Shown: piece after piece, positions 1 to 64,000 of the stretch | Numbering within the stretch: the stretch's first letter is position 1 | Layout of the letters: each line of letters begins with the position of its first letter | Assembly: GCF_027596085.1 (NCBI RefSeq) | Contig: NC_072465.1 | Location: forward strand, 16,289,207 to 16,353,206 | Origin: Anoplopoma fimbria | Lineage: Eukaryota; Chordata; Actinopteri; Perciformes; Anoplopomatidae | Direction of reading: 5' to 3' | DNA: 64,000 bases | Translations under genes and position numbers: made by a program | The notes under the pieces: model-generated | Told to the model about the DNA's origin: nothing | The model's input: the letters and a program-made list of their open reading frames with translations, nothing else | Databases searched by the model: none

Positions 1-1750
1 AATATTGGGAGTATTAATTGCATTATAAGTCTTTTCCGGACTTCTTGTGAGAAGCAGTCAACAGAACGATAAAGAGATTTCAGACAACCAAAGATTTTCT
101 TGGTGATTGCATTAATATGGGGTTTAAAGGATAGCTGAGAATCAAGCCAGAGGCCTAGATATTTAAATTCTTCAATTTTTTCTATTGTTGTTCCATCAAG
201 AAGACTAATAGACCAGTTACTTGACAACAAATGATCAGGTTGAGTACAAAACAACATACTATATGATTTTTTCTTATTCAACAGAAGCTTATTTGAAGAG
301 AACCATATTTGAACCAAATTAAAATCAGATTGTAGAGAGTGTTGAATTTGTAAGATATCAGAGCTGGATGAGTATAATACAGTGTCATCTGCATATAAAT
401 GAATTTGAGAGTCCAAACAGATTTGAGGAAGATCATTAATAAAGATCGAGAACAAAAGAGGACCTAAGGATGAGCCTTGTGGAACACCTTTATCATTGAT
501 CTTAAATTCTGATAGACTTCCCTGAAAGGAGACACACTGACTTCTAAAATGAAAAATATTGTTAAAAAATAATAGAGAGTTAGTAGAAAGACCAATAGCA
601 TACAATTTATCTAAGAGAAGATAATGATCGATCATATCAAATGCTTTTGAAAGGTCAATAAATATAGCACCTGTAGGCATCTTGCTGTCAGCTGCTGACA
701 ATATGTCATTTGTAAATTTTAGAAGAGCAGTGGTGGTAGAGTAATTAGGTCGAAAACCTGATTGGTGTGGAGATAATATGTTATTGTCTGCAAGGTATTT
801 AGATAATTGATTAAATATTAGTTTTTCAAATATTTTTGCTATACTGTTGATAATTGAGATTGGTCTATAATTGTTGGTGTCTGAGGTGTCACCTCCTTTA
901 TGAAGAGGGGTTACTCTAGCGCTTTTCCATGATGACGGTGTTTCACAAGTTGCGAAAGATAAATTAAATAAATCAGCCAGTGGAAATGACAAAACTTGAG
1001 AGGCAAGTTTAAAGAACTTAATTTCCAGACCATCTGGACCAGCACTGCATCCAGAGCTTAGACTATCAATAACCCGCTGAACATCAATTGGAAAGATAGT
1101 TTTAAAGCAAAAAGAGCTGCCACACCTATTCTGATTCGAGGTAAGACCAGAGTAACCAGATAAAGAGCTACCAATTGTAGCGAAGTGCTGGCTAAATGCC
1201 TGCAATTAATAAAGGTTCACTCACAGTTTGATTATTTAGTCTAATATGCGTTGTAGGGCTTTTTGTGGATTTATTGGTTATACTATTGATTCTCTTCCAA
1301 AATTTCTTCGGGTTCTTAAAATCAGTTGATAAGCAGTCTTTATAGTAATTTCCTTTAGCATTTCTTGTGTTGGTTTTACATTTATTCCTTAGCTCCTTAT
1401 AAGCATTCCAGTCAGCAGCATCATTTGTTTTACGGTATTTTTTCCAGGCCTTGTCTCTTTGTTTGAATAAGTGTATGAGATCTCCCTTGATCCAAGGTAG
1501 ATGTCGACCCTTGACCATAATTGATTTCAAAGGAGCATGCTTGTTGATTATCTCGACAAACTCAGTATAAAATAAATTCCAAGCGTCTTCAACAGATGGG
1601 ATTAATTTGAATCTCTCCCAATTTATATTTAGTATATCCTGAGTGAAGTGTTCAGGGTTAATTTTATTAAATTGTCTTACTTTAATCATTTTAGGAGGAA
1701 GGCACTTTGATTTTCCAAATACAAAAAATCATAGAGTGGTCACTAAAAGA
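1..1750 (-). mobile_element. Non-LTR retrotransposon (CR1/L2/Rex1-like), 5'-truncated
   Basis: The minus strand encodes a non-LTR polymerase. At 1192-1689 lies the basic linker between endonuclease and reverse transcriptase, starting MIKVRQFNK and ending at a TAG. A frameshift follows, and the polymerase core then reads to the window edge. I see IFIDLSKAFDMIDH near 630-680, VPQGSSLGPLLF near 430-490, and the catalytic YADD box near 370-395. Upstream, only the last residues of the endonuclease (a SDHS motif followed by IFCIWK) remain at about 1700-1750, so the 5' end is truncated there, as is usual for target-primed integration. The element lies in the same orientation as the retrovirus it entered. 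Its 3' end is outside the window. The clade is from memory and not tested. Confidence 0.88.
1192..1689 (-). pseudogene. LINE ORF2 linker fragment between endonuclease and RT
   Basis: This 165-residue open stretch is the Trp/Lys/Arg-rich segment that precedes the polymerase in CR1/L2/Rex1-type ORF2 proteins. It includes WERFKLIPSVEDAWNLFY, LPWIKGDLI and a KFWKRIN motif. It stops at a TAG at 1192-1194, and the next part of the protein continues in another frame, so the copy is dead. The ATG at its start is internal to the family protein and is not a true start. Confidence 0.8.
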
Positions 1751-2962
1751 GTCAGGTTCTACATAAGTACACATGTATTCTCCTTCGTCTTCCCGAGTAA
1801 CGTTACGCAGGACAAGTGAACAATCATCTGTACTTTTCTTCCACCTCATCTCATTAAACAAAATATACTTCCTTTGATCACGAGGCACAATGTCATCTTC
1901 AGGTCTTGTCAACAACAAATCTTCACCACGACTATTCTCCCATTTGGGAGGCAAGTTACCACCACTGTTCCATCTCCCACATTGACAAGGAAGGTAAGCT
2001 GTTCCTCCTAACCTAACTCTGATCACAGTACTCAAAGGAGGTGACGTTATAGATACCATCTGAGGCGCCTTTGTAGTTACATGTGATGCATTTATACTTC
2101 CAATAGCTTTTGCCATTGAAAGAGTAGATTTCTCTTCCATTTTCCCAGCTTTCGTCTGGCGAGTTGATGTCATTGTTGTCAATTCTCTTGTTTCCCCAAC
2201 ATCTTGGAAGTCCATACTCTTATTCCCCCCTAGTATCACTAGAGACACTATGCGAACTCTAAATCCTAACTCGGGCCGCTTACTTCCAATATGTCGATCG
2301 TAAAAAGTACACCTGTAATCACCCTGATCTTCCTGTTGAGGCTTGTGTACATAGAGACTACAGTCTCCCTCACCCTTCACTCTCCTTTTGTCATTAAGTA
2401 ATGTATATTTCCCTACTGGTAATGTCTCTGACAGATCTAGGATCTTACCATGGCCATCTTTCCACTGAACTCTGAGTTTCCCTTTACCACTATTTTCTTC
2501 TGTACACTGACATGGAAGCCGAACTGACTCCCCCAAGGTTGCTTCAACCCTGGTTCTTGTAACGGTTTGGTTTGACTCTTCTCCTAACTGGTCTCGGGCT
2601 CCTTTGTCTAACTGGATCCCTGGGTTGTCCTGCAGCGGAGTCACCGCCCTTTGATATCTCTGGCGCTTTGCAGGCAACTGAAATAGGTCCCGCTGGGTTT
2701 GGGACATGTTGAAAGACAATGTCTCTAAATCTTCTTTCCTGTCCATCAACTGCCGAGTCATTTCTGGCATCATCAGGAATATGCACAGAAACATCAGCAT
2801 TGTCCACAACTTGGACGATCTCTCCTTCTGAATTCTGACTCTGGGGATTTTCATGCATCTCCCTCTCCGGTGTGTGTTCTTCCACATTGTCTTCGGGCTC
2901 TCTTGAGCCTTCAACATCTTGGATCGGTGAATGTGGCGCCTCTTCACTTGGCGCTTTGACAC
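1691..2962 (-). CDS. Two-Ig-domain ORF in the retroviral env position, 3' end replaced by LINE
   Basis: The 423-codon ORF starts inside the integrase tail in another frame (overlap 2544-2962), as retroviral env genes often do. Residues 51-66 (KLWTMLMFLCIFLMMP) are hydrophobic and could be a signal peptide or anchor. Residues about 138-238 and 310-400 are two V-set-like Ig domains. Each has LPCQC, a core Trp (W167, W341), a DCSL motif, and the ED-x-G-x-Y-x-C signature ending at C218 and C398. The extra cysteine pair (C153/C201, C328/C381) is shared, so the domains look like internal duplicates. They are joined by a Thr/Ser-rich linker, with N-glycosylation motifs in the ORF and no intron. Codons after about 402 (DSFSDHS...) come from the LINE. 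I see no furin site, fusion peptide or transmembrane subunit. It may be a captured host receptor-like cDNA; its function is unknown. Confidence 0.8.
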   Translation of the reverse strand: MSKRQVKRRHIHRSKMLKAQESPKTMWKNTHRRGRCMKIPRVRIQKERSSKLWTMLMFLCIFLMMPEMTRQLMDRKEDLETLSFNMSQTQRDLFQLPAKRQRYQRAVTPLQDNPGIQLDKGARDQLGEESNQTVTRTRVEATLGESVRLPCQCTEENSGKGKLRVQWKDGHGKILDLSETLPVGKYTLLNDKRRVKGEGDCSLYVHKPQQEDQGDYRCTFYDRHIGSKRPELGFRVRIVSLVILGGNKSMDFQDVGETRELTTMTSTRQTKAGKMEEKSTLSMAKAIGSINASHVTTKAPQMVSITSPPLSTVIRVRLGGTAYLPCQCGRWNSGGNLPPKWENSRGEDLLLTRPEDDIVPRDQRKYILFNEMRWKKSTDDCSLVLRNVTREDEGEYMCTYVEPDSFSDHSMIFCIWKIKVPSS

Positions 2963-4235
2963 AATGTGATAAATGATACCACGTGGGAGACCCTTTAACC
3001 TGGACCGCGGTTCCAGTACTGCGAACTACTTCAAATGGTCCTTCCCGGCGTTCGTTATACCACTTCCGTCTAAACACCTTCACGAACACCTTGTCTCCAG
3101 GTTGCACTGTGATCCTTTTTTGCTCATTGAGCTTCTCCTGCACCTCCTCCTTAGTTTGCCTGTCAGACACATATGTGGATATTCTTTTATGTAGATTAAC
3201 CATGTATGTGACATATGTTTGCATTTCATCTTCTAAAAGGGCCAGACTTGGACCTTTCCCACTTGTCCGCAGACAAGGTGTTGGCATCAGTCGTCCTGTA
3301 ACCAACTCATGAGGTGTCATATGTAAATCGCGGAGCTCACTAGAGCGACATACCATTAACGCCAATGGAAGCGCTGCTATCCAATTTAACCCTGTGTGCT
3401 GGCATATTTTGACAATCCGATTTTTCAGAACACCATTCATTCTTTCGCACATCCCTTGACTTTGCGGATGATAGACTGCACCAAGACGCTGTTTAATTCC
3501 TAGTTTTTGCAAAATCAATTTCACCGTCTTATCCACAAACTCTTTCCCATTGTCTGAGGATATTCGATCTGGAAGTCCCCACCTGCTTATGACCTCTCTA
3601 CATAAGAACTTGGCGACCGATTGAGCATCTTTCCGTTTTGTTGGACAAGCCTCAGGCCATCGTGAAAATCTGTCCACAACGACTAGCATGTATCTTTTCC
3701 CTTCAATCGGTTTTATCATGTCAACATAGTCCACAACTAGTTCACGCATAGGACCCCTTGGAGTTGGGATGTAGCCAGGAGGAACCGTCACTCCCCTCCG
3801 AACATTGTTTTTCAGACAGATAGTGCACCTGCTTATGACATAATCAATCTGTTCAAGCAAACATGGTGCCCAAAAACCATACTCTTTTGTAATCTTTCTC
3901 TTAACTTCCCCCCTTGCAACGTGAGCTAAACCATGCGCCTCCTGAATCATCAGACCCAACAGGTCTGGAGGTGATAGTATCAGCCCCTCATGATTTCTCC
4001 AAAGTCCAGTAGAATCTCGGGTGGCACCTCGGTCTAGCCACAACTGTTTGTCCATTTCAGGAGCAGCTTCCTGCATTAAAATCACATCTTTGAGCGTAAT
4101 TTTGTCTTCCAAGTTCACTTCATGCGTGACGAGAAGAACTTTGCCCAATTTATCTGCTCCTGTGACTGCTCTTGCAGCTTCATCGGCCGCTCTATTCCCT
4201 TGAAACCCTTGATGCATCCCTCCTATGTGCTGCAC
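2544..4235 (-). pseudogene. Retroviral integrase with end of RNase H
   Basis: The 563-codon frame begins with the last piece of RNase H (GNRAADEAA, residues 13-21). The zinc-binding HHCC module follows (H101, H105, C137, C140). The catalytic core has D169, D228 (SSDNGKEF) and E264 (MCERMNG), with 35 residues between the last two, so the DDE triad is intact. A chromodomain-like GPF module lies near residues 385-420 (KWYNERREGPFEVV). The long, acidic then basic tail (residues about 425-563) overlaps the start of the Ig ORF. The ORF is open, but it is cut off from the rest of pol by a frame change near 4200-4235, so it is part of a broken polyprotein. In an intact virus the enzyme inserts viral DNA into the host chromosome. 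Confidence 0.9.
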
Positions 4236-4611
4236 ATTTAGCTATTGCTATTTCTTTAGGCTTCATCATAGCATGTAGCAATTTCATGATCTGAGCGTGA
4301 TGCTGTATCGGCGAACCATCCGTTTTCTTAAACCCTCGGTTCTTCCACACTGCTCCAAACAAGTGGCACACATTATGTGCATATGCAGAGTCGGTATATA
4401 TCGTCACTCGCTTCCCTTCTGCCAACAAACACGCTTCAGTTAGCCCCACCAGCTCAGCAAGTTGTGCCGATGCAGGCTGTGGTATCCCTTCAGCCTTCTC
4501 AACTGCAAATCCAGTTCCTTGGGCTTTTACTACCGCATAGCCAGCACTTAATTTATCGCCCACACGATAACAAGACCCATCAGTCCAATACTCCAGGTCC
4601 ACCACATGCAA
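4192..4611 (-). pseudogene. Retroviral RNase H fragment
   Basis: This frame holds the RNase H core: WTDGSC with the first catalytic Asp near residue 12, an AELVGLTEA helix supplying the Glu, and TDSAYA with the third acidic residue near 74. The frame runs out just before the final GNxxAD motif, which lies in the integrase frame (2544-4235). A frame change of one or two bases near 4200-4235 therefore splits the domain, and another near 4600-4620 separates it from the upstream connection domain. RNase H removes the RNA strand during reverse transcription. Confidence 0.85.
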
Positions 4612-5195
4612 TGGGAGAGCTTGTAAATCTGATCTAAGCCTAGAGTATTTCTCTGCTTCTTGAACACAATCGTGTGGCTCACCATCTTCTGGAGTTGCAA
4701 ATTCTCAGCTGGATTTACCGTAACACACCTTGCTAGGGTAACATCTTCCTGCTCTAAGAGCCTATGATAGTCTCTGAGCCTAGACATAGTCAAGTTGTTC
4801 TTACCATAATTCAAAAGATTTCTGAGACTATGATGTGTAAGAATTGTCACTGGATAACCCATTGTTACAGATGATGCTTTATTGTACATTAGAGAAACTC
4901 CCACCATAGCTCTGTAACACAGTGGTAACCCTAGCTCCACTTCTGAATAAGCCGTGGAGTAATATGAAATGGGTTGAGGACTCGTCCCCGTACCCGTTGG
5001 TTGACAAAGAACTGCACATGCATGTTTACCCCCAGTAGAAGTCGATACATATAACACAAAATTCTTAGAGTAGTCTGGAATTGCTAGCGCCGGAGCCTCT
5101 TGCAACTTCTTTTTTGTTGTTTCAAATGCCAAAAGGCCATCGTGTGTCCAGGACAGATTACAGTGTAGCTTAGCATTCCCAGTACTTTTAATCAT
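4548..5195 (-). pseudogene. Retroviral RT connection domain fragment
   Basis: This is the segment between polymerase and RNase H. It contains LAFETTKKKLQEAPALAIPDY and a region with YYSTAYSEVELGLPLCYRA, typical of the thumb/connection region of gamma-type RTs. The frame begins at 5195, directly at the stop of the upstream RT frame (the sequence CTATGA overlaps stop and ATG), and ends after a divergent tail where the RNase H frame takes over. I read this as indel decay rather than programmed frameshifting. Confidence 0.75.
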
Positions 5196-6160
5196 AGTCT
5201 CAAAGGCCCCGTCAAGCTAGCATAATCCTCAACCCATGCTGAAGAATATCCTGCAATACCAAGAAATGTCATCATCTCTCGGACTGTTCTGGGTTTTGGA
5301 GCCTTGCGAATAGCCTCCACGTGACTATCAGAGATGCTTCTGTGTCCCTGCGTTATTGTTTGACCCAAATAAGTTACCTTCTCCTGACAATACTGCAGTT
5401 TCTTCAGAGAGGCCTTGTGACCCCTCTCTGCCAGTATTTGTAGCAATTTAATTGAGTCCTTATGACATGTCTCCTCATCTGGTGAACAAATGATGATGTC
5501 GTCCACGTATTGAATTACATTGCTTTTTAATACCTGCTCTATCCCATCCAAATCGTCTTTCACTATTTTGTTGAAAATGTGAGGACTATGTTTGAACCCT
5601 TGTGGCAGTCTCTCATACTCATAAGATTGTCCGTTGTACGTGAACCCAAATAAGCTTTGGCTTTCCCTACTAAGTGGAACACTGAAAAACGCACCACATA
5701 AATCTAACACTGTGAAATGTGTCGCATTTGGCGGAAGTTGGGCTAACAAAGTATGTGGATCCGGCACTTCTGCTGGAAAATCAACCACCACTTCATTGAC
5801 CGCTCTTAAATCATGTGTCAGGCGATATGAATTATCTGGCTTCTTTATCTGCAACAAAGGCGTGTTGCTCTGGGGATCCTGTGTTATCCTTAAAACACCC
5901 GCCTTAAAAAGTCGTTTTCTCCCCTTTTTTCCCTTCTTTTGCTCTGCCTTGTATGTGGATACAAGTACCAGCATTATTTTAATTACATCTGGGTTAAGAG
6001 TCCCCTCCACTGGCCATGGTTGGTCAATTTCAGGCCAGCGTTTGTGCCATTTTTCCGATATTTTTGCAATGTTTGCGATGCCTCTAATTAAAGGATTATT
6101 CTTCTGTACTATATCAACAGGAGTGATTACTTTTGGATTTTTAGTGTTCTTTTTCCCCAT
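5192..6160 (-). pseudogene. Retroviral reverse transcriptase palm/fingers
   Basis: The 322-residue frame carries the RT motifs in order: KKPDNSYRLTHDLRAVNE (fingers), VLDLCGAFFSVPL with the first catalytic Asp at 153, LPQGFKHSPHIF at 185-196, YVDD at 218-221, and a YLGQ/FLGIAGY tail. It ends in TGA at 5194-5192, where homology continues in another frame. No protease is recognisable upstream, and residues 1-75 are not typical. The active-site residues themselves are intact. Confidence 0.9.
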
Positions 6161-8190
6161 TATAACGGCTTCCTTATGTTTCGTTATTGTACTTTAAGAA
6201 GTAATTGCTAAAATTAAAACTACTCAAGGCTATTTAGATTACTTCTTTTTTTTTTTTTTTTAAACCCAATTATCCAATTATCCAATTATCCAATTAGCTA
6301 ATCAACAAATCAACCAATTACCCAATATTCAGCTCAAATCGTCAAACAGACACCATATTGAATGTCCACCACAGCACAGATCAGAACAAACCACGCACAA
6401 TAACAAAAATGGACGTCTGTAATTGTCAGCAGAGGTTAGACCAAACAATCATATGCCACTAATCAATTAAATGCATTAACTAGTCAATCAGTTGCCAAGT
6501 TTTCTATTTATTTATTTATTTATTTCTCCTAACTGCCTAGAGCATGTATTCTTTCATGTGTATAGGAGCAGGTCAGCATCCTCTTAGGCTTATAAATGAA
6601 AGCAGGTTTATATGTGTACCATCAATATTACCTACGACTGAGAACACATACAAATATGGAAAATGCAGGTTTTGTTTTTGCCAAAGAGTCTGTGGATAAA
6701 GTTGTACCGGCCTTTAGTAGATTGAAACGGAAGCCTCCCCGTGGACGTCAGCAAGCCACACTCCGTGATGTGCCGGCCCGCTGCCTTGCCTCCCGTCTCA
6801 ATTCTCATTCACCGTAAATGACATAACAGACAAGAAACAGGCAATGATTTAGTCTCTTGTGAACCCATTAGGTCCCTTTAACAGCATCATACATTTTATT
6901 CCTAAATTAAACCCCTACCTAAACATTGTAGTATTTAGTGAACCCCGACTGGACCAAACAGTTCAAACGGCAAAGGACTTCTTTGTAACTCCCAAGAAAG
7001 TGTCACCGAACGCCTTTTTTGAGACGAGTGAGGGGGGGTTTCAAATGCTACCCTTCTTAAACGAAGTTCATTGTGCATTTAACAGCTTATTTATTATATT
7101 ACGTCCCTTTTAAGAAGAGCTCATGTTTTATTTACTAACTCGTTCAATTCATTACGTCTTCTAAAAAGAAGCTCATCTATCCTCACAAATTATTAAATGT
7201 CCCGTTCTCAAATCACCACCTATGCATGTTTATTCAATCATAATGTGTTTTTCTTTCTTTTAACTTTAACACATCTATTCTTTTCCTATGCATTTTATGG
7301 CACACAGCTGGAACACATCAGCAGCCAAGTTTCACACACACACATTCAGCACTCCTACGCACACCCATTCTCCCCTGTTTCTTCTCATCCCAAAGTAAAC
7401 ACACACACTCATTCTCTTCACCCGTTTTAGATCCCTTCATTCATACAGCATGCTTATTGCCGCTATTTCCTTATTTTTTATAAAATTTATGCTACCTCTG
7501 AGATGTAGATTTCGATGAGAGGCTGCATCAGACACCGTTCGTCAACAAATGTCAGAGTGGTAACAGTCAATCGAATTGTGATTCTACACTCTCCAGTTAT
7601 TAAACTGACCATAAGATGTCGTTCCAGGTTTTACTCGGCCCGTACTACATGCTCCTGCTCTTGAGGGCTCTATCCTATCCGATTTTGCGGCTCAGTCATA
7701 TGATCATTTCCTTTATTTCCTTTATTTCCTTATTTCCTTATCACTTTTTACATTTATTTATTCAAATTACCTGGATCCAGGTTTCCCCAATTTTGTCTTT
7801 CTAACTTAATTCCGGACTATGTCAGAGCCATCGTTACGCAGTGGCTAATATGCATGTGTCTTACCGTTAAGAAGTTGAGGGCCCCTCTTCAATTAATCTT
7901 GCACGATACTGTTTAGCACACCTTATCGTTACCATGAAGCTATTCTAAACTATTCCTAGTATTTCTCATACTTCTTTTCTTCACTTTTTATCTTCCCCCT
8001 TTTTACATTTAATTTAGCACGGAGCCTCACTTTAAACATCAAATCATCAGGACGTGTCCATAACAAGAAGATTCTTAATTTACGGTGTGACCAAACAACT
8101 CCACATAACAGCCCCAATTTATGACAAGCATTCAATCGAGTGCGCTCACCGTATGTGAAGTTGTAGCAGAAAACCGCGAGGCCACCTCCG
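6161..8190 (-). other. Retroviral leader and gag interval without a recognisable ORF
   Basis: About 2 kb separates the primer-binding site from the RT frame. This is where gag and protease should lie, but both strands show only short frames. The interval has a pure T run at about 6245-6262 followed by short CCAATTAT-type tandem units, and pyrimidine-rich low-complexity stretches at 7200-7440 and 7690-7760. I see no major homology region, no CCHC zinc knuckle and no DSG/DTG protease motif. Gag is either too decayed to recognise or has been replaced. Confidence 0.5.
8149..8150 (-). promoter_or_regulatory. Candidate 5' splice donor of the retrovirus
   Basis: The minus strand reads ACG|GTGAGC about 40 nt after the primer-binding site. 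This is a good donor consensus in the place where retroviruses splice to make the subgenomic env mRNA. If it was used, it would allow the Ig ORF near 2960 to be expressed from a spliced message. Usage is inferred. Confidence 0.4.
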
Positions 8191-8208
8191 ATCCTGTTCG
8201 TGACGCCA
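8191..8208 (-). other. Retroviral primer-binding site
   Basis: Reading on the minus strand, TGGCGTCACGAACAGGAT begins with the TGG that pairs with the tRNA CCA end. It lies four bases (AATT) beyond the CA that ends the LTR, and the central GAAC matches the T-arm complement. I did not assign the tRNA. Confidence 0.7.
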
Positions 8209-8212
8209 AATT

Positions 8213-8530
8213 TGTCGTATCTTTCATGCGACAGTGCTGTTGTAGTGATGAGAAAGGATGCTCCGCAGACACTGTTCTTGCTGGTATAATAAAGTTTATT
8301 ACAAACAAGCAACACATGTCATGACGGACGTCTAGAGCGCCCGGAGGTCTCGAGTCGAATCTGTGAGTTCCCTCACTTTCGAGCTCTTACACCTCATTAT
8401 ATAGGATACATGTTAATCACATTTGGGGGGGAAAGTCAAGATAATGTATGTGGCTCCGTCATTATACACACTTAATCACATTTGGCCCCTGGTATCCTGT
8501 CCATCTGCTTCCTGCACCCTATGTAAGACA
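8213..8530 (-). repeat. 5' LTR of the endogenous retrovirus
   Basis: The 318-bp segment starts TGTCTTAC and ends ATACGACA on the minus strand, giving the TG...CA ends with a short inverted repeat (TGTC/GACA). It holds a TATA-like TATATAAT at 8403-8396 and an AATAAA at 8300-8295, about 70-105 bases apart, which suits a U3-R-U5 layout with initiation near 8370. The primer-binding site follows directly. The partner 3' LTR is not in the window, so the ends rest on motifs only. Confidence 0.72.
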
Positions 8531-8580
8531 AAAACACTTAGGTCCTTCGCTGTATTGTGCAAGACCTGAAAATATACCAC

Positions 8581-9379
8581 ATCAGCTTTACTCTTTTTCC
8601 ATTTCTGAAGCGAGGGTCTAAGGACAGAGGGTTTTGTATGCTGTACCGGTTGTAAAGCCCCTTGAGGCAAATCTGTGATGTTGGGCTATATAAATAAAAT
8701 TGATTCGACTTCTAGATAAAACTACAATACAATAAGATTTGTTTCAAATCAGAAAATAGGAAGCATGCAGCAGAGAAAATGCTGCACTCCTGTTAAGCCA
8801 AGAGATTTTACTCTGTTAATAACTGTCCGTCTATGTTTTCCTGCAGAGATCCCTGGGTTTTTGTCGGAGGATGAGTGCCGTGTGGTAATGCAACTTGCAC
8901 AGCTAAAGGGTCTAATGGAGAGTCAGCTAATGGTGCAAGAAGGCCAGGAGGAGCTGGCCAAGGAGCTCAACCTCAGCCCAGAGGAGATATTCAACCTTCT
9001 GGATATCAACCAGGATGGACAGTTGCAGCTCCATGAGGTGTATGTCAGTTTGTGGAATCATGGGCATGTACTGTATGACTACAGTCGTTCTTTGGTTCAG
9101 AGTTCGTTAACTCACCCTGTCTTTACTATTGTGCCTCTAATAGATACTGACTCATTCTCGAGTGAGGGACGGCATCTGGCTCACACCGGAGAATCTGCGA
9201 GAAATCTATGCTGGGCTCAAAGCTGACAAGGATGGCAATGGTAAGAAATCAACTTTGCCCTTTTTTACAGAAATGTATCTATTTACATAGCTATTATTTT
9301 GAAAAAAAAATTGTGTGCATATTTGTATTTTTAAAATGTAAGTCTAATTTGTGAGAAAGTCTTTAACATTTGTATACCG
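8581..9379 (+). pseudogene. Duplicated P4HTM fragment (exons 3-4 with flanking introns)
   Basis: This block repeats 27829-28622 in the same orientation. I count about five single-base differences and one small indel. It contains P4HTM exon 3 (8847-9037, EF-hand sequence [13 protein letters not shown]) and exon 4 (9144-9240), both with intact splice sites and apparently unchanged exon sequence, plus the intron between them. The presence of introns shows a DNA-level duplication, not retroposition. The other P4HTM exons are absent, so it cannot encode the enzyme. Identity starts 50 bp from the retroviral LTR and stops sharply near TTTGTATAC at 9379. Confidence 0.93.
8600..8716 (+). repeat. LINE 3' tail inside the duplicated block
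   Basis: The motif TTGTAAAGCCCCTTGAGGCA followed by GGGCTATATAAATAAAATTG is the 3' end common to an L2-type fish LINE. The same tail is at 27848-27965 in the parent P4HTM intron, and a fuller relative is at 49236-49490. Confidence 0.7.
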
Positions 9380-11580
9380 TACTTAAGTCACTACTTAATG
9401 CATAAGTTGGTGACATGGTGTACTGCCAAGACACTATAGGTTTATGACTGGCTGGTGTCATAAGCAGCTGTGTTTATACGATGTCAGTGACCCCCACCAC
9501 AAACATTTATAATCCTTGTGACAGTCCTTCACACTGCCAAGGAACTCACAGGACCCCAAGCAATCGGGGTCAATGTGGTCATTAAGGAAAGTTGTTACTG
9601 CACAAAGGTTTCAAAAGAACAATTGATTTTTATCATATAGATGATGCAGAGTGTCATGCCAAATTTTATCAACGCACATAAGTCAGAAGTTTCCAAAATA
9701 TCATGTGTGACTAATAGATTGTTGGAGTCCATGGTCACTCCCCACTTTTCACACCCTTATCCCAGGGGCTCTACTGCAAGATGGATAAGTGACCAGGGTC
9801 AGAATTCAACACTGAGATCTAATTTTAACCAACAAACCCTTGACGTTGTCACAACCAAATGGTGTGACTTTCTTCGAAATGAAAGTCACCGGTTCATGGG
9901 GTATTATTTTTACAGCTTAAAGTGAATTTCATTGAAGGATTGCAATTGCAAATGAAATGTACGTCCTGATGCATGAATGACACCAAAGCATTTTCAATAC
10001 AGACGTTCTTAAAAAGAAGAACACATTCTCGCACACATAAACAGGCTGAAAAACAGCTAATTGCCAAGAAGTCTGACACAAATGCAATTTTGTTGTACTT
10101 TAATAATGGTAATAAAGTTAAAAAAGATGGGCACCGAAAGTTAGAATTGTTTTACTTTACTCTTCTAAAAACAACCATTAGTAAAATTCCAAATAGTCTG
10201 AATGATTGCCACATCACAACATACAGTCAAACTCCAAAAACAGGGTTTGAAAGTCAGTCCAATTAGTGAAGTTTAAAACACAGGCAGATCAGCATTCATC
10301 TATAGAATTAATTAATTAATTAATTAATCAATTAAAATATAACATGCAGATTTGTAATTGCAATTAACAAATGTATTCAAAAAGTTTGTACTTACAATAT
10401 AAAATATGGATGCTACTGTTACTGTAAATGCATATACATGCTCTGTGACCAACTTGTAGATTGGAATGTTACTCAACACTCCCCTTGGAGTCCAGCTGTT
10501 GCTGTTTGACAAATGAAAGATCATAAAAACACAATAAGCCTCTCAAGCATTTGGCTTGAGCATCAATACAAGCCTGGTGCTATATTTGAGTTTTGCCCTA
10601 ATACAACAGAAGATGTCAGAGAAGGTATCGTGTATCACGTGTTCATGGAAGACAGTGGCTCATTATATCTTGTTGGTAACCACTTCAGAATTTCTTCTTC
10701 TTAATCACTACCAAATGTAGATACTCTTTCCAATGGAAATAGTGCCTAATAGCTGTATACCCACACTTTTCTGTGCTATGTTCTGCTGACAAGTAAACTT
10801 TAGTAAACTAAAAACATCTTCTACCCACATACTGAAGATTGTATCAAACAAAACTGTTTAGGTTGGAATGCCCTAAACATTGTGAACGTTGATACATAAA
10901 AACAATCATGGTGAGGTGACTTGTAAAACATAAAGGAAGTACAGCTGGAATCCATCACTCAGCTACTCCACATTTGGGGACTGTCTCAGTCTCCCATGTT
11001 TATCCCCTAAGATCAGGAAGGAAAACAGCTGTTCGCACTATTGTTAGAGAGAATCCCTTGGCAAGCCTTTCCTTTTCTTTAAAGCTCATTGGCACTCAAT
11101 GCATATTTTTTATATGATGTCTGACTTGTAAGGACTCTGAAACTGTATATCAGTGACTTTTTAAAGCTTCTCAAAAACTTCTGTTGTGCCAAAGATGCAT
11201 TAGTCACACCTTTGGACTGTCTGTAACTAAGCTTGTGCAGACGCAGAACCAACTTCACATCTGCCTGCTACATTAACATGTTAAACTAATAGCTACAAAA
11301 AATATATAAATGTGTGGTTACATCTCAAAAAATTGCTCTTATCTTATCAATTTATGACAACATGTATTACTAAAGGCAACACAAAAACCCTAATTGTTTA
11401 TGCCAATAATCACAGGAATATGGATTATATAAAAAAAAAACAAAAAAAAACCTCTATTTCCAACACATTCAAAGTCTGACAATGACCCTTCAAGGCTAAC
11501 GGTAATAACTGCTGTACAGGCATTATGCCATGCCACATGACCAAATACAGAAATACACATGTGATATGCTCCCATCACCC
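9380..11580. other. Intergenic region upstream of the myosin gene
   Basis: I find no coding exon here. The sequence is AT-rich, with a short TTAA/ATTAATTAATTAA tract at 10308-10335. Short open frames on both strands lack codon bias and known motifs. The last few hundred bases before 11580 presumably contain muscle regulatory elements, but I could not name a confident site. Confidence 0.6.
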
Positions 11581-11583
11581 TGA

Positions 11584-11630
11584 ATAAAAAGGCACAGCAT
11601 GTCTCCACCAAGGACAGAGAGCCAGCAAAG
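11584..11630 (+). promoter_or_regulatory. Myosin heavy chain core promoter and 5' noncoding exon 1
   Basis: ATAAAAA at 11584-11590 is a TATA-like box. A short noncoding exon should begin about 30 bases later and end CCAGCAAAG at 11630, followed by a GTACCT donor. A second noncoding exon at 11893-11945 and an ATG in the third exon match the usual muscle myosin gene layout. Confidence 0.6.
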
Positions 11631-12230
11631 GTACCTATTGTTTGTGTATTGGACTTATTTAGTCATTAAACTACTTGAGTTAAAGATAAATTATTAATGC
11701 CATGCATTATTTGTATCAAGTTTATATGGCGTTTAAAAAATAGAAGATAAACATTTATATGACTAAAAACAGTTTGTAAATTAATATATTTAAATTAGAC
11801 TTTTAATTTCTTACCTTATTTTAAAATAAAATATGATAGATTCTCTGATGTAGCCTCTCTGAACCTTACATGTTTGTTCTTTTTTTTTGCAGAAGTCTGC
11901 ATTGAAGTCTTTCAGAAAACCCCTGCTCACCTGGTGTCATACAAGGTAATTATAGTGCTGAATGATTATGAAACAAAAATCTGATTGTTTTATTACCAAT
12001 GCATATGTACTTTTATCTTAAGCTTGTCCCCTTTGAACATCACAAACTTGTTGCTTTGCTGAGTTCTGGTATGCCAGTACCTGTCTCTATTTAACCAATC
12101 TTAATGGTCAAGCACTCAATTGACTACGGTACTATAGGACGTTATAGAGGTCACTACTTGGGCACCCATCCAGCTTCCCTTGAATTTAAAATGAATGACC
12201 TTGTCTCCTCTTGTGCAGTAAAGGGTCATC

Positions 12231-23712
<11,482 letters not shown>

Positions 23713-23806
23713 GGAACAAATCGTGGTTATACAGTAGCAATAAGCCATACAATATGAGAATATTGTTACTTGTTCACTCCTAAGCATGCTGCCATAACCA
23801 AAAGTC

Positions 23807-23812
23807 AATAAA
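23807..23812 (+). terminator. Myosin heavy chain polyadenylation signal
   Basis: AATAAA lies about 95 bases after the stop codon and is followed by a TTTTTTGTGT-type downstream element near 23830. The short 3' UTR is usual for muscle myosin genes. Confidence 0.75.
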
Positions 23813-23829
23813 AAGTAGTTTGTTGCATC

Positions 23830-26150
23830 TTTTTTGTGTACGTCCTTTCATTTCGATTACTGATTTAATGAGGGAATATTTAACATGCATACTGACATTT
23901 TCAAGCCATTGGGGGCTTACATTTTGATTCATTATGTAGCTTAGACAATGTAGTAACACAAATAAGTTATGAGATAAAAAGTAAAAAATGTATGGTCAAA
24001 TATAAGACACAATGCAATGTACACACAATACACAATAAGGCACAATGTTTTACAGACAATACAATGAATAAACAATTAGCGCTGCAGTATGTCCCTTTAG
24101 TCCAAGTTAGTTCAAGGTTACTGATTTACTGCATGCTAATCCTACAAGACTCAAAGGGATTTAAAGAAAAGGAAATATTCTGATATAACACTTTTGTTTA
24201 AATTCATGTTCTCAAGTTCAATATTATATAAATCAAATTATTTTTTCTCTCAAAAATGTATACTTTGTAAACCCAATAAGCATAGCGTACACTGTATAAC
24301 TTTATTTCCAAATAACATATATAATCACATAAAATAATTTAATTTAATTGTCATTTTTACACAATGATATGTTTAGCTTCCCAAACTGATACACCATTTC
24401 TACCTCTTTGTATTCTGACACCAAGTACAGAGATGATTCATTATCTGTCCCAAATCAATGTCTAAGTTCCATGTTAATGTTAGAAACATGGTGTTGTACT
24501 AACAACTTTAGAATCCACCCGCCTTGAGATGATGGTATTTTAAAGTGTAGATAAACAACAATATATCAGTACTGTTAGGGCTAATGCTAACTAACTTAGT
24601 AAAGTGACGCTAATGTAATATATTTAAAGACCAGATTATCCCTCTCAAACATTTAGCTACTGTTCTTATTAACCTCTTTAGGCAATTAAGCTAACTTGTA
24701 TTTGAACTGCTACCGTTAGCTCCTACAATATTGGTAACTTTAGAGTTTAAGCTAATTTATCTCAAAGATGTAGATGGTATTATAACTCAACGCTACAATT
24801 CAAACACTGCATGTTTGGCAGCACTTAACATTGTTTAAAAGGTATTTCAGGATGCTTCAAAACTCTTATCTTTATCTGGGACAAAAACATTCACTGGGCT
24901 GCACAAGTAAGGTTTTTTTGTTTTTTAACCTGTTTCTCAAATTGCAACTCTTTCAGCAAAACAAAGATGGTAACTGGAAGTGACAAACTGGTTGTCTGGC
25001 TAGAGGCAAGATCAAAAATAAAACTTTTGCTATCACAATTCCCAGAAATATGTATGTTAATTTCTTAACGTTCATTCTTGGGATGTCTCACAACTATTGT
25101 TATCAATTCCAGGAAAATAATAAGAAAATGATGGGCTGTCTGTTGGCATAATTTGGATCGAGAACCTGTAGTTGGTTAAAATAACTAAATAAGAAAGCTG
25201 TAAAAAAAAAACAAAAAAAACACAAACACACACAAATAATAATTTTAGATAAATTATTTTGTAAATATATATTTTTTCTATCAATTTCTATTTCATAAAG
25301 TCCAGGCCTATATCTCTGTGCAAAACATTATTTGGGAAAGAAATAAATTAAGATAATATTTATAAGTCAGTTCATTTTTTATGTGGTTGTATATCCCTTG
25401 CAATGAATTACTTCCCGACGTATAGACATTGCCAACAGCAAAAAAAAATCTTATATAATTCTCTGCCTGGTCAGTATACTTTAGTGCATCCATCTATACT
25501 TAACTGTTCAGTTGGATTGCGATCAGGATTTGGCCAGTCAAAAACTTTGTCTTATGGCCATAAAACCTTAATAATTGCTTTGTATTTGAGTTTCTGTATG
25601 GGGAAAAAAATGTGTTCAAGGGTCCACAAGTCTTACAGTGTCCCAATATGGACGTGAACACCCTCAAGTTTATAAAACCAAAACAAGCAACAATAAGTAA
25701 AAGCTGGTAATAAAATACAACAATCATAAAAGTAATCCTTATCTAAAGCATTGTTGTAGATCACTGGTGCAAAAAGAGAGAGGTATATGTTCTGTACATT
25801 CATGCAAATATATAAATGCATGTACAGAATATTAACACATTACTGTATTCTAGTAGATCTTTAGTTATTAGACGTACATTTGTTTATGTTGCACACTATA
25901 TATATCTTTGGCAATGTAAAGAGACAAAGAAAGAGAGAGATGTGTATAAAGACAGGAGTGTGTTATTTGTTCAGGTCACCAGAGGTCACCATTGCGCGGT
26001 AGGCAGACTGTTGCTGTGAATGGAGCTCGGTCGATGGCGTATGTATAGTAGGATATACGGCAGACCGTGGTGTTATGTTATTCCTGTTTTCATTTTAGTT
26101 ATTTATTTTAGATAGTGATTATTGTACTCGGTTTATGCTGGATCAGGTGT
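23830..26150. other. Intergenic region between myosin and P4HTM
   Basis: This is AT-rich sequence with scattered homopolymers and an AAAACAAAAAAAACACAAACAC tract near 25200. I find no coding exon, RNA gene or clear transposon. Short frames on both strands look random. Confidence 0.6.
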
Positions 26151-26342
26151 ATGGAGCAGGTCTTTTGAGATGAGCTCCGCCGTGGTTTGGGATGCGCAGT
26201 GCGCTTTGCTGCCGCTGCTGACTGGCACTGCTGCAGTGTAAACAAGACCGTCCGAGCCTGCAGCGCTGCTGTCAGTGGGCAACAAGATAACGACACAGTG
26301 TCAATGGTAGATGAAGACGGTTTCATGGTGAACCCTCCGTGC

Positions 26343-26368
26343 TTTTTTTTTTTTTTTTTTTTTTTTTT
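26343..26368. repeat. T26 homopolymer upstream of P4HTM
   Basis: An uninterrupted T run lies about 180 bp before the P4HTM start codon, in its presumed 5' UTR or promoter. The surrounding 26160-26330 is locally GC-rich (CCGCTGCTG, GCAGCGCTGCTG), which suits a promoter. Confidence 0.8.
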
Positions 26369-26550
26369 CAGTGCAGTGCGCAACGACTTAATTTCTGCAG
26401 CTGAGAATCTGGCTTTCTTTTTTTTAATTAAACTAACATCTGTCAGTCGGCACATCTAAATAAGCAGCCAGCAAACGCTCACCCTATCGTTGGATTAATC
26501 AGATGGACTTTGCTGTTGAGGAAGTATCAACTCGGTCGTAAATCAGGAAA

Positions 26551-29500
26551 ATGAATGACAACCAGGAAACATCAGATGCTGAGGAAGACACTTCTCCGTC
26601 CAGGAGCGCGACCTTGCCGCTCCGGCCGCCGATCGACCGCCTCCCTTGCAACAAGAGCAGCGTGTGCTCCCGCTCCTACTTCGTGGTAGTGATGGTCTTT
26701 TTTCACGTATACATCATTAATGTTATATTACTGCTATTTTACGTTCACTACAACAGCGGGCAGGAAGATGCCAACCAGAGTCGTGATGCTCCGAGCAGTA
26801 ACCACCAGCACCCCGAGCCGCGACGTCCGCCATCAAAGCCTGAGTTTCTGCGTGATGTTTCCCTAACAAGAATCGAGGGGATAAGGGTGAGTAATGTGCT
26901 GATGCATCACTCCCCTCTATTTCATTTGTACCCTGTGTTTCTCTCTCACACACAGTAATCACCACCACATCACTGCTCTGATTGATCTCTTAGGTGGGAC
27001 ACGTCCAGAAGGTGTCACTAATGCCAAACAAAGTGCATGAAATGCGGACTCTGAGTCTGAAACCACTGCTGTTTGGTAAGAGCCGAGACAACCCATGTGT
27101 CAAAACAAATTTGCAGCACACCAGCATGAGCCTCGAGTGGCCAAAGAGTCTTCCTCTTCTTCTGATGATGAAAGCAGACATGCATTCACCACACACTCAC
27201 CCTTGTTTTCATCTTCATCACTTCCACCCCTATACACATAACCTAGTTTGAACATATGCGGATGCTCAGGTCAATCAAGGCTACATGAAAAAGGTCAATA
27301 AGTCCTGAGGCAACTACCCCAATGAAGGGCTAATAGAAATAGATCTGGACCTAACACAATTCAAAACATACATTTAGTCATTAGATGTGTTGGAGTAAAG
27401 ATGGTACGAACATTTTGAAGTTGAAAAATGTAAAGTCTACTATATTGTTTGTTTTTGTCGTTCTCTTTATTTGTGTTTCGTTTTGGTAACAAGCATTTAA
27501 CTGTTTATGTCTTACTATGATTTTGACATAGAAAGACGTAAACCCTTGATATGAATGGTTCTAATCTGCGTGGTTGGCTCTGCAAAACATGTGATCAATT
27601 AAATAATTGTCTATATTTGGGCTACAGCTAATTTTTTTGCTGATTATTTTCTCTATGAAATCGTACAAAATAGACAAACATGTCAAATTTGCAGAGGCAA
27701 ATCCTTCAAGTGAAGTAGCTGGAAAAGTTTTGCATTCCTCCTCTATGGATGAAATGATTAATCGAATATCAAAATAATTGCTGATGAAGTTTCTATTAAC
27801 TGACTAATTGATTAATTGACTTATAAGATCAGCTTTACTCTTTTTCCATTTCTGAAGCGAGGGTCTAAGGACAGAGGGCTTTGTATGCTGTACCGGTTGT
27901 AAAGCCCCTTGAGGCAAATCTGTGATGTTGGGCTATATAAATAAAATTGATTCGACTTCTAGATAAAACTACAATACAATAAGACTTGTTTCAAATCAGA
28001 AAATAGGAAGCATGCAGCAGAGAAAATGCTGCACTCCTGTTAAGCCAAGAGATTTTACTCTGTTAATAACTGTCCGTCTATGTTTTCCTGCAGAGATCCC
28101 TGGGTTTTTGTCGGAGGATGAGTGCCGTGTGGTAATGCAACTTGCACAGCTAAAGGGTCTAATGGAGAGTCAGCTAATGGTGCAAGAAGGCCAGGAGGAG
28201 CTGGCCAAGGAGCTCAACCTCAGCCCAGAGGAGATATTCAACCTTCTGGATATCAACCAGGATGGACAGTTGCAGCTCCATGAGGTGTATGTCAGTTTGT
28301 GGAATCATGGGCATGTACTGTATGACTACAGTCGTTTTTTGGTTCAGAGTTCGTTAACTCACCCTGTCTTTACTATTGTGCCTCTAATAGATACTGACTC
28401 ATTCTCGAGTGAGGGACGGCATCTGGCTCACACCGGAGAATCTGCGAGAAATCTATGCTGGGCTCAAAGCTGACAAGGATGGCAATGGTAAGAAATCAAC
28501 TTTGCCCTTTTTTACAGAAATGTATCTATTTACATAGCTATTATTTTGAAAAAAAAATGTGCATATTTGTATTTTTTAAATTTAAGTCTAATTTGTGAGA
28601 AAGTCTTTAACATTTGTATACACTTCACTGAAAGTGCTAGCTAGTTTGTGTTTAAACGCAGTAAAAAGTGCATACATTAACTGCACAGCATAACTCAGTA
28701 GTGTTACAATCGCATTGTTTAAATCATTCTTCATGTGGTTCCCAACCTTTTTGGCTTGTGACTGCTTAAACTGAGACAATGTCTACTTGTCTACGATGGA
28801 CACAAGAGTAATTTTTAGAAGATATACAGTATATAGACATATGTATTGAATATGAATGTGATACAACCTTTAGTCTTAAACTAAACATGTGGAATTGGAA
28901 ATGCATCAGGAATCTAGAAAGGGCTGCAGGTCTCATTCAAACACAAGTATATTATTCACAGTATATAAAGGAGTTCAATTATTGTAGTAATTGTCAGTAA
29001 TGCAAGAAATGAAAACTTACGCCAGGCATCAGAATATGAACATCTCATATTTTGGACAGGTTTGCTGAGTCTAGAAGAGTTCAGGCTTCTGAGCAATGAT
29101 GCCTTCCAGCGCTTTCTGCTTCAGCGAGGGGTGAAGAGGAGTCAGCTGGTGAGGAACAGCAGACACACCTGGCTGTATCAGGGCAAAGAAGCACATCAGG
29201 TCCTCCAAGACATCAAGGCGAGGCAAGCAAGTCAAACCATGTTCTCAGATTGCTGTAGTGCTAGAATAACTGAAATATTTTTCGCAAATTGAAAGGACAG
29301 TTTTAACATCTTTTTCCCAGACTTCTAATTTTTTTCGTTACCTTTCTCCAACAAAGGGTGACTCGTCTCACTCGGCTCCCACCCGCATTAGTGGACCTCA
29401 GTGAGCCCCTCCAGGTGGTTCGCTATGAGGAGGGAGGACACTACCACGCCCACCACGACAGCGGCCCTGTGTATCCTGAAACAGCATGCACACACACGCG

Positions 29501-31135
29501 CCTCGCAGCGAACACCTCCACTCCTTTTGAGACATCTTGCAGGTGAGATCTCTACAGGTGCACAGTGTTGGCTAAAGCAGCATTTCTCTAAAATGATATC
29601 TATGAAGGTCCAGATCTGAATTACTAAACTCCATTGTGACAGCTGGCATGATAGTTTGTTTGACTCAACATGGTCAACCTGGAAAAATGTGTGCTCTTGG
29701 CTCTTGTTTGCAAAGTGTTGTATGTGTGTGTTTGTTTGCAACATACATGTATGTCAATTTAAATCTGTGTTGCACACCTAGGTACATCACAGTTCTCTTC
29801 TACCTGAACTCTGTCGAGGGGGGTGGGGAGACCGCATTCCCTGTGGCAGACAACAGGACCTATGATGAAGTGGTGCGTACGTGTGTGTGGGTCTGGAAAT
29901 GTGTAGGGAGAGCCCTGCAGAAGCAATGATATCTGTGTTAACTGACATGTTTGTCAGTGAGTGCATGGCCCTGACGTTTAGCAGACTGTGTCACTGAGTT
30001 TGAGTGTGTTGTTGTAGTCTCTCATACAGAATGACGTTGATCTTTTGGACACCAGAAGGAATTGTGACAAGAGCAACCTGAAGGTGAAGCCTACCAAAGG
30101 GACAGCTGTTTTCTGGTACAACTACCTTTCTGATGGAAAAGGTAGGATTGAGAACTTTGTTTACTTACCGTTGCAATGAAGATGCAAATCATCAACCGTT
30201 TCATTTTCATTTGATGTAGAAGTATTATTAATTATTTTTTTAAAGTAAAAATGTTGTTATATACACATTGTGTGCCACATTGTCTATCAATGTTGAAACA
30301 CAAAAGTAACGTCCATTCATTATAATGTAATTAAATTAGATTAAATGTCTGGGGTTCACCAAGATTTTTTATCACAATCCATCCAATAGTTACAGAGATC
30401 AGTATGGATCATAGTGGTGGGTCTACATTGCCATCCCTTAAGCCACCCTGCTACCGTGGCTAACAACACAGAATCTGGAGTAGCAGTTTATTATATTATT
30501 TTATTTAAATTCAATTTAACTTGGCAATTAACATGTTATTTTGTTGTTTTGGTGGCACAGAGTAAAAGTCAATGTATAAAATGCAGTCAAAATGTTGAGA
30601 TTCAAGCCCATCCTGGTGTCATTGTAAAGATTAAAGGTAATCAAGAAAGACAGCTACACTGTAAGAATACAGAAAATCTACTGTGTAAAACAGGTCATTT
30701 AAAATTGATTTCTGGATAATTTAAACTAATAAATAAAAGCAAATGTTAGTCTGGAGAATAAAACTAAAGTGCAGTTGTTCATATTGACCAACGAGTTGAG
30801 TTTGGTTGATAGTCATAATATCAGTGTGAGCCCTTTATAGAACATGGTGCCATTATGTGAAGGATGTTGCTAACAAACATCAATTTATAGTTATTAATAT
30901 TATATTTCCCCTAATAGGTTGGGTGGGAGAGCAGGATGAATATGCACTGCATGGAGGCTGTGTGGTCACCCAGGGCACTAAGTGGGTCGCAAATAAATGG
31001 ATAAACATTGATCCGGATTACCAGCGGCAGGTTCGCTATCAGGAGCTGGTTTCACAGCAGCCAGAGGATGAGGATGAAGAAGATCTGACTCTGAACCCGG
31101 ACAAACAGAGTTCTGATATCCATCAAGACTTGTAG
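26551..31135 (+). CDS. p4htm: Transmembrane prolyl 4-hydroxylase (P4H-TM)
   Basis: This is an ER membrane 2-oxoglutarate/Fe(II) dioxygenase that hydroxylates prolines, with a proposed role in HIF-alpha turnover. Nine exons (26551-26886, 26994-27075, 28094-28284, 28391-28487, 29060-29222, 29357-29542, 29782-29872, 30018-30141, 30918-31135) join in phase to 495 residues. A type II membrane segment lies at about residues 44-68 ([20 protein letters not shown]), after a short cytosolic tail. An EF-hand ([13 protein letters not shown]) is in exon 3 and a second one spans the exon 4-5 junction. The catalytic fold has HYHAHHDSG, giving the H-x-D iron ligands near 322/324, and YALHGG...GTKW, giving the distal His and the Lys that binds 2-oxoglutarate. 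The exon 5 donor is GC rather than GT. A partial copy of exons 3-4 lies at 8581-9379. Confidence 0.95.
27620..27815 (-). repeat. Degenerate interspersed repeat in P4HTM intron 2
   Basis: The segment GCTACAGCTAATTTTTTTGC ... AACTGACTAATTGATTAATTG matches the family seen at 44585-44775 and 34390-34500, whose diagnostic part reads GAGCTGCAACGATTAATCGA. It is common in teleosts by recall. This copy is old and lies beside the start of the P4HTM duplication at 27829. Confidence 0.5.
27829..28622 (+). repeat. Parent copy of the P4HTM segmental duplication
   Basis: This is the resident copy of the block also found at 8581-9379. It begins in intron 2 within a LINE tail, spans exons 3 and 4 and ends in intron 4. 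The offset between copies is a constant 19,247-19,248 bp over most of its length, so they are colinear direct repeats. Confidence 0.93.
30330..30480 (+). repeat. Interspersed repeat in P4HTM intron 8
   Basis: AATCCATCCAATAGTTACAG, then CATTGCCATCCCTTAAGCCA and GCTACCGTGGCTAA, are parts of a repeat I recall as frequent in percomorph introns. The rest of this intron (30142-30917) shows nothing else notable. Confidence 0.45.
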
Positions 31136-31329
31136 CTCATAAACCAAATTTATAAAAAAGACAAAAACTAAAAATCTACCTAGCCTTCCTCAGTCCAGTG
31201 CACAACTTCTTTGGCAAGATCCTCTGTGTCCAGTTTGTAGACATGATTTATTCAGGGAATGAGGTCACAGTGGGTTTATGCAACTGTAAAGAGATGATTT
31301 TGTTAAATATTGCTTGAATATTGTTATTA

Positions 31330-31625
31330 AGAGATGTCTGTCTGATACTGACCCAAATAGCTGGATCGGGAATAAACAACAGGCTGATCCGAAACCCCTA
31401 TTTTAATAAATAACAATTCAGCACATTTATATCTATGTATTTATTCGTTAAATTTTGTTTAACAAAGTTAGGAAAGCAATGTTTAAGTCAGGCCTGATGT
31501 TGCCTTACCTATAAAATAATTATCCCAGTCTCTTCCACACAATTAAGCATACAGCTTATTACCTTAAACATTAGTATCAGTATCTGTATTGGGACTGAAA
31601 AGTCAGATTGGTGCATCCCTATTGT
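31330..31625. repeat. Teleost interspersed repeat in the P4HTM 3' UTR
   Basis: The stretch runs from GATACTGACCC to AGTATCAGTATCTGTATTGG and AGATTGGTGCATCCCTA. This pattern of GTATCGG-like units ending GGTGCATCCCTA is a common fish repeat by recall. A related block is at 32105-32345 (CGATACGGTC ... GTATCGGCAAGG). Confidence 0.5.
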
Positions 31626-31997
31626 TATACTTTTTTGATCCCCTATAATTTTACATTTAAGGAATGTTGCACTAGAAACCCATTAAAAAAAGAGTTGAGA
31701 CAAAAAAAAAATCCCTTTGCATGCATTAGCTTCACAGTTTGTCTTCTTGTTTTCTGTTGCTATGAGGAGAAATTGCACTTAAAAATTGAAATGGCTACTG
31801 CAAACATTTCAATGTCCTACCTTGTTAATGCTGCCATTACCAAAAAAGGCTCACACTGTCCGTGTGATGCATGTTGTCTTGTATTTGTTCCTTGAATTAT
31901 TTTCTACCAGATTCTTCTTGAAAGGTTTTGTTGAGAGTTTTTATTTAATTACTTGACTTTTTCTCTAGAAATGCACTCTATCGTTCTCCCACTTTGA

Positions 31998-32003
31998 ATA
32001 AAG
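31998..32003 (+). terminator. P4HTM polyadenylation signal
   Basis: AATAAA in TTTGAATAAAGTTCAAC is the best-context signal downstream of the stop codon, giving a 3' UTR of about 880 bases. An earlier AATAAA near 31372 lies inside a repeat and is an alternative. Confidence 0.55.
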
Positions 32004-32104
32004 TTCAACTAAACTTGTGTGTCTTCCTACTTTAAAGATAAGATTTATAAATATAAATATAAGTCATCAATCTTCTTGTAGAGTTGTTCCCATATTTAAA
32101 CTAG

Positions 32105-32345
32105 TATTGTAAATGCCTCCGATACGGTCTAAAATGCTGGCTAGGGTATCGGCGAGTACACAAGTCTCTGCACTGATCTGATAACATGTTATCAGATCAC
32201 ATATCAGCAATTTACTTGACGCAAGAACAACAACACGAGTCTTGGTAATATACAGCTGTTAAAAAATGATCATTCATATATATTTTTTCAACACACTGGT
32301 ATTGTAATCTGTATCGGCAAGGAAAAATAGTATCAGAACATCTCT
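32105..32345. repeat. Second GTATCGG-type repeat between P4HTM and SLC26A6
   Basis: The block CGATACGGTCTAAAATGCTG ... TATCGGCAAGG resembles the repeat at 31330-31625 and contains the palindromic GATAACATGTTATC at 32179-32192. It fills the gap between two convergent genes. Confidence 0.45.
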
Positions 32346-32461
32346 TCTAGTATCCATTCATTTACAAATAAAATGTCATAAAAGTTTTTGTTGTTGCCCC
32401 GAGTCAATGTTGAGATAGTTTTTCCATCTTCAGTGCTGGATGTCCTGTTTGGTTGAAGTGG

Positions 32462-35400
32462 TTAAAGCTGTGTGCTGCTGTAATTGTCCTGAAATCAAAC
32501 AGTTTTTAGATTTAGATTTAGTCCAAATGACATGATTAAACAAAACATTTTCAGTAAAAGAAGAACTCATTGTGTGTCACCTGAACATCAGCTGAATATA
32601 CTCACCACTGATGGCCCGTATCTGGAGTATGATGTTGCTCCACGATGGTCCAGACAGTAGAGCACAGCGTCATGAACGGAGGCAAAGAGATGCCTCTTAG
32701 TAATCGACTCGGAGAAGAAGTCACCAAGCTCCAATTGTTCCACCACGGTGGCTGAAGAGAAAACAGTTTTAAAGGCAAAAAATGACCCTTTTCATGTAGT
32801 AGAGGAAGTGAGAAGGTGTTTACTCACCTTGACAACCAGCCATGTAGATATCTACGTCAATCTCACTGAAGTCCTTGAAAATCTGTCAATAATGTAAATA
32901 CAGAATATTTATCCACATCAAAAGTTATCACTTAACAACCCCTTAAAAAATCTCAATTCTTCCCTGTCAGGTGCCACTAATCCTAATCAGCCTATAATAA
33001 TCCATCTCACAGTCAATAATCAAGGTTTAATTTAACTGCAACAGCACAACTATCAATCATGTGTAACTAGAAGTTAATAAATTACCATGTCAGTGAAATC
33101 AGAACTTGCCAAGACTAAATTAAACCCAAATCTTTTTATCTGTATTGAAAATGTGTCATATTTCACTTTTTAATGAGAGCAATAGGAATCTTTTTCTTCA
33201 TTTTGTTTTTACCTTTGACAAGTCAGGACCGGATGATTGCAGACCTGTATTTATCTTTCTTATTGTCAAATTAATCAATCTATAAATCTATATTAACATA
33301 GTAAAAATTGCTGTTAATACAAAATTTCCAAGCTTTCCTTGTAAAACTCCCATGGCAACCTTTATAAATTGCTCATGATTCTCAAATAACGCTTACAGTA
33401 TTTATTAAAAGGATTTGACAACCGGATGACCTGAAAGGAAAAGTGTTACATTTCAATCAGGGGATATTTGTCCCTGTGGTACTTACATTTTTCATAGCCT
33501 TGATAGCCACTGTGTCAATGAAGTTAGCCGTGGAGAGGTCGATGATGATGGAGTGAATGTCCCAAGTCCACTTGCCCAGTGACCCAAGAGAGACCCGCTC
33601 CAGATCGTGGCTCAGCGTGTCCTCACTGCTGGAGCCCAGAGTGGTGGTGTCCCCGTCCTGCAGCTCAGACATCCACCCTAAGCTGGTGCAGTCTGGTTGT
33701 CCTCCCTTCAGGTACTCCCATCTGCAGGGGCCGTCTGGTGTTTGAGGGGTGATGGGGACGACAAACACTGTCCCGTTCTCCCTCTCAGTCCAGTCCTGCT
33801 CCTCCTCATCTATATCAATGCCGTCCAAGCATGTTTCCCTCCAACGGCCGGCCTCCTCCTCCACAGAGAACACCGGCGCTCCAGACAGATGTTGAGCGAC
33901 CCTCTGTGCCCGTCTCTGCAGAGGGGTAAGTGAAGGAAATGATTCAAACTTCTATAAAGAAGACTTTCTGGTAGCTTGGCCATTGGTCACCTACTGCATT
34001 TCTGTCCAGTGTGAGAGCAGGCACTCTTCAGACAACTACTTACAAATCAAAGGACTTTGGTGCCACTTTTCTCACCACATAGAATATAAGGTGACTAATG
34101 GCCAAACACCAGAACAAATAGTGTGGTCGTGAAAATGTTTTGTATGTATTCTAAAACAATGGATTGATTACAGCAAACATACCTCTTTCTTGGCTTGCCT
34201 TTTTGCCCGTCTCTCAGCCCTCCTTTCTCTACGTTTCTGTTTGGCTTCCTGCCTCCTCTTGTAGATAATCATTTTACTAATGTCGAGCCCACTCTGAAAA
34301 CAGATAAAGAAGAAAATAAAACATCATTTGAATCTTATTAAAACATAGCAGGGAACAAAAACAAAAAATTATTGCTTTGATAAACAAGAAATTAGAAGAG
34401 ATTAGAGCTGGAACAATAAGTCAATTAACTGATCAATCTGTTGACAGAAATTGAATCTGCGAGTATTTTGATAAAAGATTAAAGGGAAAATTTGTCACCT
34501 TTATTGTGTATCTTCTATCAATGTTGACTGATGGTAGATTGAATCAATAAATTCCTCTGTATGTGATATATTGATCCTGAAAGTTGAGTTTGCACCTGCA
34601 AAATCTGTTCTCCCTGCATCCAGCACCGTCATTTGACATCATGTCACGGTGACGTCAATGTGATGTCAAATGATCCAGTGGATTCAGTGACATAGTTGGA
34701 TGCAAGAAAGAACTACAGGCTGTTTCAACTTGGATTTTTGGTCACCACCTCTGGGGAGTTAGATGTTTTGGCTGACTGGGATATTCAGCTGTATTTATTC
34801 GAGCCAGAGTGTAAGGCTGAAGAAATCCGGCGGAGAGAGGCCAAGGCTGCGGCTGCATTAACCGTGCAAGAGGTTATGGACAGGGGGAACCCTCAGGGAG
34901 TCAGAAGCTTGTGTGCAAGGCATTCTGGTTTATGTAAGCACTGTTGGCACTGCCCCCAAAGCAAGTGGGGAATGTGTTGCTTCAATTGACAACATTTACC
35001 CTTTAGACTGATTGGACAACAACATAAAAAGGTGGCAAATGTTCCTTTATTTGTCTGTCCATGAAACATGCCAAACATTTATCTTGCTTCAGCCTCTCAA
35101 TGTGAGGATTTGCTGGTTTTCTTTGTCACATATGATAGTACACTGAATATCTTTGGGTTTTGGAGGAAAGGTTGGATAAAACAAGGAATATGAAGACGTC
35201 ATTGGCCATTTTTTACTATGTTTAGGCATTTTCTAGAAAAAGAATCAACAGATTACTCTCATAAAATCATAAATCATAAAAAACATAATTAGGTACAGCC
35301 CTAGAATAAACAGTACTATTGTGAAGAAGAACAAACCTTTTCTTTCAGAGCCTCAAGGTATAGATCAGCATTGGCGAAATATAATGTAGCGGAGGAGCGA

Positions 35401-38400
35401 AATATAGTAACACCTGGAATCTCTCTCGCCTGCCAAATAACAAATAGTCATTAGCTGATTTATACAAAAAAAAAGCTTTCATGTATGATTTACCATCTTT
35501 CTGTCTCACCTCTCTGTGGGTCTCTATATCTACGTACAGTTCTGTACCTCGAACATTTCCCAGAACGGAGTATGTTGGCCTGACCAAAATAAAAACACAA
35601 CATTATTCTGTGTGCAGTATATTTTCATACAGTATTTTTTCTAATATAGAAGATCTTGCAGCCCAAAATCAGTAATTAATATCTCTAACACAAACATACA
35701 CACAGTATGACTCAGATACTGAAATGTACTATGGTGAGGTGCTGAGGAGTCTTACATCTGAGTTCTGAAGATAACAGTCATCATAGCAAAGATGATTGAT
35801 GCTGCAAGACCCAGATCCAGATTGAACAGCATGGTTGCCACCCAAGTGACCAACCACACCACCTGTGGGATGCAGCATGACATTACACGTTCTTTAATGT
35901 GATTATGAAAAGAAAACAAGAATGATGACATGTCTAGATTCAACAACAGCAACAGCTAATTCATTTTTTTTTAATGAGCAATAAGCTTCTTACCAGATCA
36001 ATCTTGCTGCGTTTCCACAGTGTAACAATGTCAGAGTACTGCTTGAACATCCCCTTCAGATTTACAAAGACGATCGCTGCAAGGACAGCCTAAAATAAGC
36101 ATACCCACATTTTTAGGTATTTAATCAGATGTGTACACAAAAGTGAATGATTCAAACTCAAAAAACCATTAAAATACACAAAAATATTTCATGCAACATA
36201 AATATTTACTGCAAAGCTACAGAAAAGACGAGTTGTAGAACAACTTAACCTTTGGCAGCTCCTGGAACAGAGGTCCCAGTTTCAGTATAGTCACCAACAC
36301 AATTAGAGCTGAGGCCACTCCAGCCATCTGCAAGAACAACACAAAGGTTTTATTGAAATATTTGTGTTCAACAGGTGTGTAAACATTTACATTTGCTCAT
36401 CAGAAATAAAGTAAGTCCATTGTTGGAGAATATCTTGACAGCACATATTACCAACATTTAGAAGTAAAATGTTCAAGTTTGTTTTCCAATAATTAATTGA
36501 TTTGATATAGATATTGTTAAGATAAATAATATAAACATCTCTGTGTAGTCAACATTCAGGTAGATTTTCATTAACTAAAATGAGGCAGGTTTACTGGTCT
36601 CCCTGAAGTGAAAATAGTTTTTTATGTGATTTAGGTGAACCAGATGACAAAGTCCAATTAATGTATCATCACTCATATGATGATTTAAGAACAACTCTTT
36701 CTCTCTCAGGAAAATGTCTCTTATACAAGTTCGACTAGATTAATTCTAGTCAAAAACCTGAGCTGTGTTTAAGAGAGGAAACCATTAGTGTGGCAGATTT
36801 CTTTTTGTAGAGCATGAGGCAGTTGTTTGTTTGCAGTTGAATAAAAGTTATGTTCATGTCTGACAAATGTGTCACCACTGCAACTGCATTTTTTTCTGAG
36901 TGAGCTGGGCATTTGTATGTGCATGATACACTTGTTTTAAGTGTAAAACTACAGCACATGTTAAAGTAGCATCAGTAAGGGTTTCCACATAGTTCTTATA
37001 CACATATTGTTGTTATATTTTCTTCAACATCAGTTTCTTTTTACCCTACCTCAATCATCCTTAAATGGGTCTAGTAGTTTGCATATATTTAGAGTATAAC
37101 TACTGCATGTTGCATGTTCACAGTACTTGTGAGGCCATGCTGATATAATGATGTTACTTCTGTTGCTCACTCACTTGTGTTTTTCCTCCAGTGGTCTCTT
37201 GGATGAGACTTCGAGACATGGAGGAGCAGACAGAGAAGCACTGGAAGAAGCCTCCCACTGCATTACAGAGACCCAGCGCCACCAGCTCCTGCAGCAGGGT
37301 GACGACAATAGACAAAAGCATGAGCAAGAAAATACAGAAAGAAAGGAATGCAGAGGTATGATAAAGGTACGCTACAGGTTTTTAATGAGAGTTGTGGTTT
37401 ACCTGATTACTGTCCACATTGTATCCATGTTTCAGTGCAAATGTTTTCCCTAGTGAAATAGATATGGCATATCCAACCATGGCCAATGCAAAAGCTTCAC
37501 CAATAACTTCTCCAAAAATACGTGCATCTGGTACACTGGGATAACTTAGACTGGTGCAAAGGTAGAAGAGAAGGGAATTAGTTAGTACTATAAAGCTGGG
37601 AATATGACTCAACAAATAATTACAGCAGTATAACTTGAACCCCAGTGCTTACCCATTAGGAATTTCTCCAACTACTGAAATAGTGTAGTTGCTGTTCAAG
37701 TGGGTATAGGTTGATATGAATGTCCCTGCCACAATCTAAAGGCATCACAGAAAGCATACAGATCATAAACACACAAACCAAAGTCAAATTTCACAACACA
37801 TGTCAGAATTTCAATCATTAAAAACCTGGTGAATCATATGCTAGATGTGAACCCTAATTATTAGCCATGAATATCTCCTTTTTGCTGTGAACTGCACAAA
37901 TGCAGAGGCCCGGGCACTGCTGCTGATTCAGCTGCTTGGCTCCACAGCGTCTGTGCTTTTTTAGTTCTGCTGCAACATCAGCAGCTGCACAGAGCACAGA
38001 AGTGATAACATAAAGAGAGGTCAGAGAGTGTGTCCTCTTATCAACTCACTGTGATGAGCTCCACTGGGATGGGCACTGGCAGCTTCGGACTGAGAAACGA
38101 GTTGAGCTCCTTGGCTGAAATAAGAAACACCATGGACACAGCACTGACCAACAGTGTGGGAAGATGAGTTCTTGGCAGCAACAATAAAACATCCTTCAGA
38201 GTCTAAAAATGGAGTAAGGAAAAGCAGGAGGTGGTTAAGGCTTACCTTAAAACACACATATTTAGCTGCACACAACTGATGGTTTTGTCATTTTATGTCA
38301 GAATTCAGTTTAAGATTATATATCCACATTGTTAACTTATTCACCGATCTATACTGTACACTAATCTTACAATAAAGACCAAATTTATACTGTCTTATAT

Positions 38401-40255
38401 ATTTTTGCTTTTAGTTGCCTGAAATACATCACAGCTCTGTCCACAAAACAAAAGGTGGAGAAGCAGCGTTCTGGAACTCTCAGTTCTTTTAAATTATGGC
38501 TGGAGACTTTTTTGTTTGCGTTGCTATTTATTAAATCAAATAATTATTCACTTCATGCACTGGACTGCAGCTTTTTTTTTTATGTAATACATGCCTTTCC
38601 TGTTCTATTTTAGCTTGTTCTAATTTCTATTCTCTTCCGATTTTCTTTCTAATAAGTGACTGTTTTTAATTAAAAGCACTTTGAATTACCTTGTGGCAAA
38701 AATCTGCTATATAAATAAACTGCATTAAGAGAATCTCAGCACTCATGACACTAGAGTGTCTGGGTGCACAAGGGTTAAAGACCTCAAAGTGGTATAATGA
38801 AAAACGCAGCCAAGAAAATTAGATTCGCTCATCATCAAATGCTGCCTTCACAGCAGTCATTCAAGCAGAACCAAATACTTGACAGTACTCACATACACCA
38901 GTGATAAGGGACCGCTGAACCGTGTGGGTGAAACTCCAAAGATGTGCTTGATTTGTGCCACCACAGCATGGGCTGCTGCTGCTGTTGTGTAAGCCCGCAC
39001 GAGAGGTTCAGACAAGTATGTCCCCACAAATCCAAACTTTACCAAACCTAGAACCACCTATGCAAACAATAATTGTGAATGAGTATCGACAGCTGTAACA
39101 ACTGAATACAACATTATGATTTATGTGGGATACTGTGTTCAGACCTGAATAAGTCCTCCTAGGACAGTGGTAGCAGCCGCCACCTGCACCCTGTATGCGT
39201 CCCGGGCAGTTATGTCCACTGCAGAAACATTGGTCCCATTTGTTATGAGGAAATCTGCATCTGGAGCAAGTCTCTCTGTCACACTACCCACCATGATGCT
39301 GAGCACCGTAAATGTACCTGAACACAATGAAAGATAGCAGCACATATCATTACAGAGGTTATAATGGCTACAGTTACAACGTTGCTCTCTCTTTCTACTT
39401 ACCAATGGATATATGACGTGATGTTCCAAAAAAGAAGTAGATCAATGCTGGATAGAGAGACGAGTACAGCCCAAATACAGGAGGTACAGAAGCCAACAAT
39501 GCATATGCCAAACCTGTGAAATACAGAAGTTATGTTACATCTGAGTTTACTAACCATTTTATTATGAACCATTTTAACTGTATTATTACTGGCAAAAAAA
39601 AAAAATCTTCAGAGGGAAGGTTATAAAATGGTTTGTGCAAAATATTACTTGTGAGTCAAAATTATACTTAAGGTTTTTGTCATATACCCTCATGTCATGA
39701 AATTCACTTATCACAAGATGACTGGGAAAAAATGTGAGTTTTTGCTGCAGTATTGTGGTTATTCCCTCGACCATGATGGACTACTGTCATACCTTGTGGC
39801 AGGTGCATTATGCCCACACTGATGCCAGAAATGAGGTCTGGCATGCCGTAGTCCCAGATTGAGTACTTGGGCAGCCAGTACAACACAGGCAAGCTGCTCA
39901 CCACACTTCGTTTCAGTTTGGGAGCTGTACATCTTGAAGAGATTTGAAGGATATACACAGTGACAAAAGTTTAAGTCTTTTATTGGCTGACATCTTAAAG
40001 CAGAAATTCACTGAAACTGTCTCTCTCTTGTTGACAAAAAGATCAGACCTGACATCCACATCTACAGAAGAGAAAGCATCAAAGTTTCAAGATCAAGCCA
40101 TAAAAATTGCCTTACCTTAAGGAGTCTTTAAGGTGTTTAGTTAGAGAAGGGCGAGTGTCAGAGTATGATTTTCTCTGCGTAACCTCTTCTAGTCTCTGCT
40201 CATCAAGCACTTCCCGCTCCACTCTGTATTTCCCAAGTCTGCGTGTAGAATCCAT
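32462..40255 (-). CDS. slc26a6: SLC26A6-like anion exchanger
   Basis: This is a plasma-membrane exchanger of chloride, bicarbonate, oxalate and sulfate. Nineteen coding exons join in phase to 812 residues: 40116-40255, 39793-39932, 39403-39513, 39145-39317, 38893-39057, 38050-38202, 37653-37735, 37403-37550, 37175-37288, 36250-36327, 35994-36089, 35756-35862, 35510-35579, 35337-35429, 34183-34293, 33487-33915, 32828-32882, 32606-32751, 32462-32488. The SLC26 signature is present ([19 protein letters not shown]), as are [37 protein letters not shown] and the C-terminal STAS domain (from PTYSVLG). The STAS insertion is long and highly charged ([18 protein letters not shown], then acidic). The last exon adds only DNYSSTQL, a class I PDZ-binding end. 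It is nearest to SLC26A6 by recalled sequence, and P4HTM is also its neighbour in human. Confidence 0.92.
34390..34500 (+). repeat. Degenerate interspersed repeat in an SLC26A6 intron
   Basis: TTAGAGCTGGAACAATAAGT followed by CAATTAACTGATCAATCTG is a diverged copy of the GAGCTGCAACGATTAATCG repeat family at 44585-44775. It lies in the intron 34294-35336. Confidence 0.45.
34629..34673. repeat. Perfect 13-bp inverted repeat enclosing a full CRE
   Basis: TCATTTGACATCA (34629-34641) and its exact reverse complement TGATGTCAAATGA (34661-34673) flank a 19-base spacer. The spacer holds GTCACGGTGAC and the complete cAMP-response palindrome TGACGTCA at 34650-34657. It lies within an SLC26A6 intron. 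It could be the ends of a tiny MITE-like element or a regulatory hairpin. Confidence 0.7.
38430..38730 (+). repeat. LINE 3' end in SLC26A6 intron 5
   Basis: The segment CAGCTCTGTCCACAAAACAA ... TATGGCTGGAGACTTTTTTG is the diverged end of a LINE ORF2. It is followed by AAAGCACTTTGAATTACC and TGCTATATAAATAAA, the typical 3' tail. It is antisense to the gene. Confidence 0.6.
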
Positions 40256-41290
40256 TGAGCTGAATCTGTCAATATCTTTGCAACTTCAATGATTTTACTC
40301 TGTTAATATGCGGTAAAGGTGATTTATTCCAGAAACTTTATCACAAACGGTTCACCCAACTGTCAAGAGGACAGCTGTATCTGCATATGTACATCATATT
40401 GCCTAATGGTTACCTATAGTCAGGATGTTGTGGGCAGAGCCTCTTCATTACAATGATGGCTGACTGGAAAAAGCAGAGTATGTAATTATAGTCTTAAAGT
40501 GGAAAATATTAACTTTGTTGATTTTCAATGGATGTTTGACAGGTGTTTTCCCATCCGTCCAGGTCTTTTTTTTCCATTCACTAGCAAAAGTAAAGCTAAT
40601 GAACCATGAAATGTCACCTTAAGCTCGAATTACATCGGTCAAGAGAGTCTTTATGAGGGCTTCATATGAACAACATACTTAAAATATAAAAATAAAAAAA
40701 TCTATTAGTGGTCAGTTATTATCCAACACAATGCTGGCAAGCCAGGAAGTAAAATATATAAATAAATTTAGTATAAAAACTTTATTATTGTTGTTGCAAC
40801 AATCTCAAGAATTTGGATTTTATGAATCAAACTTAAAAAACAAGATCTTTGCACCATGGGTGCACAGTATACTGGGCCTTTAAGAGAATGCTGTCATGAA
40901 ATCTGAATCCAAGCGAGGTGCAATGTTTCATGTCAGTCATTCCAGAGCTGCACGCATGTGACCGAGGCAAGAAAAGTGGAACAAAGAATTACTTCTATCC
41001 CACAGTACAATGTAATGCCAATGAGTCAAATAAGGATTGTCAAAATAATTTGGAATATTTGTCACTATCATGTTTTAAAAACAAACACCCTCCTGATCAC
41101 TCAAACCCTTCTGACCTACTTGCTGCCTGACACAACACTGTCTATTTTGGGTTAGCAGCTCAGAGGGCCACAGCAGTGGAGGGGGTACATATCTTTGTCT
41201 CTTGCAAGAGCTCAGACCCTCTCTAAACCCCCTGACTGACACATTCGGCAACATAAACAACAAATGGAAAACATGGATATTTACTTGTCT
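40256..41290. other. Head-to-head intergenic region of SLC26A6 and KBTBD12
   Basis: The two genes diverge across about 1.6 kb including noncoding exons. I see no coding exon. A short noncoding KBTBD12 exon probably ends at 41328 (GACTATG|GTAAGG). The AT-rich middle (40680-40800) shows no recognisable element. Confidence 0.5.
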
Positions 41291-41898
41291 TTTTAGACCA
41301 AAGAGAGCAGAAGAGCTGGAGACTATGGTAAGGCTTGTACAAATGAATGCTGTATAATGTGAACAGATGTAGTGCTAACTTATGAAAGTGCACATATTAT
41401 TTGGACAATGGTGAATTTTGCTCGTATTTGTTATATCCAAAGCTAATTAGATATACTCCTTAAATGTGAAGTTCATGGAAATATGTTAACAGGTTTGCCA
41501 TTACTTAAGCCATTATAGGAATGTGGTTTTGTTTGACTTAAATATGCTTTTATGGTTAACATCTTTGTAATGCAACATTGATTACTGGTATTATTGGTTA
41601 ATCAAGTATTACAACAATTACTTAATTATTTTACCTACATCATCAGGATACCAAGATTACCAAATGAGCATAAATAAAGAGTTGATTTGTCTAGCAGTTA
41701 TAGCATTACAAATACATTTCACACCAGCATGTGCTTATTAAACTGCGATTTGATATCATAGGGATGGTTGCTCAGTATTTGTTTATGTTTTTTGTATTTG
41801 TTTTTCCAGAGACAGCGTCCTGACCAGTTGTTCAGAGTGCATAAAAAATACTTTGTAACTTTTTAAATATCATTGTTTCTAAAAGAAGTTGAGGCAAA

Positions 41899-44236
41899 AT
41901 GGATCTTACGGCCAAACATGGGCTGGTGCTGCTCGACCAGCTGAGGAAGATGAGGGAGAGTGAGCATCTGACAGATGTGGTGCTGGTTGCTGAGGGCATC
42001 AGCTTTCCATGTCATCGGGTCGTTCTGTCCGCCTTCAGCCCATACTTCCGGGTAATGTTCACATGCGGCCTCCGTGAGTGCAACAGCAGAGAAATATTCC
42101 TGCGTGACACCCCTGCAGACAGCCTGGCCCTCCTCTTGAACTACATGTACTGCTCCGATCTTCCTCTCACTAACGCCAATGTACAAGGCATCTCTATTGC
42201 AGCCTTTCTCCTGCAGATGGATGACGTCTTCACTCGCTGCCAGCTGCACATGACCGAGAACATGGACGCCTCAAACTGCCTTGGTGTGCATTACTTTGCC
42301 CGTGACCTCGGTGCAGAGGAACTGGCTGACCATGCTCAGCGCTTCCTGCGGCAGAACTTTGTCCAAGTCTGCCAAAATGAGGAGGTCCTGGAGCTGGAGG
42401 CCCATCAGCTGGGGAAGCTCCTGACTTCTGATGACCTAAACATTTCACGAGAAGAGACCATCCTGGATGTGGTCCTACGCTGGGTCAGACACAGCACTCT
42501 GATGGATGGAGAGGTCCGTATTCTGCACCTTCCAGAGCTCCTGAGGAAGGTCCGTCTGCCACTGATAAATGCCGACTACTTAAAAGAGGCAATGAAGAGA
42601 AACACGGCCCTGCTGGCAAACGCTGAGTGTCTAGAGATTCTCAATGAAGCCTTGGAGGCCACAGCGATGCATCCAGCAGCTGCACCACGCCAACTCAAGC
42701 TGCGGTACGGCATGGAGACCACAGATCTGCTGCTCTGCGTTGGAAACGACGGAGCCGGGATCAGGTCTAGATACAGCAGCTACACTGAGCGCAGCTTTTG
42801 CTACGCCCCGTCCACAGGCCGCATCTACTACATCACTTCACCTCGCTATGCAGAGGCTCTGGGGTATGTGTGTGCCGGGGTTGTAACTGAAGGAAATGAC
42901 ATTATAGTGGCAGGAGAAGTAGGTGCACGAAGAATGGCCCGACAGAAGGACATTAATGTTGAGATTTACAGGTAAGACATTAGGTGACACACTTGATAAC
43001 TACATGCACACACATGGCACTGATTGTTATGTTGGGTTGCCAGGTACAAAGTAGAGGCCCAAGGAAGCTGGGAGTGCCTGACGTCAGCAGAGTACCGTGA
43101 TTCATACGCTCTGGGCTCACTGGGTGACACTCTGTACCTGCTGGGTGGGCAGATGAAGCTAAAGAACCAGGTTCTCATCACTAACTGTGTGGAGCGATGG
43201 TCTCTGCAGGGAGGACCCTGGCGCAGTGCAGCACCCCTGCCTCTACCTTTAGCCTATCACAGCGTGGTCAGGATGAAAGATCGCCTTTATGTGATGGGTG
43301 GTCGATCCCCACAGGTGATGACAAAACATATTTACGCGTGTTAACTTCTGAGCAATAACTTTGAAATCTAGAGAATCAGACTTTAACACATTTAACATGA
43401 GCTCAGTGTCTGTATGCGGCTCCTCTCTGATCGCACCTGCTCTGCTTTGTCAAACTCTTCCACCATCCAGTCATACCGGATGGATGATGAGCCCGACCGT
43501 CTTAGTAACCGCCTCCTGGAGTATGATCCGAACACAAATAAGTGGACAGAGCTGAGTCCCATGAAGTTCTCAAAGTACCGCTGCAGTGCTGTTGCACTGA
43601 ATGGCGAAATTTTTGTGATGGGTAATATTAATTGTTCTGTTGTTAGTCTTAAATCTCTCTTGGAATGCATATGATTTGATGATTCTGCAACATAAATTAA
43701 GTTGCATGGATTCCTGTAACAATCATTTTTTCAAAAGGATTCTATGTGTTGATATTAAAAAAAAACTATTTTGCAGGGGGGATTGGATGTGAGGGTGTGG
43801 ATCGTGGACAATCACGCCGCTGCCTCGACGCTGTAGAGATCTACAACCCAGATGGAAATAATTGGAGGGATGGACCTCCTCTCCCATCTGCACAACTGTC
43901 ACTGCGCACCAACGCCTCAAACGCAGGAGTGGTGGGAGGCAAGATCTATGTGTGTGGATACTACAAAGGAGCAGGTAATGAAGAATAGTTGTATCCAATG
44001 AATGAAGAGTTTTTAAGATGACTCCAAGTGACTACATTACCCTTTCTGTTTCTTTACTACCTTTAGATCGTCATGATGATATAACCAAAGAAATTTTGGA
44101 GCTGAACCCCTGGGAGAACCGGTGGACGGTGGTGGCTCGGCACGCTCTGATGCATGACAACTATGACGTCTGTTTAGTGGCAAATCTCAACCCAAGGGGA
44201 CTAATGTCCCCACCTGCAGACTTGGTTAACCAGTGA
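41899..44236 (+). CDS. kbtbd12: Kelch repeat and BTB domain-containing protein 12
   Basis: This is a BTB-BACK-Kelch protein of the type that serves as substrate adaptor for Cullin-3 ubiquitin ligase. Five coding exons (41899-42971, 43044-43314, 43471-43621, 43777-43974, 44067-44236) join to 620 residues, against about 623 in human KBTBD12. The BTB domain is at residues about 20-125 (LTDVVLVAEG, FPCHRVVLSAFSPYF), the BACK domain is about 130-240 (NCLGVHYFARDL, DDLNISREETILDVVLRWV), and Kelch blades run from about 290 (YALGSLGDTLYLLGGQ, YVMGG, NAGVVGGKIYVCG). The end DNYDVCLVANLNPRGLMSPP matches the family's end closely by recall. A noncoding exon at 41810 (after TTTTTCCAG) continues into the coding exon. 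Its substrate is not known from sequence. Confidence 0.95.
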
Positions 44237-44584
44237 CACACCCGTCAGATTAAGTCAAAGTCTGTTTAGGAGCATACACAAAGGAAATGAATTATTAATT
44301 ATCAATGCACTTATTGCTGGGGCAAAGGCATCATTTTTTTCAAGCAAAAAGAGGTTTTACTGCCCAACATGAAAGAGGATCTGCGGTTAGTGATTAGCAC
44401 GTTGTTATGAGAGATTCTGTTGTCAATGAGGATAGAAAGACAATTTGTAAATACAGTGTTTGTTATTTTGAATCTTAAACATCTGCAGATTGGTCACCAG
44501 AATGCTGCAGCTGTGTGGCACATAGCATTATCAGCAACATTAGGAAATGATTTCTTTTTACTTTAACCAGACATACATTATTGT

Positions 44585-44780
44585 TCAAGAGCTGCAACGA
44601 TTAATCGATTGACAAAAATGAATCGACATAATCGTTTCAGTCATATTTCAAGCACAACTTTTGAGTCCTGCTTCTCAATACAAAGAAAATGCCATTGCAA
44701 AAAAAAGACATTGCAGTTGCCTCTGAGAAATGTGAATTTGTTGACTAGTAAACCAATAATAGATTAACGAAAAAAAGAAT
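44585..44780 (+). repeat. Teleost interspersed repeat downstream of KBTBD12
   Basis: It opens AGAGCTGCAACGATTAATCG and continues AATCGACATAATCGTTTCAG, then TTTGTTGACTAGTAAACCAA. This is the best-preserved copy in the window of the family also seen at 27620 and 34390. The remaining interval to 45430 is AT-rich 3' UTR and intergenic sequence with no other feature. Confidence 0.6.
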
Positions 44781-45434
44781 TTGCACATTAAATGATAATG
44801 TATCTCTAATCATTATTATGGACTTGGATACAAATTATACCAAGATACTGGTTAAGTATTTGATCCATCTATTGCAGGTTGAATACTAAAGATTTATAAT
44901 GAAAAATAAATTGACATAATATAATATTTAACATTTTTTATTAAATCAATCAATTGTTGTTTTTTTGGAATGCTTGCTTAGGCATAATAAAATGTGTTTT
45001 CTGCTAATAAACATGCACCTTAACATTTATGGAGCATGTTGTTGATTTCAAAACAGACAATTCTTTTTATATTTTTAATGGCATGTCAACAGTATAGTAA
45101 GTACAGAATAAATTAGTTTTAAAAAATCAGCAGAGACAGTTTAGAGAACAATATGTATTTTTTTTATGTCAGCTGAATAACTTAAAATGTTATTGCATTT
45201 GAGTGTCAGTCTATCCTAAATGTACTTATCATGAGTACCTTTTAGACCTCTCCACAGCTCTTCCACCATAAGTATAAGAAAAATAAACACTTTCTTTCTT
45301 CAAAAAACGATATAACTCTACAACTAATATAACAAAGGTCATAAGTAACGATAAATATCACAATATAATCTTTCTGGCTTTAACTCCAAACAAAAAAGCA
45401 CAGATGCTTCACTCTTTAGTCCTTTACTCATCCT

Positions 45435-48064
45435 CTAAAGGTCTAAATCAAAATCCCCATCCTTGTCAAACAACTGCCAGAGGCCTTCAGGTTTCACTGG
45501 GGTCCTCCTCTTGGACTCCGATGAGATCTTCTCTGAGATGGGTTCGATTCCTACGAGGCACGCGGAGCTGTTGCTGTCCTGGGACCAGCAGCTGAGAGGG
45601 GTGATGAAACTCCCTTCAGCTATGGATCTCATCTCCCTTTTTGGCATATTTAGACAGTCTGGGTTGAGACTCTCCTGGCTGGTTAACATGTTCGCATCAC
45701 GACGCTCATAGAGAGGTGTTGAAACATTTTCTTGTTTGTCACAGTTCATGAGAGGGTCACGGTTTTCATTCGTGACAGTGCACTTACTCCTTTGAGAGAG
45801 CACCAACGGTCTCTTTTTGCGCTTTTTATGTCCTCTCGAAGTGAATTTCCTCTTTCCTATGATGTAGCTGGGATGCTGAGGGGGAACTTCAGCCTCATTG
45901 TGTTGAGTGCTGTATGACTTGCGTGTAACCTGCGTGCCCTCCAGCTTGTTATCTTGCAGGATGGTGGAGAACAGCTGCTCCAGCTCTGGTGACGTCTGGA
46001 CGGCATTGTCCGTTACTCCCTCGGGGCTGCGTGTGGCTGAGTGCTCTGAGACTAAGGCGCTGAGCAGCTTTAGAGCCTCTTCAAGCACGTTTCGTTCTCT
46101 CTCCTGCTCCTCTCTCAGACTCTCCATACTATTCGTTAAGCTTTGCAGAGTTGAACCGAGTTCTGCTGTGGTGTCCCCACGCTAAAAGGGAAAAAAAAAA
46201 AAAAAAAAAAGGTTTTATCTATAACTACTCAGAAACATTTATTAACCACCAAAATCTACTTTCTTCCGACTGCAACTGCAACAATCTTGACCAAATGCTA
46301 CATAATATTCACCTTTTGTGCAGTCTCCTCCAATTCAGTTATCATGTCTTTCTGGGAGTTCACTTTATTCAGTAAAGTCTCAAACTGCTGTGAAATGTCA
46401 CTCTGAAGGCTGCTGAAATTATTTTGCACTGGGATGAATGAATAAAAAGATAGAAATATATTTTAATAATATTTCATTTAATGCACAGAAGTCCATACAA
46501 TTTAAAAAAGTATCAAACTGTATATAAAATTTCCAAATAAAAGGGAATTAGGGTGACCAGTGTTTAATCAGTGTCAAGAGCACCACCTACTGGAAATAAT
46601 AATTGTTTGCTCGTGGCCTTTTGTACTAAATTAATCAGATCTATGGATGCAGAGAGCAACTCTAAGCTAAATTATTCCAACAAAAAATACATTTCAATAA
46701 ATAAGGAAACTTACATGTTGATGCAAAGTTGTCAAATTTTTTAATGACCGTTTGGCACACGGCAGTGTTTCTCTCTGTGCCAGCGACAAGTTGTTGGATC
46801 TGAAAAAAATGGCAGCATTTTTTATCTACAAAAGAGGAACAGCATTATCAAAAAGCAACAGAATGGATGCTCATCTTTACTTACATTGTTGAGTGCTTCT
46901 CGAAAATGATTAAATTCTTTTGCTAAAATATCACTGTTAAAGCAAAGGACAGATATAAAAAATGTCAGAAGTCACTAGTTCTTCTTCTTTTATAATCATA
47001 CAAGTATAAATTCAAAGTGAGTAGCATGTTGGAGTCATACCTGTCAGTTTTTTCTTTTGCCCTTTTCTTGTCCTCTTCAAATTTATCCAGTAGTCCAAAA
47101 GCTTTGCTCTTGTCCTTTAATTCTCCAAACAGGAAAGGTTTAGTGTGATAACTGCTTGCAAACTTTGGGTCACTTCCCTAAATAAAATTTAAAAAAAATT
47201 AAAAATGAGGTTAAGAGCAGTAGACACAAGACTATTTTATTAAACAATCTGAATGATGATAAATAAAACTGTATGCACTCATGATCCTATAAATTGGGTC
47301 ACATTTATCATATAATGGTATGTTATTCACCAAATGGAAAACATTAATTGCAAAGAAACAGATTGCCTCTGCAATTAGTGCACTTAATCATTATGGCCCA
47401 TTTAAGTGGAATATAGAGTCTAACAATAATGGGATAAGCACTATAAGAATACATTTGCTTATTACTAACAAGCAATAAAGCAATCTCTGATGGTATAAAT
47501 GTATATTGTCTCCCAGTATATACTGCCATACTGCACAAATTACTTTTAAAAAAAAATTATATATATATATTTATGTATAATATGTATGTAATGCCTTGAA
47601 ACCACAAGGGTTTGTCCCTAAATACGGGTACTCAAAGATATCACTGCCACTTGTAAAATGAAGCTGATAACGTTCACCTCTTGTGAACTTTGTTGGGACG
47701 TCCTCGATGACAAGCTCATATCTTGGGACATGCCTTGAGAATTGTCAGGCCAAAACTGAGACCCAAAGAAAAGCTGAGAGTCTGTGAAACTGGAGTAGCC
47801 GCTGGTAGCCCCATGTCTGTTGATTGTTAGTAAAGAAAACACAAACACACAATTTCTTTGTTGTTTGATAGAAATCAGGTAAACAAACAGACACACACAT
47901 AAAACATTGCTCTACAAATGCAGATATTTAATCTATGGATTACAGCTTCATGTGACATTATTCACATAGGAGAGAGCTAATGTGAGTCATTGATGAGGAG
48001 CACACTCAAACCTGCTGCCAGCTGTGAGGCTCAGCATCTCTTTTATGTTCCTCGTGTGATTCAT
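45435..48064 (-). CDS. iho1: Interactor of HORMAD1 protein 1 (IHO1/CCDC36)
   Basis: In vertebrates IHO1 binds HORMAD1 on meiotic chromosome axes and, with MEI4 and REC114, is needed for SPO11 double-strand breaks. Seven coding exons (48012-48064, 47678-47816, 47041-47177, 46885-46933, 46715-46799, 46313-46428, 45435-46181) join in phase to 441 residues. The start MNHTRNIKEMLSL and then YSSFTDSQLFFGSQFWPDNS correspond to the conserved N-terminus. SKAFGLLDKFEEDKKRAKEK and the following exons form the coiled coil, and the rest is Ser/Lys-rich and disordered, with a basic cluster (RGHKKRKKRP) and an acidic end (FDKDGDFDLDL). It is shorter than the mammalian protein. Identification rests on the two N-terminal motifs, the coiled coil and synteny with P4HTM/SLC26A6. 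Confidence 0.85.
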
Positions 48065-48379
48065 TGCGTTTGATTACCTGTTTGTAAAGACAACAAGTTA
48101 GTAGTTATTGTAGCAGGATATGTCTTCGAGCATTATTCAACTGTTGTGCCAGCTAGCGTTAGTTAGCATTAACGCTAACCTAGAACATGCTTCACTAGCT
48201 AACTTTAAATAACATACATTTAAATTACCATAAGCTGTTTAGCTAGAAAATCTCAAACCTTAACCATGTTATTCATCTTAAATCTAGCTCTAACTGTTCA
48301 GTGGTTATTGTGGATCAAATACACACACTGTATGTATTAAATACGCTATATAGGCTTGAATGTGTCTTTAATTGACTCA

Positions 48380-48500
48380 CATTCCGCAGAGGTCGTGTTA
48401 ATGAAGAGTGGAAGGTCGACAACCGACAGTAAACTCGCGAGGGTTTAAAACTCCCGCCATGTGACCTTCGAACGCGAGGCTCGGCTACATTCAGGGTCCC
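48380..48500 (-). promoter_or_regulatory. iho1: Likely IHO1 promoter
   Basis: This GC-richer, CpG-containing stretch lies just upstream of the IHO1 5' end. On the minus strand it reads GTCACATGGCGGGAGTTTTA, combining a CACATG E-box-like site with an E2F/YY1-like GGCGGGAG. Start site and factor binding are inferred. Confidence 0.4.
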
Positions 48501-48507
48501 TCGGAAA

Positions 48508-48508
<1 letters not shown>

Positions 48509-48602
<94 letters not shown>
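48509..48602. repeat. (TTAG)n microsatellite
   Basis: About 23 uninterrupted GTTA units lie directly upstream of the presumed IHO1 promoter. The perfect array suggests high variability. It is not the vertebrate telomere repeat (TTAGGG). Confidence 0.97.
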
Positions 48603-49235
48603 CTATTGGCCACATCAAAGAAAATGTTTCCTTTGGTTTACCACATACTGGTGACAATTGACGATATAGTACAATGATGAACTGGTACATTATTATTGCT
48701 TATTCAATAAATGTAGATTTACTATCAAGGCTGGATAGTTCATATGGTAATCCAGAGGCCCCTATTGACTGAGGGACCCCAAAAGCCCTACATTCCCTTT
48801 ACTGCTGTTAACTGGGTGTGTATTATATATCAACTAAACCAGGCCACAAAGTTGTGTTAAATTAAATTACAATAAATTAAACACCAAAATTGCATCATGC
48901 ACAGTAATACTGGGTGCAATTGGATTTAAAGATTATAAATTTTTTGGCATTAGGGTAGATTTACAATGCACATAGGGCTTAGGTATGGTGTCAGTAGGGG
49001 CACAATCGTGGCTGTACCTGGACTGTGGTCGTGCCTCCTGCTATGGCACCGCTGACACCAACTGCTACTACCATTATTATTATTATTATTAGTCACATTA
49101 CTATTACTATTCCCTATTTCATAATTATTATTATTTTTATTTATTTTCCTTCGTTACTCTGCTTACTACTCTTATTATATGAATAATTTATATCATATAC
49201 ATTGAATGTGTTGTATCTCTGTTATGCTGTTCATT

Positions 49236-49490
49236 CTGTACACATGACATCTATTGCATTCTGTCCATCCTGGGAGAAGGATCCCTCCTCTGTCGCTCTC
49301 CCATAGGTTTCTTCCTTTTTTCTCCCTGTTAAAGGGGTTTTTTTAGGGGAGTTTTTCCTGTGCCGATGTGAGGGTTCAGGGACAGAGGATGTCACATGTG
49401 TACAGATTGTAAAGCCCTCTGAGGAAAATTTGTAATTTGTGAATATGGGCTATACAAAAAAAAATGGTTTGAATTGAATTGAATAGCTAC
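49236..49490 (+). repeat. L2-type LINE 3' end
   Basis: It contains CTGGGAGAAGGATCCCTCCT, CTCTCCCATAGGTTTCTTCC, GGGAGTTTTTCCTGTGCCGA, TGTAAAGCCCTCTGAGG and GGGCTATACAAAAAAAAATG, then the terminal (TTGAA/ATTGAATTG)n repeat. This is the standard 3' UTR of a widespread fish L2-type LINE. It sits between the divergent IHO1 and C1orf159 genes; the rest of 48603-50290 is AT-rich with no gene. Confidence 0.8.
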
Positions 49491-50289
49491 AAAATGTTTC
49501 CTAGGGCCCTGTAACAGGTTAATCTGGCCAAAATAATGATTTATTGCCTGCATTTCATTCAAGTGCAGTGACACTAACCCAGTAAGCATGCAGGCTAACT
49601 GACAATGTAATGGAGCAATCATTATTGTTATAATTTGCGCCTGAGCCTTTTCTTGCTAAGAAATGTTAAAATGTCTATTGAGAGAAAATTATTTTAATGT
49701 TGTATTATTTCTCATATAATAGGCTTCCCAAAGAGTATACTGTGAGGAAAAAACTAAACAATAATCTGAATAGAAGTATGACACAGCACCTCTTCATCAT
49801 ATATAACCAAGCCAACTAAAAAAATATGACAATTCAATCCAAAATTAATTTAAATAAAAAAATTATAATTTAATTTGAATGATACCCAAATTCAATCTAT
49901 TTACAGTGACATCAATTTTACAAACATGTTGATATTCTTTTATTTTTCAATTCATTTCAAAGTATTGCTTAAAAAAAATGTTCATTGTAAATCGATTTTG
50001 TCCTTTTTTGATGCACCAGATTTAAAGTTTTATTGTTAAGCTTTTTATAAAGGGTTCCAGTTGTTTATGTACTGCTTTTATTTTAAAATAGTAACAATAA
50101 TCATTTTTATTTAATTTATTAATATTATTGTTATTGTTATATCGTCGTTGTATATTTTTAATATTCATTATAATCAGCAGTAGAAGTAGGTATTGAATAT
50201 TTACTAACATTCAATCTAATCTTTATATGTATTCATTGAATGCTGACATAGGCCTAGGTTAACCAACATAAACACAGTCAGGGTTTTAT

Positions 50290-50526
50290 TTTGAAAATCG
50301 TACCCGGAAGTGCCCAATTTGAATGACTTGAAGGCAGGTAGCTATGAGCTACGCACACAGGCTGCGCACAGTAGGACTGTCTGTGGTTGAACTACGGAGG
50401 CGTGTTGATGACAAATCTGCCAAAACTACAGGTGACTTTCTGACGATACCTCTGCAGCGAACCTGACCTGACGTTGACTAAACCACGCCTACGAGTTTGG
50501 TCAGGCCAAAGCCTTGCGTCTGGCTG
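50290..50526 (+). promoter_or_regulatory. C1orf159: C1orf159 promoter and 5' noncoding exon
   Basis: ACCCGGAAGTG near 50302-50312 is a strong ETS/GABP site, typical of TATA-less housekeeping promoters. It is followed by a noncoding exon ending GGCTG at 50526 with the donor GTGAGTAAC. The next exon begins at 51296 and carries the ATG. Confidence 0.55.
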
Positions 50527-51303
50527 GTGAGTAACTTTTTCTGTTTATGTAAACATATCAGAAAATGTTAAATTAGATTTAAATAAATGAGCAAATCTGC
50601 CTCTACAACGCTGCCATCGATATTTGAGCTCTGACTGCTAACATCACGTCTTCCCTTCAGCCCGGTGACAGGTGCTAGCTAGCTAAACACCTGGGTTGTA
50701 TTGTGTGTGTGACTCAACTGAGGTTAGCATCAACACTTTAAAGAGGCAATCTTTAAGATTTCAGTCCTGGTTGGTTTCTATTTGAGTGAAAAACAATGGA
50801 TTGTGCTCAGAGTTTAGCAGTATGGAGTCCTTTTGTTGATGCATTTGCTTCAAGTTTCCATTATTGTGTGCATAGTTCCATGTGTTGTGTTTATATAATG
50901 GGGGACAAATTGAACATTACAAATAAATAAATATTGCATTACCTCCATCAGAGTGCTCAATCACCATTTGTGTTCCCTTATTCGTTGATAAATAGTGACT
51001 CAACAGACATTTATTTAATTGAAAATCCTAGAGATTGCCACTTTAACTTTGCCAGTATATTATTTTGCATTAAAAAATGTTGGTGGGAAGCTTAAAGTTG
51101 TGACGTAAAGAAAGGCTTGTGGCTGTCTTATCTGTATAGTTTGGTGCAACACAGATCAATATCTAACAAGTATTCCACTTAACCTATCCTCAGCCATAAT
51201 ATGTCAAATGTATTGTTATAGTGTATTTGTCCTACAATGTGCCTCGTCAAAGTCATCGATGTGTATCTAATTAAGGTGTATCTTTGCTCTTTAAGGGTTG
51301 AAT

Positions 51304-53887
<2,584 letters not shown>

Positions 53888-55965
53888 GAGGAGGAGGGCT
53901 GGGAGTGACGTTGCAGGTACGAGAGAACGCTCAGGAACGATGTTAGATTTTTGTTTTTATCATGTGAAGGTTCAGCTGTGGAAGAAAGACCAGTCGAATT
54001 GTACGTAGGTGGCTGTATTTTAAATGTAGCTGCTTTTGCTGCATTCTTGTCACTAGGGCTGTTACTTTTTCTCAAATTAACAATGAGTGTTATATTGTAG
54101 TATCCACCAGCTAACATGTCAACCATCTGACACAATCTCTGATATTACATTTGTTTTGCACTCGAAAAAAACGCAATCACCCCAGGAAAAAGTTTCAGTA
54201 TTTCTCTGTAAATTTGAAACCTGCCATGTTGGTTTGTGTTTCCCTCACACTGATGCAACACTTCAGGATCACTCCTTTTTGTTTTTAAGTCCAAACCATA
54301 ACTGTTGTTTAACAGTGTGTGTTCAGTTGACTTGACTTGAAATTATGAGTTTCGTAAATATGATGACCTGTCTGTTCAAGGGATAGCTTGACATTTAGGG
54401 AAATACACGTATTCACTCTCTGGTGGAGAGCACCAGCACTCTAAAGTTCACTTAATACACACATTTTATCTATTTTAATCTGTATAACCCCCCCAAAAAG
54501 TGGAAAAAACAAAATGTTCTATCATACTGGCCTAACTTTTGCAGTAAATTATTGTTTTTTCACTTTGTTTTTTAATTTGCGTTAAACAACTAGATATAAC
54601 GTTGTGCTTTTTGTTGCCTTTGGACAGAGCCAGGCTAGCTGTTTCCAGTCTTTATGCTAAGCTAAGATAACCAGCTGCGGTCTATAGATATGTTTTTTAC
54701 AGATCCGAGAGTGGTAATGATCTTCTCATCTTACTCACTGCAAGAAAGTGGATAAGCCTATTCCTCTCTATTGTTTTGATGCAAAGATTAATTGTGACAG
54801 TGATTGAATTGAGAAGCAGTGATTTGTTTTGGGGGACAAAGTGACAGCCCAGTGACATTTGATGGAAGCCTCTGTTTGCTATATAGGATGATATTTACAT
54901 GCTTGATATTTATAAACATTTTGTAACTGTGCACTGAGCTTTACTGATTACAGTCAGACCAACAGTATACATTATGTGTCAAATAGTAGAGTTTGTTTGG
55001 TGGGCCGGGATACTTTACGGAGAATGCTGTTGGTGCTGTATGGATGATTGTTTTATTGCTTTTTTATGTTTTATTATTGAATTAGCATTTTTGTTAGCGT
55101 AACCAAGGTGAATGTATTACACATGTACAACAAATCATGCTTCGCAGTTGCTTCCATCATGAATCCACAACAGACCTCGTCAAACATTTAAGAGGTGAAG
55201 TCATTTTCAACCACAAAATCATTTTGATTTTCATAGGAAGGTCCTGTGATCCTACAAACCTTTTTAAAATGCCAATTTTGCTCCATAAAGTAGATTTGAA
55301 GTCCAATAGATTTTCTCTCAAAACTTCAAATTACTTGTGCACTTTATTTGTCTGAGGTCATCAGCTAATGTTGGACCCTCATTTTGAAACGACTAGTTGC
55401 CAATAAGTGTGATTGAGATTTATTTGTTGTATGGATGGCAACATTACTGTTGCATTGTGACATTTTCTTGACTACTATTAACTTTTGCCAAATGTTGTCT
55501 GAAGAAAATGGCTTCTACTGTGTGCCATTACTGTGATTACTGTGCCATTATGAGCTTTAAAAGCAGCCAGGAATAATTAGTCATGATGTGGTGAATAATT
55601 GGGTATTTGAATTATATCCAGTGGCCTTTATATTTACTGTACACGATTCTAAAACAAGTATCCTAGATTTATTTGCTACGTGCTATTTAATTACATATAG
55701 TTTTATATAACACTAAGGCTGTAAAAAATATTTTCCGCCTTCAGTAAATGTGAAGCAACATGAAGTGAACCAGATAAAAAGGCAGCAATCATTCCATGAA
55801 TATTCCCCTTTTTGCTTAATGTGTTTGCTGTTGAACAGACAGCCATAAGCTGAAGACATGTACATATTGTTTTTATACAAATTATGTATTGTTTTTGTAA
55901 TCATGCACATATTCTAGTTTCAATGCCGTGAAGAATGTTCTAAAGATGTATGTAACGTTGGGAGA

Positions 55966-55971
55966 AATAAA
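55966..55971 (+). terminator. C1orf159: C1orf159 polyadenylation signal
   Basis: AATAAA in GGGAGAAATAAAGCACCTTTC is the best signal after the stop, implying a 3' UTR of about 2.1 kb. Usage is inferred. Confidence 0.55.
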
Positions 55972-56390
55972 GCACCTTTCCATAACCAGTTTTTCTCTCT
56001 GTGCAGCTTCTCTAATGTGAGCTCATACGCTGCTGGTTTTGTATGTAAAACTATTTAGCTTAAATTTCATATTGTTCAAAGACCAATTTGAACAATTTTA
56101 ATGTGGTTTCTGTGTGTTCTGAGAACCCACACAGCGCCACACTGGGGGTTTTCTGGCTGTTCCTCAACTCAGATAAGACCTGCAGTGAAGTGACACCCAT
56201 AGTAAAGATGTTCTGAGATCGCTGAAAAATGCTTATTTTGGGGTAACCGAGACCTGTACTGAATTTGTGTCTGATGGGAAATTGCAAGGTTTTGTGTTTG
56301 CTTCTGTCCTCAAATGAGTTAACGTTTAAGTCTCAAATACCTCCATTAAAAGTTGTTGTTTATGTTTATTCTATGTCTATCTTTCTTTAT

Positions 56391-56460
56391 TTTAAAGCAC
56401 TTTGTGCTGTATTTCTTGTATGAAAGGTGCTGTACAAATAAAGTTTATTATTATTATTTC
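56391..56460 (+). repeat. LINE/SINE 3' tail with ATT microsatellite
   Basis: AAAGCACTTTGTGCTG followed by GTGCTGTACAAATAAAGTTT and (ATT)n is a typical teleost retroposon tail. The remainder of 55990-57050 is AT-rich with no gene. Confidence 0.65.
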
Positions 56461-57065
56461 TTTTGTGATTCCTGCTGCTAATAATAAACAATGCCTCACT
56501 GTGAGGCAGACAAGAACCTATTTCTACATGAATGAAAGGTTTACTGAGAAATTATTTCAAATGTCCCTGTTGGGTCATTGAATAAAATGATTGGTTCCTA
56601 CTAGATCAACAGGAATTAAAGTACTTTACTTATCTTGATTCTTAACATTACAGTATGTATAGCAGAGTGGCAAGCAAGCAAGACATCCAAGCAAGTGGTA
56701 CAATTTACAGTGCATTTTGAAAATCCACAATCTTGTTACTGACTTAAGACTATAATGACCTGCAAAGTTTTGTGATAATAAGAATTAACATAAAAAAATC
56801 CATCTTAATGTAAATTAAAATAGTGTATTCATGACTTTTTTGACGTTTGTTCAGATTTTGTAATTTTAAATAAATGCACTTATATATCCATGATACATCC
56901 AAAATGTGTCATGCGTCCTTGAAAGTCTATCATGTTAATAATGGAATTTCGCATCAATCTCACCTCTAAAAACTATGAGGGCTTGTATTTTAAGGTACTG
57001 AAACGCCATACCTCTGGCAATAGAGGGACAGACATTTGCAGCTACATGTGACTGGACATACTCCT

Positions 57066-57195
57066 CTATTTATAACAGCTGAGTGCAAGGCCCCAGTGAG
57101 ACATATGCAAGGACAGACGGACATCAGAGCTGAAATGTCCCTTCAGTGAGAAAGTGCAAACACCTTTAAACTGGACACTTGTCCTTCTGCAAAAG
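57066..57195 (+). promoter_or_regulatory. perm1: PERM1 muscle promoter and noncoding exon 1
   Basis: CTATTTATAA at 57066-57075 fits the MEF2 consensus and could also serve as a TATA element. It abuts CAGCTG at 57076-57081, a MyoD-type E-box. A noncoding exon ends TGCAAAAG at 57195 before GTAGGTTT. The next exon starts at 57920 and carries the ATG. The arrangement suits a striated-muscle gene. The intron 57196-57919 shows no other feature. Confidence 0.6.
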
Positions 57196-57929
57196 GTAGG
57201 TTTTCTTTCTACTACAATACCACATTCACAACAATGTCCTGTTGCTATATGCTTTGTGTTGCTTGTGTTGATAATGTAATACTTATGTAATAGACAAGAC
57301 CTTCACTGACTTTCACGTAGAGCAGTTGAGAGTTGTTATCAGCAATCCTAATAACTCCACACCTGAAAAGTAAAGAAAAACCTTTTACCCTGTCGATAAA
57401 ACAATACCACATAACACACCTACTTGCTGTAATTTTAAGTAAGATGACATTTTAATATTTAAATCACATCGCATCAATGACCCTCACTGAGTATGTTTGT
57501 TAAGATGATACAGTATGTTGTGCCCTGACATTGGACATCTGAAGTTTTCATATCAGGTCATATGACCGGAGTATTTCGGGGTCTGTTATGGATCTTGTGA
57601 CCATGATATTTAAGTGTTGCTTTGCTGTCCTCTGAGGTCTTCAGCTCTCAAGCTTTGAACTACTATAGCAGTTTGTTTTACGTTCTTCACAACAGTTTCC
57701 TAATGCCAGCTGATTACAAGCAATGTTAAGCTTCAGATAAATACAAGCTCTATATTTAACTCAAAGGTGTTGATGGAACTTCAACGACAAGCCAGGGGTG
57801 AAACCAAGGATGTACTGCTACACATTGCATAAAGCCACTTTGATTATTTTTCATGCAAAATACCTGAATCTGCAGCCTTCTAACACTGATCTGTTTTTGT
57901 TTTCTCCTACTTTTTTCAGATTGAGGAGC

Positions 57930-57935
57930 ATGTGA
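57930..57935 (+). promoter_or_regulatory. perm1: Minimal start-stop uORF in the PERM1 leader
   Basis: ATGTGA lies nine bases before the main ATG at 57945, in the same exon and the same reading frame. Such AUG-stop elements can stall initiating ribosomes. Any effect here is inferred. Confidence 0.5.
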
Positions 57936-57944
57936 GTTATCAAA

Positions 57945-60900
57945 ATGGATGATTTAGATCACAGCATGCACATTGCAGAGGATGACTGGTCGAGCTTCTA
58001 TGAGGAGAGTGAGGCGTTTTGTCTGCCTCAACCCTCTCTTGCCTGCCCTGATAGCTGGAACCTCAGTGATTCAGAGGAGTCAGGAAACTCAAGTTCAGTC
58101 TTTAGCACCGGCCAAAAGGAGCCACAGCAGAACTCTGCTGAAAACAGTGATGAAGCTGAAAGCAGCGTTGCAGGATGCTGCATTGAGGAAAACAACTACT
58201 CAGGTTGTGTAAAGTATATATCAGGGCAGATTATTCAGAGTGGTAAAGGAGGAGGAGAAGATGATCTTACAACAAAAGCCGAAGTGTGTTTTGATCTTTC
58301 TGTAGGAACCGCCATCAACACAGCAGAGCACATCACAGAGGACACAGATGACATCACAACCACACTGCAAACGGAGCAACTGAATGTTCAGTATTCAGAT
58401 GAAGAACCATCAGAGCTGAAAAAAGAAGATGGAGATGTGCAAATGGAGAGTGACACTCATGAATTCAAATCCATACAGGAACGTGACCCACTTTCTTGCA
58501 ACCGAGCTGAGATAAATGTGAGCGGGCCGCACGCCTCAGACAGAGCTGTGAGTGAGGATGTGAGTGCCGTCGCTTTAACAGGAGAAAGAGAGCGCTGGTT
58601 CGTGACAGTGAATGACAGTCCTGCACAACAGCGACTGCGTGGCGCCTCTGTGAAAAAAAAACGAAGACAAAAAAAAACTCGCAAGAACAATAACGTGTGC
58701 AGACCTGGACAAGGGAGATCACTAGAAATTGGCTTAAAGTTTCAGATAATGAAAGATAATTATGAATTAGAGGGAGGGACTGACACAGAGTCTGTCACAC
58801 AAGACAACAAAAACTTTTCAGGAGGGTATCCAAGTGCTGAACAAGATCCTGAAAGCACTCAGACGGGAATCATTTCAGATTCATCCCAAATGTCTTTAAA
58901 CTCTGAAGAAGAGTGTTTGTCAGAAAAACTGACTCATTTCCCCAAACACAATATCATTGAGCCAATGATAGACAGAATACAACACGACACATTTCCACCC
59001 AAAGTCCCTTCACAGTTTGACAGTGTGGAGTCTGACGAGCTTGAAGACACTGTTGAGTTCTTCTCCACTCACAGTTTTGATTCTGAAAGCTATCTGTCTG
59101 CTGCTGAATCACTGGAGGAATTGCAGCAACTTGTTGTGGAACAACAGCAATTGCAAAGCTCATTATCTCTGACAGAAAACAACAATCTTTTCAATCTCAC
59201 TGAGAACGCCGATGCAGACAATACTCAGGACAGAGAAGTGCATTCTTGGGATAGCACTCTCTCTTGCAATGTGACGGCTACCGACTCTGAAGGTCATGAA
59301 AGTGCTGACGTTGAGCTCACCCTGACATTACCATCTGCCGGCCAAAGTGTTGACAAAATGCCAGATGACAACTCCACATGTGATAACGACACACACAGCA
59401 CGCTGCCCTCGAACACACATGGACTCCAAACACATGAAATGAGTCTTTCAGCATCTGGTGGCTCTTCAGGAGCTCGTCTTCTCCCCGTACCTGATTTAAC
59501 GGTAACACCGTGCTCTGTGGCTGACAGTCCTGAAACATATGCCGAAGCAGCGGGTCACACTCAGCCTGTGTACGCCATTTCTGCCTTTTGGGATGAAATG
59601 GAGAAACTGACGATAAATGACATTTTGCAGCTCAGGATGGGTAGAAAGACCCCTCCCAGGGAAACACAAGGATCAGTGACACCAAACACAGATGATCACA
59701 GCTCTTTGGTTGACACTGTGGAGTATAGTTCGTCTGATGGCGGTCTGATGGACGCCTCCGACGCTGCTGACTCAGACTATTTCACACAGCCTGATGAATC
59801 CAAGCGCGATCGTTCAAGCTGTGAGTTTTCTACCTCCGATTTTGAAGAAGAGTACTGGCCGTTTCTCAAGGCCAGTAGGAACCCCAGTCCTGACCCTCAA
59901 AGCAATAAACAACGAAGCACGAGTGACTCTCCTATCTTCACATATGAGGAAGAGGAGTTCACAAGCTCTGAAGGAAAGGAGACACCTGTGCCTTCAGAGG
60001 ACTTTGCAAGGAAATGTTTAGAGGATCAGGACTCAAATGCTTTAATTTCAAGCCAACTTGCGTTGCCAAGACAGATAACAAAAAGCAAAAGCGTGCACAA
60101 TGTACAAGCTCTGAACACCGAGGATTTATCTTTGCAGTTGCTACTTGGTGATGATGAGAGCAGTGTTTCTCAGCAGCTGTCCGTCTCTGGAGGAAAACGC
60201 TGTTTTAAAAGCGTGTGACAGCCTGTTAGCACTAATACCTGCACCTTTAATGGATGATTATTATCAAATATTCTTCCCTGAAGTGTTTCAGTACTTCTTC
60301 AGAGAAGATCAAACAAAGAGTGTCTTCCGCTGTGTCACAGTCTATGAGCCAGAGGACATCTCAGTTACTCCTGTGATTGACTACCCTCTTTGGACATTCA
60401 GGGATGAAATGTTATTATCTCCCTTCCACGATTTCCAGCACAGGGAGGAGAAACCCATCCCCATTTTCTCTTGTTCTCATCCCACCGTCAGAGAACTCAC
60501 ATTCCCAAATCAGCACTATGTTTACTTGAGTGCAGACTGCAAAGAGGAGGACGACATCTCTCCAATCAGAGTCGTGTCTCACTGTTTCATCCAAGGTAGT
60601 GATTGTGGGGCAGCAGCCCCACATGGATTCAACAGTTGGAAAAGTTTGATAAGGAAGGTTCGCTTCCCCGACAAAGGTAGCATCTGGTGCAGGAGATCTG
60701 GCGCCTGGGTGTTTCCAGTTGAGGCTGAGAACATAACCATCAAGAGTGCAGATCCACCATTAACAGCGCTCACTGAGAGAAGAGTATCTTCAACTCCTTC
60801 TCAGTTGTTTGGAGAGCTAGCAGTACAGCAGAGGGTGTTGGAAGCTATCAAGACAAGTAAGTCAGAGCTCTCTCATACATCGAACTGGATGGAAAAAACA

Positions 60901-61469
60901 ACAAACACTCAAAGCAAAACAACAAATAAAATCTCCTCTTTTGTCTCTTACAGGACGAGAGGGCATCTTCTCCACACTGAAGCAGTCAGATATGTGTTTG
61001 GTCTGCATTGCTTTTGCCTCCTGGGTGTTAAAATCTTCTGATCCAGAAGCTGCTGATGCCTGGAAAGCAGGTATGAAACTACTTGCAATGATAATCTGGT
61101 GTTACAGTCACACATTTCAAACTTGATTAAAAACTAGTGTGTAGAATACCTAGATTTAAGGCCCCTGAAAACATCATCCTCATTCAGCTTCTTCCTGAAA
61201 GGTGATGTCACATATTTCTCTGCACCAATCAGACTTCAGCAAAATAACTAAGAATATTAAATGTTACAAAGAAAGACTTACATTTGAAACCATGTCCTCA
61301 GGGGCTTTAAGTGTTGAACATGAAGAGTACTTAATAGGCCGGTGAATTGACAACCAATTCTTCAAAGTGACCTTTTTTGAAATTCTGTTCAGCTCTGCTA
61401 GCAAATGTGAGTGCGCTGTCGGCCATCCAGTACCTGCGGCAGTATGTGAAGAAGAAGAATCCTTCTTAA
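57945..61469 (+). CDS. perm1: PERM1, PGC-1/ERR-induced muscle regulator (frame break)
   Basis: PERM1 in mammals is a striated-muscle protein induced by PGC-1alpha and ERR that supports mitochondrial and calcium-handling gene expression. Coding exons are 57945-60856, 60954-61070 and 61393-61469. The first 757-codon frame is acidic and Ser-rich, starts MDDLDHSMHIAEDDWSSFYE and has a basic cluster near residue 237 (KKKRRQKKTRKNN). Homology-like sequence resumes in the next frame from about 60170 with YYQIFFPEVFQYFF. The end (FSTLKQSDMCLVCIAFASWV, SSDPEAADAWKA, ALLANVSALSAIQYLRQYV) matches the PERM1 C-terminus by recall. Total coding length is 3,106 nt, one more than a multiple of three, so a single extra base lies near 60150-60190. 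Without it the protein would be about 1,034 residues. The linkage to C1orf159 also fits. Confidence 0.9.
61157..61311. repeat. Imperfect inverted repeat in the last PERM1 intron
   Basis: TTTAAGGCCCCTGAAAACAT near 61155-61175 pairs with TGTCCTCAGGGGCTTTAA near 61293-61311, leaving a loop of about 120 bases. It could be a small MITE remnant in intron 61071-61392. Confidence 0.4.
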
Positions 61470-63314
61470 GATGATCCCTGATACGTACACACAAGAGAGA
61501 AGAGAAGAGTCATTTCCAAAACATTTTCCCCTGGGTCCATCTGTAAAAATATATCTACTTTATACATATACATATATGTTGCAGTAATACTTCTTCTGTC
61601 GTAGTGTGTATGTATTGGTTTCCGAGTTACAGTGCAGAATGTAAAGGTAGAAGTTAGCAAACTTATGTTTGAAGTTATTTTCAGTCTGAAGCTAGTTTGA
61701 CATTTTTAGTTAAAGGAAGTTAGAGTCTGGTGATATTCTGTTTCTCACTGTTCATACAAGAGACACACCAACAACAAATTGATCTTTATAACTAGTATTG
61801 TCTGTTTAACCAAAGCCAACAGATGTAGCTTATACCATTGAGACCTCCATTGTTGTCTAAATACACTTCATTAGAATGAATATGGACGCTGTAGAGTCAG
61901 TCACACATTCACAGTCCTGCTTCTCTAAGTACTTACTAACAAATCAAGGTTGGAAAAATAATAATTCCCAACAAATGCACTTAAAGATTCAAGTTTTTAA
62001 TTTATTCTTCAAAAATGAGGGGGGGGATATTCCCTGTGCTAAAATGCTTATTTGCAATCAATATAATTAGAATGATAGTAAAAATAGAAGATACATTTTC
62101 AAACAAAAAAATATATAGATACATGTACATTCAGTATTTTTTTCAGCATAGGTAAAATGTACACATCACATTTGTAGGCAGACAACATAATAATAATTTA
62201 AAAAAAATACTCACCCAGACACACACACATCATCCTAATGGTTACATTTGCGAAAAATTACAGTGCCCAGTTATTTAAGGAAATTGTTGAGCTTTTTTTT
62301 TCTTATTTAATTGAATATATATAAGACCTAATATATAAATTGGCTTGGGGTTGAAAAACACAGACAAGAAAGATAAGTTGGAAAGTACTGAGGGGCGGAC
62401 AACACATATTGTTTTAGTCTTTTCATTGGACTTGTTAATAAGAAAAAATACAACTTATCACCAGCCATATTCTTTAAGTATGTGAACATTTTAAACTTTT
62501 AATAGCTTTGATTTATCAGTTCTGGATAAAGTGATGTTGATGTGGACCATTATGTAAGCACAGAAGCTCATACTTTTTTAACGCCTGCTGTTTGTGAATG
62601 TCATGGCTTTGTATGTCATCAAGCTAAGTTTTAATGGCAGCTTGTAGAGTTTTTCAGCAGATGCAAGGTGTTTGTGGGGCGTCTTTGTAGAGCATGACAA
62701 AGGGGATACAACCGTGTTGTTGAAAGGTATTGGTCTGATTTGTATATATGTTGTAAGAAGGTATGCTACTCAGTAGGTGAGTAGCATGAGCTGTGCATGA
62801 TAGGTATGCATCGCTTTTTGTCTTTCAACCCTTTGAAAACAAAGCTATGTCTACTTATGACCTGTCATTACAGGCTGCACCAGTTGAGAGCAGTTTAGAA
62901 TGTTTTTCCACTTTTAGACCATTCGATTTGAATAATTTCTGACAGGCCTGGAGCAGTAAAATTATACAGCAATAAACTACACAGAGCAGAATGTAACTGT
63001 GTAGGTTGGGAACCACTGGTCTAAAAAACTGTGTAGTTAAACAGCCAGCGAATCCGTCACATCCTGTGTGGATACAAAATGTAAGCTTGAAGAAAATCTA
63101 ATATATTTGTCTTTATACGTATCAGTAAAATAAAACTGACATATGCGTTAAATGTTGCTGTCTCAGATGCTTTTATGTATTACCTGAAAATGATTTGCTG
63201 CTGTCGCTGTCACATTTTGTGTGAATGCTCTTTGTCAGAAACTTCTCTTTTCAAACTAGACTGGAAACATATGATTTTACATATAGTTTTTTTGCAATAA
63301 GTAATATTTAATGC

Positions 63315-63320
63315 AATAAA
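63315..63320 (+). terminator. perm1: PERM1 polyadenylation signal (candidate)
   Basis: AATAAA in ATGCAATAAAGTCATG is a good-context signal, giving a 3' UTR of about 1.85 kb. An earlier candidate is at about 63129. The 61470-63300 interval shows no ORF with coding character. Confidence 0.4.
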
Positions 63321-63399
63321 GTCATGAATACATCACGCTCCTCTCTATCCAAATTGATGTGTGCAGGAAGAAGCAGCACTAACATGAACCTATACTGTC

Positions 63400-63720
63400 A
63401 TTTTCACACAGTATATACACATGCTGTTGCCAGTTTATTTAGTACACCTAGCTAAAGTGAATGCAGTTTAATACACTATATTACACAGATAGGTGTTCCT
63501 GTTATGTAGACCTTATTGATATTAACGGGGTGGACAAAATAACGGAAACACCTGTCAGAATAATGCAATTCAATTAAACAGCACCAGAAACAATATCCTC
63601 CAACATGACCATACAGTTGAATCAACTTCTCTCTAAAAAAGTACCAAAAAAAGAAATCATAACTTTCACTAAGGTAAAATGTGCCGTTGGACAGCATTAG
63701 TTTTAGCAAGGTGTACAGAA
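63400..63720. repeat. Teleost interspersed repeat (GGTGGACAAAATAACGGAAA type)
   Basis: The block contains CCAGTTTATTTAGTACACCT, GGGGTGGACAAAATAACGGA, AACACCTGTCAGAATAATGC and CAATATCCTCCAACATGACC. I recall this order as a common noncoding repeat in percomorph genomes. It has no ORF. The rest to 64000 is AT-rich with nothing else visible. Confidence 0.6.
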
Positions 63721-64000
63721 TAAATGGGTAATACCACAGGCTGTTTTTTCAGAGGAACTCCAAGTGCAAAGAGAATAAGGTGTCATTGCAGAAATATTTA
63801 TTGAAATAAATATGCAATGGATACACTTTCATATTATGTCACATAAATATTGAATTTAAAGGCCGTTCTTTATAAATTCTTCAAAATGCTTAAGATTTAG
63901 TCTCTTTCCAATTCATTAACTCTCATTACAACAATGCAAATACATTATTCTAATACAACTTTCTATCTGTAGCGACAGATCCTGGTCCAATTAATAATCA

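What the first reader, a model, noticed from the sequence alone, without database searches (positions are those of the whole stretch)
1750..2962. Retroviral env slot occupied by two immunoglobulin domains
Directly after and overlapping an integrase frame with an intact DDE triad is an ORF with two V-set-like Ig domains (residues about 138-238 and 310-400). I know of no standard retroviral env built this way, and none of the env hallmarks (SU/TM cleavage site, fusion peptide, CX6CC) is visible in the part that remains. The overlap with pol in another frame, the hydrophobic segment at residues 51-66 and a candidate 5' splice donor near the PBS all suit an env-like expression mode. A virus carrying a receptor-like or decoy Ig protein, or using it for attachment, would be new to me.
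Basis: partly seen in the sequence, partly recalled or inferred. Interest (0 to 1): 0.86.

Follow-up and report, generated by a model that had tools for sequence, protein, structure and literature searches.

The report
Retroviral envelope with antibody-like head
In this fish genome a family of retrovirus remnants carries an envelope gene whose outer half encodes two antibody-like (immunoglobulin) domains on a mucin-like stalk joined to an otherwise recognisable viral fusion protein, an envelope design that we did not find described.

Summary
On the minus strand an ORF (3025-1755) overlaps the 3' end of an integrase ORF and encodes two V-set Ig domains (Pfam V-set 1.2e-17). It ends where a LINE is inserted. 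Beyond the LINE, outside the window, the same provirus continues with mucin-like stalk, SU, RKKR site and TM. So the Ig domains do not replace env: they are its N-terminal half. Of 21 Ig-bearing loci in this genome I fetched 19: 19 of 19 match stalk and SU, 15 of 19 (window included) carry leader, Ig1, Ig2, stalk, SU and TM, and one has all six in one 1065-codon ORF. Relatives with Ig are annotated in halibut, a characin, lumpfish, whitefish and rabbitfish. Here the Ig-bearing integrases form one clade; the nearest relatives examined have conventional CX6CC envelopes without detected Ig, while the Ig lineage's TM has CX9C. Best reading: a class I-like fish retrovirus lineage acquired a tandem V-set plus mucin module that probably forms Env's attachment head. 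Architecture is well supported; function is inferred, selection on Ig is not shown, and the literature search was incomplete because the library mostly failed.

The parts
8213..8581 (-). 5' LTR (369 nt, TG...CA); 3 of 369 mismatches to the provirus's own 3' LTR, which lies outside the window
   Evidence: ends read; 4-bp duplication CTGA at both ends and an empty site in the window's segmental duplicate near 27832
8191..8208 (-). primer-binding-site-like stretch starting TGG, 4 nt after the LTR; tRNA not identified
   Evidence: read; tRNA search not answered
5192..6193 (-). reverse transcriptase ORF piece
   Evidence: Pfam RVT_1 7.4e-31; best solved relatives labelled RT/RNase H p80 and Gag-Pol, 3.1e-49
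4548..5216 (-). connection / RNase H-like ORF piece, other frame
   Evidence: RT_RNaseH_2 4.2e-13
4192..4704 (-). RNase H ORF piece, other frame
   Evidence: RNase_H 1.2e-18
2544..4241 (-). integrase ORF with H2C2-like motif, DD35E core and MLV-type C-terminal domain; its tail overlaps the env leader
1755..3025 (-). 5' half of env: leader, Ig1, linker and most of Ig2 (frame stays open to 1691 in LINE sequence)
2768..2809 (-). hydrophobic core of the presumed signal peptide after a basic stretch
   Evidence: 12-residue hydropathy up to 2.57
2285..2554 (-). Ig1, V-set; extra Cys pair in PCQC (2515-2504) and DCSL (2365-2354)
1755..2053 (-). Ig2, V-set, cut by the LINE after the F-strand Cys
1..1754 (-). 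LINE-type retrotransposon inserted in env, about 2.6 kb in all, continuing beyond the window; A-rich 3' end and short target duplication
   Evidence: RVT_1 3.9e-37; junctions

Best explanation
This is the 5' half of the envelope gene of a class I-like fish retrovirus. Its Env is one polyprotein: basic leader and presumed signal peptide (overlapping pol), two tandem V-set Ig domains, a Ser/Thr-rich stalk with N-glycosylation motifs, an SU core, an RKKR site, and a TM with a CX9C loop and membrane anchor. SHOWN: the architecture, its repetition in this genome, its presence in proteins of other teleosts, and Ig-less conventional envelopes in the nearest relatives examined. INFERRED: a common ancestor gained a host-type V-set module (later duplicated) with a mucin-like stalk at the N-terminus of an ordinary ~550-aa env, and the Ig head now serves attachment to a cell-surface partner while SU-TM does the fusion. 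The window copy is dead: pol is in several frames, gag is not recognisable, and a LINE splits env.
For: Window provirus has LTRs, 4-bp duplication and empty site. Its env continues past the LINE in two frames; its TM is at C17:16286361-16287014, 98% identical to that of the open copy. 19 of 19 Ig-family loci fetched match stalk and SU; 15 of 19, window included, have all six segments. One copy is a single 1065-codon frame with two V-set stretches (8.2e-17), RKKR at 844 and a hydrophobic stretch 986-1033. Breaks fall at different places in other copies. Other-species proteins against the open copy: Ig1 63-75% (3 rows), Ig2 49-71%, SU 53-78%, TM 81-93% over 86 aa or more; P0002 runs from the pol tail into the Ig frame. 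TM of P0012 resembles solved viral fusion subunits (best 3.2e-5). Four Ig cysteines invariant in the 11 rows of A4. Ig-bearing integrases lie on one side of a branch with 98/98 support. L042 and L054-L057: conventional env features, no Ig found.
Against: No expression, binding or entry data. Nonsynonymous/synonymous ratio among copies is near or above 1 in much of env (leader 1.48, Ig1 0.90, Ig2 0.56, stalk 1.44, SU 0.76, TM 0.46, whole 0.93; false frames 0.41-5.01), so selection on Ig is not shown. Pfam TLV_coat is not reached (P0011 14 bits, cut-off 22.5; none for the open copy), CX6CC is missing. Models are weak: mean pLDDT 50 (Ig2 part better) and 35 (SU-TM). P0019 shows no Ig and some rows one Ig. 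No hydrophobic fusion peptide is evident right after RKKR. Absence of Ig elsewhere rests on scans that can miss broken Ig: the scan missed the broken Ig of L039. The host source of the Ig module was not found.
Confidence: 0.62

Rival explanations
1. The Ig head is an immune decoy or checkpoint mimic rather than an attachment head: displayed on Env, or shed by cleavage at the conserved KR between stalk and SU, it engages host immune receptors.
For: V-set plus mucin layout recalls TIM-type immune receptors; a profile of the Ig rows finds TIM-4 and TIM-3 (4.9e-5, 6.4e-5) as the best matches that span the domain, below contactin-1, JAML and neurofascin rows that match on shorter stretches. K and R at the stalk/SU border are invariant in the 15 rows of A3.
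Against: The matches are weak and shared with many Ig proteins; no interface tested; that the KR is cut is not shown, and the open copy has no KRE there (looked for KRE only).
Confidence: 0.22
2. The Ig part is a passive, protruding shield or spacer that tolerates change, with receptor binding done by the SU core alone.
For: Ig number varies; two copies (L012, L013) have a deletion removing most of Ig1-Ig2; near-neutral substitution ratio in Ig1.
Against: Four Cys and other Ig core columns are invariant over 11 rows including the IN-64% relative L019; the deleted copies may simply be dead; Ig2 is present in five named species or more.
Confidence: 0.15
3. A host Ig gene fragment lying by chance beside a provirus, unrelated to env.
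For: Env is broken in this copy and no env hallmark is inside the window.
Against: 28 matches, grouped by me into 21 loci; pol and SU are matched in all 19 loci fetched; P0002 shows the pol-Ig order in another source. The two loci not fetched (C2613, C1004) match at 90-94%.
Confidence: 0.01

Closest known systems
Gammaretrovirus/class I type Env (Pfam TLV_coat; syncytins, MLV)
   Same: SU-TM order, RXKR cleavage site, TM similar to viral class I fusion subunits, position after and overlapping pol
   Different: 1065 codons in the open copy (others up to 1094 with a stop); N-terminal tandem V-set domains and mucin-like stalk; no SU CXXC and no TM CX6CC; below TLV_coat cut-off
Conventional envelopes of related elements in the same genome (L042, L054-L057)
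   Same: integrase kin (45% in L042; 32-48% in matched pieces of L054-L057); TM and, in L054-L057, the end of SU homologous (about 30-33%; L042 TM 35%)
   Different: no Ig found; CX6CC present in all five (L042 read from Cys positions); TLV_coat 2.7e-9 in L042, 7.8e-16 in L054, 5.2e-16 in L056 (L055 and L057 not scanned)
TIM-type receptors (V-set plus mucin stalk)
   Same: domain order V-set then mucin; TIM-3 best, TIM-4 and TIM-3 among best, all weak
   Different: two V-sets; four cysteines per domain against six (TIM pattern recalled, from no call); fused to a viral fusion protein
MLV receptor-binding domain (recalled: Ig-like topology)
   Same: beta-sandwich at the tip of a retroviral SU (recalled, from no call)
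   Different: not a V-set by sequence (recalled); here Pfam V-set 64.5 bits

Membership tests
Retrovirus provirus (class I like) | paired LTRs with short target duplication | tested here: met
   369-nt LTRs, 3 mismatches, CTGA duplication, empty site
Retrovirus provirus (class I like) | RT, RNase H and IN domains | tested here: met
   in several frames, so pol is broken
Retrovirus provirus (class I like) | gag | tested here: inconclusive
   no open run over 94 aa in minus 8240-6151, no profile run there; other copies' gag not examined
V-set Ig domain | Pfam V-set/I-set above curated cut-off, canonical Cys and D-x-G-x-Y-x-C | tested here: met
V-set Ig domain | V-type fold | tested here: inconclusive
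Retroviral Env, class I fusion type | cleavage site, TM ectodomain like known fusion subunits, membrane anchor | tested here: met
   RKKR, anchor and PDB matches
Retroviral Env, class I fusion type | hydrophobic fusion peptide | tested here: inconclusive
   none evident directly after RKKR in the stretch printed; an internal one is possible
Gamma-type Env (TLV_coat, CX6CC) | CX6CC in TM and CXXC in SU | tested here: not met
   Cys 935 and 945 (CX9C), no CXXC in SU of the open copy; TLV_coat below cut-off in P0011, no match in P0007, P0012, P0017 or the open copy
Epsilonretrovirus or other named genus | position in a pol tree with named viruses | not testable with these tools
   no reference pol set available; only relatives in this genome were treed
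TIM receptor family | six-cysteine V domain (recalled) | tested here: not met
   four Cys in each Ig of the open copy

The most novel reading that the evidence does not exclude
A retrovirus lineage spread through teleosts built a new kind of entry glycoprotein by mounting a tandem, host-derived V-set plus mucin module on an ordinary class I Env, giving it receptor-like attachment and letting the SU-TM linkage motifs (CXXC/CX6CC) be lost.
Probability: 0.5. Interest if true: 0.88.

Novelty: new variant of a known kind. Interest (0 to 1): 0.78.

Why it matters
Retroviral Env proteins are classed by SU type and TM motif; none known to me carries bona fide V-set domains. If the reading holds, a retrovirus has captured an immune-type recognition module and uses it, or displays it, at the virion surface, and Env can trade its conserved SU-TM linkage motif for another. 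Because Ig-bearing and apparently Ig-less envelopes of related elements lie in one genome, the order of events can be tested directly.

Tried and rejected
Rejected: Ig as unrelated host insertion. Rejected: TIM membership (cysteine number, recalled for TIM). Without result: Ig ORF and env alignment in viral contigs (no relative); SU-TM structure (pLDDT 35, not used further); substitution-ratio test, uninformative because copies are alike (pairs 88.7-99.9% identical); a test of fixed differences between groups was coded but not run. The TM profile and P0007 found no TM in L018 or L019, so whether that Ig-bearing sister still has SU-TM is open. Controls against my scans: the Ig profile scan (open runs of 40 aa or more) missed the broken Ig of L039, and the window's Ig query missed L018 and L019 (1e-4), so 'no Ig' is firm only where env is a long open frame (L042 as far as fetched, L054). 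Host source of the Ig: I recognise no host gene among the 28 matches (19 of 21 loci looked at); a profile search of the protein database could not be made (database switched off).

Literature: answered searches are 20 papers; 0; 1; 494, 25 listed; I saw listings and abstract starts, and none of those reports an Ig-bearing retroviral env. PMC10072453: passages only (zebrafish Env38, conventional). PMC6001957: term counts only (immunoglobulin, Ig-like, accessory 0 each). PMC10435555: passages only (immunoglobulin and Ig-like 0). Two ids were not held. Novelty is therefore stated with reserve.

Full report
What is in the window. On the minus strand, pieces of RT, RNase H and IN in different frames are followed by an ORF, 3025-1691, that overlaps the IN ORF by 482 nt and holds two V-set Ig domains (V-set 1.2e-17; two stretches). 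Ig1 starts about where pol ends. IN has a zinc-type motif and D-35-E spacing. The ORF is longer than chance gives (444 codons, about 423 of them proviral; best of 2000 Markov-1 resamples 247). Ig1 and Ig2 are 39% identical and share a second cysteine pair, PC-x-C and DCS.

The provirus is real. The 5' LTR (8581-8213) and the 3' LTR, outside the window, differ at 3 of 369 positions; both ends carry the 4-bp duplication CTGA, and a segmental duplicate in the window (about 26468-28621) keeps the empty site. RT best resembles solved entries labelled RT/RNase H p80 and Gag-Pol (3.1e-49), then MLV-type RT (row 1mml is named MMLV); IN's best solved relatives are PFV integrase. The copy is dead: pol is in several frames, no gag is recognisable, and a ~2.6-kb LINE with an A-rich end lies in env from 1754 on.

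The Ig ORF is half of an env. Beyond the LINE, locus L020 shows the rest of the same env in two frames: end of Ig2, mucin-like stalk, SU, RKKR, TM and anchor; its TM lies at C17:16286361-16287014. One search found 28 Ig matches, which I group into 21 loci; one search warns that its counts are lower bounds. I fetched 19 of the 21 (not C2613 and C1004). At over 60% identity 19 of 19 match the stalk and SU, and 15 of 19 (window counted with its in-window part) carry leader, Ig1, Ig2, stalk, SU and TM; L012 lacks Ig2 and most of Ig1, L013 lacks Ig1, Ig2 and TM, L014 lacks TM, and L039 lacks leader and Ig1 at that cut-off. One copy is open over 1065 codons with both V-sets, RKKR at 844 and a hydrophobic stretch 986-1033. 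In others the frame is broken at different places, as expected of one ORF decaying after insertion.

Other fish. Before it was switched off, the protein database gave 6 proteins for the Ig query and 20 for the SU part of one of them (P0001, P0005 and P0006 are in both), 23 in all. Named sources: Hippoglossus hippoglossus, Colossoma macropomum, Cyclopterus lumpus, Brachyhypopomus gauderio, Sebastes umbrosus, Coregonus suidteri, Siganus canaliculatus. P0002 runs from an MLVIN_C stretch (21.6 bits, below the cut-off 29.2; a fragment) into the Ig frame, so the pol-Ig order is seen in another source. Identity to the open copy: TM 81-93% over 86 aa or more, SU 53-78%, Ig2 49-71%, Ig1 63-75% in the three rows that have it (lower values are Ig1-Ig2 cross-matches), stalk 30-75%. 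As I read them, P0019 has leader, stalk and SU without Ig, P0013 Ig1 only, P0022 Ig2 only; gene models may skip parts. P0003, P0005, P0012, P0013 and P0023 are below the V-set cut-off taken singly.

Where the Ig came in. In this genome L018 (IN 77%) and L019 (IN 64%) carry an Ig in the same place: L019 one V-set domain, 2.5e-7; L018's is broken by two stops but 80% alike over residues 77-336 of the L019 ORF. L019's leader-Ig ORF aligns with window-family copies over residues 4-300 (31%, best 1e-12). Eight further elements from the rve list (L040-L047, 2.7-2.8 kb each) showed no Ig match; seven have IN 25-28% identical and may not be close kin; L042 (45%) has a conventional env with CXXC, RRRR and CX6CC in a long open frame. 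Four elements chosen by TM similarity (L054-L057; IN 32-48% in pieces) have CX6CC, an RXRR-type site and no Ig match by profile or by tblastn of the open env; L054's env frame is 554 aa, the others are in shorter frames. These scans can miss broken Ig: the profile scan missed L039's and the window Ig query missed L018 and L019. On an IN tree the Ig-bearing rows form one side of a branch with 98/98 support, L042 next (14 rows, near-copies included; L019 rests on 19% of columns; L054-L057 not in it). One gain is the simplest reading. In the Ig lineage TM has CX9C, not CX6CC, and SU lacks CXXC.

How it may work. The TM part matches solved viral fusion subunits (best 3.2e-5), so fusion is likely done as in other class I Env (inferred). 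The V-set domains sit at the N-terminus, on a Ser/Thr-rich stalk with N-glycosylation motifs, where a receptor-binding head would be. I think attachment most likely (inferred), a decoy role next. K and R at the stalk/SU border are invariant in the 15 rows of A3, a possible second cleavage, unproved; KRE is absent there in the open copy. Selection on Ig is not shown: ratios among copies are leader 1.48, Ig1 0.90, Ig2 0.56, stalk 1.44, SU 0.76, TM 0.46, with false frames from 0.41 to 5.01.

Noticed in passing
window 8581-9377 and 27828-28621: Segmental duplicate, 99% identical over 797 nt; the provirus sits in one copy and the other is the empty site.
   Followed up: partly
L012, L013: A deletion removes most of Ig1-Ig2 while leader, stalk and SU remain, so Ig number changes within the family.
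   Followed up: partly
alignment A3, P0011 residues 40-41: Invariant KR at the border of stalk and SU in 15 rows, a possible second cleavage site.
   Followed up: no
L033, L011, L016, L017 3' LTRs: LTRs only about 77% like the window's although env is mostly 96-99% alike, which hints at LTR turnover or recombination between subfamilies.
   Followed up: no
window 15583-15948 and 41893-42972, + strand: Host genes: a myosin head exon and a BTB-BACK kelch-like exon.
   Followed up: no
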